The position numbers and the translations under genes are program-made. A stretch of DNA of 64,000 bases. It comes from Phycisphaerae bacterium (GTDB lineage: Bacteria > Planctomycetota > Phycisphaerae > Phycisphaerales > Phycisphaeraceae). The stretch is from contig JAUHZU010000005.1 in NCBI GenBank assembly GCA_030425705.1, positions 186,001 to 250,000 of the forward strand, given 5' to 3'. The notes below the pieces were generated by a model. That model made no database searches and was not told the DNA's origin. It saw only the letters and a program-made list of their open reading frames with translations. Of the stretch, positions 1-64,000 are shown one piece after another. The first letter of the stretch is position 1. The number at the start of each line of letters is the position of its first letter.

Positions 1-923
1 GCCTGGTCCGCGACGCGCCAGGGCTGGCCCGTCGGCCCGGTCAACTCAAACGACACCGCCTCGCCCAGCCGGCCGTGACGGGCCAACACACCGCGTACCT
101 GCTCGTACCGCTCGTCGCCCGGCTCGGCCGACGCCAGGACGCCCAGCGCATCGACCGCGTCCTGCTGCCGGCCGGCCTCGTCGAGCATCCGCGCCAGCGC
201 GACCCGCACATCCGCCAGGTACGCCGACGCCGCCGAATCCCCCGCCGCGTCCTCGGCGTAGTTGGCGACGTAGTGCGCGAACAGCTCGCGCGCGATCAGC
301 CGACGGCTGTGTGGCTCGGCCACCGTCCGGTTCACATCGATCAGGTCCGCCAGCATCCGCCAGTAGGCCCCGGCCGCCTCGGCCCCGGGCACGTCCAGCC
401 CCGCGAGACGGTTCGCCGCGTGGCGGAGCTGCGTCAGCCCGCGCGCCACCTCCGCGGCGTTGCCGTGCGCCGCGGCGTCCTGTACCAGCGCGTTGTGCGC
501 CCGCGCCTGCGTCTCCGCCAGGACCCGCAGCGCCGGCGACTCCCCAGCGCCGTGCGACAGCAGGTCGCACCGCGTCGCGACATCACGCAGCGCGGCGCGC
601 ACGTCCGCGTTGCCCAGCTCGATCGGCAATCCGTCCGACCCGACCAGCGTCGACAGCTCCTGTTCCAGCTCGATCGCCGCGGCGTGCTGGACCGCCAGCT
701 CGACCCGATCGACCAACGGGCTCGTCTCCGGGCCGGCCGGGGGCAGGCCGCCTCCCGCCGGTACCACGGCCTGGTCATCGGTCACCTCGGAGGCGGGGTC
801 CGTGTCGGCCGCGGGTGGGTCGGATGCGGGGTCCCCGCCCGGCTGGCCCCATGCCAGGCCGGTGCAGGACAGCCCGGCCCACAAAATGCAATGACGATAC
901 CAGCCCGACTTCCTGATCCGCAT
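1..923 (-). CDS. Secreted helical protein, possible TlpA-like redoxin (C-terminus beyond window)
   Basis: An open frame runs from an ATG at 923 to the window edge, so about 307 residues are visible and the C-terminus is missing. The first 25 or so residues are a signal peptide (basic start, hydrophobic core ending near GLAWG). About 230 Ala/Leu-rich, probably helical residues follow. The last visible residues, FELTGPTGQPWRVADQ, resemble the first strand and turn of a TlpA/AhpC-type thioredoxin domain, which suggests a periplasmic redoxin; that is inference, because the CxxC region is not in the window. It starts 3 bases after the stop of the upstream minus-strand gene, so the two are probably co-transcribed. 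Confidence 0.7.
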   Translation of the reverse strand, partial: MRIRKSGWYRHCILWAGLSCTGLAWGQPGGDPASDPPAADTDPASEVTDDQAVVPAGGGLPPAGPETSPLVDRVELAVQHAAAIELEQELSTLVGSDGLPIELGNADVRAALRDVATRCDLLSHGAGESPALRVLAETQARAHNALVQDAAAHGNAAEVARGLTQLRHAANRLAGLDVPGAEAAGAYWRMLADLIDVNRTVAEPHSRRLIARELFAHYVANYAEDAAGDSAASAYLADVRVALARMLDEAGRQQDAVDALGVLASAEPGDERYEQVRGVLARHGRLGEAVSFELTGPTGQPWRVADQ

Positions 924-926
924 GGC

Positions 927-1907
927 TCATCCTTGAAAACGTAATCGCGACCAGCCAGCCACCATCCTACCACTCAGCGACGCCGCGGCGTCCGCCAGCA
1001 GCAGTCCCGGCAGCAGCGCGCCCCCCGCCCCCTCGATCGCGAGGTGCGTCTGCACATCGTGCAGCTGCTGCTCGGCAAACACCGCCGTGCCTCCGTCCTC
1101 CGCAAACACCGCCAAGGCCCACGGCTGGTACGTCGTGTAGTCCGGCTGGGTGTGCTCGAGGTGGTACGCCGCGACCTGCCGGCAGCGCACCGCCCAGCCG
1201 GTCTCGCGGGTGACCTGCGCCGCTAAATGCAGCGCGTGCAGCCCGGTCAGCTCGCGGTAGACCCACGCGTCGGGCGTGTCCCCAGCCGACTGCGGGTGCA
1301 GCGCCCCGCCCGGGCCAGGCGTCTGGCTGATCCGGCCGATGACGCCCAGCGCCGCGAGCCCCGCAGCGTGGTCGTTGGTCAGCAGCGCGCCCTCCAGTGC
1401 CGCGACCGACCGCCACAACGCCCCGGCCACACGCGGCGCGCTGCCCGGCTCGTCCCAGTCGGTCAGCGTATCTGCGTGGCAGGCATCAGCCAGCGGTGCA
1501 AGCAACGCATCCACCGCGCGCCGTGCGTTCCCGCCGCCGATCGCCCCGGCGGCGGATCGGCCCAGCGCGATCGCGCTGAAGACCTGGTGCGCGACCAGCG
1601 GGCCGTAGACCTCCCGCCGGTGCCCCGCGCCGTCGACGAAGCGGCCCAGCGGCCCGGCGTCCTCGACCGGGGCGGCTGCGAGCTGCCCGATCAGCCCCGC
1701 CAGCCCCGCCTCGAACGCTGAGCGCGAGGCCGGTGTGTCTCCGTCGGAGAGCAGGCCCGCCGCCGGGCGCACGGCCAGCATCGACAGGCGTGTCTCCCCG
1801 GCCCGCGGCCGATAGGGCGATGCGTCGACCGCCATACCCAGCGCCTGCGCCGACAGCGACCGCGCGATCCGGGTGTAACGCTGGTCGTCGGGGGCTTGAT
1901 CAGGCAT
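927..1907 (-). CDS. Hypothetical protein, mostly helical
   Basis: Uninterrupted 326-residue frame with the same codon character as the neighbouring genes. I do not recognise the family. There is no signal peptide or membrane segment. The middle and C-terminal parts are rich in paired amphipathic helices (LHALHLAAQVTRETGWAVR; YQPWALAVFAEDGGTAVFA), which could be an alpha/alpha-toroid like those of some glycan-processing enzymes, but no catalytic motif is visible. The gene ends 3 bases before the secreted protein at 923, suggesting a two-gene operon, and is divergent from the Rieske gene at 2031. Confidence 0.65.
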   Translation of the reverse strand: MPDQAPDDQRYTRIARSLSAQALGMAVDASPYRPRAGETRLSMLAVRPAAGLLSDGDTPASRSAFEAGLAGLIGQLAAAPVEDAGPLGRFVDGAGHRREVYGPLVAHQVFSAIALGRSAAGAIGGGNARRAVDALLAPLADACHADTLTDWDEPGSAPRVAGALWRSVAALEGALLTNDHAAGLAALGVIGRISQTPGPGGALHPQSAGDTPDAWVYRELTGLHALHLAAQVTRETGWAVRCRQVAAYHLEHTQPDYTTYQPWALAVFAEDGGTAVFAEQQLHDVQTHLAIEGAGGALLPGLLLADAAASLSGRMVAGWSRLRFQG

Positions 1908-2030
1908 CGGGCGGGTATCTGCGCGGCATTGGGCAGAGCAGTGTAGCCCCGTCGGGCCGGCTCGCCCTTGGTCGGTTGCCGCTGTATCTTCACAACCAGA
2001 CCGTTATCGCCTAAGTCTTGTCCCCTGCCG

Positions 2031-2363
2031 ATGTATACCGCGACCGACCCGCCGATCGTCGAAGCCGACCTCCCGCCGGGCGGGCGGGTGTGCACGACGG
2101 TGAATGGCCGTCGCGTCGTCGTCTTCAACCTCGAAGGTCAGTTGCACGCCATCGCCAGCGCTTGCCCCCACGCCGGCCGCCCCCTGGACGACGGCGAGCT
2201 CCGCGGCCGGGTCCTCACCTGCCCGTTCCACGGCTACGCCTACAACATCACGAACGGCGTCAACATCGATTACCCCGACCTCGAGCCGCCCGTGCCCGTG
2301 TTCGCGGCACGGTTCCGCGACGGCCGGCTCGAACTGGACGACCGCCCAGCATCACTGGCGTAG
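2031..2363 (+). CDS. Small Rieske [2Fe-2S] ferredoxin-type protein
   Basis: 110-residue protein with a complete Rieske cluster-binding site: CPHAGRPL (C-x-H) near residue 46 and CPFHGYAY (C-x2-H) about 17 residues later. No transmembrane anchor or signal peptide is present, so it is a soluble ferredoxin-like Rieske protein of the kind that supplies electrons to oxygenases or reductases; no oxygenase gene is adjacent. The ATG at 2031 is chosen because the upstream part of the open frame (MVGCRC...) has no protein character. The stop is 8 bases before a second Rieske gene. Confidence 0.85.
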   Translation: MYTATDPPIVEADLPPGGRVCTTVNGRRVVVFNLEGQLHAIASACPHAGRPLDDGELRGRVLTCPFHGYAYNITNGVNIDYPDLEPPVPVFAARFRDGRLELDDRPASLA

Positions 2364-2371
2364 CGCGTACA

Positions 2372-2779
2372 ATGGTTCCACCCGATACACCAGACCCGCC
2401 TCCTGACGCTCCGCCCAACGTCTGGGTCGACCTCGCGGCCATGCACGACCTGCCCGTGGGCGGCCGGATGTGCGTCAAGCACGACGGGCTCGCGGTGCTG
2501 CTGCTGAATGACGGCGGGACGGTCCGCGCGGTCGCGAACCTCTGCCCGCACGCGATGCTTCCGCTGGAGAAGGGGCCGGTCGCGGCCGGGGCGATCACCT
2601 GCCCGCACCACGGGCTGAGCTACGACCTGGCAACCGGGGCGAACCTCGACGAGCCGGACACCGAGCCCCCCGCGGTCGTGTTCGAGACGCGCATCGAAAA
2701 CGGGCGCGTCCTGGCCCACATCACTGCAGACCGACGCGCCCGTGCTTCGCGGTTTGTCCCGCCGCCGCCGTTCCGGTAG
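2372..2779 (+). CDS. Second small Rieske [2Fe-2S] protein
   Basis: 135 residues, with CPHAMLPL and CPHHGLSY forming the C-x-H / C-x2-H Rieske pair. It aligns over its length with the preceding gene (VGGRMCVKHDG / PGGRVCTTVNG; VFETRIENGRV / VFAARFRDGRL), so the pair probably arose by tandem duplication. It has a short Pro-rich N-terminus and a basic Pro/Arg-rich C-terminal tail that the first copy lacks. No membrane segment is present. The start at 2372 lies 8 bases after the first copy's stop, consistent with one transcript. Redox partner unknown. Confidence 0.85.
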   Translation: MVPPDTPDPPPDAPPNVWVDLAAMHDLPVGGRMCVKHDGLAVLLLNDGGTVRAVANLCPHAMLPLEKGPVAAGAITCPHHGLSYDLATGANLDEPDTEPPAVVFETRIENGRVLAHITADRRARASRFVPPPPFR

Positions 2780-2801
2780 CGGGCGGTGCTCGGTTGTGCG
2801 G

Positions 2802-3188
2802 CTACTCGGTGACCGCGCGGTTGAAGGTCATCTTCAGCATGACCCCCTGGCCCGCATCGAAGGACAGCGTGAAGGTGTCGCCCTGGACCGAGTAGGTCGC
2901 GGACTCGGTCTCGCCGTCGCTGTCGGTGGTGACCGTCAGTTGGTCGCCGGCGACGGTGTACCGGCCGGTGTCGGCCTCCTGGCCTTCCTGGATCATGGCC
3001 ATGGTGCCGTCTTCATTGAAGACGATCGCGAGCGCACCCTCGGGGGCATCCTGGGTCTCGCCCTGGATCTCGATGGTCTTCAGCTCCCACCGGCCGTGCA
3101 GGTCTTCGGCACCCGCGGCAGACGCCAAGCCGGCCGGGGCGGCCACGAACACGAGCATCATCATCCACATCATCGATCGCTTCAGCAT
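2802..3188 (-). CDS. Secreted lipocalin-like small protein
   Basis: 128 residues, starting at the ATG at 3188 with GAGGAAA just upstream; the longer frame to 3236 lacks a ribosome site and would spoil the signal peptide. Residues 1-25 (MLKRSMMWMMMLVFVAAPAG) are a signal peptide. The mature part begins GRWELKTIEI and continues as alternating strands with the pattern IVFNEDGTMAMI, GRYTVAGDQLTV and DTFTLSF, typical of the lipocalin-like / TIGR03067-like small beta-barrels common in planctomycetes. Ligand unknown. It is convergent with the second Rieske gene. Confidence 0.7.
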   Translation of the reverse strand: MLKRSMMWMMMLVFVAAPAGLASAAGAEDLHGRWELKTIEIQGETQDAPEGALAIVFNEDGTMAMIQEGQEADTGRYTVAGDQLTVTTDSDGETESATYSVQGDTFTLSFDAGQGVMLKMTFNRAVTE

Positions 3189-3335
3189 GTCAGTTTCCTC
3201 ATAGAAAAAGTACGGTTCAGGGCCATAGCGTAACACACGGGCAGAAGGACGACGGGTCGGCCGATCGTTTCACGCAACAGATCGCGGCGGGCGGCTACCA
3301 TGGAGCGGCCGACCCGTTCATCCTGCGAGCACGCC

Positions 3336-4772
3336 ATGCCGACCGACCTCAACGCCCCGACCGACCTCAACGCCCCGACCGACCTCAACGCCGCCCTCGC
3401 CCACCTCGACGCCGATCGCGAACACGCTGTCGCCTTGCTCAGCGAGTTGCTGTCGATCCCCAGCGTCAGCACCGACCCGGCGTTTGCCGGGCATGTCAAG
3501 GACGGGGCCGCGTGGGTCGCGCGGTACATCGAGGCGCTCGGGCTCTCCGCCGAGACTGTCTCCGCCGACGGCGGGCACCCGGTGGTCATCGCCCGCACAA
3601 CCGATAAACACGTCGCCAACCCCGACGCGCCACGCATCCTGTTCTACGGCCACTACGACGTGCAGCCACCCGACCCGCTCGACGGCTGGACCACTCCGCC
3701 CTTCGAGCCCGACGTCCGCGACGGCAAGCTCTACGCCCGCGGCGCCTGCGACGACAAGGGCCAGGTCATGTGCTTCCTCGAAGCCATGCGCAGCTACCAC
3801 GCCACCGGCCAGAAGCTGCCCTGCCACGTCACCCTGCTCATCGAGGGCGAGGAAGAGACCGGCAGCGTCACCCTGCCCAGGGTGCTCGAAGACCGCATCG
3901 AAGACCTCCAGGCCGACATCTGCGTCGTCAGCGACACCGGCATGTGGGAGGGCAAGGACGGCCCGACACCCGCGATCACCTACGCCCTGCGCGGGCTGGT
4001 CTACTTCGACCTCAAGCTCTACGGCCCGTCGCGCGACCTCCACTCGGGGCTGTACGGCGGCGTGCTCGCGAACCCGGCGAACCTCCTCACCCGTGTGCTG
4101 GGCAAGCTCATGGACGACGGCAACCGCGTCACGATCCCCGGGTTCTACGACGACGTCGCCGACGTCCCGACGGAAGAAGCGGCGCAGTGGGAGAAGCTGG
4201 GGTTTGACGAGGCGAAGTACCTGGGCGACGTCGGGGCCGAGCCGTTCGGCGAGGCCGGGCTGACCACGCTTCAGCGGCGCTGGTCCCGGCCGTCCTGCGA
4301 TGTCAACGGGCTGTACGGCGGGTACATGGGCGAAGGCGCGAAGACGGTCATCCCCCGCTTCGCCGGCGCGAAAGTGAGCTTCCGGATTCCCGCGAACATG
4401 GACCCCGGCAAACTCGCGCAGCAGTTCAAAGACTGGGTCCACACGCACGATGTCGGCGGCTGCCGGTGGGAGATCACCCAGCATGGCGAGGCCGACCCCG
4501 TCGCCGTCCCCGCCGACAGCGCGTGGGTGCAGACCGCGTCGGCGGCGATCCAGCAGGTCGTCGGGCGTCCGCCGGCTCTGATCCGCGAGGGGGCGACGAT
4601 CCCCGTCATCGCCGACCTTAAGGACAAACTCGGGCTCGACTCGCTGCTGATCGGCTTCGGGCTCAATACCGACAGCATCCACAGCCCCGACGAGCACTTC
4701 GGCCTGGACCGGTTCCACCTCGGCTGCCGCTGCCACGCCGCCCTGCTCGCCCAAGCCGGCCGGCACGGGTAA
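3336..4772 (+). CDS. M20 family metallopeptidase (dipeptidase-type)
   Basis: 478 residues. M20/ArgE-DapE motifs are present in order: HYDVQPPDPLDGW (first metal His and catalytic Asp), RGACDDKGQ (bridging Asp), EGEEETGS (catalytic and metal Glu), SDTGMW (metal Asp), DLHSG (dimerisation-domain His) and IHSPDEHF near the C-terminus (last metal His). The layout matches cytosolic nonspecific dipeptidase / PepV-like members, about 450-480 residues. A cytosolic dinuclear zinc peptidase is likely; the exact substrate cannot be read. The start at 3336 is followed at once by three PTDLNA repeats. Confidence 0.9.
   Translation: MPTDLNAPTDLNAPTDLNAALAHLDADREHAVALLSELLSIPSVSTDPAFAGHVKDGAAWVARYIEALGLSAETVSADGGHPVVIARTTDKHVANPDAPRILFYGHYDVQPPDPLDGWTTPPFEPDVRDGKLYARGACDDKGQVMCFLEAMRSYHATGQKLPCHVTLLIEGEEETGSVTLPRVLEDRIEDLQADICVVSDTGMWEGKDGPTPAITYALRGLVYFDLKLYGPSRDLHSGLYGGVLANPANLLTRVLGKLMDDGNRVTIPGFYDDVADVPTEEAAQWEKLGFDEAKYLGDVGAEPFGEAGLTTLQRRWSRPSCDVNGLYGGYMGEGAKTVIPRFAGAKVSFRIPANMDPGKLAQQFKDWVHTHDVGGCRWEITQHGEADPVAVPADSAWVQTASAAIQQVVGRPPALIREGATIPVIADLKDKLGLDSLLIGFGLNTDSIHSPDEHFGLDRFHLGCRCHAALLAQAGRHG
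3339..3392 (+). repeat. Three perfect 18-bp tandem repeats (PTDLNA x3)
   Basis: The unit ccgaccgacctcaacgcc occurs three times head to tail directly after the start codon of the M20 peptidase and encodes PTDLNA each time. It keeps frame, so copy-number change would only lengthen or shorten a probably disordered N-terminus. Confidence 0.95.
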
Positions 4773-4900
4773 CCCCCGCCGGTCCCACGCGTCTTTTCCG
4801 TCAGCCCCCTTGGTGTTCTTGGGGCGAGCGGTTAGTGTTAATGATCGAATCGTTCCGGCTCACCGTCTCGATCCCGACGCCGAACTCCGAGGACCCCGCC

Positions 4901-6112
4901 ATGACACGCATGCGCCCCGCCCTGCTCGCACTGGCCGCGCTGGCCGCCGCACCGCTCGCGCACAGCCAGGCCGTCAACCTCCAGGGCCCCGCCCCCACCC
5001 AGGGCCAGCAGTACGAATACAACATCACCGGCGAGCCCACCGAACGCGGCCGGTACATCCTCGACTACGGCAACAACCCGTTCGAGGGCACGATCGAGTC
5101 CGAGATCACCAGCCGCGTCCGCTACGACATCGACCAGATCACCGGCGGCACGATCACCGGCGCGAGCATCACGCTCGTCGAGTACCGCAACGAGGCCGAG
5201 TACCGGTTCAACGGCCAATCCACCGAGGAGACCACCGGCCACGAGATCAACGGCTTCAAGTACACCTACACCGTCGAGGACGGCTACTGGGACTGTGACG
5301 TCGACTCGCCCACGCCGATCATGGAAGACTTCAAGGACATGGTCGAGTACAGCGGGTTCTACGACCCCCGCCTGCTCTACCCCGCCGGCCAGATCCAACC
5401 CGACACGACGTGGACCGTCGAGGGCGACGCGATCGGCGGGCTGCCGGTCGGCATCAGCATGCCGGGCGCAACGCACCAGGGCGGCGGCGAGTTCCGCTAC
5501 CTCGGCGTGGATGAGGTCGAGGGCCAACGCGTCGCTGTCATCCAGTTCGGCATCGACGTCGCCTACGAGTTCGAGACCTCCGGCCAGGGGATCAACACGA
5601 CCACCACCACGCGCAACACCTACCAGGGCGTCATCTACCGCAACCTCGAAACATACATGGACACCATCGTGATGGAAGGCGTCACAGTGAACTCCGTCCG
5701 CACCGCGCTGGCGACCGGCGTGTCCACCGTGACCAAGGTCGAGCCCCGCCGCATCCGGGCCGAGCAATCCGTCGGCGGCAACTCCCGCCGCGACCGCCGG
5801 CCGGGTCCGGTTGTCGTGCCCGGCGACGATACCAACCCACGCAACGACCCGCGCACCGACCCCGGCGACCGCCGACGCCCCGCCCCCGTCCCGCTCAACG
5901 ACCCCAACGCTGACCCCGAAAACCCCACCCCGCGCAACGACCCGGCCCCCCGCCGCGACGGCCCCCGCCCCGCGCCGGTCCCCCGCAACAACCCCGACCC
6001 GCAGCCCGAGAACAACCCCGGGCCACGGCCGGCCCCCGTGCCCCAGAACAACCCCCAGCCGGACAACCCCGGCCCCCGCCCGGGCCCACGTCCCGCCCCG
6101 GTCCCGGGATAA
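4901..6112 (+). CDS. Secreted protein with Pro/Arg/Asn-rich C-terminal tail
   Basis: 403 residues from the ATG at 4901. Residues 1-23 are a signal peptide (MTRMRPALLALAALAAAPLA). Residues 24-275 form a beta-rich region with TTWTVEGDAIGGLP, rather like the DUF6263-type repeats of secreted bacterial proteins; I cannot assign it firmly. From about residue 290 to the end the chain is a low-complexity tail of NDPRTDPGD, RPAPVP and RNNPDP units, likely disordered or wall-spanning. Similar Pro-rich spacers sit at the N-terminus of the secreted paralogs at 45.9-48.6 kb, but the folded parts do not look homologous. Confidence 0.75.
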   Translation: MTRMRPALLALAALAAAPLAHSQAVNLQGPAPTQGQQYEYNITGEPTERGRYILDYGNNPFEGTIESEITSRVRYDIDQITGGTITGASITLVEYRNEAEYRFNGQSTEETTGHEINGFKYTYTVEDGYWDCDVDSPTPIMEDFKDMVEYSGFYDPRLLYPAGQIQPDTTWTVEGDAIGGLPVGISMPGATHQGGGEFRYLGVDEVEGQRVAVIQFGIDVAYEFETSGQGINTTTTTRNTYQGVIYRNLETYMDTIVMEGVTVNSVRTALATGVSTVTKVEPRRIRAEQSVGGNSRRDRRPGPVVVPGDDTNPRNDPRTDPGDRRRPAPVPLNDPNADPENPTPRNDPAPRRDGPRPAPVPRNNPDPQPENNPGPRPAPVPQNNPQPDNPGPRPGPRPAPVPG

Positions 6113-6147
6113 GCACGCCACCCCACCGACACACGCAATGCAGCCCC

Positions 6148-6239
6148 AAGCCGGGCCCGAGCGCAGCGCCGGCCCGGTTTTTCTATGTCAATGCGATGTC
6201 GAGCAACACCCGGGCCGGCGCTGCGCTCGGGCCCGGCTT
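6148..6239. repeat. 30-bp perfect inverted repeat with internal palindromes
   Basis: The arms at 6148-6177 and 6210-6239 are exact reverse complements separated by 32 bases. Each arm carries its own CCGGGCC / GGCCCGG palindrome; the left arm is followed by a T tract (6178-6182) and so can act alone as a rho-independent terminator for the plus-strand gene ending at 6112. The paired arrangement between two convergent genes recalls a REP/BIME element. Confidence 0.85.
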
Positions 6240-6271
6240 GCGAGATGATGTGTGACTTGCGCCGGTTGGCG

Positions 6272-7387
6272 CTAATGCCCGAACAGGTTGCCCTGGACCA
6301 GGAAGCCTTGTGCCTCGAAGTAGGCCATCGCCTCATCCGTGGTCTTGAAGACCTTGGTCGCCGTCTCGGTGATGAACGGGCTCGGCGGCTTCTGGGGGTG
6401 GTAGACGACGTAGACGTCCCGGCTGTGGTCGAAGGCGTGCTGCAGCTCGCGCTCTACGCCGGAGCTCAGCCCCGGCGCGCCGCCGGGCAGCTCGGGCACC
6501 AGCGAGACGATCATGTCGCTCTGGCGGACCATCTGGAAGTCGCGGGTGTAGATCTGGCCGTCCACGTCCCGGGCGATGTCCAGCACCTCGCGGACGGGCA
6601 CCTGCAGCTTCTGCCCGGGGCGGAACGTGCCGGCGTCGGCCTCGATGAAGTCCTCGCCGTTCTTCACCGCCTCCAGCGCCGCGTCCAGCAGCAGCTTCTC
6701 GTCCACGTCCCCCGGGTCGAACGCGATGAACTTGTCCGCCAGCTCGGCGCGGAACGCGTCGATCACCTTGCGCACGTCCGGCAGCTTCTCGACGTGCGTC
6801 ATCGGGAAGCTGGGGTAGACCTTCCGCATCTCCGGCTTGCACACCATCCGGTAGCAGGTCTCGACGGTGTCGACCTCCCGGCCGCGGGACAGGACGTAGA
6901 ACTGGGTGGGGATGCCCAACGCCTGCGCGAGCAGCTCGGTGGCCATGATCTCCTCCTCGCGCCAGACCATCAGGTCCTTGAGCGTCGCGTCGGAGGTGTA
7001 GTCTTCGTGCAGGCGGGCGTGGACGACCTCGATGTTGTCCATGAGGCAGATCAGCACGTCGGGCTTGAACTGCTGGACCTGGTCGAAGTCGAACGCGGCG
7101 AAGAGCCCGTGCCGCCAGCGGAAGGTGGCGTGGGTGTTGAGGATGGCGTGGGTCTGGCCCTCGGACTGGGTGATGATGTCCTTCATCGCGGCGCGGCGGA
7201 GCGAGCGCAGCCGGGCCAGCGGCAGGTCGAGGATCCGACCGGGCCGGACGTCCGGGGCCTCGGCATACATCATCTGGCCGACGTTGTAGAGCCCGACGTT
7301 CGTGCCCCGCTGGCCGGCGAGGTCGACGACCTGCCGGAGGTAGCCCTTCTTGTCGACGCCGATCTGCCCGGTGACAATCGCTCGCAT
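6272..7387 (-). CDS. P-loop-like protein with possible nucleoside deoxyribosyltransferase-like C-terminus
   Basis: 371 residues from the ATG at 7387, which has AAGGGAG upstream; the frame extends to 7432 without support. The N-terminus [17 protein letters not shown] reads like the first strand and phosphate loop of an adenylate-kinase-like ATPase, but GQIGVDKKG departs from the Walker A consensus GxxxxGK[ST]. The middle is helical ([17 protein letters not shown]). The C-terminal part [20 protein letters not shown] followed by [10 protein letters not shown] and VYVVYHPQ resembles the ligand-binding part of nucleoside 2-deoxyribosyltransferase-like proteins. Cytosolic. Function unknown; a nucleotide-binding role is inference. 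Confidence 0.65.
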
Positions 7388-7565
7388 CCGTTTCGCTCCC
7401 TTGCGGTTCCCGAGCGGGGTATGGTACGGCAACCCCGCCCGCGGCGTCGGCCCCGGCGGGCCCGCGCTTGCCTCCGCTCGGTCCGGCTACGATGATGCAT
7501 CAACCCGGGCCCCGCATCTACGCCCCGCCCGTACCCACGACTCCGACCGCCCCGAGAGGCCCACC

Positions 7566-8603
7566 ATGCCCACGCCCGACACCCTCCAGCCCCCGACCAC
7601 CCTGGCCGTCGACCCGATCACCGTGATCCTGACGGTCGTGATCATCGTCGGCATCATCATCGCGCTGGTCTTTGTGCTAGTGGTCAGCAAGTTCTTCAAC
7701 CTCTGGCTGCAGGCCCGCGTGTCGGGTGCGCCCGTCAGCTTCGGCTCACTGATCGGGATGTGGTTCCGCAAGGTGAATACGAACACGATCGTGCTCTCGC
7801 GCATCCAGGCGGTGAAGGCCGGGCTCCAGGTCTCAACCAACCAGCTCGAGACGCACTACCTCGCACGGGGCAACGTGCCGCGCGTGGTGAACGCCCTGAT
7901 CGCCGCGGACCGCGCGAAGATCGAGCTGCCCTGGGACACGGCCTGTGCGATCGACCTGGCCGGCCGGGACATCCTCGAGGCGGTGCAGACCTCGGTGAAG
8001 CCGAAGGTCATCGACTGCCCCGCGGCGCAGACCGGGCGGAACACGATCGACGCGGTGGCGAAGGACGGCATCCAGCTCAAGGCCCGCGCCCGCGTGACCG
8101 TCCGGGCCAACCTCGCCCGGCTGGTCGGCGGGGCGCTGGAAGAGACCATCATCGCCCGCGTCGGCGAGGGCATCGTGACGACGATCGGCTCGTCGGGCTC
8201 GCACAAGGACGTGCTCGAGAACCCCGACCGGATCTCGCGGGTCGTCCTGGAGCGAGGGCTGGACGCGGGCACGGCGTTCGACATCCTGTCGATCGACATC
8301 GCGGACATCGACGTGGGCGACAACATTGGCGCGAAGCTCCAGGCCGACCAGGCCGAGGCCGACAAGGTCCGTTTCCAGGCCGAGGCGGAGAAGCGTCGCG
8401 CGATGGCGGTCGCGCAGGAACAGGAGTTCCGCGCCGAGGAGCAGAAGAACCGCGCGCTGGTGGTGCTGGCCGAGGCGGACGTGCCCAAGGCGATGGCGGA
8501 CGCGTTCCGCAGTGGGAACCTGGGCGTGATGGACTACTACAAGATGAACAACATCCAGGCCGACACCAAGATGCGCGACCAGATCGCGGGCGAGGACGAC
8601 TAG
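7566..8603 (+). CDS. floA: Flotillin-like protein FloA (SPFH-type membrane microdomain scaffold)
   Basis: 345 residues. A single N-terminal hydrophobic segment (about residues 18-43, [20 protein letters not shown]) is followed by the FloA/YqfA-type domain ([63 protein letters not shown]). The Ala/Glu-rich helical stretch [20 protein letters not shown] is the usual oligomerisation region. Length agrees with the family (about 330). In other bacteria FloA organises detergent-resistant membrane domains and affects secretion and envelope synthesis. The start at 7566 is preceded by a GAGAGG-like sequence. An NfeD partner is not adjacent. Confidence 0.93.
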
Positions 8604-8633
8604 CCGGCGGGTACGCGGGGCGAGGAGCGTGTG

Positions 8634-9863
8634 ATGAGGCGACGGGGCAAGGCGTGGGACGTACTCGCGGTGCTGTTGGCGTGCTGCTGCTTCGCGGCAC
8701 CCGCGTCGGCGCAGGGCGACGACGATGCCCCGGCCGATCCCGGCGCGCCCGACCCGCGCCACCGCACCGGGCACTACAGCATCGACACGCCCGGCATCCC
8801 CTACCGCGTCATCTACGAGACCCGCCTGCGCTACGGGTGGGAGCCGCGCGACGACGACACCGACACCTACCGGCGGTCCCCCAACCAGCCGACCAACGAC
8901 GGCGACCGGACCAGCACCGACTGGTTCATCGAGGTACCGGAGACCTACCGCGCCGACCGGCCCGCGGGCGTGGTGGTGATGATGCAGTCGGGCGTGCTCC
9001 GCCGGTGCCCGGAGAGCTGGCGGAAGGCGCTGACCGACCACAATCTGGTCTGGGTCGGCTTCCCCGCCGGGTCGGCGTACCGGCCGTGGTTCGCGCACGC
9101 GCGGGCGGTCTACGGCCTGCAGCTCGTCGCGGAACGCTACACGCTCGACCCCCGGCGGGTCTACATCGTCGGCAAGGACAACGGCGTCACCGTCGCCAAC
9201 GCCGCGGCGGTGCTCACCCCCGAGGTCTTCCGCGCGGCGTTCATGCTGTTCGGCGGCGCGTTCCCGGCCGACCTGGACCACCGCGGCGACACCTACGAGG
9301 GCTTCGCCGAGAACGCCGACCGCGGCCTGCTCCGCGAGGCGTCGCGGCGGTCGCTGCTGGCGTACTTCAACGGCGAAGACGGCATCGAGCGCGAGCTCGC
9401 GCTGCTCGCGGCGGTGGCGTACCAGCGTGCGGGGTTCGGCGTAACGGTGATCGACGAGCCCATGCACGGCGACGACGACCTGCCTTCGGCCGAGCACCTC
9501 GCGTCGGCGATCCACGCGTTCGAGCTGCCGCTGCACCGCGACGCCAAGCGCGCCTACGAGCGCGGCCGACGCATGGCCGACCGCGGCCGACGGGGAGACG
9601 CGCTGCCGCTCCTGATGGAAGCGTTGTCGATCGGCTCGACCGCGGCGTTCGCCGACGACGCCCGCGCGAAGCTGACGGAGTTGCAGGACGCCTACGCGGC
9701 GGAGGTCGCGGCGATCGAGGCCCACACCACGGCCGGGGAGTTCGACGCCGCGGGCCAGGCGCTGAGCGCGTTCGAGCGCGGCTGGGGGGACCACGGCGAG
9801 GCGGACACCGAACGTCTGACCGACGCGCTGCGCGAAGCACGCCGGGCGGCACGGGAGGATTAG
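8634..9863 (+). CDS. Secreted alpha/beta-hydrolase-like protein lacking the nucleophile serine
   Basis: 409 residues; the ATG at 8634 is preferred over GTG at 8631 because of GGAG six bases upstream. Residues 1-26 form a signal peptide (LAVLLACCCFAAPASA). The esterase-like order DWFIEVPETY, VVMMQSG, HNLVWVGFPAGS and RVYIVGKDNGVTVANAAAV is visible, but the nucleophile elbow reads G-K-D-N-G instead of G-x-S-x-G, so Asp182 sits where serine is expected. HGDDDLPSAEHL could hold the histidine. A C-terminal helical region (about residues 300-409) follows, perhaps TPR-like. It may be a non-catalytic or altered hydrolase. It lies 30 bases after floA. Confidence 0.7.
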   Translation: MRRRGKAWDVLAVLLACCCFAAPASAQGDDDAPADPGAPDPRHRTGHYSIDTPGIPYRVIYETRLRYGWEPRDDDTDTYRRSPNQPTNDGDRTSTDWFIEVPETYRADRPAGVVVMMQSGVLRRCPESWRKALTDHNLVWVGFPAGSAYRPWFAHARAVYGLQLVAERYTLDPRRVYIVGKDNGVTVANAAAVLTPEVFRAAFMLFGGAFPADLDHRGDTYEGFAENADRGLLREASRRSLLAYFNGEDGIERELALLAAVAYQRAGFGVTVIDEPMHGDDDLPSAEHLASAIHAFELPLHRDAKRAYERGRRMADRGRRGDALPLLMEALSIGSTAAFADDARAKLTELQDAYAAEVAAIEAHTTAGEFDAAGQALSAFERGWGDHGEADTERLTDALREARRAARED

Positions 9864-9924
9864 AACGGCAGGGTGCTGTGCAGCGCGGCAGCGATCGTTT
9901 GTGCGATGCGGTATCGGCAGCACC

Positions 9925-9945
9925 CCGCCGCGTGTGACGCGGCGG
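9925..9945. terminator. Hairpin between convergent genes
   Basis: An 8-bp perfect stem (ccgccgcg / cgcggcgg) with a 5-base loop lies just before the stop of the minus-strand GTPase gene and after the plus-strand gene ending at 9863. There is no T tract, so termination is only suggested by position. Confidence 0.35.
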
Positions 9946-11052
9946 CTATTCACATCGCGCGGCCTCTGCGAGATACGCGTCGATATCCGCGTGTTCCCCC
10001 GCTGCCCACGCCTGCAGCGTCGGCGAGAACGCCCACGGCAGATCGTCACCCAGCACGTCGAGCCCGAGCCGGGCGAGCACCCGCTGCTGCAACGTACCCA
10101 GGCCGTGTTGCTGCGCCGCGCTGATGCGCAGCGGCATGGACGGGGCAAGACCCGCATCGCGGGCGTCTTCGTCGGTCGCCTCTGCAGCATCGTCGCACTT
10201 GTTGACGACCCACAGGTCCGGCGTCCGGGGCAAGGCCTGCGCCCCCGGCCAATCGCTCGCGTCATCGCGCATCGCGATCAGCACGTCCGCCTCCGCAACG
10301 ACCCGCCGGGCCAGCGCGATCGCGCGCTGCTCAACCGCGTCGTCGCTGTCACGCAGCCCCGGGGTGTCCAGCCAGCGCACCGCGACTTCGGGCCCATCGC
10401 CCGCGCGCAGCTCGACCAGCCCGCCCACCCAGTCGCGTGTCGTGCCGGGCAGGTCGGCGACGAGACTGACGGCCCGGCCCATCAGCGCGTTGGTCAGCGT
10501 GGACTTGCCGACGTTCGCGGGCCCGGCCACTACAACCGTCGCGGGTACGATCAGCCGGTGCAGTACCCGCGAGCGCTCGGCGATCGCGGTGCGCTGCGCC
10601 TGGCGATCGGCCTCGGGCATGGGCCAACTCGCGCGCCAACGCGCGGGCTGTTCGGTGAGCAGGTCGATCGCGGCGGGGCTGGCGGCACGGGCAACGGTGT
10701 CGAGCATGTCCGCCTCGATCGCCGACGCCGCCTCGGGGTAGACGATGCGCGGGTCGGGCGCGGGGTCGTAGGTACAGCCGAGCCCGATCAGCCGGTCGAT
10801 GAGCTGCTGAACGACGCGCGGCCCGCCGTGGGGCATGAGCTGCGCCCACGCGTCGCCGTCATGGGGCTCGGGTTGGCGCACGACCGCGAGCCCCTCGTCG
10901 ATGCCGTCGAAGCTGCACAGCCGGACCCGGCCGTCGGGCCAGTCGGATCGGCCGGTGAGTTGCGCAAGGACGCGCACGGCGTCGGGGCCGCGGAGCTGGA
11001 GCAGCGCGATCGCGCCGGGCGTGGTCGCGGTGGCCAGGTGCAGGCGGGTCAC
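9946..11052 (-). CDS. MnmE/TrmE-like GTPase without the C-terminal CxGK motif
   Basis: 368 residues starting at a GTG (11052) that overlaps the stop of the upstream gene in GTGA. The N-terminus TRLHLATATTPGAIALLQLRG is like the TrmE_N (tetrahydrofolate-binding) domain. The G domain is complete: GPANVGKST (G1), GTTRDW (G2), DTPGL (G3), NKCD (G4) and SAA (G5). Canonical MnmE is about 450 residues and ends in C-x-G-K; this protein ends AYLAEAARCE with no such motif. It may still be the tRNA wobble-uridine GTPase partner of MnmG, or a relative that has lost that activity. Last gene of the rpmA-obg-coaX operon. Confidence 0.82.
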   Translation of the reverse strand: MTRLHLATATTPGAIALLQLRGPDAVRVLAQLTGRSDWPDGRVRLCSFDGIDEGLAVVRQPEPHDGDAWAQLMPHGGPRVVQQLIDRLIGLGCTYDPAPDPRIVYPEAASAIEADMLDTVARAASPAAIDLLTEQPARWRASWPMPEADRQAQRTAIAERSRVLHRLIVPATVVVAGPANVGKSTLTNALMGRAVSLVADLPGTTRDWVGGLVELRAGDGPEVAVRWLDTPGLRDSDDAVEQRAIALARRVVAEADVLIAMRDDASDWPGAQALPRTPDLWVVNKCDDAAEATDEDARDAGLAPSMPLRISAAQQHGLGTLQQRVLARLGLDVLGDDLPWAFSPTLQAWAAGEHADIDAYLAEAARCE

Positions 11053-11528
11053 GTCGGGTCCCCGTCCTCGCCCCGGATGCGCGGCGGCTGGGGTCGCATG
11101 GGCTTGCCGTTGGGCCGGTTGAAGATGAGCAGGCCCAGGTAGACGGGTGCAGCGGTGAACGTGGGCGCGGGGTAGCCGACGGCGACCCCTGCGGCGGCGA
11201 TCATCACCGCCCCGGTGACGAGCAGCCCGAAGAACAGCGCGTTGCCCCGGGTGTACCCCGCGGGCGTCACCACGTCGCCCTGCCACTGCGCTTTGTAGGC
11301 CTGGTTGCGGGCGAGCAGCCCCGCCGCGGCAAGCGCCGCGCCCAGGACCAGCACCATCACCGTGAACCGTTTCGCGTCGGCGTACGCCTCTTGCGGCGCG
11401 ACCTCGACCCACCCGGCCCCGGCGATCGGGGTAATCACAAACGGCAGCGGCGCGATCACGAGGATCGCCGACCACCAGTAGAGGCGGACCCGTCGCAGCG
11501 CGTTGTCGATGGCATCGGGGGGCGTCAT
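11049..11528 (-). CDS. Four-helix integral membrane protein, unknown family
   Basis: 159 residues with four hydrophobic segments: about 20-37 (WWSAILVIAPLPFVITPIAG), 55-75, 100-120 and 122-137. The C-terminus is hydrophilic and basic (RPNGKPMRPQPPRIRGED) and probably cytosolic. No recognisable domain. It is sandwiched between coaX (12 bases upstream) and the MnmE-like gene (4-base overlap), so it is part of that operon. Confidence 0.75.
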   Translation of the reverse strand: MTPPDAIDNALRRVRLYWWSAILVIAPLPFVITPIAGAGWVEVAPQEAYADAKRFTVMVLVLGAALAAAGLLARNQAYKAQWQGDVVTPAGYTRGNALFFGLLVTGAVMIAAAGVAVGYPAPTFTAAPVYLGLLIFNRPNGKPMRPQPPRIRGEDGDPT

Positions 11529-11540
11529 CGGCCGGCCTCG

Positions 11541-12326
11541 TCAGCTGCCGGACCCGTGGTCCTCGGCCTGCTCCAGCGCGGTGCGGAGCGTGACGGCCAG
11601 GCCCCACAGCGTCAGGTCCGGCACGACCCGCTCGACGATCTCGCAGTCGCGGAACAGCACCTGCGCGTCCCCACCGGTCGCGATGACCAGCGGGAACTGG
11701 TTGATCGACGTGGCGATCTGCTCGACCACCTCGCGGACCATGCCGCGCATGCCGTAGAACACGCCCGAGAGCATGGCCTCGGCGGTGTTGTGGCCGACGA
11801 CCTCTTCGGGTTTGCGGAGCTCGATCTCCGGGAGCTGCGCGGCGCGTTGGCCCAGCGAGTCGAGCATGAGCTGCGCGCCGGGCGTGATCGCGCCGCCGTG
11901 GAACGTGCCCGCACCGTCGACCAGGTCGATGGTCATGGCCGTGCCCGCGTCCACGATGACGCACGACTGCTTGTGCTTATCGAATGCGGCGGCGGTGTTG
12001 AGCAACCGGTCTTCGCCGACCATCGCCTCGCGGTCGAGCTGCCGGCCGACGGGGATCGGCATGTCGCGCTCGACCCGGAGGACGTCCCGGCCGAGCTGTT
12101 CCTTGATGGCTTTCTCGACCTGCTCGCCGCGCTCGGGGTCGACGGTCGAGAGCAGGATGCTCGCGTCGGCCCGGTCAGTGAGCGGCGCGTAGGCGGCGTC
12201 GATGGCCGAGCCGATCTTCTCCCGCCGGTCGTTGCGGAAGGTCGAGACCTCCAGGAGTTTGCCATCCACAAACGACCCGACCCGTGTCCGGGTGTTGCCG
12301 ACGCTGACTGCCAGGAGGTTGATCAT
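11541..12326 (-). CDS. coaX: Type III pantothenate kinase (CoaX)
   Basis: 261 residues from the ATG at 12326; the frame extends to a GTG at 12338. ASKHA-fold motifs are visible: SVGNTRT at the N-terminus, VDAGTAMTIDLVD (phosphate loop 2), GGAITPGAQLM, and TGGDAQVL near the C-terminus. The enzyme phosphorylates pantothenate in the first step of CoA synthesis; PanD, which makes the beta-alanine precursor, is at 61 kb. The usual first motif is D-x-G-N-T; here the Asp is replaced by Ser8, which is unusual because that residue normally helps bind metal or phosphate. Member of the rpmA-obg operon. Confidence 0.9.
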   Translation of the reverse strand: MINLLAVSVGNTRTRVGSFVDGKLLEVSTFRNDRREKIGSAIDAAYAPLTDRADASILLSTVDPERGEQVEKAIKEQLGRDVLRVERDMPIPVGRQLDREAMVGEDRLLNTAAAFDKHKQSCVIVDAGTAMTIDLVDGAGTFHGGAITPGAQLMLDSLGQRAAQLPEIELRKPEEVVGHNTAEAMLSGVFYGMRGMVREVVEQIATSINQFPLVIATGGDAQVLFRDCEIVERVVPDLTLWGLAVTLRTALEQAEDHGSGS

Positions 12327-12398
12327 GAACGCACACACACAAGGCGGGAGGGCGGAGCGGCCATGATGATAACGGCTGGGCGCAGGGGTGCAGCCGGG

Positions 12399-13595
12399 CT
12401 AGGCGTCGTCCATCCCGCGCCAGGCCGGCCGCTGCTTCTGCGTGCCGTCCAGCAGCCGCCAGCACGCCTCGAGCACCTCGGCGACGCCCTCGCCCGTCGC
12501 GGCGCTCATCGTGAGCACCTCCACGCCGAGCTGCTCGCGGATCAGTTCCGCCGCGACCTTAGCGTCCTCGGCACCACCCAGCAGGTCCTGCTTGCTCAGC
12601 ACGACAACCTCCGGCTTCTCTGCGAGCGTCTTGCTGTGCTGCGCCAGCTCGTTGCGGATCACCCGGTAGTTCTCGATCGGGTCGCTGCGGTCGGTCGGCT
12701 CGATCTCCAGCACGTGCAGCAGCACCCGCGTCCGCTCGACATGCTTGAGGAACCGGATGCCCAGCCCCTGGCCCTGGTGGGCGTTCTCGATCAGCCCGGG
12801 GATGTCCGCCACCACCAGGCGTCGGCCCACGCTCGTCGCCGACGCGGGCCGGCCCGCGTCCAGCCGGGCGATCCCCAGTTGCGGCTTGAGGGTAGTGAAC
12901 GGGTAGTCGGCGATCTTCGGCTGCGCGGCGCTGATGCGCGCGAGGAACGTGCTCTTGCCCGCGTTGGGCTTGCCCAACAGGCCGACGTCCGCGATGAGCT
13001 TCAGCTCCAGGCGCAGGTAGTGCTCGACCGCCGGCTCACCGGGCGTGGCCTCGCGCGGGGTCTGGTTGGTCGCGGACTTGAAGTGCTCGTTGCCGAACCC
13101 GCCCCGGCCGCCCTGCGCGATCGCGTAGCGCATGCCCGGCTCGTTGAGGTCCACCATGAGCGGTCCCGACGGCGCTTCACCGGGCTGCGGCGAGCGGACC
13201 TGCCCGAGGTGGGCCCGCTCGGTGCCCGTGAGGAAGACCTCTTCGAGGAAGCGGTCAGGGTCGTCGGGGTCCGGCTCCTTGGGTGCCAGCATCTCCGGGG
13301 GGTTCTCGTAGACCAGCGTGCCGACGGGCAGGCGGACCTCCAGGTCCTGGCCCTTCTTGCCGGTCATACCCTTGGACCCGCCCTGCTGGCCGTCTTCGGC
13401 GAACCAGTGGTGTCGGCCGGCGAAGTCCATGAGCGTCTCGACGGACGGGTCGGCGACGAGCACGACCGACCCGCCGTTGCCGCCGTCGCCGCCGCTGGGC
13501 CCGCCCTTGGCGACGTACTTCTCGCGGTGGAAGGCGACGCAGCCGTCGCCGCCCTTGCCGGAGCGGACCAGGATGTTGGCGGAATCGATAAACAT
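12399..13595 (-). CDS. obg: Ribosome-associated GTPase Obg (CgtA)
   Basis: 398 residues. The Gly-rich Obg domain (GKGGDGCVAFHREKYV, GGPSGGDGGNGGSVVLV, GGRGGFGNEHFKSATNQTPR) occupies about residues 1-190, followed by the G domain: GKPNAGKST (G1), DYPFTTLKP (G2), DIPGLIENAHQG (G3), SKQD (G4, Ser instead of Asn/Thr) and SAATGEG (G5). The Obg domain carries an insertion at about residues 104-150 (PEMLAPKEPDPDDPD... and PQPGEAPSG) compared with the E. coli protein. Obg assists 50S assembly; linkage to rpmA is the usual arrangement. Confidence 0.96.
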   Translation of the reverse strand: MFIDSANILVRSGKGGDGCVAFHREKYVAKGGPSGGDGGNGGSVVLVADPSVETLMDFAGRHHWFAEDGQQGGSKGMTGKKGQDLEVRLPVGTLVYENPPEMLAPKEPDPDDPDRFLEEVFLTGTERAHLGQVRSPQPGEAPSGPLMVDLNEPGMRYAIAQGGRGGFGNEHFKSATNQTPREATPGEPAVEHYLRLELKLIADVGLLGKPNAGKSTFLARISAAQPKIADYPFTTLKPQLGIARLDAGRPASATSVGRRLVVADIPGLIENAHQGQGLGIRFLKHVERTRVLLHVLEIEPTDRSDPIENYRVIRNELAQHSKTLAEKPEVVVLSKQDLLGGAEDAKVAAELIREQLGVEVLTMSAATGEGVAEVLEACWRLLDGTQKQRPAWRGMDDA

Positions 13596-13626
13596 AGGGG
13601 GTCTGGGGTGCCTGGGTCATACTAGA

Positions 13627-13653
13627 AAGCCCACGTTCGCTGAACGTGGGCTT
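13627..13653 (-). terminator. 12-bp hairpin between rpmA and obg
   Basis: A perfect 12-bp stem with a 3-base loop (AAGCCCACGTTC / GAACGTGGGCTT) lies in the 93-base gap between rpmA and obg. On the minus strand only TCTAGT follows, so it could be a weak or partial terminator, or a processing hairpin that makes L27 more abundant than Obg. Confidence 0.6.
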
Positions 13654-13688
13654 CGGGGATCAAGGGTTGTGCCGGGGGTCGGCCCGGC

Positions 13689-13931
13689 TCAGCTTGCTTC
13701 GCGGATGTGGACCTTGCGGCCCTGGAACTCGACGGTGCCGGGCGTGAGGGCGAACAGCGTGTCGTCCTTGCCGATGCCGACATTGAACCCGGGCTTGAAC
13801 TTGGTTCCGCACTGGCGGACGATGATCGAGCCGGCCTTGGCGGTTTCGCCGCCGTAGAGCTTGATGCCGCGGTATTGGGGGTTGGAGTCGCGCCCGTTCT
13901 TGGTCGAGCCCTGTCCCTTCTTGTGTGCCAT
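13689..13931 (-). CDS. rpmA: 50S ribosomal protein L27
   Basis: 80 residues, normal length for bL27. [16 protein letters not shown] is the conserved N-terminus that reaches the peptidyl-transferase centre; [20 protein letters not shown] and [16 protein letters not shown] are family blocks. There is no N-terminal cleavage extension as in Firmicutes. The usual upstream partner rplU (L21) is not present in the window. First gene of the minus-strand operon with obg and coaX. Confidence 0.97.
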
Positions 13932-14325
13932 CTGTCACCTCGGTGGGTTGCGGCCGGTTTCACCGGCGGTGGGGTGGAGCGAGCCGGGCAGTATAGCAAA
14001 GCCCAGGGTGCTGCGCCAACCGGCGAATTGTCCGGGTTACCGGACTGTTAAACCGGGGGGTTCTCCGGCCCGGATAAGGGGCGATCACCGGGGTTCGGGA
14101 AAAACTGCAACCGACCTTGAAAACTCTACTTGCAGTAGGTTACCGGTGGCTTTACACTTCCCGGCTGGTAGGAATACTTGATGAAGTCGGCGTTCAGCGG
14201 GCAGGCCCGTCGCCTGATCGCACCGACGCTGACCGAGAGTAACGCCGCAAGACGCGCGGCTCACCGACAGGACGACGATGGTTTCGTGTCCTGCGCTACA
14301 ACCCCGTTTTTTTGGGAGGCCTTCG
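13932..14325. other. Divergent intergenic region, rpmA / TPR-secretin
   Basis: 394 bases without a credible gene, holding the control regions of two divergent transcripts. It is less GC-rich than its surroundings. On the plus strand there is a promoter-like pair at 14131-14159 and a ribosome site GGGAGG at 14314-14319. I see no riboswitch-like fold or RNA gene. Confidence 0.6.
14131..14159 (+). promoter_or_regulatory. Candidate sigma-70-type promoter of the secretin gene
   Basis: TTGCAG (14131-14136) and TACACT (14154-14159) are separated by 17 bases, upstream of the secretin gene. The hexamers match the consensus only partly; an alternative -35 is TTGAAA at 14118. Confidence 0.35.
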
Positions 14326-17300
14326 TTGCGCATCCGTACATCCGCCCTCGTTGCAGTCCTATGCTCCGGCGTCTGGCTCGGCATCTCCACCCCCGCGACC
14401 GCGGGCATGGCCCTTGCTCAGGACGCACAACCCACCGCTCAGGAGCTTTATGCCCAGGGCATCGAGTTGTACGAAGCGGGCCAGCTTGAAGAAGCCCAGG
14501 CCGTGCTCCGCCGGGTCGACGAGCTGCAACTGCCCGACGAGCTCCGCCCGAACTTCTACACGACGATCGCCACCATCGAGCAGCGCCTCGCCGGCATCGA
14601 GGTCGAGCCGCCCGCCGAACAGGCCGAGCAGCCCGCCGAGGTCGTCGAAGCGCCTGCCGCCCCGGCGATGACCGCTGCCCAGCACATCGAGGCCGGCGAC
14701 GCCGCCATGCAGGCCGGTGCCTTCGCCGACGCCGTCGACCACTACCTGTCGGCCCGCTCGAGCGAGGGTGTGACCGACCTGCAGACCCGCACCGCGTCGG
14801 CCCGCCTCGCGCAGGCCCAGCGCCTGATGCAGGGCGACCTGTCCGCCGCCCGCCGTCTGCTCGCCCTCGCCGACCAGGACCTCCTGGCCGGCAACATCAC
14901 CGGCGCCCAGGCGAAGCTCGAGTCGGTGCTCGGGATGGGCGTGATGCTCAGCCCGTTCGAAGAAGACAGCATCAGCACGAAGCTGGCGCAGATCCAGGCC
15001 GTGCGCGACGCCCAGGCGGCTGTCGCCCGTGCCGAGGTCGAAGCCGAGGCCGCCGAGTCGGGCAACGCGTCCGACCAGGAGCTGGCCGACGCCCAGGCCC
15101 GCCTGGCCGATGCGGAAGCCGAGATCGAATCGCTCCGCGATGAGCTGGGCAGCGAGCGCGTCGCCGCCCGCCCGCCGAGCAACGACCTGCTGGTCCAGGC
15201 CCGCGCCCAACTCGCCGACGACAAGGTCGCCCAGGCCGACGAAGCGATGCGTAACGGCCAGATCAACCTCGCCGTGCAGCTCTACGAAGAGGCCTCGCTG
15301 CTCGACCCGGACAACGAAGAGCTCAAGGCCAAGCTCGCCGACGCCCAGGCCCGGCTGAACCAGGGGCTCCGTCCGGCGGACCCGCTGACCAACCGCGCCC
15401 AGGACATCTCGATCATCCGGCAGGAAACCATCGCCCGCTACGAGCAGGCCATGGCCCGTGCCAACACCGCCCTGAACAACCGCGAGTACGACGCCGCCAT
15501 CGACGCGGTGATCGAGGCCCGCACGGTGCTCAACGCGAACCGCTCGGTCTTCGGCGAAAACGAGCGGAACGAGCTGGTCGCCCGGGCCGCCCGGATGCAG
15601 ACCGAGATCAACAACACGCGGGCGAACTACGAGGCCGAACAGGCCCGCCGCGCCGCGATGGAGCAGGAGGCTGCGGAGCGCGAAGCGACCCGCGAGGCCG
15701 ACCGCCGCCGGGCCGAGGAAGTCCAGGCCCGCCTGCGGAACGCCCGTGCCCTGCAGCTCGACCGCAAGTACGAAGAAGCGCTGGTCGAGCTCGAGGCCGC
15801 CCTCTTCCTGGACCCCAGCAACGCCGCGGTCGAGTCGCTCCGGGACCTGCTGCAGGACGTCATGGTGAGCCAGGAGGCCGTGCGTCTCCGCCGGCAGCTC
15901 GACCTGATGCGTTCCAACCAGCAGCTTATCAACGACGAAGCGATCATCCCCTACGACGAACTGCTGACCTACCCCGGCAACTGGCCGGAGCTGACCCAGA
16001 TGCGGCTTGCCGGCCTGGACAACAACTCCGGTGAGACCGAGGCCAACCGTACGGCCCAGCTCGCCCTCCGCCGGATCGTCACCGTCAACTTCGACGCGGC
16101 CGGCCTGGGCAGCATCATCGACTACATCCGCGACACCAGCGGCGCAAACATCGCCGTCAACTGGCCGGCCCTCGAGCTGGTGGGCATCGACCAGGACACC
16201 CTGATCTCGATCACCCTGGCCCGCGTCCCCGCCGACCAGCTGCTCAAGCTCGTCCTCGACCAGGCCAGCGCCGAGAACTTCGACGAAGACAAGGCCGGCT
16301 ACTCGATCATCGAGGGCATCATCCAGGTCTCCACCCTCGCGGACCTGAAGACCTCGACCGAGGTGCGTATCTACGACATCCGCGACCTGCTCGTCCAGGT
16401 CCCCAACTTCACCAACGCCCCCGAGTTCGACCTCAACGAGGCGCTCTCCAACACCAACACCGGCGGCTCCAACGGCGGCGGTGGTGGTGGCGGCGGCGGG
16501 GGGGGTGGCGGCGGCGGCGGCGGGCTGTTCGGCGACGACAACGACCAGGCCGAGGAAGACACCCCGACCCGCGACGAACTGATCGACGAGATCATCGAAC
16601 TCATCCAGGACACCGTCGGCAACCCCGACGAGTGGCTGGACGAAGACTCGACGCTCCAAGAGCTCAACGGCAACCTGATCGTCAAGACCACCAACAACAA
16701 CCACCGCGACATCCTCGCCCTGCTCAGCAGCCTCCGCGAGACCCGCGCGATCCAGATCTCCGTGGAAGCCCGCTTCCTCCTGGTCGATGAGCACTTCCTC
16801 GAAGAGTTCGGCGTCGACCTGGACCTGGCGTTCCAGGCCCTGAACACCGACACCCTGCTCAACGTCGACACCGACGGCGACATGATCCCCGACGCGACCG
16901 ACGGCCTGCCCGACAACGGCTCGTCGTGGTTCCCGATCACCGTGAACCAAGGCGGCGCGGCGAACAACTTCTCCGCTGGTGCTCCGCCCGAAAACTTCGG
17001 CCCCGGCGGCGGCCCGGCGTTCAACAACACCATCGGCACCACCGCCGGCGGGATCGCCAACCGCGTCACCAACAGCTTGACCCCCCCCGCGTTCACCGCC
17101 GGTGACGCCGGTGCGATCGCTCGCGGGCTCGAGCTCGGCGTCGGCTTCGTGGACGACATCCAGGTCAACCTCCTGGTCACCGCGACCCTCGCTCAGCAGA
17201 ACTCGCTCTCGCTGACCGCTCCCCGCATCACGTTCTTCAACGGCCAGCGGGCCTACGTGATGGTCGCCCAACAGATCTCCTTCGTCTCCGACCTCGAGCC

Positions 17301-17832
17301 CATCCCCGACACCGGCGGGTTCGACCCGACCCTCTCGGTCACCCAGTCGGGTGTCATCCTCGACGTTGAAGGCACGATCTCGGCCGACCGGCGCTACGTC
17401 ACCATGACCCTCCGGCCGTCGCTGGCGACCGTCCGGCAGCCCATCCGCACCATCCCGCAGCAGGGCGGCCCGGTCACGGACATCAACGGCGTCATCACCC
17501 CCGGCGGCTCGGCGTTCATTGAGGCCCCCGAGGTCGAGATCACTCAGGTGCGTGCGACGGTCAGCATCCCCGACCGCGGCACGCTCCTGGTCGGCGGCCA
17601 ACGCCTCGTCGGTGAATCGGAGATCGAGTCCGGCGTGCCGGTCCTCTCCAAGCTGCCATACATCAACCGGCTGTTCACCAACACCGCGACGGTCAAGGAC
17701 GAGCGCACCCTGCTCATCCTGATCAAGCCGACGATCATCATCCAGTCCGAGCAGGAAGAACTCCTGTACCCCGGCCTGAACGATAACCCCGACGCCTTCG
17801 ACATCGGCCGCAACCCGCTGCTGGGCGGCTGA
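14326..17832 (+). CDS. TPR-containing secretin (type II/III/IV pilus secretion outer-membrane channel)
   Basis: 1168 residues. I choose the TTG at 14326 because GGGAGG lies seven bases upstream and it gives a clean signal peptide (MRIRTSALVAVLCSGVWLGI); an in-frame ATG at 14278 has no ribosome site. Residues 40-560 hold TPR-like helices with a coiled coil (about 225-275). A secretin/TonB short N-terminal-like domain lies near 580-670, a 17-Gly run near 717-733, then N-domains and a secretin domain with VEARFLLVDEHF, NSLSLTAPRITFFNGQ, VPVLSKLPYINRLF and LLILIKPTII. It probably oligomerises in the outer membrane for pilus or type II secretion; no other pilus gene is adjacent. Confidence 0.93.
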   Translation: MRIRTSALVAVLCSGVWLGISTPATAGMALAQDAQPTAQELYAQGIELYEAGQLEEAQAVLRRVDELQLPDELRPNFYTTIATIEQRLAGIEVEPPAEQAEQPAEVVEAPAAPAMTAAQHIEAGDAAMQAGAFADAVDHYLSARSSEGVTDLQTRTASARLAQAQRLMQGDLSAARRLLALADQDLLAGNITGAQAKLESVLGMGVMLSPFEEDSISTKLAQIQAVRDAQAAVARAEVEAEAAESGNASDQELADAQARLADAEAEIESLRDELGSERVAARPPSNDLLVQARAQLADDKVAQADEAMRNGQINLAVQLYEEASLLDPDNEELKAKLADAQARLNQGLRPADPLTNRAQDISIIRQETIARYEQAMARANTALNNREYDAAIDAVIEARTVLNANRSVFGENERNELVARAARMQTEINNTRANYEAEQARRAAMEQEAAEREATREADRRRAEEVQARLRNARALQLDRKYEEALVELEAALFLDPSNAAVESLRDLLQDVMVSQEAVRLRRQLDLMRSNQQLINDEAIIPYDELLTYPGNWPELTQMRLAGLDNNSGETEANRTAQLALRRIVTVNFDAAGLGSIIDYIRDTSGANIAVNWPALELVGIDQDTLISITLARVPADQLLKLVLDQASAENFDEDKAGYSIIEGIIQVSTLADLKTSTEVRIYDIRDLLVQVPNFTNAPEFDLNEALSNTNTGGSNGGGGGGGGGGGGGGGGGLFGDDNDQAEEDTPTRDELIDEIIELIQDTVGNPDEWLDEDSTLQELNGNLIVKTTNNNHRDILALLSSLRETRAIQISVEARFLLVDEHFLEEFGVDLDLAFQALNTDTLLNVDTDGDMIPDATDGLPDNGSSWFPITVNQGGAANNFSAGAPPENFGPGGGPAFNNTIGTTAGGIANRVTNSLTPPAFTAGDAGAIARGLELGVGFVDDIQVNLLVTATLAQQNSLSLTAPRITFFNGQRAYVMVAQQISFVSDLEPIPDTGGFDPTLSVTQSGVILDVEGTISADRRYVTMTLRPSLATVRQPIRTIPQQGGPVTDINGVITPGGSAFIEAPEVEITQVRATVSIPDRGTLLVGGQRLVGESEIESGVPVLSKLPYINRLFTNTATVKDERTLLILIKPTIIIQSEQEELLYPGLNDNPDAFDIGRNPLLGG
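16474..16524 (+). repeat. Poly-glycine codon tract (17 Gly) with an 8-G homopolymer
   Basis: Seventeen consecutive GGN codons inside the secretin gene, including eight G in a row at 16498-16505. It separates the N-terminal periplasmic part from the secretin core. Such tracts are prone to slippage. Confidence 0.95.
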
Positions 17833-17860
17833 TCCCGCGAAGACAACTCACGACTCCCCC

Positions 17861-17890
17861 GCCGCCGGCTCACTGCCGGCGGCTTTTTTT
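17861..17890 (+). terminator. Rho-independent terminator of the secretin gene
   Basis: A 9-bp GC stem (gccgccggc / gccggcggc) with a 5-base loop is followed directly by seven T (17884-17890), 28 bases after the secretin stop codon. Confidence 0.92.
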
Positions 17891-17948
17891 GCGCGGCCTA
17901 CTAACCGTCCCCCACAGATCGATTCGTCAAAGACGTCCAGCCGCGGCA

Positions 17949-19079
17949 CTACGCCGTGTCACGGTCCGGCACACGCCACTCCAGCACCGCTAACAACCCG
18001 AGTACCGCCAGCACCTGCCCGGCGGCAAGCATCGCCTGCCAGCGGGTCATCGACCCGAGCATCACCCCGCCCAGCCCCGTCGCCAGCGTACACAGCCAGA
18101 TCACCGCCACCGCGGCCCGCGGGCTCAGGCCCTTGCGGACCAGCCGGTGCGAGAAATGGTTGCGGTCCCCGGCCATCGGGCTCCGCCCGTCGCGTAGCCG
18201 AATCACCGTGACGCTGACAAAGTCGTACATCGGTACAGCCAGGACCATCAGCGGCATCAGCACCGCATACCAGGCCGGCCCCAGCCCGCCCGGGTCCGTG
18301 CTGCCGGGTTCGGGGTTCACGTATGTTGTGCGTACGGAGACCACCGCGACCAGCAATCCGACGACCAGCGACCCGCCGTCCCCCATGAACAGCTTGGCGG
18401 GGTGGACGTTGAACCGTAGGAATGCCAGCAACGCCCCGAGCAGCAAGGCGCAGAGCGCGGCGACAAAAAACTGGCCGGAGACCAGTGTCGCCGTGCCGTA
18501 GAGCACACAGACGATGGCCGCGACGCCGCCGCTGAGCCCGTCCATGTTGTCCAGGAAGTTGAAAGCGTTCATGACGAGCACGACCCAGACCGCCGTCAGC
18601 GCGGCCGACGCGGCGTAACCCGGGGCCCCGTGCGTGTCGAGCATTTCAAGCAGCCGGGTCTGCCCCACGGTAGCGAGCAGCACCGCGAGGCCGAGCATCA
18701 CCGCGAGTTTGAGCCAGGGCCCGAGTGCTTTGCGGTCGTCTACCAGCCCCAGCCCGTGCAGCAACGCGAGGGACGCGAGCAGCACCCCCGCGGCGACACT
18801 GATCCGCCGCGCCCCGGGCACGTGCTCTCCCACCGCGGCCGGCCAGGCCGACGCCGGCACCAGCCACAGCGCGAGCAGGCCCAGTGCCGCGGGCCCGAAG
18901 ACGCCCCAGAACACGCCCACCCCGCCCACGTTCGGGACGACCCGACCCACCGGTTTGTGAGCCTCACCGCCCCCGACATCGACCCACCCCCGCCGGCCGC
19001 TCGCCCGCACCAGCCACCCGCACAGCGGGTACGCCACCGCGAAAGACACCACGACCAGCAGCAGCACCGCGTAGACCAT
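17949..19079 (-). CDS. MraY/WecA-type polyprenyl-phosphate phospho-sugar transferase
   Basis: 376 residues from the ATG at 19079; an in-frame ATG at 19127 is possible but adds a polar stretch before the first helix. About ten membrane helices. Family motifs: GLVDDRKALG (Asp pair for Mg), NAFNFLDNMDGLSGG, AKLFMGDGGS and DRNHFSHRL. The cytosolic HxxH-like loop and GDGG match the group that transfers GlcNAc-1-phosphate or a related sugar phosphate from UDP-sugar to undecaprenyl phosphate (WecA/TagO), the first step of O-antigen or exopolysaccharide assembly. MraY itself is less likely, because no murein genes are nearby. Confidence 0.9.
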   Translation of the reverse strand: MVYAVLLLVVVSFAVAYPLCGWLVRASGRRGWVDVGGGEAHKPVGRVVPNVGGVGVFWGVFGPAALGLLALWLVPASAWPAAVGEHVPGARRISVAAGVLLASLALLHGLGLVDDRKALGPWLKLAVMLGLAVLLATVGQTRLLEMLDTHGAPGYAASAALTAVWVVLVMNAFNFLDNMDGLSGGVAAIVCVLYGTATLVSGQFFVAALCALLLGALLAFLRFNVHPAKLFMGDGGSLVVGLLVAVVSVRTTYVNPEPGSTDPGGLGPAWYAVLMPLMVLAVPMYDFVSVTVIRLRDGRSPMAGDRNHFSHRLVRKGLSPRAAVAVIWLCTLATGLGGVMLGSMTRWQAMLAAGQVLAVLGLLAVLEWRVPDRDTA

Positions 19080-19199
19080 CCGGCTATTGGACCCGCGACG
19101 CGACCCCGCCGCAAACGTCGCATGCAAAACCCAGCCAACGATGTGCGGATAGACCGCGACCGTCTTCGGCCCGGGTCGTTATGTGCGCCGCATGTCGGT

Positions 19200-20204
19200 C
19201 TAGTCCCCCAGTACCCACGCAAAGATCAGGGGGGCGACGATCGTGGCGTCGGACTGGATCATGAACTTGGGGGTGTTGACCTCGAGCTTGCCCCAGGTGA
19301 TCTTCTCGTTGGGGACCGCGCCGCTGTACCCGCCGTAGCTCGTGGTCGCGTCGCTGATCTGGCAGAAGTAGCCCCAGTACGGGGTGTCCTCCCACTTGAG
19401 GTCCTGGATCATCATGGGTACGGCACAGATGGGGAAGTCGCCGGCGATGCCCCCGCCGATCTGGAAGAACCCGACGCCGGGCTTGGTCGCCTCGCCGGGC
19501 TTGCCATCACGCGGCAGGCCGTTCGCCTCGCGGTACCAGCGAGCGAGGTGGGCGAGTTGCTCGGTGCCGGTGCGCAGGCACCAGTGGTTGTAGACGTCCG
19601 CCTTCATCGCCCAGGCGGTGAAGATGTTGCCGATGGTCGAGTCCTCCCAGCCGGGCGTGTAGACAGGGATGTTTTTCTCCTTCGCGGCGAGCAGCCAGGA
19701 GTCCCGCGGGTCGGCCTGGTAGTGCTGGGCGAGGTCGGGCTGGTCAAGCACCTCATAGAAGAACTCGAAGGGGAAGAAGCGTTCGTCGCTCTTGAGTGTC
19801 CGTTCCCAGATGCCGCGCAGCCGGTGCTCGACGTGGCGCATGACGTCTTCGGGGATGCAGGTGTCGGTGACGCGGTTCATCCCGCGGTCGTAGAGGGCCT
19901 GCTCGTCCTCGGCCGAGAGTGCCCGCCAATTGGGGATGGGCTCATACTCGTTGACCGAGAGGAGGGTAAACACGTCTTCTTCGAGGTTCGCGCCGGTGCA
20001 GGTGATGCCGTGGACCTTGTCCTCGCGGATCATGCGGGCCAGGGACTTGCCGAGCTGGGCGGTGGACATCGCCCCGGCGAGGGTGACCATCATCTTCCCA
20101 CCGGCGGCGAGGTGGGCCTCGTAACCCTTGGCCGCGGCGACAAGCTCGCGGGCGTTGTAGTGCAGGAAGTGGTGGGCGAGGAAGTCGCGGATGGGCGTGG
20201 GCAT
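19200..20204 (-). CDS. Deoxyhypusine synthase-like protein
   Basis: 334 residues from the ATG at 20204. Motifs of the DHS family: AGAMSTAQLGKSLARMI, TCTGANLEEDVF (NAD-binding), FFQIGGGIAGDFP, DATTSYGGYSGAVPNEKITWGK (the WGK lysine corresponds to the catalytic Lys of human DHS) and IQSDATIVAPLIFAWVL. Bacteria lack eIF5A, so the bacterial members are thought to act on polyamines (for instance homospermidine formation) or an unknown acceptor. NAD-dependent transfer of a butylamine group is family knowledge; the substrate here is not known. Upstream of the MraY/WecA-type gene on the same strand. Confidence 0.9.
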   Translation of the reverse strand: MPTPIRDFLAHHFLHYNARELVAAAKGYEAHLAAGGKMMVTLAGAMSTAQLGKSLARMIREDKVHGITCTGANLEEDVFTLLSVNEYEPIPNWRALSAEDEQALYDRGMNRVTDTCIPEDVMRHVEHRLRGIWERTLKSDERFFPFEFFYEVLDQPDLAQHYQADPRDSWLLAAKEKNIPVYTPGWEDSTIGNIFTAWAMKADVYNHWCLRTGTEQLAHLARWYREANGLPRDGKPGEATKPGVGFFQIGGGIAGDFPICAVPMMIQDLKWEDTPYWGYFCQISDATTSYGGYSGAVPNEKITWGKLEVNTPKFMIQSDATIVAPLIFAWVLGD

Positions 20205-20431
20205 GGGCGGGGCTCGGGGGTCTGGTTTCGGTCTCGTGTGTCGGTTTCGAAAGCCGCGGCGGCTCTGCGGCCACGACCTCACGCCGGGCAGGGGCTTGGA
20301 TGGGGCGGCAGGCCGTGCAATATACAAAAGCTCCAGAATGCTCGGCCCGGCCGGTTGTGGGTGGCGTGGGGGCGGGTACCCTGCCGATGGAGGCCGAACG
20401 CCGACGCGTGCTCGGCGTAGAGTTCTTAGCC

Positions 20432-21886
20432 ATGTCGGACCAGACCGCACCAGCCCGCGGCGGGGATGCCCCCTCGCCCCCGGACGCCCCCCTGCCCACC
20501 GGCTGGGGGGTGCCGTTGTCGTTGGCGATGCTGGCCGGGCCGATCATCGGGACGATGATCTCGCGGACGGTGATGAGCTTCGCGGACTTCACGATGGTCT
20601 CGATGATCAGCGACGAGGCGATGGCCGCGGTGATGCCCGCGGGGATCAGCGTATGGTGCATGATCTGTTTCGGGTTCGGCATCGTGACGGTGACCAACAC
20701 GTTCGTCTCGCAGTCGCTGGGCAAGGGCCAGCCCAGCGAGTGCTCGCGGTACACCTGGCAGGGGCTCTACGTCGCCGCGGTGATCGGGCTGGTGGTGCTA
20801 CCGGCCTGGTGGGTCGCGCCGCACTACTTCGCGCTCGCGGGGCACGCGCCGGAGGTGCAGCGGCTGGAGGTGACCTACTTCCGCATCTCGCTGTTCGGCG
20901 TCATGCCGGCCGTGGCCGCGAACGTGGTCGCCAACTTCTTCAACGGCATCCACAAGCCCTCGGTCGGCCTGATCGCGGCGGTCATCGCCAACGCCTTCAA
21001 CATCGCGGGCAACTATGTGCTGATCTTCGGCCACCTGGGCTTCCCCGAGATGGGCATCGCCGGCGCGGCGTGGGCCACGGCGGCCGCGTCGCTGCTGCAG
21101 GTGACGATCCTCGCGTGCGTCTGGCTCGGGCCGGTCTACGCCCGGCGGTACGCCAGCCGCGTCACCTGGCGGCCGAGCTGGACCCGGCTGAAACGGATCA
21201 TCCGCGTGGGCCTGCCGATCGGCGTGCAGTTCGAGTCGGACATCTTCGGCTTCACGGTCTTCACCGTGTTCATGGTCGGGGCCTACGGCACGGCGCAGCT
21301 CGCGGCGAACAACCTGGCGTTCAAGTTTCTGGAGGTCGCGTTTATGCCCGTCGTCGGGCTGAGCATCGCCCTCACCGCCGCAGTAGGCAAGGCCATCGGC
21401 GCGGGCCGGCCGGACTACGCCCGCCTAGTGACCCGCTGGGCCATCGGCGGGGCGTTGTGCTATATGGCGCTCATCGCCGCGATGTACCTCGCCTTCCGCT
21501 ACACCCTGCCCGGGCTGATGACCGACGACCCGGCGGTCATCCAGTGGGCGGCGAAGCTGCTGGTCCTCTGCGCGGTGTTCCAGGTGTTCGACGCGTTCGG
21601 CATCACGATGACCGGCGCCCTCCGCGGCGCGGGCGATACGTTCTGGCCGGGCATGACGACGTTCACTCTGACGGTCACGGTGTTCCTGGGCGGTGGATAC
21701 GCGATGATGAACTACGCGCCGCACCTGGAGAGCATCGGCCCGTGGGTCGCGGCGACGGTCTACATCTGCGCCTACGGCATGGTGATGTCGCTGCGCTGGT
21801 GGTTCGGCCCCTGGGAGAAGATCGACCTGTTCGCGGACCGCAAAACGCGGCCGGCCGAGCCCGCGCTGGCAATCGAGCCGGCGTGA
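20432..21886 (+). CDS. MATE-family multidrug/Na+ antiporter
   Basis: 484 residues with twelve predicted membrane helices in two six-helix halves. MATE features: PLSLAMLAGPIIGTMISRTV at helix 1, TNTFVSQSLGKGQ after helix 2, and the second-half counterpart AVGKAIGAGRPDYA. A hydrophilic N-terminus of about 30 residues precedes helix 1. The ATG at 20432 is used; the open frame upstream to 20300 is unsupported. Likely exports cationic drugs or metabolites in exchange for Na+ or H+; substrate unknown. Divergent from the DHS-like gene. Confidence 0.92.
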   Translation: MSDQTAPARGGDAPSPPDAPLPTGWGVPLSLAMLAGPIIGTMISRTVMSFADFTMVSMISDEAMAAVMPAGISVWCMICFGFGIVTVTNTFVSQSLGKGQPSECSRYTWQGLYVAAVIGLVVLPAWWVAPHYFALAGHAPEVQRLEVTYFRISLFGVMPAVAANVVANFFNGIHKPSVGLIAAVIANAFNIAGNYVLIFGHLGFPEMGIAGAAWATAAASLLQVTILACVWLGPVYARRYASRVTWRPSWTRLKRIIRVGLPIGVQFESDIFGFTVFTVFMVGAYGTAQLAANNLAFKFLEVAFMPVVGLSIALTAAVGKAIGAGRPDYARLVTRWAIGGALCYMALIAAMYLAFRYTLPGLMTDDPAVIQWAAKLLVLCAVFQVFDAFGITMTGALRGAGDTFWPGMTTFTLTVTVFLGGGYAMMNYAPHLESIGPWVAATVYICAYGMVMSLRWWFGPWEKIDLFADRKTRPAEPALAIEPA

Positions 21887-22045
21887 CCCGCCGCGGCTCG
21901 GGCCCGGGCCTGGGGAGTCGGCCACCCGCCCTGCCCCTTGGCCGTAAACGCCATATAATGCCGTTGAACGCCCGGCAACGGTGCTCGGGGCCGACGGCCC
22001 GGTCTGCGCCGCGGCATCCCCCACGGTTTTTCAGCGAGGTGCGGC

Positions 22046-23536
22046 TTGGCTATCTTTGGATTGGGCAAAAAAAGCAGCGGCGATACCAGCGATGACGGCG
22101 GGGACGCCAAGAAGGACGGCTTCCACCGCAAGCTGCGCAACGCCCGCTCGTTCTTCGAGTACGCCGAGACCGCCTCCGACGCGAACAACTACGACTACGC
22201 CATCGAGTGCTACATCGGCGGGCTCCGGCACGACCCGGACAACATGACCCGCCACGAGGAGTTGCACGAGGTCGCGAAGCGCCGCAAGGTCACCGGCGGC
22301 AAGCCGGGCAAGGCCAAGAACGTCGGGCCCTACCCCGTCGACAAGATGCTTACCGCCGAGAAGGCGTGGGCGATGGACCCGATGAACGTGAAGCACATCG
22401 TCAAGGCGATGGGCTACGCCGTCGACGCCGACCAGGAGGAGGGCGAAGAGGCCAACCTCGCCGAGGTCGCGTACTGGATGGGCTCGCTGGCGATCGAATA
22501 CAACGCCAACCCCAACGGCAAGCCCGACCGGGGGGTGTACCTCAAGGTCATCGACCTGTTCGAGAGCATCCGCCGCTACGACAAGGCGGTCGAGGCATGT
22601 AAGCGCGCCCTGCACATGAAGAACGACGACGCCCTCCGCACCCGCCTGCGCGACCTGGAGGCGGAGCTGTACAGCCAGACCTCGCAGGACAGCGAGTCGT
22701 CCAAGGGCATGCTTAAGGACAGCGACGAGCAGAAGCGCATCCAGGCGCAGCTCGACACGACCGGCTCGCAGTCGGACCAGCTCATCGCCGCGATGCGCGA
22801 GCAGTACGAGGAAGACCCCGAGGACACCGACCGGCTGCAGAAGCTGGTCGACGCGCTGCTCCGGCCGCAGGACAACGAGAAGGACAAGGAGGCCGCGTCC
22901 CTGCTCATCAACGCCTACGAGCAGACCAGCCAGTACCGCTTCAAGGTCAAGGCCGGCGACATCAAGATCCGCCAGTTCAACCGCATCCTCAACCAGCTCG
23001 CCGAGAAGGTGAAGGCCGGCGACGAGCAGGCCAAGGCGAAGTATCAGGAGGGGCTCAAGCGCCGCCTGGCGTTCGAGATGCAGGAGTTCTCCGAGCGGGT
23101 GCAGCACTACCCGACCGACCTCAAGCTCAAGTTCGAGCTGGGCAAGCGGCAGTTCATGACCGGCCAGTTCGACGACGCGATCGGCAGCTTCCAGCAGTCC
23201 AAGGCCGACCCCAAGAGCCGCGGCTTCTCGCACCTGTTCCTGGGCAAGTGTTACATCCACAAGGGGTGGAACGACGAGGCGCTGGACACGCTGGGCCAGG
23301 GCATCGACCAGCACCCGTCCGACGACGACAAGCTCGGCAAGGAGCTGCGCTACGACAAGATGGCCATCCATCTGGACATCGCGTCCGCGGAGGGCGGCGA
23401 CACCGCGACGAAGCTCGAGCACGTCAAGCAGGCCCAGCAGATCGCCTCGCACCTGCTGCAGACCGACATCAACTACCGCGACATCCGCGAGCGCATGGAC
23501 ACGATCAAGACCCTGCAGAAGAACCTCGCGGGGTGA
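22046..23536 (+). CDS. Cytosolic TPR-repeat protein (TTG start)
   Basis: 496 residues starting at a TTG (22046), with GAGGT five bases upstream; no alternative ATG gives the conserved-looking start AIFGLGKKSSGD. No signal peptide. Helical repeats of TPR type are visible: SFFEYAETASDANNYDYAIE, YLKVIDLFESIRRYDKAVEA and FDDAIGSFQQSKADPKSR followed by HLFLGKCYIHKGWNDEALDT. A charged, probably coiled segment lies in the middle (KGMLKDSDEQKRIQAQL). A scaffold or adaptor; partner unknown. kdsB follows after 4 bases. Confidence 0.85.
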   Translation: MAIFGLGKKSSGDTSDDGGDAKKDGFHRKLRNARSFFEYAETASDANNYDYAIECYIGGLRHDPDNMTRHEELHEVAKRRKVTGGKPGKAKNVGPYPVDKMLTAEKAWAMDPMNVKHIVKAMGYAVDADQEEGEEANLAEVAYWMGSLAIEYNANPNGKPDRGVYLKVIDLFESIRRYDKAVEACKRALHMKNDDALRTRLRDLEAELYSQTSQDSESSKGMLKDSDEQKRIQAQLDTTGSQSDQLIAAMREQYEEDPEDTDRLQKLVDALLRPQDNEKDKEAASLLINAYEQTSQYRFKVKAGDIKIRQFNRILNQLAEKVKAGDEQAKAKYQEGLKRRLAFEMQEFSERVQHYPTDLKLKFELGKRQFMTGQFDDAIGSFQQSKADPKSRGFSHLFLGKCYIHKGWNDEALDTLGQGIDQHPSDDDKLGKELRYDKMAIHLDIASAEGGDTATKLEHVKQAQQIASHLLQTDINYRDIRERMDTIKTLQKNLAG

Positions 23537-23540
23537 TCCG

Positions 23541-24293
23541 ATGGCCGCCGCCCTCGCCATCATCCCGGCGCGGTACGCCTCGACCCGCCTGCCCGGCAAG
23601 CCGCTGCTCGCGGAGACGGGCCGGCCGCTGATCCAGCACGTCGTCGAGCAGGTGTCGCAGGCCCAACGCGTCGGCCGTGTGCTCGTCGCCACCGATGACC
23701 CGCGCATCGCCGACGCCGTCGCGTCCTTCGGCGGCGACGCGGTCATGACCCGCGACGACCACCCCAACGGCACCTCCCGATTGGCCGAGGTGGTCCGGTC
23801 GCTCGGCTGTGAGCCGGACGAGCTGGTGCTCAATATCCAGGGCGACGAGCCGGAGATCGACCCCGCCGTAATTGATGCGCTCGCGGGGCTGATGCACGAC
23901 CAGCCGGACCTGCCGATGGGCACCGTCGCCGCGCCGCTGGATAGCCGGGACGAGCTGGGCAACCCGAACGTGGTCAAGGTGGTCTGCGACCGCAGGGGCC
24001 GTGCGCTGTACTTCTCCCGCGCGGCGATCCCCCACCACCGCGACGCGGGCGACCCCGCCCCGCCCTACCGCCGTCACCTCGGGCTCTATGCCTACCGCGC
24101 CGCGTTCCTCCCGGTCTACGCCGAGCTGGCCCCCACCCCGCTGGAAGAGGCCGAGAAGCTCGAACAACTCCGCGCCCTCGAGCACGGCCACGCGATCGGC
24201 GTCGCGCTCACCGAACACGCTCATGCCGGCATCGATACCCCCGAGCAGTACGCGGCGTTTGTCCAGCGCTGGCGCACGCGTTCTACCGGCTGA
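23541..24293 (+). CDS. kdsB: 3-deoxy-manno-octulosonate cytidylyltransferase (KdsB)
   Basis: 250 residues, standard length. IIPARYASTRLPGKPL is the nucleotidyltransferase N-terminus; then LVATDDPRIADA, DDHPNGTSRLAEV (usual form HxSGTDR), LVLNIQGDEPEIDPAVI, YFSRAAIPHHRD and HLGLYAYRAAFL. It activates Kdo as CMP-Kdo for lipid A core synthesis, implying an LPS-bearing outer membrane. GGGGTG lies before the ATG at 23541. It runs towards pyrG, which supplies CTP, with a minus-strand lipoprotein gene between. Confidence 0.94.
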   Translation: MAAALAIIPARYASTRLPGKPLLAETGRPLIQHVVEQVSQAQRVGRVLVATDDPRIADAVASFGGDAVMTRDDHPNGTSRLAEVVRSLGCEPDELVLNIQGDEPEIDPAVIDALAGLMHDQPDLPMGTVAAPLDSRDELGNPNVVKVVCDRRGRALYFSRAAIPHHRDAGDPAPPYRRHLGLYAYRAAFLPVYAELAPTPLEEAEKLEQLRALEHGHAIGVALTEHAHAGIDTPEQYAAFVQRWRTRSTG

Positions 24294-24307
24294 CCGGTCG
24301 ACGCGGC

Positions 24308-24709
24308 TTACCGGCTGGTGTCGATCTCCAGCATCGCCTGCATCCCCGCCTCGAGATCCGACAGCACCTCGGGGCCGAGCGCCTCTATCCGGGCGTTCTC
24401 CCGATCCAGCCGGGCCACCACCGCCTCGAAGCGTGGCACGAACTCCCGGTCAAACTCGGCCTGCGTGTCCTCATCCGGCTCGCCCAGCGCCCGCCGTCGG
24501 GCGAAGTTGTCCTCCATCCGGTCGGCGATCTTCTGCAGCTCGGGCGCGGCGTCTTTTGCCGACTGCACATCCGTGACGCCTTCCAGCACGTCCGCGAAGT
24601 CGTCCATGATTTCGAGCATCTCGTCGGCCAGCGACTGCGGCGTATCCTCGGCGCAGCCGGGCAGGAGGACCGCGAAAACAACCAGGAACGCGGCGAGGAC
24701 TCTGGGCAA
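24308..24709 (-). CDS. Small lipoprotein, helical, unknown family
   Basis: 133 residues. Signal peptide with lipobox LLPGC at about residues 15-19, so Cys19 would be lipidated. The mature part is highly charged and helical (LADEMLEIMDDFADVLEGV; IADRMEDNFARRRALGE) and may form a coiled coil. No known domain. It sits between kdsB and pyrG on the opposite strand, 14 bases from the end of kdsB. Confidence 0.75.
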   Translation of the reverse strand: MPRVLAAFLVVFAVLLPGCAEDTPQSLADEMLEIMDDFADVLEGVTDVQSAKDAAPELQKIADRMEDNFARRRALGEPDEDTQAEFDREFVPRFEAVVARLDRENARIEALGPEVLSDLEAGMQAMLEIDTSR

Positions 24710-24832
24710 CGGTGGGCTCCGGAAAAGGGTGAGTAGCCGGATTTGTACCCCGCCCGGTCGGCCGCCACAAGGCGCGGGATTTGCCTGCCCGGCAGTGCTT
24801 GTCCCTGCCGGACCGGCGCGTTACAGTGGGCT

Positions 24833-26749
24833 ATGCCCCCATCGCCCCCCGACGAATCGCAGCCCGCCTCGACCCAGGACCTGCTGGAGCAGGCCGGGCA
24901 CCAGACCCAGGATTCCGAGTTCTTTAACCCCATCCCCCCCGGGTATGTGCGCGGCCGGCACAAGTACGTCGTCGTCTTCGGCACGGTCATGTCCGGGCTG
25001 GGCAAGGGCATCTTCTCGTCCTCGCTCGCGAAGCTCCTCAAAGACAAGGGCATGCGCGTCGCCCCCATCAAGATGGAGGGCTACCTCAATATCGACTCGG
25101 GCACACTCAACCCCTACCGCCACGGGGAGGTCTTCGTCCTCGACGACGGACTCGAGACCGACATGGACCTGGGCACCTACGAGCGCATCCTCGACCAGGA
25201 CCTCACCCGCGACAACTACCTCACCTCCGGCCAGGTGTACCGCACCGTGCTCGACAAGGAACGCTCCGGCGGGTACCTCGGGCGCGACGTGCAGATGATC
25301 CCCCACGTCACCGGCGAGGTGAAGTACAAGCTCCGCGAGGTCGCGGTCAAGCAGCGCGCGGACGTCGTCTTCGTCGAGGTCGGCGGGACGGTGGGCGACC
25401 ACGAGAACGCGTTCTACATCGAAGCGCTGCGCCAGCTCGCGTTCGAGGAAGGCCCCGGCAGCGTGTGCTACGTCGCGTTGACCTACATCATCGCCCCGCC
25501 CGCGCTGGGCGAGCAGAAGTCCAAGGCCGCGCAGCTCGGCCTCAAGAAGCTGCTCGAAGCGGGCATCCAGCCGCACATGATCGCCTGCCGCGGCAAGGAC
25601 CCGCTGCAGCAGGGCGCCCGCGAGAAGGTCGCGATGTTCAGCAACGTCCCGATCGAGCGGGTGTTCTCGATGCACGACCGCGCGTCGATCTACACCATCC
25701 CCACCGCGATGCGCGACGCCGGCGTCGACCGGCACATCCTCACCCAGCTCGAACTGCACGACCGCGTCGACCAGCAGCAGGAGGACCAGAAGCGCTCCGA
25801 GTGGCTGGGCTTTGTCAACAAGGTCACCGCCAAGCGGCGCCACACCGCGCGCATCGGCATCACCGGCAAGTACGCCGCGCTCCGCGACGCCTACGCCTCG
25901 ATCGACAAGGCCATCGAGCACTGCGGCGCCCACCTCAACGCCGACATCGACCTCGGCTGGATCGACGTCACCAAGACCCCCGCCGACCAGATCGCCGCAG
26001 AACTCTCGGGGTACGACGGCATCATCGTCCCCGGCGGCTTCGGCCACCGGGGCACCGAAGCGAAGATCGCCTGCGTCCGACACTGCCGGGAGAACAAGCT
26101 GCCGTACCTGGGCATCTGCCTGGGCTTCCAGATGGCGGTCGTCGAGTTCGCACGCAACGTCTGCGGCCTGGGCGACGCCGCTTCCAGCGAGTTCGCGCCC
26201 GACGGCCAGTCCCGCGTCATCGATATCCTCCCCGAGCAGAAGAAGATCGAGGGGCTGGGCGGCAACATGCGGCTGGGCGGCAAGGACGTGCTCATCCACC
26301 CCAGCACCCTCGCCGCGAACCTCTACTACAACACCCGCGCCGGCCGGCACGACCGGCACAAGCCGTTCACCATCCGCGAACGCTTCCGCCACCGCTTCGA
26401 GGTCGACCCGGCCTACATCGAGACCCTCGAGTCGCACGGACTGATCTTCTCCGGCCGACACCCCGAGCAACCCATCATGCAGGTGCTCGAGCTGCCCCAG
26501 CCCGGGCCGCCCGAGGTCGAGGCCGAACTCGCCAAGACCAACGCCTACTTCCGCGAACACGGCGGGCACCCCTACTTCATCGGCGCACAGTTCCACCCCG
26601 AGCTGCTCAGCCGACCCATCGACCCGGCCCCCATGTTCATGGGCCTGGTCGCCGCCGCCATCCAGCACGCCAACCCCGGCACCCCCGCCGGCGACATCGA
26701 CGCCCGCTGGCTCCCCGACCCCAAGAACGACCGGCCGGTGACGGTGTAA
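24833..26749 (+). CDS. pyrG: CTP synthase
   Basis: 638 residues. The synthase domain starts after about 40 extra N-terminal residues: KYVVVFGTVMSGLGKG (phosphate loop), YLNIDSGTLNPYRHGEVFV and VFVEVGGTVGDHEN (metal Glu). The glutaminase domain has PGGFGHRGTEAK, YLGICLGFQMA (nucleophile Cys) and AQFHPELLSRP. Makes CTP from UTP and glutamine. Compared with E. coli (545 residues) it is long at both ends and differs in conserved positions: KMEGYLN for K-x-DPY-x-N, and NIDSGT for NVDPGT. Catalytic residues appear intact, so an active but divergent enzyme is likely. Confidence 0.93.
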   Translation: MPPSPPDESQPASTQDLLEQAGHQTQDSEFFNPIPPGYVRGRHKYVVVFGTVMSGLGKGIFSSSLAKLLKDKGMRVAPIKMEGYLNIDSGTLNPYRHGEVFVLDDGLETDMDLGTYERILDQDLTRDNYLTSGQVYRTVLDKERSGGYLGRDVQMIPHVTGEVKYKLREVAVKQRADVVFVEVGGTVGDHENAFYIEALRQLAFEEGPGSVCYVALTYIIAPPALGEQKSKAAQLGLKKLLEAGIQPHMIACRGKDPLQQGAREKVAMFSNVPIERVFSMHDRASIYTIPTAMRDAGVDRHILTQLELHDRVDQQQEDQKRSEWLGFVNKVTAKRRHTARIGITGKYAALRDAYASIDKAIEHCGAHLNADIDLGWIDVTKTPADQIAAELSGYDGIIVPGGFGHRGTEAKIACVRHCRENKLPYLGICLGFQMAVVEFARNVCGLGDAASSEFAPDGQSRVIDILPEQKKIEGLGGNMRLGGKDVLIHPSTLAANLYYNTRAGRHDRHKPFTIRERFRHRFEVDPAYIETLESHGLIFSGRHPEQPIMQVLELPQPGPPEVEAELAKTNAYFREHGGHPYFIGAQFHPELLSRPIDPAPMFMGLVAAAIQHANPGTPAGDIDARWLPDPKNDRPVTV

Positions 26750-26781
26750 CCCAATCCGCACACCGCCAACACCCGCGCAGA

Positions 26782-26811
26782 AAACACCGCCGCATGCTTG
26801 CGGCGGTGTTT
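26782..26811. terminator. Bidirectional terminator between pyrG and sod
   Basis: A 13-bp perfect stem (26782-26794 with 26799-26811) and 4-base loop end in AAAC / GTTT on both sides, between two convergent genes. Confidence 0.8.
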
Positions 26812-26847
26812 GTTGATGCATCGGGTCGATCGCGTCGGGCGTCAGGG

Positions 26848-27471
<624 letters not shown>

Positions 27472-27834
27472 GGTATGCTCCATTTGTAAGCTGTTTATTG
27501 ACAATTAGTAACCGGAAAAAATCGCGGCCGAAAACCCGGCCGGTACGGCTCCACACCGCGCCTTGGAGTGTAGGGCCGGGGGTTCGGGGGGTCAATCCGG
27601 CGGGGCGCGTGCATCCGTTGCAGCCCAAAAAACGAATCGCATAGAGGCCCCCAACCGCCCTCCGACCCCGAGAATGGGGCGAGAACACTATTTTGGATCA
27701 ATTCTAAAGAAAGTTGAAACTAAGTCGCCATTCCCCGCGTTCTTAACGGTAGAACAGAGGGGGCAGTCCGCCCGCAGGGGATCGTTGGCCGGGCGGACAG
27801 CCAGACGCGGGGTACCAAGGAAAGGACGGATCCC
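27472..27834. other. Divergent intergenic region, sod / sigma factor
   Basis: 363 bases without a gene, clearly AT-richer than the flanking DNA (for example 27500-27530 and 27685-27755). It should contain both divergent promoters, but I cannot place hexamers with confidence. A small inverted repeat GTTCT / AGAAC with a 7-base spacer lies at 27739-27755. Confidence 0.5.
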
Positions 27835-28866
27835 ATGAAGAATCGCACCCAGACCCAACCACCCGCCGCCCGGGCACAGGACGCCCCGGGGCTGCGGCAG
27901 TGCAAGTCTAGCCGGGAACTCTCGCCGGAGGACGCGGCGGACCTCAAACGTGTGCTCGAGCAGAAGTACGAGTACATGGATTCGGATCTGTTCGCGCTGC
28001 CCGAGCGCGACGCGGTCGAGGCGGTCTTTGATGCCGCGCCGGAGATCCCGGTGCCCGACTCGTCGTGGTACCACCCGGTGATGGACGCGGGCAAGACGAA
28101 GCTGTCGGCCGCGCGGAAGATGGGCAGCGTGCTGCTCACCGCCGAGCAGGAACGTGCGCTGTTTATCCAGTTCAACTACTGCCGGTTCCGAGTGTGCCTG
28201 ATCCGCGATGAGCTCAAGGACATGGCCTGCCCGGAGCAGGACCTGGACCTGGTGCAGGAACTGCTGCACTGGTACCGCCGGGCCGAGGCCTACCGCGACC
28301 AGATCGCGCAGACCAACCTCGCGCTGGTGCTGGCGATGGCGAAGCGGACGCGGATGAGCGACCTGGACTTCGGCGACATGGTGAGCGAGGGGAACATGGC
28401 GCTGCTCCGCGCGATCGACAAGTTCGACGCCGGCCGCGGCTTCAAGTTCTCGACCTACGCCTGCCGCGCGATCCTCAAGGCGTTCAGCCGGGCGGGCATC
28501 AAGCTGAGCAAGTACCGCTCGGTGTTCCCCGCGGCGTACGACCCGGAGTTCGAGAAGTCCGACTACCAGGAGACCAAGAACGCCGACCACGAAGAGGACT
28601 GCGCCGACGAGGTCCGCCGGATCGTCGAGACCAACCAGGCCGACCTCTCCGAGATCGAACAGCGGGTGATCCGCCACCGGTTCAACCTGGTCGCGCCGGA
28701 CATCGCGGGCGACCCGCCGGCCCCGAAGCTGCGGGATGACGGCAAGCCGCTGACGCTGCAGCAGGTCGGCCAGATCATCGGCGTGACCAAGGAGCGCGTG
28801 CGCCAGATCCAGAAGCAGGCGATGGCCAAGATCCGCGGCCAGCTCGAGACCGGCTACCTCGCCTGA
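27835..28866 (+). CDS. Sigma-70 family RNA polymerase sigma factor (regions 2 and 4, no region 3)
   Basis: 343 residues. About 150 N-terminal residues without a recognised domain, ending in a possible region 1.2-like LTAEQERALFIQFNYCRF, precede region 2 (NLALVLAMAKRTRMSDLDFG, DMVSEGNMALLRAIDKF, GRGFKFSTYACRAI). A short acidic linker replaces region 3. Region 4 follows: LSEIEQRVIRHRF and the helix-turn-helix LTLQQVGQIIGVTKERVRQ. It is larger than an ECF factor and resembles the planctomycete RpoD/RpoS-like alternative factors. No anti-sigma gene is adjacent; superoxide dismutase is divergent, which may hint at a stress role. Confidence 0.9.
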   Translation: MKNRTQTQPPAARAQDAPGLRQCKSSRELSPEDAADLKRVLEQKYEYMDSDLFALPERDAVEAVFDAAPEIPVPDSSWYHPVMDAGKTKLSAARKMGSVLLTAEQERALFIQFNYCRFRVCLIRDELKDMACPEQDLDLVQELLHWYRRAEAYRDQIAQTNLALVLAMAKRTRMSDLDFGDMVSEGNMALLRAIDKFDAGRGFKFSTYACRAILKAFSRAGIKLSKYRSVFPAAYDPEFEKSDYQETKNADHEEDCADEVRRIVETNQADLSEIEQRVIRHRFNLVAPDIAGDPPAPKLRDDGKPLTLQQVGQIIGVTKERVRQIQKQAMAKIRGQLETGYLA

Positions 28867-28890
28867 CCCCACCCCGATTCCTCCAGGAGA

Positions 28891-28926
28891 ACAGGCCGCG
28901 CCCTCGGGCACGGCCTGTTTTCTTTT
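28891..28926 (+). terminator. Rho-independent terminator of the sigma factor gene
   Basis: An 8-bp stem acaggccg / cggcctgt with an inner GCCC/GGGC pairing is followed by TTTTCTTTT, 25 bases after the stop codon. Confidence 0.88.
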
Positions 28927-28944
28927 GCGCGGTGGATGTGCGGG

Positions 28945-30162
28945 TTACTGGGCCGGCACCACGCGGATGCGGACGGTGAACTTGCCGGGGAACTGCTGCC
29001 GGCCCCAGTTCGGCTGGAGGGCGAAGCTGAGGTACAGCGTCCCGGCGCGTTCGGCGGTGAACGTGCTGCTCGAGCCGATCAGCATGTCGTTGCCGTTGTC
29101 ACCCACCCGCCCGATGAGCGCGCCCATGAGGATGTTGCCGGCGTAGTTGCCGCACTGAGCGCAGCCGTCGGGCGTCGCGATCGCGCCGTTGCCCCAGGGC
29201 GTCATGGTGATCTGGCCCTCGGCCCGGATGATGACGCGGTCGCCGCGGTTCAGGCGGATGCCCGTGTTCTTCTCGCTCACGCGGGTCATGTCCGTGCCCG
29301 TCACCTCGACGGACCGGCGGATGTCCGGCACGGCGTTGGTCACGATCCCCGCCGACTGGATATCCCCGAGCCCGACCGTGAGCTGGCCGAACTTCGACTC
29401 GATCACGAAGGTGTCGACGGCGATCGACCCGGCGATCGTGAACCCGTCGGTGACGACGTGGTCCAGCCGGGCGAGCGACGGCCCGGGGTCCTGGTCGAAT
29501 ACCATCGGGTCGTCCATCATGCCGTAGAGCTCTTCGAGGACGGTGGCGACCCGCAGCTTGCGTTCGTCGTCGGGGTCGGCGGCGTGTTTCTGAAGTTCGG
29601 GGATGAGGTCCGGGCCGAAGGCGATCAGGTCGGCCTGAGCGCGGTCGCGCTGCGCGGCGTTGGGCGAGCCGAGCTGGGCGATCAGCGTGTCGATCCGCTG
29701 CGCGAGCTGCGGGTGGGCGTTGAGCCCGGGGGCGAAGCTCTTGATCGAGTCGATGGGCACGACCAGCCGGCCGAACTCGGTATCGACCGGCAGGGCATCG
29801 ACCGCGAGCGTGCCGGTAAGGATCGACCCGTCCATCAGGTGAAAGCGCATCGTGCCGTCGGGCAGTTCCTCGGCCGGCGGCGAAGGCGGGACGTCGTCTT
29901 CGGCCTCATCGCCCTGGTTCGAAACGGCTGCGTTCGCCCCGTTGCGATCGAAGGCCTCGTCGATCGCGTCTCCCTCGCGGGCCTCTGCGGCTTCCTGCAG
30001 CGCCGCCAGACCCGCGGCCTGGCGCTGGAGCTGCTGCTGGGCCTGCCGCGCCGCGATCTCGGCCCGCCGGCGGGCTTCCTGCGCGGCTTGACCGTCCTGC
30101 GCGATGACAGGCACGGCGGCGATGAGGGTGAGGAACAGGATGGCGGTCAGGATTCGTTTCAT
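28945..30162 (-). CDS. Secreted protein with coiled coil and LecA-like C-terminal domain
   Basis: 405 residues. Signal peptide at 1-22 (MKRILTAILFLTLIAAVPVI), then a Gln/Ala-rich coiled coil (about 25-70), then two short beta modules of the form LMDGSILTGTLAVDAL / FGRLVVPIDSIKSF and GFTIAGSIAVDTF / FGQLTVGLGDIQSA. Helices lie between them. The C-terminal 110 residues (LNRGDRVIIRAEGQI, GALIGRVG, AGTLYLSFALQPN, GKFTVRIRV) follow the pattern of the PA-IL/LecA-type jelly roll found in many secreted proteins, so binding of a sugar or polymer is possible. Downstream of the propeller gene on the same strand. Confidence 0.75.
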   Translation of the reverse strand: MKRILTAILFLTLIAAVPVIAQDGQAAQEARRRAEIAARQAQQQLQRQAAGLAALQEAAEAREGDAIDEAFDRNGANAAVSNQGDEAEDDVPPSPPAEELPDGTMRFHLMDGSILTGTLAVDALPVDTEFGRLVVPIDSIKSFAPGLNAHPQLAQRIDTLIAQLGSPNAAQRDRAQADLIAFGPDLIPELQKHAADPDDERKLRVATVLEELYGMMDDPMVFDQDPGPSLARLDHVVTDGFTIAGSIAVDTFVIESKFGQLTVGLGDIQSAGIVTNAVPDIRRSVEVTGTDMTRVSEKNTGIRLNRGDRVIIRAEGQITMTPWGNGAIATPDGCAQCGNYAGNILMGALIGRVGDNGNDMLIGSSSTFTAERAGTLYLSFALQPNWGRQQFPGKFTVRIRVVPAQ

Positions 30163-30204
30163 GCGGTCAAACTCGCTTCGTCGTGGGCTGGGGTCGGGTG
30201 GGGT

Positions 30205-32232
30205 TTACTCGTCCGGGGGGGTGTCGTAGATCGTCAGCCGGTCGCCGCCGACCACCGCGATGCCGCGGCCGAGGCGTATGACCTCGCTGCCCCGGCTGCC
30301 GGTCGGAACGTCCTCGCGGTAGCCGTCGACCTTGCCGGTCGTCAGGTCGATGCGGCACATGCGGTGGGGCCCGGCGATGAGGGCGTGGTCCGCGGTGAAC
30401 ACGGGGGCCCGCCCGGCACGGCCGTGGTGGGCGGTCCACCACACCCGCTCACCGGTCGTCAGGTCGTAGGCCACCAGTTCCTCGCCGAGCAGGTAGGCGT
30501 GCCGGCTGTCGCAGTGCACCAGCGTCGCGCCGGGGTCGACCTGCACGGTCCACTGTACGACGGCGTCGCCCGCACGGATCGCGATGAGCCGGTCGTCCCG
30601 ACCGTCTTTGCTGAATACCACGCCGTCCTGCACCGCGACCCCGCCGGGGGACACCGAGTTGACTTGCCCGGTGTTGGGGTTGCTGGCGGGCAGGATGCCG
30701 TAGCACATCGCCCAGGCGACCTCCCGGCGGACCGGGTCGACGGCGATCAACGCGCCGTTGTTCGTGAGCACAAAGACATACCGCTCCCCCACCGCGATGC
30801 TGGGGTTGAGCCCGATGACCTGCCGCCAGTTCGGGTCGGGCTTTGCTTCGCCCAGCGGCACGGACCACTCGACCGCGCCGTCGTCCAGGCCCAGGGCATA
30901 GAGCGTCAGGCGGTTGCCGTTGCGGTCCTTGCCCACGGCGTAGGTGGTCCGCGATCGGGTCGCGGTCTGGCCGAGGAAGCCGACCTGCATCAGCTCGGCG
31001 ATTTGTTGGGTGCTCCAGCGCACCGCGCCGGAGGCCTTGTCGTAGGCGGACAGGCGGGCCATATCCATCTGCTGCGGGTCGTGGGCGATAGCGAGGAGGG
31101 TGTCGCCCTCGACGGACAGGGACTGGTGGATCCCGGACATCGCGAGCTGGTGCGCCCAGTTGGCGACCTGGCGGGCCGACTCCTCTGCGTTGCCGACCGA
31201 CCACAGCGGCTCACCGGTATCGGGGGCGTGCGCGGTGAGCTGGCCCAGGGCGAGGGTGTAGAGCCGGCCGTCGGCGGCGAGCGCGACCGGGCGGGTCATG
31301 TCGTCGGCCGAGAGCGCGACGCGCTGGTTCATCATCGACTGCTGGACGATCTGCCACACCGAGGGGTCGAGCGTCTGGATCTCGATCGAGGGGTAGTCGC
31401 CGCGCGGGAAGCCCAGCGGCCGATCGGCCTGCTGCGGGACCGCGGGGCCGGCGGCGCGGTCTCCACCGAGCGCGTCGATCAGCGCGTTGACCGTAACGGT
31501 CTCGCCACCGATGCGGACGCTCGCCCCGCCTCGTCGGAAGCGGGCGTAGTCGGCCAGGGTGTCGAACCCCGCCCAGTCGCCGGCCCGCGCGAGTGCGTGC
31601 AGCCGCTTGGCGATGAGCTGTGGGTCGTCGGGGTCGCCGTCGGCGTGGCTGGATGCGAAGGTGTAGTACCGTACGGACTCGTTGAAGCGCCCGCCCTCGA
31701 AGTGCAGGTCGCCGAGCTGCTGCGCGGCGTCGGCCGCGGCGGCGCACAGGCCGTAACGCTCGACCACTTCCGCGAGCGCGAGCGTCTGCTCCCCGGGGTC
31801 GGCGATGATCTGGGCGTCGGCGAGCAGCTTCGCCGCGACCGGCCGATACATCATGCGGAACGTCCGCCGGCCCTCGGCCGGCAGGTCCGCCAGCACCTGG
31901 GCCTTGAGCGTCGACAGCGGGCGGAGCATCCCGCTGCTGTCGCGGATGAGCACAGCCTGCTCGCCCTCGCCCAGCGTCTCCAGCAGACGGATGACCGTCT
32001 GCCAGTCGCCGGCCTCGACCGCCTCAAACACGGCCGGGGCCTGCGTGTCCCCCAGTTCGGTGACCCCCGCGGCGACATCGAACCCCGACTCCCGCCCGGC
32101 GTCGGCCGGGTTCACGATCGGCCCGGCCACGAACCCGCCGCCCACGACCTGGATCTCGCGGCCGACCACCGGCGCGACGGACAGCGCCGTGATCAGCACA
32201 ACCGCCAAACCCAGTCGGTCTCGTCGGGGCAT
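30205..32232 (-). CDS. Secreted PQQ-type beta-propeller protein
   Basis: 675 residues. Signal peptide at about 1-24. A helical TPR-like N-terminal half (FEAVEAGDWQTVIRLLETL; GDLHFEGGRFNESVRYY) is followed from about residue 310 by propeller blades of the PQQ/BamB kind: LAADGRLYTLALGQLTA, LSAYDKASGAVRWS, LYALGLDDGAVEWSVPLG, LIAVDPVRREVAWA, LIAIRAGDAVVQWT, LVAYDLTTGERVWW and IDLTTGKVDGY. Binding of PQQ is not implied; such propellers often act as periplasmic scaffolds. It precedes the LecA-like gene by 42 bases on the same strand. Confidence 0.85.
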   Translation of the reverse strand: MPRRDRLGLAVVLITALSVAPVVGREIQVVGGGFVAGPIVNPADAGRESGFDVAAGVTELGDTQAPAVFEAVEAGDWQTVIRLLETLGEGEQAVLIRDSSGMLRPLSTLKAQVLADLPAEGRRTFRMMYRPVAAKLLADAQIIADPGEQTLALAEVVERYGLCAAAADAAQQLGDLHFEGGRFNESVRYYTFASSHADGDPDDPQLIAKRLHALARAGDWAGFDTLADYARFRRGGASVRIGGETVTVNALIDALGGDRAAGPAVPQQADRPLGFPRGDYPSIEIQTLDPSVWQIVQQSMMNQRVALSADDMTRPVALAADGRLYTLALGQLTAHAPDTGEPLWSVGNAEESARQVANWAHQLAMSGIHQSLSVEGDTLLAIAHDPQQMDMARLSAYDKASGAVRWSTQQIAELMQVGFLGQTATRSRTTYAVGKDRNGNRLTLYALGLDDGAVEWSVPLGEAKPDPNWRQVIGLNPSIAVGERYVFVLTNNGALIAVDPVRREVAWAMCYGILPASNPNTGQVNSVSPGGVAVQDGVVFSKDGRDDRLIAIRAGDAVVQWTVQVDPGATLVHCDSRHAYLLGEELVAYDLTTGERVWWTAHHGRAGRAPVFTADHALIAGPHRMCRIDLTTGKVDGYREDVPTGSRGSEVIRLGRGIAVVGGDRLTIYDTPPDE

Positions 32233-32377
32233 CCAATCCGCTCCTTGGCATCCGGAACTCGGCTACGCCATGATAAGACGCACCAGCCGGGGATGGGTTC
32301 AGGTTCTCACAAAATGCGGGAACCGATAGGCAAAACCCTGATTTTCCGCTTCCCTCCCGGCCCCTTATCGGGTACTT

Positions 32378-32394
32378 TATAAGTATTACTTATA
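32378..32394. promoter_or_regulatory. Palindrome in the AT-rich leader of the aspartic protease gene
   Basis: TATAAGT-ATT-ACTTATA, a perfect 7-bp inverted repeat in a rare AT-rich patch 42 bases before the start codon at 32436. It could be an operator or part of the promoter. Confidence 0.4.
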
Positions 32395-32435
32395 TCTTTA
32401 TCCGACCCCGGCCGAGCCGGCCCACGGAGCCCTCG

Positions 32436-34109
32436 ATGCAGCTCGTAGTACCCCCGACCAACCGTCACCGCACCCTGACCGCCGCCCTGCTCGCCGCCGC
32501 GCTCGCGGGCCCGGCGTTCGGGATCGACTATGTGCTGGGCGATATGGACCAGATCGCGATCGACCAGCCCCGCATCGCCTTCGGGCTCGCCGACCTGTCC
32601 GACCCCAACAACCCGGTCCTCGTCGGCCCGACGCTGCAGAACCTCGCGCTGCTCGATACCGGTGCCAACGGCATCCTGCTCGGCCAGCTCTCCTATGTCG
32701 ATGGCGAGCTCTACCAGCAGGCCATGTTCAACGGCCAGCCCGCGACCTACGACGAACAAGGCGTCGCGGGCTTCGAAGAACTGAGCGTCTATGTGCCGTA
32801 CGGCCTAGTAGTGCAGGACAGCGACGACTCTACCGGCTTCGTCGTCGCGGAGAACGTGATCGCGTTCGGCGACGACGACGTGGTGCTGGGCAGCTTCGCC
32901 GCGATCGTCGGCATGCCCGCGATGAACGGCCGGGTCGTCGAGATGTACCTCCGCCCCGTCGCCGAGGGCGGTCTGCTGGACCCGCAGTTTGTCGAGTCGT
33001 ACCTGCTGGACAACATGAGCCAGACGACGTTCGACAGCGCCGCGTCACTCAATGTTGATCTGCGCATGCTCGAGCCGGTCTACACCGACCTGGACCTGCC
33101 CAACGAGATGCAGCCCACGTTCGCCCCGCTGCCGCTGATCGACAACATCGGGATCACGCACACCGACACCTCGGGCGCTACCACGGGCCAGACCTTTACG
33201 ACCTCCAACACCTACCTGATGGACACCGGCGCACAGACCACCATCATCTCCGAGGCCATGGCCGCGGCGCTCGGGCTGGACCTGAACTTCTCGGTCGCCC
33301 AGGGCGGCGACGTGGTCGACGTGCTCGAGGTCGGGGGCATCGGCGGCACCGCGTTCATGCCGCTGGTCGTCGTCGACGAGCTGCGCCTGCCCACGACGGA
33401 CGGCGTGGACCTGGTCTTCACCAACATGCTCACCGGCGTGCTCGACATTGAGGGCGCCCCGTTTGACGCGGTCATCGGGATGAACATGCTGATGAGTGGC
33501 TACACCGCCGAGGTCTTCGGCGGCGGCGGCGGCGGGACGCTCACCAACGGTACGGACAAAGAAGTCTTCGATGGCCTCGTGGACTCAGGGATTATCTTCG
33601 ACAACCTCCAGGACGTCATCGACCTCCAGTTCATCACCATCACGCTCGAAGAGATCCAGGACCTGGCCGACATCGGCCTCATCGGCTCGGACCTCGACGA
33701 CCTGTCGCAGGTCTACTGCGACCTGGTGATGCTGGAAGAATCGATCGGCGGCGGTGGGGCCGAGGGCACCTTCTTCGACCGCGTCGTCTTCGACTTCACC
33801 GCGACCGACGGCACGGCCATCATGCGTCTGGACCTCACCGCGCTGAGCGAGGAGGGCGACGCGAACTACGACGGATTCGTCGGGGCCGAGGACCTGGATA
33901 TCCTCCTGGCGAACTGGGGCGAGTCCGTCCGCGCGGGCAGCGTGCTGGAAGGTGACCTGACCGGCGACGGGCTGGTCAACCAGGACGATCTGAACGTGGT
34001 CCTCGCGAACTGGGGCAACGGCACCCCGCCGGGCACCGTACCCGAGCCGGCGTCCGCCCTGCTGCTCTTGGCCGGGCTCGGACTGGCCGGGCGTCGCCGC
34101 AGCCGCTGA
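32436..34109 (+). CDS. Two-site aspartic protease (retropepsin-like) with dockerin repeats and PEP-CTERM tail
   Basis: 557 residues; GGAG lies before the ATG. Signal peptide at about 1-29. Two aspartic-protease motifs occur, LLDTGANGI (Asp74) and LMDTGAQTTI (Asp263), each followed by a hydrophobic-hydrophobic-Gly motif (IVGMPAMNG; VIGMNMLMSG), so one chain carries both lobes of a retropepsin/pepsin-type site. Residues 474-528 hold two dockerin-like calcium repeats (GDANYDGFVGAEDLDILLAN; GDLTGDGLVNQDDLNVVLAN). The C-terminus VPEPASALLLLAGLGLAGRR is a PEP-CTERM sorting signal, implying export and surface processing by an exosortase that is not in this window. Confidence 0.88.
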   Translation: MQLVVPPTNRHRTLTAALLAAALAGPAFGIDYVLGDMDQIAIDQPRIAFGLADLSDPNNPVLVGPTLQNLALLDTGANGILLGQLSYVDGELYQQAMFNGQPATYDEQGVAGFEELSVYVPYGLVVQDSDDSTGFVVAENVIAFGDDDVVLGSFAAIVGMPAMNGRVVEMYLRPVAEGGLLDPQFVESYLLDNMSQTTFDSAASLNVDLRMLEPVYTDLDLPNEMQPTFAPLPLIDNIGITHTDTSGATTGQTFTTSNTYLMDTGAQTTIISEAMAAALGLDLNFSVAQGGDVVDVLEVGGIGGTAFMPLVVVDELRLPTTDGVDLVFTNMLTGVLDIEGAPFDAVIGMNMLMSGYTAEVFGGGGGGTLTNGTDKEVFDGLVDSGIIFDNLQDVIDLQFITITLEEIQDLADIGLIGSDLDDLSQVYCDLVMLEESIGGGGAEGTFFDRVVFDFTATDGTAIMRLDLTALSEEGDANYDGFVGAEDLDILLANWGESVRAGSVLEGDLTGDGLVNQDDLNVVLANWGNGTPPGTVPEPASALLLLAGLGLAGRRRSR

Positions 34110-34142
34110 CTCCCGCCCCGCCATCTGGCCGATACTGAGGGC

Positions 34143-34763
34143 ATGAGCGACCTGCCGCTGTCCCTGCTGTCCGCCGCGCCGGCCGGCAGCGTCGAACTCG
34201 TGGCCGACGGCGAGCACCTCCGCCGGGTCGTCTACGGCGGCATGCTGAAGGCCGGGGTGTCCGTCGACCTCATGACCGCGGACTTCAAGGCCATGCTCGT
34301 CCCCGACCCGGGCATCGACCTGTCCCCGTCGCGCGGGCGCGACGCGCCCTCGATCGTCGACCGGCTCGCACGCATGGCCCAACGCGGGGTCGAGGTCCGC
34401 GTGCTCCACGCCGGTGTCCCGTCGGGCCCGGCCCTGCAGCAGCTCAAGCGCATCAAGAAACAGCTCGACAAGACCGGCAGCGGCGCGGGCGGCATCACCA
34501 TCCGCCGGTGCCCACGCCTCCACGCCAAGGCCGTGATCATCGACGCCGAGCGGCTGTACCTGGGCAGCGCCAACCTCACCGGCGCGGGGCTCGGTGCCAA
34601 GGCCGACCACAACCGCAACCACGAGCTGGGCGTCTGGACCACCAGCCCCGACCTCGTCGACGCGGTAAGCCAGTACTTCAACCGGTTGTGGGAGGGCGAG
34701 CCCTGCGACGGCTGCGGCCGGAAGGACGTCTGCCCCGAGCCGCTGGAAGAGCCACGGCTGTAG
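34143..34763 (+). CDS. Phospholipase D-like protein with one HKD motif
   Basis: 206 residues, no signal peptide. One catalytic HxKx4D motif is present: RLHAKAVIIDAERLYLGSAN, with GSANLTGAG downstream. Single-HKD members such as the Nuc endonuclease work as dimers, so a nuclease or phosphodiesterase is plausible. Residues near the C-terminus contain a Cys cluster (CDGCGRKDVC, C-x2-C-x4-C) that may bind metal and is not part of the core family. It lies 33 bases after the protease gene. Confidence 0.85.
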   Translation: MSDLPLSLLSAAPAGSVELVADGEHLRRVVYGGMLKAGVSVDLMTADFKAMLVPDPGIDLSPSRGRDAPSIVDRLARMAQRGVEVRVLHAGVPSGPALQQLKRIKKQLDKTGSGAGGITIRRCPRLHAKAVIIDAERLYLGSANLTGAGLGAKADHNRNHELGVWTTSPDLVDAVSQYFNRLWEGEPCDGCGRKDVCPEPLEEPRL

Positions 34764-34767
34764 GCGA

Positions 34768-34782
34768 ACCGCCGCCGGCGGT
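34768..34782. terminator. Small hairpin between convergent genes
   Basis: ACCGCC-GCC-GGCGGT, a 6-bp stem, sits between the phospholipase-like and DUF481-like genes. No T tract follows. Confidence 0.25.
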
Positions 34783-34786
34783 GCGC

Positions 34787-35830
34787 TCAGAACTTGATCT
34801 CGAGCGCCCCGTAGTAGCGGAGGTCGTTGTGGTCGCGGTCGCCGTTGGTCTCGGAGAGGTACTCGCTCTGCACGCCGAACTTCAGCGACAGGCCGGAGTG
34901 GACATCGAGCTTGTAGACCCACTCGAGTTGCGAGGTGATGCGAAACTTGTCGGAGTCTTCGAGCGACGGGTACCAGATCGCTTCGCCGGAGATCGTTGAA
35001 CGCTCGGTGAGCTTCCAGCTCAGCACGGACCCGCCGAAGAGCGCTTCGGGGGTGAACTCGTTGACATCGCCGAACTCGTAGGTCCCGCCAAAGCCCAGGC
35101 GTGTGTTGACCTCGATGTCGTCGGTCTTGAAGATCGTGTACCCCGCGCCGCCGAAGCCCGAGGCCCGGCTTTCGTACCCGCGGAAGCGGTCGTACTGGTA
35201 CTCGCCGCGGACGAAGTAGAACCACCGGCTTCCGTCGTTCTTCAGCCAGTCGCGCGTAAACGTGCCGCTGAACTGGTTGCGGTTGGTCACGCCGCGGTTC
35301 GTGCCGTAGTTCCACGCGGCGTTGAACGTCCAGCGGTTGTGGTCTTCCTGCTTCTTGCCCTCGATCCGGCCGTAGAAGTTCAGGTTGTCGGTGTTGCCGG
35401 ACGCGCCGTTGAACCCGATCGTCAGCTTGCCCGCCCACTCGTCGATGAAGTACTGCAGCATCGACCGCTCGTCTTGTTCCTGCTCGGCGGCGAGTTGCTC
35501 GGCCTGGGCCTGCACCGCAGCCGGGTCCGGGACCGGCTCGGCCGGCGCGGGATCGGGGGCCGGCTCGGGCTCCGGTTCTGGCTGGGGTTCCGGTGCGGGC
35601 TCGGCCGGGGGTGGATCGAGGTGGACCGCCTTGACCTGGTCGGCAGAGAGCTCGACCCGCCCCAGCACGTCGTGCTCGAAGACCACCCCGCTATCGGACT
35701 GCGACACCACCGAACCGCTGAGGGTGTCCCCGTTGTTCAGCTCTACCGTATCCGCGACCGCCGGGCCCGCCACGCCGACCACTACGGCACACGCCGCCCA
35801 ACCCGCCCACTTGTATCCGGCTTCCCGCAT
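34787..35830 (-). CDS. DUF481-type outer-membrane beta-barrel protein
   Basis: 347 residues from the ATG at 35830, which gives a normal signal peptide (MREAGYKWAGWAACAVVVGV); an ATG at 35878 would add 16 residues. After the signal comes a small beta module (VELNNGDTLSGSVVSQSDSG ... LGRVELSADQVKAV), then a Pro/Glu/Ala-rich spacer (about 75-105), then alternating amphipathic strands typical of DUF481 barrels: LTIGFNGASGNTDNLNFYG, WTFNAAWNYGTNRG, WFYFVRGEYQYDRFRG, and a C-terminal strand ending in LEIKF. The final Phe is the BAM recognition feature. Pore or ligand unknown. Confidence 0.87.
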   Translation of the reverse strand: MREAGYKWAGWAACAVVVGVAGPAVADTVELNNGDTLSGSVVSQSDSGVVFEHDVLGRVELSADQVKAVHLDPPPAEPAPEPQPEPEPEPAPDPAPAEPVPDPAAVQAQAEQLAAEQEQDERSMLQYFIDEWAGKLTIGFNGASGNTDNLNFYGRIEGKKQEDHNRWTFNAAWNYGTNRGVTNRNQFSGTFTRDWLKNDGSRWFYFVRGEYQYDRFRGYESRASGFGGAGYTIFKTDDIEVNTRLGFGGTYEFGDVNEFTPEALFGGSVLSWKLTERSTISGEAIWYPSLEDSDKFRITSQLEWVYKLDVHSGLSLKFGVQSEYLSETNGDRDHNDLRYYGALEIKF

Positions 35831-36153
35831 CGCCTGTCGCCCTGCATCCGTGAACCACCGCGGAACCACGACCTCCATGCCGTCTCATCGGCCGAAACCG
35901 ACGCGCCGCTTCGTAGAGCGCAACAGCCCCGTGTCATTCGCGGCGGCCGAGCCCCTACCACCCCACCCGACGCCTCCATTCGGAGGGGTGTTACGCGGGG
36001 CCCGGTTGTTTCGTCCCACCTATAACCATCCAGATGCGGGGCACGGGACACGCGATTGCCTTGCAAAAAACAGCGGTTTTCTCCGACCCGTTTACCAGCC
36101 CCGTGCCACCACCCGCTACGATGGTCTGCGAGACGCACCCCCAGGACCCCACG
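35831..36153. other. Divergent intergenic region, DUF481 barrel / esterase
   Basis: 323 bases without a credible gene; short frames here are fragments in a GC-rich sequence. No convincing promoter hexamers are seen, although CCTATAACC at 36019-36027 is a local AT island that could serve as a -10 region on either strand. Confidence 0.45.
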
Positions 36154-37044
36154 ATGCGAAGACTCCTCGTTAGCGCCCTGCTCATCGCCGCCGCCCTGCC
36201 CGCCCTCGCCGCGGAACGCGAGGCGATGCGCGTTGACCGCAACATCACCTTCGCCACCCTCGAGGACGACCGGGAGATGCAGCTGGACCTCTACCGCCCG
36301 GCCGAGGCCACCGACGCCCCGCTGGTCGTCTGGGTCCACGGCGGGGGCTGGATGATGGGCAACCGCTGGCCCTGCCCCGTCGCGTTCCTGGCCGACCACG
36401 GCTACACGGTCGCGAGCATCAGCTACCGCTTCGCCCAGCAGGCGACCTACCCCGCCCAGCTCCACGACTGCAAAGCCGCCATCCGCTTCCTCCGCGCCAA
36501 CGCCGACGACTACGGCTACAACGCCGACCGCATCGGCGTCATCGGGGCCTCGGCCGGCGGGCACCTCGCGGCGCTCCTGGGCACCACCGGCAACGACCCG
36601 GACACCGAAGGCGACCTGGGCGACCACCCCGACACCTCCAGCGCGGTCCAGGCGGTCTACGACCTGTTCGGCCCCACCGATTTGGCGGACCTGGACGAGG
36701 ACATCCCCGACGACGAGGAGAACACCCTCGCCGCCTTCTCCCCGATCACCCTGCTGCTGGGCGCCGACCCGGACGACCGCCCCGACCTCGCCGCCGCCGC
36801 CGACCCCGCCCACTACGCCGACGCCGACGACCCGCCGTTCCTGATCGTGCACGGCACGAACGACCCGCTGGTCCCGCTGCGCCAGAGCGAATACCTGGCC
36901 GAGAAGCTGGAAGCCGTCGGCGTCGAGCACCGCCTGGTCGTGATCGAAGACGGCGGCCACGGCGGCTGGCACTACCAGACCGAGGAACGCATCGCGGAGC
37001 TGCTGGTGTTTCTGGGGGAACACCTGGTCGAGGCGGACGAGTAG
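36154..37044 (+). CDS. Secreted carboxylesterase-like alpha/beta hydrolase
   Basis: 296 residues from the ATG at 36154, giving a signal peptide of about 20 residues (MRRLLVSALLIAAALPALA). Catalytic features of the BD-FAE/hormone-sensitive-lipase type: VHGGGWMMG (oxyanion hole), GASAGGHLA (nucleophile Ser), HGTNDPLVP (Asp) and GGHGGWHY (His). All triad residues are present, unlike the hydrolase-like protein at 8.6 kb. Probably a periplasmic or secreted esterase acting on carbohydrate or small esters. Confidence 0.9.
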   Translation: MRRLLVSALLIAAALPALAAEREAMRVDRNITFATLEDDREMQLDLYRPAEATDAPLVVWVHGGGWMMGNRWPCPVAFLADHGYTVASISYRFAQQATYPAQLHDCKAAIRFLRANADDYGYNADRIGVIGASAGGHLAALLGTTGNDPDTEGDLGDHPDTSSAVQAVYDLFGPTDLADLDEDIPDDEENTLAAFSPITLLLGADPDDRPDLAAAADPAHYADADDPPFLIVHGTNDPLVPLRQSEYLAEKLEAVGVEHRLVVIEDGGHGGWHYQTEERIAELLVFLGEHLVEADE

Positions 37045-37170
37045 GACGCGTAGGTCTGACTGCTCAGGAGCGCCAATAAGCGCAAACCGTGCCGAGAAAG
37101 TGCACCGAACTGCAGATGTAGACAGTCACCATCTCGCTGTAGGACATCCACAGCTAACGGAGAGGATGAT

Positions 37171-37848
37171 GTGTTGAAGATCGCAGGCGTTGTTGCCATT
37201 CTCATTTCGAGCTTACTCACCATCGGGTGCACATCACATCCCGAGCCCATCGACACCAGCCACCTCGTTGCGCTCCGCCTGGAGTCTATCGACCTCGAAG
37301 CCGATCGGATCGAGTTCGCACTCTACAACACGACTGAATGGGAGCTGCCTATCGCCGCCTGCGGCGATTACTACCTTGGTGAAGTCTTGGTCATAGCCGA
37401 TGGCCGTGCATCTGTGTTTATGATCAATGACATCGCAACGGGTCGGCTTGTCGCAACATTCGGCTACGAACGATCTCCACCACTTGCGGCAGGTGATTGC
37501 GTGCGATGGGTACTCTCGCTTTCTGAAATCGTTCGTACCAGTGGCGAGAATGATATGGAGTCGCTATTGCTGGATGACCAAATGCAACGACGCGAGCAAT
37601 ACGAACGCGATCCGGATGCCTATCGAGCCGCACATGGGATCCCGGCAAACAGGACGCCGATGTTTACCGACAAAGAGCCGCTTCCCTTGCCACCCACGCT
37701 ACTCGAATACTTGCATCGACATCCCGACAGCATCGTCGCGATCCAACCCGTCTATGTATGGGTGGGATCGCCGCTCAACCAAGGGCCGGGTAGCACCTCG
37801 TCGTATCGGGGCAGAAGCAACTGGATGAGCCCGGTACGCCGCCCGTAG
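37171..37848 (+). CDS. Lipoprotein of unknown family with lower-GC codon use
   Basis: 225 residues starting at a GTG (37171), with GGAGAGG upstream. Lipobox LLTIGC places the lipidated Cys at residue 20. The mature protein has a beta-rich first half (LRLESIDLEADRIEFALYN; GEVLVIADGRASVFMI) and ends in a Ser/Arg-rich tail. No known domain. Codons such as TTA, AGT, ATA and CGA are much more frequent than in the neighbours, which suggests recent acquisition. The end is convergent with nadA. Confidence 0.72.
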   Translation: MLKIAGVVAILISSLLTIGCTSHPEPIDTSHLVALRLESIDLEADRIEFALYNTTEWELPIAACGDYYLGEVLVIADGRASVFMINDIATGRLVATFGYERSPPLAAGDCVRWVLSLSEIVRTSGENDMESLLLDDQMQRREQYERDPDAYRAAHGIPANRTPMFTDKEPLPLPPTLLEYLHRHPDSIVAIQPVYVWVGSPLNQGPGSTSSYRGRSNWMSPVRRP

Positions 37849-37854
37849 GGCGGC
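37838..37854. terminator. Hairpin overlapping the lipoprotein stop codon
   Basis: GCCGCCC-GTA-GGGCGGC, a 7-bp perfect stem, lies between the convergent lipoprotein and nadA genes. No T tract on either side. Confidence 0.35.
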
Positions 37855-37864
37855 AGCAAATCGG

Positions 37865-39064
<1,200 letters not shown>

Positions 39065-39117
39065 GGTCGGGGGTCTCCTGCGTGGACACAGCATTATAGG
39101 CCACGGGGTATCGTGGG

Positions 39118-39152
39118 ATGAATCCACCGATGCACACCGATTCACATGGATC
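39118..39152 (+). repeat. Left arm of an imperfect inverted repeat (GATGCACAC-containing)
   Basis: 35 bases that match the reverse complement of 39494-39528 at 29 positions, including a 14-base identical core CCACCGATGCACAC. The arms are about 340 bases apart. Confidence 0.85.
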
Positions 39153-39195
39153 GGAGGGAAGAACCGCAGATAAACGCTTGTGGAACCAAACCCAC

Positions 39196-39459
39196 TTACC
39201 ACAAACAGGTCGTGGCGAAGAACACAGTAGTGGCAGACAGCAGACAACTTGTGATGAAGGCCAACACACAAGGAAGCCTCGGGCCGGACTTTCTAATCGC
39301 CCCCCCTGCCAATCCGACACCGACCATGGCCCAGCATACGGCCAAAACCAGCGTGACAATCGCTACGGGTGGCAAGAGATAAAACCCTTCTTTGCCGTAG
39401 GAGGATACAGCGATTAGCACAGAAGCAAAGCCGAGTAAAAGACTCAGCCAAGATGCCAT
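39196..39459 (-). CDS. Possible small membrane protein inside the inverted repeat
   Basis: 87 residues from the ATG at 39459; the frame is open to 39540, but that part runs through the repeat arm. Three to four hydrophobic segments (SLLLGFASVLIAVSS; LLPPVAIVTLVLAVCWAMVG; CVLAFITSCLLSATTVFF) with a charged loop between. No ribosome site is evident and the family is not recognised, so it may be a degraded or non-coding frame. Base composition is lower in GC than its neighbours. Confidence 0.4.
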   Translation of the reverse strand: MASWLSLLLGFASVLIAVSSYGKEGFYLLPPVAIVTLVLAVCWAMVGVGLAGGAIRKSGPRLPCVLAFITSCLLSATTVFFATTCLW

Positions 39460-39493
39460 AACCCCAAGAACCGAGCAAGGCAATCCCCAAAAC

Positions 39494-39528
39494 GATCTGT
39501 GTGCATCCGTGTGCATCGGTGGTTTCAA
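39494..39528 (-). repeat. Right arm of the imperfect inverted repeat
   Basis: Reverse-complement partner of 39118-39152. Read on the minus strand it contains two near-identical units, CGATGCACAC and GGATGCACAC, suggesting the arm itself is built from a short tandem repeat. Confidence 0.85.
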
Positions 39529-39536
39529 ACTCCGCC

Positions 39537-41477
39537 TCACTTCGTCCCGCTCAGCCGGCGGACGGTGTGGTCGAAGCCGCGGACCATCGCGGCGATCATG
39601 GCCCAGACCACCGTCGCGTAGCCGCCGCAGACCGCGAGCGCGCCGATGAACAGGGAGATCCGCCCCATCGCCGGCTCCTCGGTGAACTGCTCAACGAACT
39701 CGTAGGGGTTCACGAGCATCACGATGTTGGTCGCCGGGCTGAACGCGTTGAGCACCGGGCCGACCAGCGGTATGTTGGACGAGGCGGGCAGGCCGCAGAG
39801 CGACAGGACCGCGGCCCCCGCGCCGATGATGGCGACGGAGGGGACGACCGCGCCGAGCACGCCCTTGGCCTTGAGCGACCAGAACATGCCGATGGCTACG
39901 CACAGCGCGATGAAGGGGACGAGCATGAGCAGCAGCAGGAGCGGCGACTCGTAGAGCGCGAGCGGGACGTGGTGGGTCGTCGCGGTCGGGGCCGAGCCGA
40001 AGCTGCTGTACCCGCTGTTGGTGTAGGTGACGTGGCGGAGGGACGCCTGCGGCCAGTCGCTGAGTCGGCCGACGAGGGTGTAGACGGAGAAGATGGCCAG
40101 GGAGATCACCGGCAGCGCGATCATGACGCTGAGGAATCGGACCAGACCGCGGAGCTTGCCCCAGACGTAGTAGCGCGGGGTGATGGGCGTGGTGAGCATG
40201 ATGTCCAGCGTGCCGTCCTCGCGTTCCTTCGAGACGCTGCCGGCCGACATGTAGAGCGCAACCAGCGAGATGACGACGACCTCGGCGATGAGCAGGGTCA
40301 TCAGCGAGGGATAGAACCACTCGGCGGGCCCCTGGCTGACAACAGACCCGGGCGTCGCGTTCTGCTGGCCCTGCTTCCAGAACGGGTCGGTGTGGTAGTA
40401 GTAGAGCAGCAGCCCCAAGCCGATGAGCCCGAGGACGACAAAGCCGTAGCGCGCGAGGATACCGCCCGCCAGCTTGCCGCGGGTGTTGGCCTCGCGCCAG
40501 GCGATCGGGTTGCCGTTGCCCAGTTGGCGCGCGGAGCGGACGCGCTCGGCGCCCTGCTCGGCGAGGCGGAGCTTGGCCTTGATCCAGATGACGGCCTTGC
40601 TGTCGCCCGTGCCGATCCGCCGGACCCACAGCGAGCAGAACAGCACCATGAGCACGCTCAACAGCGCTGTGATCGCCGCGAAGGCCGCGAAGGGCTGGCC
40701 CAGATAGAAGCGGACTAGGCCGGGGTACTGCGCGAGCTGCTCGGGACCGGGCGGGGCGTAGTTCGCCTTGTTGATCGTGGCCTGCAGGACCAGCAGCGGG
40801 TGCAGCGGGGTGAGTACGGTCGTGTGCCCGCGGGTCGGGCCGAGGTTCCGCAGCAGCACCATGTCCAGCGCGCCGACCACGACGAGGTACGCCGCGATCG
40901 AGATCACAAAGACGAACACCGCCTTGCGTCCCCCCGCGCGCATCACCGACAGGACCACCGCCACCGCGCCCACGAACAGGGCCGTCAGCCCCGCCACCGC
41001 GAACGCGACGAACACGCTGCTCACCGGCACCCCGCCGAACACGAGCATCACCGCGAACAGCGGCAGCCCGCTCAGCAGGAGCGTGAGGATAAAGAACAGC
41101 CGGCCCAGCAGCGAGCCCAGCACGATCTGAAGGTTGCTCAGCGGCGTGGTCAGCAGGATGTTGTAGGTCTTGCCCGACTGCTCGGACGCGATGGCCCCGG
41201 CCATAAAGATCGGTGCGAGCAGGCAGACCAAGACCACCTGCCCGTACGAGATGACGCGGAACACCTGCGAGCCGGCCTTCGCCAGGTCGTTGAGGTCGAC
41301 CGCGCCGCCCAGCCCCCCGGCCGAGAGCATACCGATCGTCACCAGCGCGATCAGCGCCCCGAGGTAGCCCATCCGCACCAGCGCGTGCTGGGTGCGTCGG
41401 CTGCCCCCCTGCACGATGCGGACCACCTGGGGGTTGCCCGGGATCAGCCGCCAGAACCAGTGGTAGAACGCCTGCAT
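39537..41477 (-). CDS. ABC-2-type permease with two fused modules
   Basis: 646 residues with about twelve membrane helices in two halves. Each half has the ABC-2 coupling signature: SGKTYNILLTTPLSNLQIVL in the first and REDGTLDIMLTTPITPRYYV in the second, so the chain is a fused pair of permease units. The ATPase that would drive it is not adjacent; the closest ATPase gene, lptB at 51.2 kb, serves another transporter. It may use an ATPase encoded elsewhere. Function unknown: drug, polysaccharide or gliding-type export are all possible. Confidence 0.85.
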   Translation of the reverse strand: MQAFYHWFWRLIPGNPQVVRIVQGGSRRTQHALVRMGYLGALIALVTIGMLSAGGLGGAVDLNDLAKAGSQVFRVISYGQVVLVCLLAPIFMAGAIASEQSGKTYNILLTTPLSNLQIVLGSLLGRLFFILTLLLSGLPLFAVMLVFGGVPVSSVFVAFAVAGLTALFVGAVAVVLSVMRAGGRKAVFVFVISIAAYLVVVGALDMVLLRNLGPTRGHTTVLTPLHPLLVLQATINKANYAPPGPEQLAQYPGLVRFYLGQPFAAFAAITALLSVLMVLFCSLWVRRIGTGDSKAVIWIKAKLRLAEQGAERVRSARQLGNGNPIAWREANTRGKLAGGILARYGFVVLGLIGLGLLLYYYHTDPFWKQGQQNATPGSVVSQGPAEWFYPSLMTLLIAEVVVISLVALYMSAGSVSKEREDGTLDIMLTTPITPRYYVWGKLRGLVRFLSVMIALPVISLAIFSVYTLVGRLSDWPQASLRHVTYTNSGYSSFGSAPTATTHHVPLALYESPLLLLLMLVPFIALCVAIGMFWSLKAKGVLGAVVPSVAIIGAGAAVLSLCGLPASSNIPLVGPVLNAFSPATNIVMLVNPYEFVEQFTEEPAMGRISLFIGALAVCGGYATVVWAMIAAMVRGFDHTVRRLSGTK

Positions 41478-41516
41478 CGCCGAGCATCATACCGGCCGGG
41501 TCGCCCCGCCGCCCCA

Positions 41517-43343
41517 CTACTCGACGCCGGCCTCCTCGAACGACTCGGCCAGACGCATCAGCGCCCGCTCGCCTTCGCGCGGGTTCACCTGCGCCGCCAG
41601 CAGCGTCGCCGAAACCTCCAGCTCCAGCGCCGCCTCGGCGTCGCCCTGCTCGGCCAGCGCGGCACCGGCGTCACGCAGTGTCCGCGCCCGCGCCAGCACC
41701 ACCGCCTCGCGGATACCCGGCCAGACCTCGTCCACCAGGTCACGCGCCAGACGCCCCGCGACCTCGTCGTCGGTCGGCAAGGTGAAGTAGCTGCGACGCC
41801 AGGTCCGCCCGACCACGTACTGCTGCTGGTCGTCAAAGGTGACCCACCGGTTCGCGTTCCACTGGCCGACGACCCGGCCGGTCGCGCGGTCGGTCACCGT
41901 CACGCTGCACGCCACCGTCCCGAGCTTCTGCCAACGCGTGTAGCCCGTGCTGTACCCGTAGCTGCTGTTGTAGTACGACCCGGCCGACTCGATCCGGCGG
42001 AGCCGGATGTCCGTCTCGGTGATCTGCACGCGCACGGCGTATCGCTCGGCGTCCGGCTCGGTGCGCTGCATGTAGGGCGGCAGGGGCTTGGTCTGGAGTT
42101 CAGCAAGCAGCAGCCCCGAATCCACGCCGAGCGCCGGGTCGTGGTCCGGGACCTCTAGCGTCAGCGACGCGTCCAGCCCGGACAGCAGCGTGCGTTCGCT
42201 CTGCCGCAGGTGCTCGTCCACGGCAGCGCGGTCGTGGACCCGCCCCGAGAGGTAAGACAGCAATGCCGCGCCCGGCCGGTCGGACGACGCGAGGGCTTCG
42301 CCCTGCTGCAGGAACGACTGCGCCAGGCCCCGACGGGCCGACGGGTAGTGATTGACGTAGCTCATGGCCTGCTCGAACCGGTCTCGCGCGGCGCGGTAGT
42401 CCTGCTCGGCCAGCTCGCGTTCGCCCTGGGCGACCGCGCCGTCGGCAAGCCCGCGCTGCGCATCGCGCAGCACATCCCGGGCCGACTGGTTGGACGAGTC
42501 CGTCTCCAGTGCGGCCGACGCGCGTTGGACCGCCTCGCCCAGGTCCCCGGCTGAAGCGGCGCGCTGCGCGCGCAACGCCTGGTCGTTCGCCTGGTCGATA
42601 CCTGCCTGGACCCGCTGGGCCATGTCGGCCGCGTCGGGGTGGTAGGGCCAGATCGCCAGTGCGCCCGACAACTGCTCGAGGGCCGGCCCCAGCCGGCGGG
42701 ACTGCATGAGGGCGACGCCGGCGTTGGCCATGTCCTCGGAGCGCGACCGGAAGTACGCCGCCCGGTGCAGCGCGGCGCGGGCCGGCAGGAACATCGGCTC
42801 GGCCTCGACCACCGCCGCGAAGCGCTCAGCCGCGAGCTTCCACTGCCGCTCGTCCGAAAGCGACTGCCCCTGGCTCAAGGCGGCAAGCGGCGCACCCCCC
42901 AGCACGTCCTGCACCGGGCCGAACGACCCGGCCGCGGTGACGGCATCGTCGTTCTCGCCGTCGAGCTGCGCCGCCCGTCGGGCGTGCTCCGCGGCGCCGA
43001 GCAGGTCGCCCGCGTCCGCCGCCTCGATCGCCAGCGTCAACCTGGCCTGCGCTGCGGCGACCTGTGCATCGGTCAGCGCGGCGTAGGCGGCGTCCAGCGA
43101 CGGGTCGAGCCCGATCGCCTCGATGTACTGCCCGATCGCCGCCTCGTACTCGCCCTCCCGGTGCAGCAGCAGGCCGGTTTCGTAGGCCAGCCGTGCGTCT
43201 CCGCCGCGGTCTGAGGCGGTCAGGGTGCGTTCCTGCGCCGCCGCAACCCCCGAGACCCCCAACCCGATCGACGCGGCGCCCATCATGGCACCGGCAAGAA
43301 CAACTCGGCCGACCAGACCGGCGTGACGCGGGGGGCAGTTCAT
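41517..43343 (-). CDS. Secreted TPR protein with C-terminal beta domain (paralog of the 52.2 kb gene)
   Basis: 608 residues from the ATG at 43343 (GGAG upstream). Signal peptide at about 1-38 ending AAAQ. Residues 45-400 are TPR-like (YETGLLLHREGEYEAAIGQY; ALEQLSGALAIWPYHPDA; FEQAMSYVNHYPSARRGLAQ). A signature QGEALASSDRPGAALLSYL follows, then a beta region (YAVRVQITETDIRLRRIESA; VACSVTVTDRATGRVVGQW) and a helical end (VAGRLARDLVDEVWPGI). The lipoprotein at 52184-54400 shows the same order and several matching segments. Envelope location likely; role unknown. Confidence 0.85.
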   Translation of the reverse strand: MNCPPRHAGLVGRVVLAGAMMGAASIGLGVSGVAAAQERTLTASDRGGDARLAYETGLLLHREGEYEAAIGQYIEAIGLDPSLDAAYAALTDAQVAAAQARLTLAIEAADAGDLLGAAEHARRAAQLDGENDDAVTAAGSFGPVQDVLGGAPLAALSQGQSLSDERQWKLAAERFAAVVEAEPMFLPARAALHRAAYFRSRSEDMANAGVALMQSRRLGPALEQLSGALAIWPYHPDAADMAQRVQAGIDQANDQALRAQRAASAGDLGEAVQRASAALETDSSNQSARDVLRDAQRGLADGAVAQGERELAEQDYRAARDRFEQAMSYVNHYPSARRGLAQSFLQQGEALASSDRPGAALLSYLSGRVHDRAAVDEHLRQSERTLLSGLDASLTLEVPDHDPALGVDSGLLLAELQTKPLPPYMQRTEPDAERYAVRVQITETDIRLRRIESAGSYYNSSYGYSTGYTRWQKLGTVACSVTVTDRATGRVVGQWNANRWVTFDDQQQYVVGRTWRRSYFTLPTDDEVAGRLARDLVDEVWPGIREAVVLARARTLRDAGAALAEQGDAEAALELEVSATLLAAQVNPREGERALMRLAESFEEAGVE

Positions 43344-43582
43344 CGGCAACACTCCGTTGGGCTGTGGGGACGCGGGGCGGGACAGCCCCCGCCCGTCCCC
43401 TCAGGGTAGCCCCGCCGACCGGCAAAACCAAGGGGGATCAACGCGACAACCGCTGGGGGAAACCCGAAAGCCACCGCTTCGTACGGGAAGCCGGGCCCAA
43501 TCTCCCCCGCACCGGGAACCGATGAAACAGTAACCTACCCGCGTAGGCCGACGAGCCCCCAACGCCCGAGCCACCGACCCGC

Positions 43583-44818
43583 ATGAGCGCCCGCGCCCTG
43601 AGCGACAAAACGAAGACCCGCCCCGGCGGCCGGATCGCCGGCGTGCTGTTCGGGCTCGTCTTCGCCGGGGCCGGCGTGGCCATGCTTATCTTCCTGTTTG
43701 TCCTGCCGGTGATGCGGGTCGTCGACGGGCGCGGCTGGACACCGGTGCCCTGCACGGTCGTGTCCTCCACGGTCACGACCCATTCGGACAGCGACGGCAC
43801 GACCTACGGAGTGGAGATCGTCTACCGCTACGAGATCGACGGCCGGTCGTACAGCTCCGACCGGCGCAGCTTCGCGGTCGACGGCTCGTCCTCGGGGCGG
43901 AGCGGCAAAGAGAAGTTCGTCGCAGACCATCCGCCGGGCAAGGCGATGACCTGCTACGTCGACCCGTCCGACCCGGCGTCGGCGGTGCTGGACCGGGGCA
44001 TCTCGGCCTCGTTCCTGTGGGGACTGTTCCCGCTGCCGTTCCTCGCGATCGGGCTCTTTGTCATCTATTTCTCGCTGCGGGGCAATCAAGACCGGACCGG
44101 CGGCGCCAAATCCAAAACCGCAAAGCGCAGTAAGCGCGGCGTCATCCCCGACGCATCCGCTCAGGCCGCGGACGAGCGGCTCCTGCTGCGCCCGGGCAAG
44201 CAGCGCCTGGCCTACGCGGCCGGCATCCTGGTCTTTGCGCTGTTCTGGAACGGGATCATCAGCGTCTTCCTCGTCCAGCTCTTCGACGGCTACCGGTCTG
44301 GCGACCCCGACGTGTGCCTGTCGCTGTTCATGGTCCCCTTTGTCCTGGTCGGTGCCGGGCTGGTGTTCTTCTGGCTGCGCAAGGTGATGCTGCTGTTCGC
44401 GCCCGTGATCGAGCTGGAGCTGGACCGCTCGGCCATCCCGCTGGGCGGCTCGGCGACGCTGAAGTGGCGCGTGGTCAGCCGGCTCGGTCGGCTGTCTGCG
44501 ATGTCGGTCGTGCTGGTGGGCGAGGAGCGCGCGACCTACCGCCGGGGCACAGAGACGATCACCGACACCCACACCTTTTTCGAGCAGGACCTGGCCGAGG
44601 CGGACGGAAGCGACCTCGCGTTCGACACCCTGGCCGCGGTCCCGGAGCGCGGGACGGTCATCCTGAAGGTCCCCGCGGACACGATGCACACCTTCAAGGC
44701 CGGCAACAACAAGATCGTCTGGACCCTCAAGGTCCGCGGGCAGGTGCCCCGCTGGCCCGACCCGGTGGACAGCTACGAGCTCACGGTCCTGCCGATGCGC
44801 CTGGGCGGCGCGGAGTAA
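43583..44818 (+). CDS. DUF3592-type membrane protein
   Basis: 411 residues. Membrane helices at about 20-46, 150-172, 215-243 and 250-277. The region between helices 1 and 2 (WTPVPCTVVSSTVTTHS ... VEIVYRYEIDGRSYSSDRR ... MTCYVDPSDPASAVLDRG) is a typical DUF3592 domain outside the membrane. The C-terminal 130 residues form a beta-sandwich-like cytosolic or periplasmic domain (IELELDRSAIPLGGSATLKW). First gene of a three-gene operon; the next starts 5 bases after its stop. Function unknown. Confidence 0.85.
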   Translation: MSARALSDKTKTRPGGRIAGVLFGLVFAGAGVAMLIFLFVLPVMRVVDGRGWTPVPCTVVSSTVTTHSDSDGTTYGVEIVYRYEIDGRSYSSDRRSFAVDGSSSGRSGKEKFVADHPPGKAMTCYVDPSDPASAVLDRGISASFLWGLFPLPFLAIGLFVIYFSLRGNQDRTGGAKSKTAKRSKRGVIPDASAQAADERLLLRPGKQRLAYAAGILVFALFWNGIISVFLVQLFDGYRSGDPDVCLSLFMVPFVLVGAGLVFFWLRKVMLLFAPVIELELDRSAIPLGGSATLKWRVVSRLGRLSAMSVVLVGEERATYRRGTETITDTHTFFEQDLAEADGSDLAFDTLAAVPERGTVILKVPADTMHTFKAGNNKIVWTLKVRGQVPRWPDPVDSYELTVLPMRLGGAE

Positions 44819-44823
44819 CCGAC

Positions 44824-45207
44824 ATGCCAAGCGATCACGACAAGCTGGCGGTGATCCTGGACCGGACGGTCGCGGGCGGGGACCGCGGCTACGTGCCGGG
44901 CGAACCGCTGACCGGGGTCGTGCGCTGGTCGCTGGGCGACGTGCACGTGTCGTTCGTCGTGCGGCTGTTCTGGCGGACCGAGGGCAAGGGCACAGCCGAC
45001 AGCGGGCTGGCCGACGAGCTGAGCTTCGAGGGCATGCCCGGCTCGGGCGAGCAGGCGTTCGTGTTTGAGGGGCCCAGCGGTCCCTACAGCTTCTCGGGCG
45101 ATCTGGTCTCGATCCTCTGGGCGGTGGAGGCGATCGCCTCGCCGGGCAAGCACGTCGCGCGGGCGGACTTCGTGCTCTCGCCGACGGGCAAGGAGGTGAA
45201 AGTGTGA
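44824..45207 (+). CDS. Small arrestin-like beta protein
   Basis: 127 residues, no signal peptide. The pattern YVPGEPLTGVVRW, VSFVVRLFWRTEGKGTADSG, FVFEGPSGPYSFSGDLVSIL and VARADFVLSPTG resembles the N-terminal half of arrestin/Spo0M-like sandwiches, where Y-x-P-G-E-x-L-x-G begins the fold. The similarity is my reading and not proven. Between the DUF3592 gene and the ATPase gene, which overlaps its stop by 4 bases (GTGA), so the three are translationally linked. Confidence 0.78.
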   Translation: MPSDHDKLAVILDRTVAGGDRGYVPGEPLTGVVRWSLGDVHVSFVVRLFWRTEGKGTADSGLADELSFEGMPGSGEQAFVFEGPSGPYSFSGDLVSILWAVEAIASPGKHVARADFVLSPTGKEVKV

Positions 45208-45809
45208 CCGCGCTGCCGCCCCCCACCGCCGCCGTCGAAACGCCCCGCGGGCGTCCCTGCGACAACCCGTTCCGGGCACAGCGGCTGGACGCGCTGTCGT
45301 TTGTCGAAGAGGCCGTGCGCCTCGACGACGTCATGCAGGTGCTGGGCGGGCGTCGCTACCGGGGCGCGCTCGTCGGGCCCCACGGCACGGGCAAGACCAC
45401 GCTGCTCCACGCCGTCGGCGAACGGCTGATCGGGCACGGGCTGTCGCCGATGCCGCTGTTCATGAACACCGATGAGCGGGGTACGTTCCCCGCGCGCTGG
45501 CGGGTCGCGCTCCGCCGGGCCGGCCGGGGCGATGCGCTGCTGCTGGACGGCTACGGGCACCTGCCCGCCTGGGCACGGGCGCGGGTCCGGCTCACGGCAC
45601 GTTCGGCCGGGGCGGTCGTCGTCACCGCGCACAAACGCTGTGCCCTCCCGACCGCCGCGCGCACAGCCAGCAGCCCGGCGCTGCTGCGCACCCTGGTCAC
45701 CGAGCTGACCGACGACGCTACCGCCGACCGCATCGACTGCGAAACGCTCTGGCAACAGCACCGGGGCAACCTGCGCGACGCGCTGCGGGCGCTCTACGAC
45801 CTGCACTGA
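45204..45809 (+). CDS. Small P-loop ATPase of AAA/DnaC-like type
   Basis: 201 residues from a GTG that overlaps the previous stop. Walker A GPHGTGKTT at about residues 58-66 and a Walker B-like ALLLDGYGHL at about 110-119, in which the usual acidic second residue is Gly. Then VVVTAHKRCALPTAAR resembles sensor 1. It is shorter than typical AAA+ proteins and lacks a clear lid domain. It could energise or regulate the DUF3592/arrestin-like partners; that is inference from the operon only. Confidence 0.8.
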   Translation: MTALPPPTAAVETPRGRPCDNPFRAQRLDALSFVEEAVRLDDVMQVLGGRRYRGALVGPHGTGKTTLLHAVGERLIGHGLSPMPLFMNTDERGTFPARWRVALRRAGRGDALLLDGYGHLPAWARARVRLTARSAGAVVVTAHKRCALPTAARTASSPALLRTLVTELTDDATADRIDCETLWQQHRGNLRDALRALYDLH

Positions 45810-45855
45810 GTTTCGCGCGCTAAAGCACACCCGCGCTAGCCGAACAACTCGGTGA

Positions 45856-47208
45856 TTACTCGACGCTGAGCAGCGTGGTCTCGTAGGTGAGGTCCAGCCC
45901 GGGCACCCGCCGCACCGCCGCCACGAGCAGCCCGACGCGGGCGTCGTAGGTGTAGACCGACGAGTAGCTGTTGCCCGGCCCCTGCTCTGTGATCTCGACG
46001 AGGGTCACGCCGTCCACCGGGTAGACATCGGTGACGCGGATCGTGTAGCCCACCGTCGCGTCCTCGTCGAGCACCTGCCCGGTCTCGAGCCGGCCGAGCA
46101 CGTCCGGCGCGATAAACAGCCCGAACCGCTGGTTGGTACAGATCATCTGCGGGATCGGGTCCTGCTGGGCGTCGTCATTCATCGGCGGCGCGCCGCGCGG
46201 CACATGACGCTTCATGGTGACGCCGACCTGCATCAGGTTCTCGGTGCTCTCGCCGAGGTCGAAGGTGATGTCCGAGCCGCGGTGCTGTGCGGGCAGGCCC
46301 TGCATCTGGTTGGTGACCACCAGTTCATAGACCAGCCGCTCGAACCCGCGCATCTGCTGGGTAAAGGTAGTGCCCTGCCAGGGGAGCTCCGCGGCGCGGT
46401 AGGTGCGATACTCGGTGGAGACGACCAGCTTGCGGTCGTCGTTGTCGGAGGACTCGCTCTGGAACAGCATGATGCCGGTGTGGCGGTCGTAGGCCCGGCG
46501 GATGATGGACTCGCCGTTGTCCTGGAAGGTGTGGGTGTAGTGGATGACGTCGTAGGTGTCGCCGTCGATCTGGTAGGTGCCCGCCTCGAACTTCGGGTTG
46601 GCGTCCTCGGCGGTGGTGAGCTGGGGGTTGACCAGCTGCGACGACGGGACCCAGAGCTGCCCGCCGCTGGCGGCGTCGACCAGCTTGAGCGAGGTCTCGG
46701 TGAGCTGGGGCTGGGTTTCGTTAACGGGGATGGTGTAGTAGCGAAGCTCCAGCAGCACGCCGACGGGTGTGACCGCGATGATGTCGTACTGCTGGTACCC
46801 GGTCCCGCCGACGCCGATCTGCGGGTTGATCGGGTCGTTCTTCTTGAGCGTTGTCGCGGTCGTGCCGAAGTAGGTGATCCGTGCGCCGGGGACGACCCAC
46901 TCGGGCGCGGGGTCGTTCCGCCAGTCGTGCTCGGGCGGGTTCTGCGGGTCGGCGTTGGGGTCGGTTGCTGGGTCCGTACGCGGCTCGGGCTGGGGGTCGG
47001 TACGTGGGTCCGTATTGGGCGCGGGGCGTGGGTCGGTTACCGGCTCGGGCCGCGGGTCGGGCCGCGGCTCCAGCGGGTTCGTGCCGTTGGGCAGGGGCGG
47101 GTCCGCGGCCACCGGCATCACCAAGACCAAGGCAGCAAGCACACCAATGGCGCACGCGCGCAGACCCCCGTGACAACTCGTCGATGTAGCCGTGAACCCT
47201 CTGCGCAT
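45856..47208 (-). CDS. Secreted WVVPGARIT-family protein, copy A
   Basis: 450 residues from the ATG at 47208. Signal peptide at about 1-35 (GVLAALVLVMPVAA), then about 50 residues of DPRPEPVTDPR-type low complexity, then the conserved body: PEWVVPGARITYFG, YDIIAVTPVGVLLELRYY, LVDAASGGQLWV, ELPWQGTTFTQQMRGF, LDEDATVGYTIRVTDVYPVD, GVTLVEITEQGPGNSY and YDARVGLLVA. Two further copies lie directly upstream on the same strand. The body looks all-beta and has no catalytic motif that I recognise. It is the last gene of the row, convergent with the ATPase gene at 45204. Confidence 0.82.
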   Translation of the reverse strand: MRRGFTATSTSCHGGLRACAIGVLAALVLVMPVAADPPLPNGTNPLEPRPDPRPEPVTDPRPAPNTDPRTDPQPEPRTDPATDPNADPQNPPEHDWRNDPAPEWVVPGARITYFGTTATTLKKNDPINPQIGVGGTGYQQYDIIAVTPVGVLLELRYYTIPVNETQPQLTETSLKLVDAASGGQLWVPSSQLVNPQLTTAEDANPKFEAGTYQIDGDTYDVIHYTHTFQDNGESIIRRAYDRHTGIMLFQSESSDNDDRKLVVSTEYRTYRAAELPWQGTTFTQQMRGFERLVYELVVTNQMQGLPAQHRGSDITFDLGESTENLMQVGVTMKRHVPRGAPPMNDDAQQDPIPQMICTNQRFGLFIAPDVLGRLETGQVLDEDATVGYTIRVTDVYPVDGVTLVEITEQGPGNSYSSVYTYDARVGLLVAAVRRVPGLDLTYETTLLSVE

Positions 47209-47257
47209 CGCTGCCCCTGTGCTGGACCTCTGCGTCCGATCCCTGCGGGTGCCCCGC

Positions 47258-48562
47258 CTACTCCACACGCTGGAGCTGGGACTCGACCCGACGCCCCATC
47301 TCCGGCTGGTACCACTCGCTGTCGACCTGGAGCCCGACGCTCGCGTCGTAGGTGGCGCGGCTGTAGTAGCCCCGGCCGCGGCCCTGCTCGGTGATCTCTA
47401 CCAGCGTGACGCCCTGGACCTGGAACACGTCCGTGACCGTGATGCGGTACCCGATCGCCGGGTCCTCATCCAGCACCTGCCCGCGCTCCAGCCGGGACAG
47501 CACGTCGGGGGGGATGTACAGCCCCAAACGCTGGCTCGGGCTGAGCATCTCCCGGCGCTCGCTGGTCTGGTTCGGGCCCTGGGGCATGTCGATATCCATC
47601 GTGATGTTCGCCCCGATCAGCACCGGGCTGGTCGCGGCAAAGGCGAGCTCGATATCGACGTCGATCCGCAGGTCCGGCAGGCGGTCCAGGCCAGGCACCT
47701 GCTCGGCGATCATGACCATCGCCCCGCCGTAGTCGAGCTTTGTGAACCCCTGCATCTGCTGCGTAAACTCCCCACCGATCCACGGCAGCTCGGCGACGCG
47801 GTAGCCCTGGTACTCGCTGTAGGCGTGGCTGCGGTTCTGCGTGTCCTCGGTGAGGTCGCTCTGGTAGAGCTGGATGCCGGTGCGCACGTCGTAGATGCGG
47901 CGCTGGGTCGTGTTGCCTGCTTTAGTGATGAAAAAGATTGCATCGTACGAGTCGTCGTCGATCTGGTAGACGCCGCGCTCGACCGTGGCGTCAGCCGTGT
48001 TGGGATCGTTGGGTTCGGTGTTAGGGGTGTTGGCGATGTCGGCCGGCCGCATCCACAGGCCCCCACCGGTCGCGTGGTCGACGAGCGCCGTGTTCACGTT
48101 GGTCAGCTCGGGCGCGGCGCCGGGCCGCGGCTCAAAGTAGATGCGCGACTCCAGCACGACGCCAATCTCGGTCACCGCGACGATGTCGTACTGCACATAG
48201 CTGGTGCCCCCCGCGCCGGAGACCTGCTCGGGCTTGACCTCCTTGCTGCCCTGCACCGACGCACCGTACTGCGTGATGCGTGCGCCGGGGACGACCCAGT
48301 CGGGGGGGGGCGACGCCTGGCCGTTGTTCCCGTTGTTCGCGCCGTTGCGGTCCAGCGGGTTCGCCCCGCCGGGGTTGCCCGCGGGCGGCTGACGGTCCAG
48401 CGGGTTCGGGCCGGGGGCATTCGGGGCCGTCGGCGTGCGTTCCAGCGGGTTGGCGGGTTCATCGGCGTGGGCTGTCGCCGCCCCCAAGGAAGCGACGAGA
48501 AGCAACGCGATGAGTCGTGTGAGAACAGGCCTTACCGCCGCATTTCGTGAAGTACCGTGCAT
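47258..48562 (-). CDS. Secreted WVVPGARIT-family protein, copy B
   Basis: 434 residues from the ATG at 48562 with AGGA upstream. Signal peptide at about 1-34, then a spacer with three NPLDR/NPLER units and Pro/Gly/Asn, then the same body as copies A and C: PDWVVPGARITQYG, YDIVAVTEIGVVLESRIY, LVDHATGGGLWM, ELPWIGGEFTQQMQGFTKL, LDEDPAIGYRITVTDVFQVQ and GVTLVEITEQGRGRGYYS. It ends 50 bases before the start of copy A. Function unknown; the export signal and variable spacer suggest surface display. Confidence 0.82.
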   Translation of the reverse strand: MHGTSRNAAVRPVLTRLIALLLVASLGAATAHADEPANPLERTPTAPNAPGPNPLDRQPPAGNPGGANPLDRNGANNGNNGQASPPPDWVVPGARITQYGASVQGSKEVKPEQVSGAGGTSYVQYDIVAVTEIGVVLESRIYFEPRPGAAPELTNVNTALVDHATGGGLWMRPADIANTPNTEPNDPNTADATVERGVYQIDDDSYDAIFFITKAGNTTQRRIYDVRTGIQLYQSDLTEDTQNRSHAYSEYQGYRVAELPWIGGEFTQQMQGFTKLDYGGAMVMIAEQVPGLDRLPDLRIDVDIELAFAATSPVLIGANITMDIDMPQGPNQTSERREMLSPSQRLGLYIPPDVLSRLERGQVLDEDPAIGYRITVTDVFQVQGVTLVEITEQGRGRGYYSRATYDASVGLQVDSEWYQPEMGRRVESQLQRVE

Positions 48563-48620
48563 GTGTTCATCCTGATTCGTGCTGACAAAACCGTCGGCCA
48601 CCGATCCCGCGCGGGGCGTG

Positions 48621-49943
48621 CTACTCGACGCCGGTCAGGTTCATCTCGATCCGCTGGTTGACTGCGGGGTGCCGGCCGACATAAGCCACCTGCAGCCCGT
48701 AGCGGGCGTCGTAGGTCGCCACGACGGTGTAGCTGTTGTTCCGCCCGGCCTCGGTGATCTCGACCAGCGTGACGCCGTCGACCTGGTACATGTCGGTCAC
48801 GCGGATCGTGTAGCCGATCGCCGGGTCCTGGTCGAGCACCTGACCCACCTCCAGCCGATCGAGCACCGCCGGATCGATGTAGATGCCGATCCGGTTGTTC
48901 GGGCTCAGGAGCTCCCGTTTCTGGTCGGACTGACGCCGACCGTTGGGCCCCTCGACCTCGACGGTCATCTCGGTGCCGATCAGCGATTCGGTCGTGTCGG
49001 CGAAACTGAACTCGACCTGCATCTCCATCCGGACTTCGGGGAGGCGTTCGGGGCCGGCCTGAAGCTGCTCGACGGTGTGGACCATCGCGCCCTGGTAGGT
49101 GAGACGGGTCATGTCCTGGATCTGCGGGGTAAAACGCCCACCGACCCAGGGCAGCTCGGTCATGCGGTAGCCGGTCAGCTCGGAGTAGACGTGGCTGCGG
49201 AGCTCGGTCGTGTCGGTGACCTGGCTTTGGTAGAGCTGCATGCCGGTCGCCCGGTCGTAGACCTTGCGGATCGTGGTGTCGCCCGACGCGTTGACCAGAG
49301 CGATGGCGTCGAATCGGTGCTCGCCGATGCTGTAAGGGCCCTTGTATACCACCAGCCCGCCGTCGCGGCCGTCGGACGCTTCCATGGCGTCGATGGCGTC
49401 CGGCAGCATCCACAGCCCACCGCCGGTCGCGTGGTCGACCAGTGAAACGGCCGTCCCGACCGCGAGCTGCGGGCTCTGGTCGCCGACCAGAGGGACGCCA
49501 TAGGTCCGCAGCTCCAGCAGCACGCCGGCCTCGGTCACCGCGATCACGTCGTACTGCGTGAAGCCGTAACCACCGGTCCCTGTGTTGTAGAGCCGACGGT
49601 CGCTGGCGCGCTGCTCCTCGCGCTGGCGGGCGCGGCGTTCCACCTCATCCATCGGCATGCCCGAATCGATGTCGCGTTGTCTCTCGCGTTCGTCTTCTTC
49701 ACGCCAGCGGTTGTCGCGGGTGCGGTTGCGCTTGGTGTGCTGGCTCGACGCGCCGTACAGCGTGATCCGCGCCCCGGGCACGACCCAATCGGGGACCGTC
49801 TGTTGGGCCTGCGCCGGGACGAGGCCGGGCTGGCCCTGTGCATTCGGGGCCAGCAGCAATGCAAGCACGAGCAGTGCTATAGCCGGCAGGATGCCGTTCA
49901 TCGAGCCGGGTTCGTCGTGGTTTCGTTTCGTTTCGCTTGGCAT
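48621..49943 (-). CDS. Secreted WVVPGARIT-family protein, copy C
   Basis: 440 residues from the ATG at 49943 (AGGTG upstream); an ATG at 49901 gives a shorter signal peptide and is also possible. After the hydrophobic signal (ILPAIALLVLALLLAPNA) only a short spacer precedes PDWVVPGARITLYG. A charged insertion unique to this copy follows (RWREEDERERQRDI ... VERRARQREEQRA, about residues 85-125). The shared blocks then resume: YDVIAVTEAGVLLELRTY, LVDHATGGGLWM, ELPWVGGRFTPQIQDM, LDQDPAIGYTIRVTDMYQVD and GVTLVEITEAGRNNSY. First gene of the row of three. Confidence 0.82.
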   Translation of the reverse strand: MPSETKRNHDEPGSMNGILPAIALLVLALLLAPNAQGQPGLVPAQAQQTVPDWVVPGARITLYGASSQHTKRNRTRDNRWREEDERERQRDIDSGMPMDEVERRARQREEQRASDRRLYNTGTGGYGFTQYDVIAVTEAGVLLELRTYGVPLVGDQSPQLAVGTAVSLVDHATGGGLWMLPDAIDAMEASDGRDGGLVVYKGPYSIGEHRFDAIALVNASGDTTIRKVYDRATGMQLYQSQVTDTTELRSHVYSELTGYRMTELPWVGGRFTPQIQDMTRLTYQGAMVHTVEQLQAGPERLPEVRMEMQVEFSFADTTESLIGTEMTVEVEGPNGRRQSDQKRELLSPNNRIGIYIDPAVLDRLEVGQVLDQDPAIGYTIRVTDMYQVDGVTLVEITEAGRNNSYTVVATYDARYGLQVAYVGRHPAVNQRIEMNLTGVE

Positions 49944-50141
49944 GGGACACCTGATACCGTTGGGTGGGTTGACAACCGCGATCATCCCAAAGATAGCGGC
50001 TGCGTCCAAGAGCTTTCTCACCCCCCTATGCGTTGCGGCATCGGACCGGGGGCCATCGCTGCAGAAAAAAAGCCCAGATATTCGATCCTGGCCAACGAAG
50101 GGGGTTTAGAGGGGCAGCAAGAACCTATCCGCGGTTCGGGG

Positions 50142-51095
50142 TCACCCGCCCAGCCCCGCGGCCCGCCGCAGCTTGCGGACCTCTGGCGCCGTCAGCAGAC
50201 GCCAGTTGCCGCTCTTGAGCGTCTTCATCCGCACCGGACCCACGGCCACGCGCTTGAGCTTGGTCACCTTAAACCCCAGCCGGGCGAGCACGCGCCGGAT
50301 CTCCCGGTTCTGCCCCTCGCGCAGCGTGATCGCCAGCATCGTCTTGTCGCCCCGCGACCGGTCGGTGTCGGTGCGGAGGATGCGCACGGCCTCGACAGCG
50401 GCCTTCTTCGCCCCGGGTTTGTCGCGGCGTGAACCGGCCGAGTGATCCGGGGATTCGCTGCGCTCATCGCCCGGCGTGGTTGCGTGTGTATCGCCTGCCT
50501 TAGTTTTTGCAACGGACTTGGGGGTGGCGAGGTAGATGCCTTTCTTGAGGCGTTCGAGGTCGTCGGGGCCGACGCGCCCCTTGACGGTGACGCGGTACTC
50601 CTTGGGCACCTCGAAGCTGGGGTGCGTGAGCCGGTGGGTGAGCTCGCCGTCATTGGTGAGCAGGATCATGCCGGTGGAGTCGGCGTCGAGCCGGCCGACG
50701 GGGTAGAGCCGGAGCTTCGCAGCGAGGCCGGGGTCGATGAGGTCGACGACGCGCTTGCGGCCTTGCGGGTCGTCGCTGGTGCTGATAACGCCGCGGGGCT
50801 TGTTCACGAGGATGTAGGCCAGCGACCCGGGCAGGAGGGTCTGGACGGTCGAGGCGCGTTGGCGTTTGCCGGGGGCGGCGCGGTTCTTGCGCGGGCGGGG
50901 CAGCGCCTGGCCGTCGATCTCGATGCGGTCCTCGGCTGGGTCGACCCACGCCGGCAGGGTCGCCACCCGCTCGCCGTTGACCGTGACCCGGCCCTGCTCA
51001 ATCAGCTCCTCACAGGCGCGCCGCGACGCAAAGCCGGATTCGGCCATGGCTTTCTGCAGGCGGATGCCACGCGCGTTGTCGGTGTAGGAATGCAT
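50142..51095 (-). CDS. RluB/RsuA-family pseudouridine synthase
   Basis: 317 residues. N-terminal S4 RNA-binding domain (IRLQKAMAESGFASRRACEE ... GRVTVNGERVATL), then the synthase domain with VNKPRGVISTSDDPQGRKRV, the catalytic block YPVGRLDADSTGMILLTNDG (Asp nucleophile), GQNREIRRVLARLGFKVTKL and a basic end. It contains an insertion of about 40 Ser/Lys/Arg-rich residues after KGIYLATPKS. Likely modifies 23S rRNA, as RluB does; the site cannot be read. Downstream of lptB on the same strand. Confidence 0.92.
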   Translation of the reverse strand: MHSYTDNARGIRLQKAMAESGFASRRACEELIEQGRVTVNGERVATLPAWVDPAEDRIEIDGQALPRPRKNRAAPGKRQRASTVQTLLPGSLAYILVNKPRGVISTSDDPQGRKRVVDLIDPGLAAKLRLYPVGRLDADSTGMILLTNDGELTHRLTHPSFEVPKEYRVTVKGRVGPDDLERLKKGIYLATPKSVAKTKAGDTHATTPGDERSESPDHSAGSRRDKPGAKKAAVEAVRILRTDTDRSRGDKTMLAITLREGQNREIRRVLARLGFKVTKLKRVAVGPVRMKTLKSGNWRLLTAPEVRKLRRAAGLGG

Positions 51096-51215
51096 CGGGT
51101 GCCGGGTCTAGGGGTTCGGTTCTCGATTCCGAGTCACGACGCAGGATACACCGCGCTGTGGCGAACAAGGCATTGTACGCGAACCCGGGCCCCGAGCCCC
51201 GTACACGGCACCCGA

Positions 51216-51953
51216 TCAATCAAACTCGTCGCCCTTGAACATCGAGCCGAGGTACGCCTGCTTCACACGCTCGTTGTTGATGATCTCTTTGGGCGTGCCC
51301 TCGGCGAAGATCCGGCCGTCCGACACGACGTAGACCCGGTCGCACACCGCGAGGATGTGGTGGACGTTGTGGTCGGTCACGAGCATGGAGATCTCGTACT
51401 CGTCCCGCAGCCGGCGGATCTCGTCCTGCAGCTCCTCCACGGCCACGGGGTCCACGCCGGCAAAGGGCTCGTCGAGGAGGATAAGCGTGGGCTCGGTGAT
51501 GAGGGCGCGGGCGATCTCCAGCTTCCGCCGCTCCCCGCCGGACAGCGTGCGGGCGTGCTGCTTCTTGTTCTTGGTCAGGTCGAACTGCTCCATGAGCTGC
51601 GCGGCCCGCTGCTTGCGTTCGCGCCGCCGCATCGGGCGGGTCTCCAGGATCGCCATGAGGTTCTGGTAGACCGACAGCCGCTGGAACACGCTGGGCTCCT
51701 GCGCGAGGTAGCCCATCCCCCGCTGGGCCCGCTGGTACATCGGCAGCTTCGAGACGTCCTGCCCGTTGAAGACGACCTGCCCCTCGTCGGGCACGATCAT
51801 GCCCATCGTCATACGGAAGCTGGTGGTCTTGCCCGCGCCGTTACGGCCCAGCAGGCCGACGATCTCGCCTTCCTCCACAGCAAACGAGACCTTGTCCACG
51901 ACCGTTCGGCCGGAGTAGTTCTTGACCAGGTTGTTGGACTTGAGGATGTACAC
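51216..51953 (-). CDS. lptB: LPS export ABC transporter ATPase LptB
   Basis: 245 residues, standard length. GLLGRNGAGKTTSFRMTMGM (Walker A), YLAQEPSVFQRLSVYQNL (Q-loop and LptB-type sequence), TLSGGERRKLEIARAL (signature), LILLDEPFAGVDPVAVEEL (Walker B) and VTDHNVHHIL (H-loop, LptB type). It powers transfer of lipopolysaccharide to the outer membrane with LptFG, LptC and LptA, none of which are next to it. Together with kdsB it argues for true LPS. Confidence 0.95.
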   Translation of the reverse strand: MYILKSNNLVKNYSGRTVVDKVSFAVEEGEIVGLLGRNGAGKTTSFRMTMGMIVPDEGQVVFNGQDVSKLPMYQRAQRGMGYLAQEPSVFQRLSVYQNLMAILETRPMRRRERKQRAAQLMEQFDLTKNKKQHARTLSGGERRKLEIARALITEPTLILLDEPFAGVDPVAVEELQDEIRRLRDEYEISMLVTDHNVHHILAVCDRVYVVSDGRIFAEGTPKEIINNERVKQAYLGSMFKGDEFD

Positions 51954-52183
51954 GGGCCACAGGATACCGGCAGGGCCGCCCCGGGGCAGGCCGAGGGGAC
52001 GGCCGTTACGACCCGAAGAACCCGCAAAAACATTTCGTAGCGCGGGAATCGGGGGGTAGACTTGGCGTACGCCGTAACCCGCCCGTCCCCGCCGGCGTCC
52101 TTGACTCCCGGGCCCTGCCGCCCCCGCCGCGGGCCCGGCCGATCGGTGCTGCCGCCGGGGGCGACCAAGTCAGGAGCCGGGCC

Positions 52184-54400
52184 ATGCCAACCCCCCCAAA
52201 ACACCTCCCGCGGATCGGTCGGCTGTCGGTGCTGCTGGTGGCCGCGGTCCTGCTGGTCTCCGGGTGTGCCGCGCGGAACCACCTGCGCCAGGCAGACGCC
52301 GCGGCCGCGGCCGGGGACATGCGCTCGGCGCTGTACCACTACGAGCGGGCACTCTCGCACGACGCGGACCTGGCGCAGGATACGGAGTACCTGGACCGGC
52401 TGGCCGCGGCGCAGACCCGCGTGGCCTACGAAGACGCCGCCGTGCTGCGGGCCGACGGACGGTTCGAGGCCGCCGCGCGCAAGCTGCACGAGTCGCTGAG
52501 CTACGACCCGGGCTTCGTGCCCAGCGCCGAGCTGCTGGCCGTCGTCAACCGCGAGGCCGGGCAGGAACGCTACCGCCGGGCCCTCGCCGCTGCGGACCTG
52601 GGCGCGATGGACGCCGCGGGTGAGCACCTGCGCATCGCCTTCGCGCACGACCCGGTGAACGACGCGGTGCTCGCCGCGCTCGCGTCCCTGCAGGTCGAGA
52701 CGCTGCCGGCCAACACGGCCGGGCTCGACGCCTTCCGCCGGGGCGCGTCCCAGGCCGGCGAGCTCCGCTGGTCCCAGGCGGCCGGGGCGTACCGCGAAGC
52801 GATCACCCTGAACCCCAACCTGCTGCCCGCGCGGGCGGAGCTGGCGACCGCTCAGGCCCAGCTCGCCGAGTCGCGCCAACTGGCCGACAGCGGCGCGGCC
52901 CGGGTGCGTGAGTCGCGCATCAGCGTCGCGGTCCCCCTGCTGGAACAGGCGTTGGAGGTCTGGCCCTACAACCAGCCGGCCCGCGAGCTGCTGACGCACG
53001 CCCAAAGCGCGTTGGCGCTGGCGAACAGCAGCTTCAACGACGCGGTCGGCGCGGCCGAGCAGTCCGACTGGGACGCCGCCATCGCCGCCGCCGATGCCGG
53101 GCTGGTCGTCGACAAGTCGCACCCGCAGCTGCGCGAGCTGCGTCCGCAGCTCTCGACGCGCGCCGCCAACGACTACACCCGCCGCGCCGCTGCGCACCTG
53201 GAGGTCGAGGACTACGAGGGCGCGCGGGACGACTACCTGCGGGCCCTGGACTACAAGCACCCGCACGCCCCGGCCCAGCGCGGGCTGGCGGGCGTCTACT
53301 ACGCCATGGGTGAGCGGCTCGAGCAGCAGGGCCGGCCCGGCGCTGCGCTGCTGCACTACCACCGCGGCCAGACCTACATGGCCACCGCCGAGATCTCGCA
53401 GGGCCAGACCCGCGCCTACCGCGCGGTCCGCCAACGCAACGGCATGACGCTGGGCATCGCCGTTGGCGAGACCCCCGAGGGGCTGGCCGTCTCCTCGGGC
53501 CGGCTTTCGGACGCGCTCCACCGGGCCGCCGCGCGCCACGAGCGCAGCGGCCTCGCCCTCACCCAGGACGAGCCGCGATTCGCCCTCACGACCGAGGTCA
53601 CCGGCGCGTGGATCGAAGAGAACCGCACCGGGGCCACCACCCGAACCCATAACTACACCGTCGATGAGCCCCGGCCGAACCCCCGGTATCACGCGCTGGT
53701 CGATGACATCGACGACCTGCGCATCGAGATCGACCGGCTCGAAGCCGACTACCACAGCCACGTCGGCCGGAACCACGGCCACCACCGCCACGACGGCGGC
53801 GACGTGGTCGGTGACCGTCACGGCCACGGCCGCGAGATCAGCGACCGCGAGGCACGCCACCTCAACCAGTTGCTGTCCCGCATCAACCGCAGCAAGCGTG
53901 ACATGGACCGGCTGTACGCCCAGCTCCGCCGGACGCCGCGCGAGGTCCTGGTCGCGATCCCCTACACCGCCAACTACACCATCGAGACCTACACCAAGAC
54001 CGGTGGGGTCACCGTCGACGCCCGTTTGATCGACACCCAGACCGGCGAGACCATCGAGTCGTTCACGGTCTCCGGCGAAGCGACGCACCGCGACACGACG
54101 GTCCCCAACCCCCGGCCGGAGATCGGCATTCAGAGCGACCCGCTCTCGCTCCCCGATGACGGGCAGGTCGCCCACGAGGTCGCCGCGGACGCCGCGCGCT
54201 CCGCCACCTCACGGGCCATCGAGGCCGCGGTGATGTATGAGTTGGACAAGCTGCGTGCGTCGGCCGCGGCGATGCGCGAGGCGGCCGACGAGACCGCCGC
54301 GCTCGAGGCCGAGGTCGCCGCGGGCGTGCTGGTCGAGATGGTCGACAGCGATGCCTCGTCCCGCGTGCTGGGCAACCTCGGCGAAGCCCACGTCGAGTAG
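52184..54400 (+). CDS. TPR lipoprotein with C-terminal beta domain (paralog of the 41.5 kb gene)
   Basis: 738 residues; GGAG lies before the ATG. Lipobox LLVSGC puts the lipidated Cys near residue 27. TPR-like helices run to about residue 410 (ALYHYERALSHDADLAQD; VPLLEQALEVWPYNQPAREL; YEGARDDYLRALDYKHPHAP), followed by MGERLEQQGRPGAALLHYHR, the signature it shares with the 41.5 kb protein. A His-rich stretch lies at about residues 524-550 (HVGRNHGHHRHDGG), then a beta region (VTVDARLIDTQTGETIESF) and helices. The His-rich loop could bind metal. Role unknown. Confidence 0.85.
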   Translation: MPTPPKHLPRIGRLSVLLVAAVLLVSGCAARNHLRQADAAAAAGDMRSALYHYERALSHDADLAQDTEYLDRLAAAQTRVAYEDAAVLRADGRFEAAARKLHESLSYDPGFVPSAELLAVVNREAGQERYRRALAAADLGAMDAAGEHLRIAFAHDPVNDAVLAALASLQVETLPANTAGLDAFRRGASQAGELRWSQAAGAYREAITLNPNLLPARAELATAQAQLAESRQLADSGAARVRESRISVAVPLLEQALEVWPYNQPARELLTHAQSALALANSSFNDAVGAAEQSDWDAAIAAADAGLVVDKSHPQLRELRPQLSTRAANDYTRRAAAHLEVEDYEGARDDYLRALDYKHPHAPAQRGLAGVYYAMGERLEQQGRPGAALLHYHRGQTYMATAEISQGQTRAYRAVRQRNGMTLGIAVGETPEGLAVSSGRLSDALHRAAARHERSGLALTQDEPRFALTTEVTGAWIEENRTGATTRTHNYTVDEPRPNPRYHALVDDIDDLRIEIDRLEADYHSHVGRNHGHHRHDGGDVVGDRHGHGREISDREARHLNQLLSRINRSKRDMDRLYAQLRRTPREVLVAIPYTANYTIETYTKTGGVTVDARLIDTQTGETIESFTVSGEATHRDTTVPNPRPEIGIQSDPLSLPDDGQVAHEVAADAARSATSRAIEAAVMYELDKLRASAAAMREAADETAALEAEVAAGVLVEMVDSDASSRVLGNLGEAHVE

Positions 54401-54429
54401 CCCGAGGACAGAGCGGTTGACTGGCTGGC

Positions 54430-55881
54430 TCAGACCGTTTCGGGCACCTCAAACCCCTCGCGGTACGTCCGCCGGACCAGCGCGTTCGCCGCGTTCGCCA
54501 GCGGGCCGGTGTACCGCATCGCCTCGGAATCGAACGGCACCTTGAGCCCCATCGTCCACTGCGACTCAGTCAGGTCGACGCCGCGGTCGGCCAGGTACGC
54601 GCCGTACCGCTCGCGGGCCTCGGCGTGGGTCCAGTGGTCTTCCATCAGGTCCGCGAGCAGGTCCGGCGACAGGGTCGCACCCAGCCGGTAGGCGTTGTTG
54701 CACAGGTGCGCCATCCCCGCCGACACCACCGCGCCGGCGACCTCGCTGGTGAGGATCGACGCGTCGCGCGCTCGTACCGCGTCGAGGAAATTGGCGACGT
54801 GCCGGTCGCCGCTGCCGCCGCGGTAGCGCTTGATGACGTTGCCGTCCGGGTCGACGACCACGCCCCCGCCCCGCCCGCCGCGGAACTCGCCCTCTTCGCA
54901 GGTGATCATCACCCCGACGGTGACGCCGTCCTTGCTGTAGGCGACGCTGCGGTCGGGGTTGTCCGGGTGGGGGTACGGGATGTCGCAGGTCTCGTGCATG
55001 CAGGGCACCCCGCCGTAGTCAAACATCGCGACCTGCACGTTGGGCGTGTCCCCCGCGTCGTTCCACTTGAACCGCCCGCCGTAGCACTGGACGTTGGTCG
55101 GGTAGGTCATCGGGTCACCGACCGCCCAGCGGAGCAGGTCCAGCTCGTGCGGCCCCTGGTTGCCGATGTCGCTGTTGCCGGTGTTCCACATCCAGTGCCA
55201 GTCGTAGTGCAGGTGGTTGCGGAAGATCGGTTCGTCCGCGGCCGGCCCCAGCCACATGTCGTAGTTCACGTGGTCCGGCGGCGTGAGGGGGGTGTCGCGC
55301 CTGCCGATCGACGAGCGGGTCTTGCAGCACATCGCGCGCATACGCTGGACGCTGCCGTAGACCCCGTTGTGCAGGTCGGTGAAGAACTCGATGCACGCGG
55401 TGTCCGAACGGTTCTGCATGCCCGACTGCACGACCCGGTTGTACTTCCGCGCCGCCGCGGTCATCTGCACGCCCTCCCACAGGTTGTGCGACACCGGCTT
55501 CTCGATGTAGACGTCCTTGCCCGCCTGGCAGGCCCAGATGGTGAGCAGCGCGTGCCAGTGGTTCGGGGTCGCGGACACGACGATGTCCACGTCGTCGCGG
55601 TCCAGCACCTCGCGCAGGTCCGTCGTCGCGAACACCCCGTCGCGCTTGCCCGCCTCGTTCGCCAGCACCCGCTCGTCCACATCGCACAGCGCCGCGATCC
55701 GCACGCCCGCGGCGTTCTCAAACTGCCCCAGCAGGTGCCGGCCCCGGCTGTTGAAGCCGATCAACGCAACGCGCAGCTCCTCGTTCGCCCCCAACACCCG
55801 CGCGTAGGTCGGCAGCAGCGACGCGGCCGCGGCGCTCGCGGCGGTGGACTGGATGAATCGGCGGCGGGTAATGCGTTGCAT
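54430..55881 (-). CDS. Tat-exported Gfo/Idh/MocA-family oxidoreductase
   Basis: 483 residues. Twin-arginine signal at the N-terminus (TRRRFIQSTAASAAAASLL). The Rossmann fold begins LRVALIGFNSRGRHLLGQF; DVDERVLANEAG follows the second strand, and EKPVSHNLWEG holds the conserved EKP lysine. The C-terminal beta-sheet domain continues through DWHWMWNTGNSDIGNQGPHE (His/Asn near the substrate pocket). Such planctomycete enzymes are thought to act on sugars or cyclitols in the periplasm with pre-bound NAD(P). The PmoA-like gene lies 55 bases upstream on the same strand, a common pairing. Confidence 0.93.
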   Translation of the reverse strand: MQRITRRRFIQSTAASAAAASLLPTYARVLGANEELRVALIGFNSRGRHLLGQFENAAGVRIAALCDVDERVLANEAGKRDGVFATTDLREVLDRDDVDIVVSATPNHWHALLTIWACQAGKDVYIEKPVSHNLWEGVQMTAAARKYNRVVQSGMQNRSDTACIEFFTDLHNGVYGSVQRMRAMCCKTRSSIGRRDTPLTPPDHVNYDMWLGPAADEPIFRNHLHYDWHWMWNTGNSDIGNQGPHELDLLRWAVGDPMTYPTNVQCYGGRFKWNDAGDTPNVQVAMFDYGGVPCMHETCDIPYPHPDNPDRSVAYSKDGVTVGVMITCEEGEFRGGRGGGVVVDPDGNVIKRYRGGSGDRHVANFLDAVRARDASILTSEVAGAVVSAGMAHLCNNAYRLGATLSPDLLADLMEDHWTHAEARERYGAYLADRGVDLTESQWTMGLKVPFDSEAMRYTGPLANAANALVRRTYREGFEVPETV

Positions 55882-55936
55882 GGCGGGCTCCTTGGCACGG
55901 GATAGATCGTTCTGTTAGCCATCAAACGGCCTCGAC

Positions 55937-56971
55937 TCAGTCGGCTTCCTCGGTGTCGTCACCGGTTGTTTCTTCGACCCACGCGGCGTACTTCCCGGCG
56001 ATGTCTGCCTCCTCGGCGTCGCCGGCGAAGAAGACGAAGCGGTACCGCAGCGTCAGCGTCTCGCCCCATTCGAGTGTGTAGTCGCCGGTGCCGGGCTCGG
56101 CCCCCTCGAAGTCGTGGATGCCGAAAGGGTTGGCGGCGATGAGTCCGTAGTCCCGGGCGTGCCACCATGTCGGGTGTCGGAGGTTGTCGGGGTGGTCGAA
56201 GATCGCGACGCCGCAGGTCTCCCCGTCGATCATCCCCCAGTACGCGACCCACTCGGCCCGCTTGCCCCACAACTCGCGGTCGGTGTCGCCCGCGGAGTTG
56301 ACGGCGTGCCCCGTGGCGTGATCGCCGACCAGCCGAAGCGCCGGGTGCGTGCGGATGGCCATCGTGCCTTCCTTGGTGTCCTGGAACACCGCCCGCTCGA
56401 CATCTTCGCCGGGCGTGATCGCAACATAAACATCGATCACACGGCTGTCGTCTTCGAGGACTCCAAACCAATATGCGGAATGAGCAGCAAGAACCATATC
56501 CCCATTAGGAGCGATCCAATCCGTGTCAACAACAACACCTAGGTAACCATCGTCCTGTCCGATGCCTACCCCCCCCCGGCTCACGATCCGCCCCTTACCC
56601 TCCCCCTGCGTCCAGAAATCAATCCCGTTCACAAAGTGCGCGAACCACAGCGACCGGTGGTGCGGGTGGTCGTGCGCTTCGCCCTCGACATCGTCACGCA
56701 TCGGGAAGTGCCGGGTCATCATCGCGCCGGTCGGGCCGTAGATCGGGTAGATGATCGGCCGTGGGATCTCGCCCACCGGCGACTGGTCCCCCACCACCAG
56801 ATCGCAGAACTGCTCGCCGTCAATCAGAATACGGACACGGTCATCCCGCTCTGCCGACGTGATCGCCTGTGCCCCGGCAGGTAAAGAGAATCCCAAGAGC
56901 ACGACCGCAGCCATCACGGCAAAGCACATGCGGGTGTTCCCGAGCCAGCCCCGCATGTTGTGCTGCTGCAT
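55937..56971 (-). CDS. PmoA/DUF6807-family secreted protein
   Basis: 344 residues from the ATG at 56971, seven bases after GAGG; a GTG at 56977 is less well placed. Signal peptide at about 1-35 (FAVMAAVVLLGFSLPAGAQA). Conserved family blocks: RPIIYPIYGPTGAMMTRHFP, EAHDHPHHRSLWFAHFVNGI (His pair), VFQDTKEGTMAIRTHPALRL, AYWGMIDGETCGVAIFDHPD and WHARDYGLIAANPFG. The family is found near sugar-degradation genes in planctomycetes, but the activity is unproven. It precedes the Gfo/Idh/MocA gene, suggesting a shared task in carbohydrate breakdown. Confidence 0.88.
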   Translation of the reverse strand: MQQHNMRGWLGNTRMCFAVMAAVVLLGFSLPAGAQAITSAERDDRVRILIDGEQFCDLVVGDQSPVGEIPRPIIYPIYGPTGAMMTRHFPMRDDVEGEAHDHPHHRSLWFAHFVNGIDFWTQGEGKGRIVSRGGVGIGQDDGYLGVVVDTDWIAPNGDMVLAAHSAYWFGVLEDDSRVIDVYVAITPGEDVERAVFQDTKEGTMAIRTHPALRLVGDHATGHAVNSAGDTDRELWGKRAEWVAYWGMIDGETCGVAIFDHPDNLRHPTWWHARDYGLIAANPFGIHDFEGAEPGTGDYTLEWGETLTLRYRFVFFAGDAEEADIAGKYAAWVEETTGDDTEEAD

Positions 56972-57205
56972 CTTCACGCCTCGTCCTTTCCAGATTCGTC
57001 CACCGGGAGAACCCCCTCCCCGCCCTGATCGCCACCCCGTTATACCTCACCGACCCCACACCGCCCACCCCCATTACGACTCACCGCCTTATCCTGCCCT
57101 CAGCGTCGGCCCGCCTACCACAAACGGGTTGACGGCCACGCCCGTAACACCGACCCTAGACCATAGGCCCTAGATCCGAAACCCCAGACCCCAGGCCCGC
57201 CCGCC

Positions 57206-57850
57206 ATGTCCATCTCCGACCTCCGCCAGCCCTACGACAACGCCCCCCGCCTGGACGTGCGCGACCTGGAGCCCGACCCGGTCGAGCAGTTCCACAAGTG
57301 GTTCAAGGACGCGGTGCAGGCCGACATCAAGGAGCCCAACGCGATGACGCTCGCCACCGTCGACGCCGGGGGCCGGCCCGACGCGCGGATCGTGCTGCTC
57401 AAGGATGTCGACGAGCGCGGGTTCACCTTCTACACCAACTACGGCAGCGCGAAGGCCGGGCAGATGGCCGAGCACCCCCAGGTCGCGCTGGTGTTTTACT
57501 GGGACGTGCTGTTCCGGCAGGTGCGCATCCGCGGGACGGTCGAGAAGGTCGGCCGGGACGAGTCGCAGGCCTACTGGTCCACCCGCCCGCGCGGCAGCCA
57601 GCTCGGCGCGATCGCGTCCAACCAGTCCCACGAGCTGACCGACCGGACCGAGCTCGAAGAAGCCTACGGCAAGGCGGCCGAACGCTACGCCCAGACGCAG
57701 GTGATCCCCCTGTTCGACGGCTGGGGCGGCTACCGCGTCGTGCACGAAAGCATCGAGTTCTGGCAGGGCCAGCCGTCCCGCCTGCACGACCGGCTGGTCT
57801 ACACCCCACGCGACGACGGCGGGTGGAAGGTGAAACGTTTGGCGCCGTAA
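57206..57850 (+). CDS. pdxH: Pyridoxamine 5'-phosphate oxidase
   Basis: 214 residues, standard length. NAMTLATVDAGGRPDARIVL, DERGFTFYTNYGSAKAGQM (FMN and phosphate binding), VFYWDVLFRQVRIRGTVEKV, YWSTRPRGSQLGAIASNQS and the C-terminal ESIEFWQGQPSRLHDRLVYT with KRLAP are all standard. FMN-dependent oxidation of pyridoxine/pyridoxamine phosphate to PLP in the cytosol. The stop is only 3 bases from the stop of the small DUF2256 gene on the other strand. Confidence 0.96.
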   Translation: MSISDLRQPYDNAPRLDVRDLEPDPVEQFHKWFKDAVQADIKEPNAMTLATVDAGGRPDARIVLLKDVDERGFTFYTNYGSAKAGQMAEHPQVALVFYWDVLFRQVRIRGTVEKVGRDESQAYWSTRPRGSQLGAIASNQSHELTDRTELEEAYGKAAERYAQTQVIPLFDGWGGYRVVHESIEFWQGQPSRLHDRLVYTPRDDGGWKVKRLAP

Positions 57851-57853
57851 TGC

Positions 57854-58027
57854 TCAGCGGTGGCCGTCGTCGAGCGGTTGTGGATCGCAAGAGCCACGCT
57901 TCGCGCACGCCTTTGAGCAGTACTTCACCCGCGCCCAGTCGCGCTGCCACTTCTTGCGCCAGGTGAACAAGCGTCTGCAGACCGGGCAGCGTTTGGTCGG
58001 CAGGTTCTGCTGGGCCTTATTGGGCAT
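57854..58027 (-). CDS. DUF2256 family small zinc-finger-like protein
   Basis: 57 residues: [20 protein letters not shown], then [20 protein letters not shown] and a short tail. The CPVC and CSKAC pairs with FTWRKKW between them are the DUF2256 signature; four cysteines could hold one zinc. The start overlaps the end of the SDR gene by 11 bases, so it is translationally coupled to it. DUF2256 genes often sit beside photolyase/cryptochrome genes, as here. Role unknown. Confidence 0.9.
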
Positions 58028-59456
58028 CGGCCTGCTCCAGAGCGCTGCCGCGCTGCGCGATCTTCTTGGCCATGCGCGTGAACATCAGCAGGTGCATCGG
58101 GTACAGCGCCCACCAGTACAGCAGCCCCGGCAGGCCGCGTGGGCGGAACGCGGCGGTCTGCTCGAGATACGTCGCGTCGCCATCGCTCACGGCCTCCCAC
58201 TGCAGCCAGGCCTGCCCCGGCAGCTTCATCTCAGCGTGCAGGCGCAGCGATCGGCCGGGACAAACGTCCTCGACCCGCCAGAAGTCCATCGCCTCACCGA
58301 CCAGCAGCTCGTCGGGATGGCGTCGGCCGCGCCGGAGCCCCGGCCCGCCGATGAGCTGGTCCATCAGCCCGCGCAGCTTCCACGCCCAGTCGAACGTCAG
58401 GTAGCCCCGCCGACCGCCCAGCGACGTGAACGCCCGGTACAGCGCCGAAGGCGAGCAGTCCGCGCGGACCCGGCGGAACTCACGCACCGTCCCGCCGCGG
58501 TCTTCCAGGCGGAACACCTCCCCGGTGCCCAGGGCCCCGGACCAGCGGGTCTCTACCTCGCCCCGGCCGGTCTTGTCCAGCGCGAGCCGCACCGCGCGGG
58601 CGTAGTCGATCGGCTCGATGTCGGGGAATGCTGCGCGGGCTTGGGCCGTGTCCGCGACCAGCGGTCGCACCACCCCCTCGACCAGCGGCACGGCCAGCTT
58701 GTTGCTGATCGGCGTCACGAACCCGACCCACCGCGCCGCGAGCTTGGGCGCGAGCACCGGCACGGGCAAGATCAAGCGCTTCAGTTCGCGTGCCTCGGCG
58801 TAGCGCAGCATCATCTGCTTGAACGTCAGCCGGTCCGCGCCGACGTCCAGGACGCCCACCGGCTCCCGATCCGCCGCGGCGAGGAGGTACGCGAGGATGT
58901 CGCGCACCGCGATCGGCTGGACCGTGTTGCGGATCCACTTGGGGGCGACCATTGCCGGCAGACGCTCGGTGAGGTAGCGCACCATCTCGAACGACGCCGA
59001 CCCCGAGCCGATCACCGGCCCGGCGCGGAACTCGGTCACCGGCCCGTGCTCGGCCAGGACCCGGCCGACCTCCGCCCGGCTGGCGAGGTGGGGCGAGGCG
59101 TCGCCCTGCTCCGGCATCAGCCCGCCCAGGTAGATCGTATGGCCCACGCCCGCCGCCGACGCCGCCCGGCCGAAGTGCCCCGCCGCGCGGCGGTCGCGCT
59201 CCGCGAAGTCGCCCTTCGACCCCATCGCGTGCACCAGGTAGTACGCGACATCGATTCCGGACACCGCCGGGCCCAGCGTCGCCGGGGACAGCAGGTCGCC
59301 CTCGACCACCTCGACCCCGTCGGCCCAGTCCCGGCCCATCGCCCGCTCCCGGTCGCGCACCAGCACGCGCACACGGTACCCCCGCTCCAGCAGGCGCGGC
59401 ACCAGCCGGCCGCCCACATACCCCGTCGCGCCCGTCACCAGGACCCGCTTGCTCAT
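58017..59456 (-). CDS. SDR-family NAD(P)-binding protein with DUF2867-type C-terminus
   Basis: 479 residues. Extended-SDR Rossmann start [20 protein letters not shown] (GxxGxxG), [16 protein letters not shown], and [20 protein letters not shown] (YxxxK replaced by a related pattern, so classic dehydrogenase activity is uncertain). The C-terminal half (about 330-479; [57 protein letters not shown]) corresponds to the DUF2867 ligand-binding part. Its ATG overlaps the photolyase stop (ATGA), and the DUF2256 gene overlaps its own stop, giving a tight three-gene operon. Confidence 0.88.
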
Positions 59457-60988
59457 GGGGCCTCCGTCACGTCTGCGATGAACGACTCGGCCAGCCGGAA
59501 GATCCGGTCCCGCCGCTCGGGCTTGAGCTTGTCCAGCGAGCGGGGCATGACCGCCATGCGCGGGTTGCCCTCGAAGAAGCCGCGGTGCTTATCGATGAAC
59601 CGCCAGTACAGGCCGTCGGCCACGTCGCACCAGTCGCCCCTGCCGTAGTCGCCCATCTTGCGGAGGTAGTTGCTGCCGCAGATATACGGCTTGGTCGAGA
59701 AGACGCCGCCGTCGGACCGCAGCCCCATGCCGTAGACGTTCGGCCCCATGACCCAGTCGGACGCGTCGATGAACATGGCCATGAACCAGTCGTGGGCTGC
59801 GCGGGGCTCGACCTCGCAGAGGTTCATGAAATTGCATAGGACCATCAGCCGTTCGATGTGGTGGGTCCAGCCCAGGCGGAGGGCCTTGCGGATCGCGTCG
59901 TCCAGCGGCGGCAGGCCCGTGTCGCCGGTCCACCACTTCGTCGTGAGCTTGCGGTGGTGGTTGAAGCTGTTGGCCTGCTCCTGCTTCTCGGAGAAGTGCT
60001 GGTAGATGCCACGCACGAACTCGCGCCAACCGATGATTTGACGGACGAAGCCCTCGACGCTGTTGATCGGGGTGCCGTGCTGCTCGGCGTGCTCGAGGGC
60101 GCGATCAATCACCTCCTTGGGCATGATCAGCCCGACGTTGAGCGCGGGGGTGAGCACACTGTGGAACAGCACGTCCCCGCGGGCGCTGAGCGCATCCTCG
60201 TAGTCGCCGAACCGCTCGAAGCGTTCGTCGAGGAACCGGCGGAGCCAGGCGAGCGACTGGCCGCGGGTCGTGGGGAACCAGACTTCGCGCAGGTGCTCGA
60301 TCGTGCCGGGGTGGTCGGGGAAGCGTTCGTTGACCAGCGCGACCACGTCGCGCAGGTGGTCGGTCGTGCACGGCTCGGGGAGGTCGGGCAGCTCCACGCG
60401 GTCGGGCAGCTTCTTGCGGTTGTCGGCGTCGTAGCTCCACTGCCCGCCGACAGGCCCGCCATCATCGGTGAGCAGGATGCCCAGCCGGCGGCGCTGCTGC
60501 TCGTAGAACCGGGCCATAAACGGCTTGCCGTTAGACGCATCAAGGTAGTCTGTGAAGACCTGCCGCGGTGTCAGGAACATGGGGCTGGGCAGGATGTCGC
60601 GCCCGAGCCCGTGCCTGCCCGCGAAGGTCGCCAGCCGGTGCTCGAAGAACTTGTCCTCGATCTCGTAGTGGGCCAGCGTCTCGACGCCGGGGTGTGCGTC
60701 GAGGTAGTCGGCCAGCTTCTGCTCGTAGCTCGGGGCATCGGGGCCGTCGGGCTGGTCGTCCAGCCGGTCGTAGTGCACGGTGAACCCCGCGTCGCGGAGG
60801 GTGTCGGCGTGGCTGCGCATCGCGGCGAGGAATAGCACCAGCTTGAGCTTGTGGTGCCGGGCGTAGGTACACAGCCCATGGTCCTCGGCCATGAAGACCC
60901 GGCCGACCCCGGCGTCGCGCAGCAGGGCGGGCGGGAACAACTGGTTCCCCAGGATCAGCAGCAGGCGGGTGTCGTCATCGGTCGGCAT
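59453..60988 (-). CDS. Cryptochrome/photolyase family protein (DPRP/FeS-BCP-like)
   Basis: 511 residues, the length of the bacterial (6-4) photolyase/cryptochrome group. LLLILGNQLFPPALL and MAEDHGLCTYARHHKLKLVL start the alpha/beta domain. The FAD-binding half has HSVLTPALNVGLIMPKEV, GFVRQIIGWREFVRGIY and AMFIDASDWVMGPNVYGMG. The segment that in FeS-BCP proteins reads about DYCxxC here reads DYGRGDWCD and is shorter, so two of the usual [4Fe-4S] ligands are absent; other Cys (LCNFMNLCEV, YICGSN) are present. Probably light-dependent repair or light sensing. First gene of the operon with SDR and DUF2256. Confidence 0.92.
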   Translation of the reverse strand: MPTDDDTRLLLILGNQLFPPALLRDAGVGRVFMAEDHGLCTYARHHKLKLVLFLAAMRSHADTLRDAGFTVHYDRLDDQPDGPDAPSYEQKLADYLDAHPGVETLAHYEIEDKFFEHRLATFAGRHGLGRDILPSPMFLTPRQVFTDYLDASNGKPFMARFYEQQRRRLGILLTDDGGPVGGQWSYDADNRKKLPDRVELPDLPEPCTTDHLRDVVALVNERFPDHPGTIEHLREVWFPTTRGQSLAWLRRFLDERFERFGDYEDALSARGDVLFHSVLTPALNVGLIMPKEVIDRALEHAEQHGTPINSVEGFVRQIIGWREFVRGIYQHFSEKQEQANSFNHHRKLTTKWWTGDTGLPPLDDAIRKALRLGWTHHIERLMVLCNFMNLCEVEPRAAHDWFMAMFIDASDWVMGPNVYGMGLRSDGGVFSTKPYICGSNYLRKMGDYGRGDWCDVADGLYWRFIDKHRGFFEGNPRMAVMPRSLDKLKPERRDRIFRLAESFIADVTEAP

Positions 60989-61044
60989 GGTGCGGCGGCC
61001 GGTTCAGCACGGGTTACGATGGGTGGAGGAACAGTGCGCAGGGA

Positions 61045-61073
61045 TCGACGCAAGGCACGAAGGCGTCTACAAT
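61045..61073 (+). promoter_or_regulatory. Candidate sigma-70-type promoter of panD
   Basis: TCGACG (61045-61050) and TACAAT (61068-61073) with a 17-base spacer, 84 bases before the panD start. The -10 matches well and the -35 partly. Confidence 0.4.
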
Positions 61074-61157
61074 AGGGTGTTCGGCCGCGCCCGCGCCACG
61101 GATTCACCGCCCCGGGATCGCCGGCCAGACCCGCCGCGTCCTCACCGGAAGACCGCC

Positions 61158-61550
61158 ATGCTCCGCAAGATGATGCTCAGCAAGCTGCACCGCGCCACCG
61201 TGACCCGCTGTGACGTGGACTACGTCGGGTCGGTGACGATCGACGCGGACCTGCTCGCCGCCGCGGGCATGCGGCCCAACGAGGCCGTCTGGGTCCTGGA
61301 CATCGACAACGCCCAGCGCTTCGAGACCTACATCATCCGCGGCGAGCCCGGCAGCGGCTGCATCGAGATCAACGGCGCCGCCGCCCACCTCACCGAGGTC
61401 GGGCACAAGGTCATCATCCTGACCTACGGCCTGCTGACCGACGCCGAGTGCGAGGGCCACGAGGCCAACGTCGTCCTCTGCGACGAGCGCAACGGTATCG
61501 ACCAGGTGCTGAAGTACCACAGCGACGTGGACCAGCCGGCGGTGCTTTAG
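61158..61550 (+). CDS. panD: Aspartate 1-decarboxylase
   Basis: 130 residues. MLRKMMLSKLHRATVTRCDV is the normal N-terminus. YVGSVTID contains the Gly-Ser bond where the proenzyme cuts itself to make the pyruvoyl group; then NEAVWVLDIDNAQRFETYII, GEPGSGCIEINGAAAHL and KVIILTYGLL. It makes beta-alanine for pantothenate and CoA. The frame extends upstream to 60891 without support. Its stop overlaps the end of a broken kinase-like gene on the other strand by 4 bases. Confidence 0.96.
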   Translation: MLRKMMLSKLHRATVTRCDVDYVGSVTIDADLLAAAGMRPNEAVWVLDIDNAQRFETYIIRGEPGSGCIEINGAAAHLTEVGHKVIILTYGLLTDAECEGHEANVVLCDERNGIDQVLKYHSDVDQPAVL

Positions 61551-62062
61551 TCACCCTTGTTTTTCGAGATCGGTCCAAAGTTAAGGTTCGAGGGGTTCAA
61601 GTCCCATTGATAGATCCCGGCCTTGTCCCTCAACTGAGTAAAGATGCTTGACGCAATGGGGGCATCCTTCTCGAACACATCGTTGACTTATTCCCACCAC
61701 ATCGACATGAGGTCCGGTGCCCAGCCCTGATTGTCATCGACGGTTGCCTTCCCGAAGTCGATCAGGAAGGGAGGCCGCACCACACTCATCTCGATAATGA
61801 GCAGCCCTGGGTCTGCCTTGTGCAGGCGGGGTATCACAAACCGACCGATCCGGTCCATAGATAACTCGGCGAGCCGTTCATACGCAGCCAACTCCCGGCC
61901 AAAACGGTGTTCATCGAAGTGAACCTTTACGGCGGCTTGCGGGCCTGTGACGATGAACACGTCACCGTCAGTACCTGAACCGAGCCGACGACGCTCGATC
62001 ACCCGTTTACCGCTAAGATAAGGTCGCACACGCTCTTCGGGGCTTTTTGGGAGTTGATCCAT
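61547..62062 (-). pseudogene. Small kinase-like protein gene interrupted by an in-frame TAA
   Basis: From the ATG at 62062 the frame encodes RRRLGSGTDGDVFIV (glycine loop), AAVKVH (ATP-binding Lys), FGRELAAYERL (helix C Glu), LLIIEMSVVRPPFLIDFGKA, and ends WWE at a TAA (61690-61688). In the same frame after that TAA, 46 more residues follow: VNDVFEKDAPIASSIF, then GIYQWDLNPSNLNFGP, ending at 61547. DLNPSN fits the catalytic-loop Asp and Asn of small bacterial kinase-like proteins, so the stop removes the catalytic part. A single base change (for example CAA to TAA) would explain it. GC is lower than in the neighbours. Confidence 0.72.
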
Positions 62063-62336
62063 GCAACAAGCCGCCTTTGGAGGAACACCTTTCTCTGCCG
62101 ATGTCGATCTCTGGCTGGAGTTGGAGGAGCACCCCAAAAAGACTGTACCGCTCACCCAAGCCGGTGTCGATTTTGTGGCGTTTGCCGAGCCGGTCGCCCT
62201 CCCAGCCGGTCCGGCATGGGTGATTCTCAGCGTTGACGGAGAGCTCTACCGGAACCGGGTTTATCTGGTGAACGGGTCAACCAAGGGTAGTCTCGAAGCA
62301 GCGATCGCGTGCTACAAGGATGGGGCCCCGTTCTAA
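62061..62336 (+). CDS. Small hypothetical protein, divergent from the kinase-like gene
   Basis: 91 residues with a good ribosome site (GGGAG, seven bases before the ATG). ADVDLWLELEEHPKKTVPL and GPAWVILSVDGELYRNRVYL suggest a small mixed alpha/beta fold; no known domain. Its start codon overlaps that of the kinase-like gene on the other strand by two bases. Lower GC than the surrounding genes. It ends 8 bases before purK, so purK may be read from the same transcript. Confidence 0.72.
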   Translation: MQQAAFGGTPFSADVDLWLELEEHPKKTVPLTQAGVDFVAFAEPVALPAGPAWVILSVDGELYRNRVYLVNGSTKGSLEAAIACYKDGAPF

Positions 62337-62344
62337 CGACATCG

Positions 62345-63538
62345 ATGTCTACCACTCCCAACTCATCCCGCCCCCTCGGCATGCTCGGCGGGGGCCAGCT
62401 TGGGCAGATGTTCTGCCACGCCGCGAAGCGGGCCGGCTACCGCACGCATGTGTTCTGCCCCACGGACGGCGAGCCGGCGACGCAGGTGTGTGACGAGAAG
62501 ACCCTCGCGGCGTACGACGACCTGGAGGCCGTCGAGCGGTTCGCGCAGTCGGTTTCCGTCGTGACCTACGAGTTCGAGAACGTCCCGGCGGCGACGGCCG
62601 AAGCGTGCGCGAAGCACTGCCCCGTTCGGCCGGGCCAGCACGTGCTGCGCGTCGCGCAGGACCGCATCCGGGAGAAGACGTTCCTCTCGGAGCACGGCAT
62701 CCCCGTCGGGCCGTTCGCGAAGGTCCAGTCACTGGACGGCCTGAAGGACGCGGTCAAACAGATCGGGATGCCGGCCGTGCTCAAGACGGCGGGCGGCGGG
62801 TACGACGGCAAGGGCCAGCGCGTGCTGCACAGCGGGGACGACGCGGAATTGGTGTATGCCTGGGAAGACCTGGGCCGGCAGCCCTGCGTGCTCGAGGGGT
62901 TCATCGACTTCGAGCAGGAGGTCTCGATCGTCGCCGCACGCGGCACCGCGGAAAGCGGGGGTGGCGTCGTGTGCTACGGGCCGATCGCGAACTCGCACCG
63001 CAACCACATCCTCGACGTGTCGGTCGTGCCCAGCGGAGCCCGCGCAGAGGTCGAGCAGCGGGCGATCGAGATCGCGACCCAGGTGATGACGGCGCTGGAG
63101 GTGGTCGGCGTGCTGTGCGTCGAGTTCTTCCAGACCCGGTCGGGCGAGATGCTGGTCAACGAGCTCGCCCCCCGGCCGCACAACTCCGGGCACCTGACGA
63201 TCGACGCCTACACCGCCTCGCAGTTCGACCAGCAGGTCCGCTGCGTCACGGGCCAACCGCCGCTGCCGGTCGAGCTGAGGCAGCCGGCCGCGATGGTGAA
63301 TCTCCTGGGCGACCTCTGGCCGACCCCCAAGGGGGACGGCACGCAGGCCGACCCCGACTGGTCGGCGGTGCGTGGCCAGCCATCGCTTCACCTGCACCTT
63401 TACGGCAAGCACCAGGCGCGCCCCGGCCGGAAGATGGGCCACCTCACCGCGCTGGCGCGCACCCCGCACGAGGCGATCCGCGACGCCGTCGAAGCGCGGG
63501 CGAAGCTCGCCCCCGCCGCGCCGCTCGACCGGGACTAG
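62345..63538 (+). CDS. purK: 5-(carboxyamino)imidazole ribonucleotide synthase (PurK)
   Basis: 397 residues from the ATG at 62345. ATP-grasp protein: LGMLGGGQLGQMFCHAAKRA, VVTYEFENVPA, QDRIREKTFLSEHGIPVGPF, AVLKTAGGGYDGKGQRVL (ATP-binding loop), EGFIDFEQEVSIVAARG, NELAPRPHNSGHLTIDA and LHLYGKHQARPGRKMGHLT. It converts AIR to N5-CAIR with ATP and bicarbonate in purine synthesis. The usual partner purE is not in the window. Confidence 0.95.
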   Translation: MSTTPNSSRPLGMLGGGQLGQMFCHAAKRAGYRTHVFCPTDGEPATQVCDEKTLAAYDDLEAVERFAQSVSVVTYEFENVPAATAEACAKHCPVRPGQHVLRVAQDRIREKTFLSEHGIPVGPFAKVQSLDGLKDAVKQIGMPAVLKTAGGGYDGKGQRVLHSGDDAELVYAWEDLGRQPCVLEGFIDFEQEVSIVAARGTAESGGGVVCYGPIANSHRNHILDVSVVPSGARAEVEQRAIEIATQVMTALEVVGVLCVEFFQTRSGEMLVNELAPRPHNSGHLTIDAYTASQFDQQVRCVTGQPPLPVELRQPAAMVNLLGDLWPTPKGDGTQADPDWSAVRGQPSLHLHLYGKHQARPGRKMGHLTALARTPHEAIRDAVEARAKLAPAAPLDRD

Positions 63539-63570
63539 CGTTGGCCGAGCACCGCCCGGGTGCTTACGCT

Positions 63571-63891
63571 ATGTCGATGCCGAAGGCGGGCGCGAACGAC
63601 AAGCCGGCGACGTGGACGTTCCTGACCAACCATTCGCACGTGTTGATCCTGCTGGCGATGGAGCCGGACCTGCGGATGCGCGAGGTCGCCGAGCGGGTGG
63701 GGATCACCGAGCGCGCGGTACAGAAGATCGTCGCCGAACTCGAAGAGGCCGGCGTGCTGACCCGCACGCGTGAGGGCCGACGCAACCGCTACCGCATCTC
63801 CGAAGGCCGGTCACTCCGTCACCCGGTTGAGGGCCACCGCCGGGTCCGCGACCTGCTCGACATGGTGCGCAGCCCCCGCCGCGGGGGCTGA
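63571..63891 (+). CDS. Winged-helix transcriptional regulator
   Basis: 106 residues. MREVAERVGITERAVQKIVAE is a clear helix-turn-helix, followed by the wing LEEAGVLTRTREGRRNRYRI. The architecture is like ArsR/MarR-type small regulators, but no metal site or ligand domain is visible. The ATG at 63571 lies 32 bases after purK. A promoter with an overlapping palindrome at 63914-63948 follows it and is a reasonable candidate target. Confidence 0.85.
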   Translation: MSMPKAGANDKPATWTFLTNHSHVLILLAMEPDLRMREVAERVGITERAVQKIVAELEEAGVLTRTREGRRNRYRISEGRSLRHPVEGHRRVRDLLDMVRSPRRGG

Positions 63892-63913
63892 CCCGCCGTC
63901 TATCACGATCGTT

Positions 63914-63948
63914 TTGACCGGCCCTGACATGCGAAGTATAGTTCGCAT
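63914..63948 (+). promoter_or_regulatory. Promoter with a palindrome over the -10 region
   Basis: TTGACC (63914-63919), a 17-base spacer and TATAGT (63937-63942) make a good sigma-70-type promoter. The palindrome ATGCGAA-GTATAG-TTCGCAT (63929-63948) covers the -10. It would drive a plus-strand gene starting at about 63991 or 63996 that is cut by the window edge. The winged-helix protein just upstream could bind here. Confidence 0.6.
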
Positions 63949-64000
63949 ATCCGCCGCCCGCCTGACCCAGCGGGGCCACCCACGGGACCGATGCCATGCC

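Follow-up and report, generated by a model that had tools for sequence, protein, structure and literature searches.

Three tandem genes for exported planctomycete proteins with two predicted LolA-like half-barrels each

Genes and kinship of the triplet

Three adjacent minus-strand genes in a 64,000-nucleotide stretch of DNA from a Phycisphaerae bacterium (the window) raise the question of what their products, which share a conserved body, could do in the cell. The preliminary description read them as a tandem triplication within a secreted family, recognised six shared blocks and no domain, and proposed parts that work together or against variable partners. P1 (470 aa, 45856-47268) carries a Pro/Asp-rich linker before the body, P2 (447 aa, 47258-48601) a linker with NPLxR units, and P3 (466 aa, 48621-50021), which is transcribed first of the three, a charged insertion. 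The P3 reading frame extends to a GTG at 50021, and position 49943, where the preliminary description ended the locus, is an internal ATG. The likely start of P3 is the ATG at 49901 (MNGILPAIALLVLALLLAPNAQG, a signal peptide), and those of P2 and P1 are likely the ATGs at 48562 and 47208.

In a three-way alignment all six blocks are colinear and every fixed letter is invariant. BLAST identities of 46% for P2-P3 (E 1.5e-105), 39% for P1-P2 (E 1.6e-82) and 38% for P1-P3 (E 1.3e-72) exclude chance similarity, so that the kinship of the three stands as first described. They are the only copies found in their own genome (4.1 Mb, 98.7% complete). Another species of the genus has one-to-one orthologs in the same order, that of P3 being Q3; the tandem triplication is real and, to judge from these orthologs, older than the split of the two species. 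P1 forms the earliest branch of the triplet in the tree.

The export proposed for the family also holds, since a home-made heuristic assigns all three proteins an N-terminus like a signal peptide and no lipobox. As this measure finds no lipobox, and inspection by eye no additional hydrophobic anchor, the triplet proteins are probably soluble. In a set of 48 family ORFs that do not run off a contig end (different from the 48 used for the tree), the same heuristic gives 44 such a start and one a lipobox-like motif; a signal-peptide-like start is thus found in most hits, not in all.

The family is patchy, occurring in at least 22 of 397 genomes of the class, at least 15 of 392 of the phylum and at least 4 of 151 Armatimonadota genomes, fractions that are lower bounds because at most four or at most 11 candidates were scored per genome, depending on the survey. 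Copy numbers were taken from a separate count over 36 positive genomes, four of which, in two lineages, have tandem arrays (fragmented assemblies may hide some); in the tree such arrays arose at least twice. Clustering, which the preliminary description proposed to check, is thus the exception, and with clusters this rare and no meaningful match in phage and defence libraries, we find no support for surface parts that work together or against variable partners. Titles and abstract openings in open-access PMC yielded no planctomycete LolA-like or double-LolA family.

The body as two homologous halves with a predicted known fold

The body gave no credible match in Pfam, NCBIfam, PHROGs, PADLOC or PDB sequences, and a PDB profile search returned nothing below E 0.59. 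None of 24 family members matched a LolA-fold family of Pfam at E 0.01, including LolA (PF03548), EipB/DUF1849, MucB_RseB, DUF3108 (PF11306) and LolA_like (PF17131). PF03548 also found nothing among the window proteins or in a profile search of the whole genome, in which LolA_like had no match either. With hhalign, values were at most 0.5% against DUF3108 (four sequences of relatives, of which two pass the DUF3108 cut-off and two fall short of it, giving weak profiles) and at most 1.9% against LolA_like (two sequences used singly, of which one falls below its cut-off), a weak test because only single or paired sequences were used. Matches of the Pro-rich linker of P1 to PARP, TonB and phrog_7187 (E 0.0012), and a weak match of the P2 linker to DUF1180, look like composition. 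A few scattered matches in the bodies had E values of 0.06 upwards, such as phrog_26903 in P3 (E 0.065). The statement that no domain is recognised therefore holds for sequence searches; it does not hold for the predicted fold, in which each protein has two LolA-like half-barrels.

Structure prediction, as the preliminary description had proposed, gave a confident model of the P2 body (pLDDT 89.6, pTM 0.86), which is all-beta and runs twice through the same order of strands with a short helix. The first half of P3 was modelled with AF2 at pLDDT 87.6 and pTM 0.75. Profile-profile comparison of first and second halves gave 97.8% (E 1.2e-12, 161 columns), and 98.0% when insertions were stripped (E 2.3e-13, score 82.9); as controls, 100 column shuffles scored no higher than 17.0 and the reversed profile scored 10.4. 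This alignment and the tree used 48 of 57 profile-found ORFs, selected by coverage and length; the 57 include some duplicates or fragments. These comparisons confirm, at the level of sequence, that the body consists of two homologous halves, each about 175 residues long, as expected from a duplication inside the gene.

All six halves, on the minus strand, are predicted to be LolA-like half-barrels. Those of P2 lie at 47774-48319 (strands 13-175 of the model) and 47261-47773 (strands 194-352), both placed by model and structure search and the first also by the profile-profile match. The modelled first half of P3 spans 49140-49802, including an inserted hairpin, and its second half, at 48624-49139, was aligned to the modelled second half of P2; the putative halves of P1, at 46372-46914 and 45859-46371, were aligned to the P2 model.

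Structural comparison with VIA-align matched the second half of P2 to LmcA (Z 9.5, 160 aligned, 5.2 A), DUF1849/EipB (Z 8.9, 149 aligned, 3.9 A), EPD-BCP1 (Z 8.9, 118 aligned, 3.1 A), LolA (Z 8.0, 110 aligned, 3.5 A) and LppX (Z 7.7). The first half of P3 best matched 3fzx, the putative exported protein BF2203 with a YmcC-like fold (Z 11.0, 147 aligned, 4.2 A; one domain, 12% identity), followed by 4fvs (Z 9.8), ApoB and lipovitellin (Z 8.8-9.7), EPD-BCP1 (9.4), LmcA (9.2), DUF1849 (8.6), RseB (8.1), and LolB and LolA (7.7). The majority of entries in both lists are LolA-like or related lipid-binding half-barrels; porins also appear with the P2 model (9 of the 50 matches listed, Z 5.0 to 7.4), as do a few unrelated chains. 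A Z of 7-11 is middling on VIA-align's own yardstick, and Foldseek TM scores are low, at about 0.1-0.4. For the whole two-half model the best Foldseek entry was the chloroplast ATP-synthase biogenesis factor BFA1 (5yvf, E 1.7e-4), a protein described with two beta-barrel domains; its VIA-align match extends over a single half (Z 5.9), and TM scores are about 0.2.

At these middling scores each half is predicted to resemble the half-barrel of LolA, LolB, RseB, LppX and LmcA, and the half-open beta-barrel of the LolA fold, which has short helices over its concave face, is predicted for both. The family would thus be a variant of a known fold, not a fold orphan. Export, a body start of the form P-x-(W/F/Y)-x-x-PG-x-R, two homologous halves and a PW between them, by which we propose to define a double-LolA-fold family, were all found, a result that is partly circular because members were gathered with the family's own profile.

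Candidate roles in the cell envelope

The explanation we favour, at a probability of about 0.55, is a soluble envelope protein that holds a hydrophobic ligand in two cups and serves as carrier, buffer or sensor. After export, two tandem half-barrels of the LolA/RseB/LppX fold, the products of what would be an ancient duplication within the gene, would follow a flexible linker. By analogy, the concave face of each may form a cup for a lipid or lipoprotein acyl chain, or for a peptide, and the triplication in the genus would have given three such proteins with different linkers, one bearing a helical arm. It is this analogy that makes an envelope role with a hydrophobic ligand the most likely. 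According to the account in PMC6608618, the pocket of LolA and LolB is proposed to hold an acyl chain, and measurements showed EPDR1 to bind fatty acids; the half-barrel of RseB/MucB is predicted in PMC7400510 to be a lipid-signal site. Hydrophobic/polar alternation on the predicted strands was not above that of shuffled strands (p 0.25, 19 strands), which counts mildly against ligand binding in a greasy cup. The reading draws directly on the export-type N-termini (heuristic), the internal duplication (sequence), the predicted fold, the distribution and the constraint on the arm; ligand binding, an envelope location and joint action of the three proteins in one process we infer.

Known proteins of this fold differ from the triplet in several respects. 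LolA is exported and soluble, as the triplet proteins appear to be. The half-barrels of LolA and LolB resemble each half (Z 6.4-8.0, 110-141 aligned); however, LolA is a single domain of about 180 residues, neither protein has a Pfam match in the 24 members, and P3 adds a helical hairpin. The mycobacterial envelope proteins LmcA, LppX and LprG/LprF, which bind lipids, likewise match in fold (LmcA Z 9.5 and 9.2, LppX 7.7-7.8) without a match in sequence, and several proteins of this type are single-domain lipoproteins.

Beside the triplet, and outside the system proposed here, lie minus-strand genes for a pseudouridine synthase (50142-51095, from a domain scan) and for the LPS-export ATPase LptB (51216-51953; TIGR04406, 324.6 bits against a cut-off of 240). 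Both keep their place in the second species, where LptB is 96% identical. Elsewhere, lpxI lies close to a family member in two genomes of one genus (G018 and G064), and ABC exporters of the MsbA type, under the MsbA cut-off, occur near members in G896 and G091. Among 20 scanned neighbours of relatives, envelope-lipid genes are a minority (two LpxI, of one genus, and one ABC exporter); the others are Sel1/transglutaminase-like, C11 and M48 peptidases, trypsin/TPR, GDSL, HD domain, beta-lactamase-like and PQQ-repeat proteins, or others or unassigned. One relative, L015, adjoins a gene read as tsf. When the ORFs of 46 stretches (the window included; some stretches share a genome or genus) were clustered by blastp, no neighbour was common to most of them. 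The largest cluster covers 7 of the 46, and antisense frames seem to make up several clusters. The neighbours related to lipid A are no more than suggestive.

The presence of RseB/MucB among the fold matches brings in an envelope-stress sensor, which would cap a periplasmic target (an anti-sigma tail or a protease substrate) and release it when a lipid or a misfolded outer-membrane protein enters the cup. RseB/MucB is a two-domain periplasmic protein whose first domain is a half-barrel, as is predicted for the first half of P3 (126 aligned, 4.2 A). PDZ domains, found in 3 of 10 relatives scanned (L058, L060 and L039, with NCBIfam matches to Ctp and Deg proteases), could supply a link to proteases, and protease genes adjoin some members (C11 in L121, M48 in L119). 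We nevertheless consider such a sensor unlikely. The anti-sigma gene RseA/MucA adjoins RseB/MucB, whereas no anti-sigma factor was found among the scanned window neighbours, and no member matched MucB_RseB. The second domain of RseB is smaller and differently built, with six- and two-stranded sheets in about 100 residues (PMC7400510), whereas the second half here is predicted to be a second half-barrel.

Just as unlikely, in our estimate, is a periplasmic chaperone for outer-membrane assembly or integrity like EipB, one that holds lipoproteins or unfolded outer-membrane proteins. EipB (6ntr) matches both halves in fold, and the lpxI neighbours in one genus and the tsf-like gene beside L015 recall eipB, which clusters with lpx genes and ef-ts in Proteobacteria (PMC10787603). 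However, as far as that description goes, EipB is one 14-strand spiral domain, not a tandem pair, from a subset of Alphaproteobacteria. The sequence match is absent from the 24 members, and a family this patchy is ill-suited to a general assembly factor.

Linkers, the charged insertion and the meaning of the family

The preliminary description counted the charged insertion of P3 among fast-changing N-terminal spacers. Alignment and model place it instead inside the first domain, after WVVPGARIT and between strands 1 and 2, where its 51 residues (49581-49733, minus strand; 59% D/E/K/R) are modelled as a two-helix hairpin. No other part of the P3 body evolves as slowly (dN 0.083 vs 0.377, with similar dS), and among 41 genomes the insertion was found in two, in P3 and its ortholog only. 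This illustrates a general trap, in that a charged "spacer" that seems to vary among paralogs can, when species are compared, be under the strongest constraint.

The notion of fast-changing spacers survives in part. Between the two species the sequences N-terminal to the body, counted with the signal peptide, are 31, 40 and 46% identical in P1, P2 and P3, against 62, 61 and 60% for the bodies, and differ in length (121 vs 87, 99 vs 60 and 76 vs 56 residues, ORF starts being uncertain). On aligned linker codons, however, only the Pro/Asp-rich linker of P1 evolves faster than its body (dN 0.915, dS 0.80); those of P2 and P3 do not. NPL motifs precede the body in 11 of 39 members (those of the 48 closed ORFs with a recognisable body start), distant relatives included, compared with 6 of 347 neighbouring ORFs; NPLDR units are therefore no special feature of P2.

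Such linkers could be taken to mark a secreted or surface structural protein, with the fold as mere scaffold and variable linkers meeting variable partners. A body dN/dS of about 0.43-0.48 beside the well-conserved LptB, the less conserved pre-body stretches, the P1 linker with dN above dS and the repeated origin of arrays would all suit it. We regard it as very unlikely, given P2 and P3 linkers that are no faster than their bodies, the slow insertion, the rarity of arrays and the absence of any Pfam adhesin or anchor match in the triplet or the 24 members. An enzyme acting on a hydrophobic substrate, like VioE (Z 7.3 and 7.8 among the fold matches), is highly improbable: VioE is cytoplasmic, and in the alignment of 24 members the invariant or near-invariant positions are Gly, Pro, Trp, Tyr, Arg, Asp and the start Met; His, Ser and Cys are absent from them.

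The preferred reading, a soluble envelope protein with a hydrophobic ligand in two cups, can be taken further, in a form that we hold to be quite unlikely. In it, the family would be an undescribed two-cup system by which Planctomycetota and Armatimonadota carry envelope lipids or lipoproteins, with one ligand lying across both cups or handed from cup to cup; the triplet beside lptB would be a soluble relay and the conserved hairpin of P3 a docking arm.

To our knowledge, the transport of lipids and lipoproteins to the outer membrane of planctomycetes is poorly known. Since the genome encodes LptB and has no Pfam match to LolA, an exported family with a predicted double LolA fold is a sensible candidate for such transport. 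What had been an orphan secreted family becomes a testable one, with a predicted fold, a domain duplication and a class of ligand to assay.

The three paralogs and their spacers

The three exported paralogs are encoded on the minus strand by adjacent ORFs, which in the direction of transcription are P3 (48621-50021), P2 (47258-48601) and P1 (45856-47268). The putative internal starts that in our reading best fit a signal peptide are ATGs at 49901, 48562 and 47208; they leave gaps of 58 bases between P3 and P2 and 49 bases between P2 and P1, which makes a single P3-P2-P1 transcript plausible from the sequence. The paralogy is real and beyond chance: pairwise identity is 38-46% (E 1e-72 to 1e-105), and the six blocks listed in a preliminary description are colinear in the alignment, with their fixed letters invariant in all three proteins. 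They are the sole copies found in their genome (G000; 4.1 Mb, 98.7% complete), a 19-member profile search included.

G001, a congeneric species, carries the same triplet in the same order, as one-to-one orthologs of 61, 55 and 59% identity. Across this pair of genomes the bodies, the parts that follow signal peptide and linker, are 62, 61 and 60% identical (dN 0.30-0.33, dS 0.62-0.72), whereas the regions preceding them, signal peptide included, are 31, 40 and 46% identical, with clear length changes. Linker rates, which are rough since they rest on 52, 35 and 45 aligned codons past residue 25 with gaps excluded, gave dN 0.915 and dS 0.80 for P1, and dN values of 0.31 for P2 and 0.35 for P3, near those of their own bodies. 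The proposal that the spacers change fast is therefore upheld by identity, by length and by the P1 linker, but not by the linkers of P2 and P3.

It fails for the charged insertion of P3, 51 residues between strands 1 and 2 of the body (49581-49733, minus strand). Within the body, 45 of these 51 residues are identical between the two species, compared with 187/335 across its remainder (Fisher p 4.9e-6, treating neighbouring sites as independent, which they are not), and dN is 0.083 against 0.377, at similar dS (0.795 and 0.714). In the model the insertion takes the form of two helices, spanning model residues 27-46 and 51-73 with mean pLDDT of 73 to 97 over stretches of ten residues, and among 41 genomes it was found in P3 and its G001 ortholog only. 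Given this slow rate, helical model and restriction to P3 orthologs, it is a constrained, ortholog-specific arm rather than a loose spacer. The preliminary interpretation as a whole was borne out in part. NPL motifs precede the body in 11 of 39 family members (triplet copies included) and occur in 6 of 347 neighbouring ORFs, the p value of 2e-8 being generous because related rows were counted.

Predicted fold and internal duplication

No credible match to the body was found in Pfam, NCBIfam, PHROGs, PADLOC or PDB sequences, and 0 of 24 diverse relatives matched any Pfam model at E 0.01. The G000 genome likewise gave no match to LolA (PF03548), LolA_like (PF17131) or DUF3108 (PF11306); LptB is present.

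AlphaFold2, supplied with a ten-sequence alignment of the three window paralogs and seven proteins from four publicly found loci, predicted an all-beta body for P2 (pLDDT 89.6, pTM 0.86) in which the same strand order and a short helix occur twice, at model residues 13-175 and 194-352. The repeat was also tested on sequence alone: when 48 members were used to build one profile per half, the two profiles matched one another with 97.8% probability (E 1.2e-12, 161 columns), and with 98.0% (E 2.3e-13, score 82.9) when insert letters were stripped; none of 100 column shuffles scored above 17.0, and reversing the profile gave 10.4. Corresponding motifs in the two halves are GGGLWMRPADI with RLGLYIPPDVL, and YDVRTGIQLYQS with YDASVGLQVDSE.

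Most VIA-align rows for the whole model fell on the second half, with LmcA (9.5), DUF1849/EipB (8.9), EPD-BCP1 (8.9), LolA (8.0) and LppX (7.7), while the first half gave 3fzx (7.9) and MucB (5.1); porins (nine rows, 5.0-7.4) and a small number of unrelated chains were listed as well. When the first half of P3 was modelled alone (pLDDT 87.6, pTM 0.75), the best match was 3fzx (Z 11.0), followed at Z of at least 7.7 by 4fvs, ApoB, lipovitellin, EPD-BCP1, LmcA, DUF1849, RseB, LppX, LolB and LolA; individual Z values are middling by the VIA-align yardstick, and Foldseek rows alone are weak. For both halves, however, the majority of rows and nearly all top ones represent a single type of half-barrel that binds lipids or lipoproteins, and on these models we describe each protein as two predicted domains that are LolA-like in fold, claiming membership of no LolA sequence family. 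None of the libraries searched has a name for the family, yet its kind of fold is known, so the earlier statement that no domain is recognised holds for sequence families but not for the predicted fold.

Distribution and array expansion

Profile searches found the family in 4 of 61 near relatives; sampling the class gave at least 22 positive genomes out of 397, and sampling the phylum at least 15 out of 392. The draws overlap (G000 and G018 are common to both) and few candidates were scored per genome. A public scan gave four loci, three in MAGs whose titles read Planctomycetota or Phycisphaerales, the fourth in Chthonomonadales, an order of Armatimonadota, where at least 4 of 151 genomes carry the family, seed counted. 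A different genus of the taxonomic family has distant single-copy relatives (G018 and G064, the latter 57% identical to the former). In G002, a further member of the window's genus, no triplet was seen; its copy (L015:2-961) is a distant one, truncated by contig ends.

The expected clustering exists but is not general. Tandem arrays were found in 4 of the 36 genomes with a match, a count from which fragmented assemblies may conceal some: three genes each in G000 and G001, four plus one elsewhere in G088, and three plus one elsewhere in G110. In the remaining multi-copy genomes the copies lie on separate contigs, save for single genes read as two pieces. One Phycisphaerales MAG, with match coordinates identical to those of G088 from the window's class, has four tandem paralogs (L077:1800-7119) in an array independent of the window's.

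A quick-method tree of 48 rows, with stars on 19 of its 45 inner branches, unites the six G000 and G001 genes in a single clade (100) made up of three pairs of orthologs, of which P1 diverges first, and sets the G088 and G110 arrays apart in a clade of their own (100). These groupings argue for at least two independent array expansions, that of the window predating the G000/G001 species split. The G002 copy falls with those of G018 and G064 instead of joining the triplet, which points to either transfer or old paralogs with losses.

Relatives also differ in architecture. A PDZ domain resembling those of Ctp proteases lies N-terminal to the body in 3 of 10 scanned relatives (L058, L060 and L039). 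By eye, short N-terminal modules of L058, L039, L038, L045 and L061 look beta-rich and lipocalin-like, and the long N-terminal extension of the Armatimonadota member L079 looks HEAT-like.

Gene neighbours and a proposed role

A pseudouridine synthase and LptB precede P3 on the same strand and are kept in G001, LpxI adjoins the family genes of G018 and G064, and MsbA-type ABC exporters lie near the G896 and G091 members, scoring under the MsbA cut-off (for G896 another exporter model outscores MsbA). What read as tsf and rpsB lie beside the G002 copy. Most other scanned neighbours are without a lipid theme, and the largest neighbour cluster covers at most 7 of 46 stretches; an envelope-lipid theme is a hint.

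Several further neighbours were recorded. Directly next to family members, on the same strand, are large proteins with Sel1 repeats (L096:2736-5594, L098:7264-10242 and L124:2714-5524), two of which have a transglutaminase-like match. TPR proteins at 41517-43352 (minus) and 52184-54400 (plus; weak CsgG and TraC matches) flank the region of the triplet on either side and are paralogous, as the G001 homologs each match the two of them (28% across). Both homologs lie on one side of the G001 triplet, indicating that the region was rearranged. A small P-loop ATPase-like ORF (GPHGTGKTTLL; 45204-45809, plus), convergent with P1 and 66% identical in G001, had no NCBIfam match at E 1e-10. A DUF3592 protein (43583-44818, plus) is kept in G001 with its downstream ORF.

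PMC6608618 describes a concave pocket that in LolA/LolB is proposed to accommodate acyl chains, a pocket of the same fold proposed for a hydrophobic substrate in VioE, and measured fatty-acid binding in EPDR1. The most economical reading is that each of our proteins would be exported with two concave cups, which would take a hydrophobic envelope ligand, the protein serving as carrier, buffer or sensor. Hydrophobic/polar alternation along the strands, a prediction of a greasy cup, was not significant (p 0.25), and ligand binding is for this reason something we infer. Two more specific roles would use the same pocket. RseB is among the fold matches, and the RseB/MucB half-barrel is predicted as a lipid-signal site (PMC7400510), but an RseB-like sensor seems to us improbable; an EipB-like chaperone, for which DUF1849/EipB is the corresponding match, we consider just as doubtful. 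Two ligand-holding cups would, if not startling, give a clear hypothesis to a family formerly without one.
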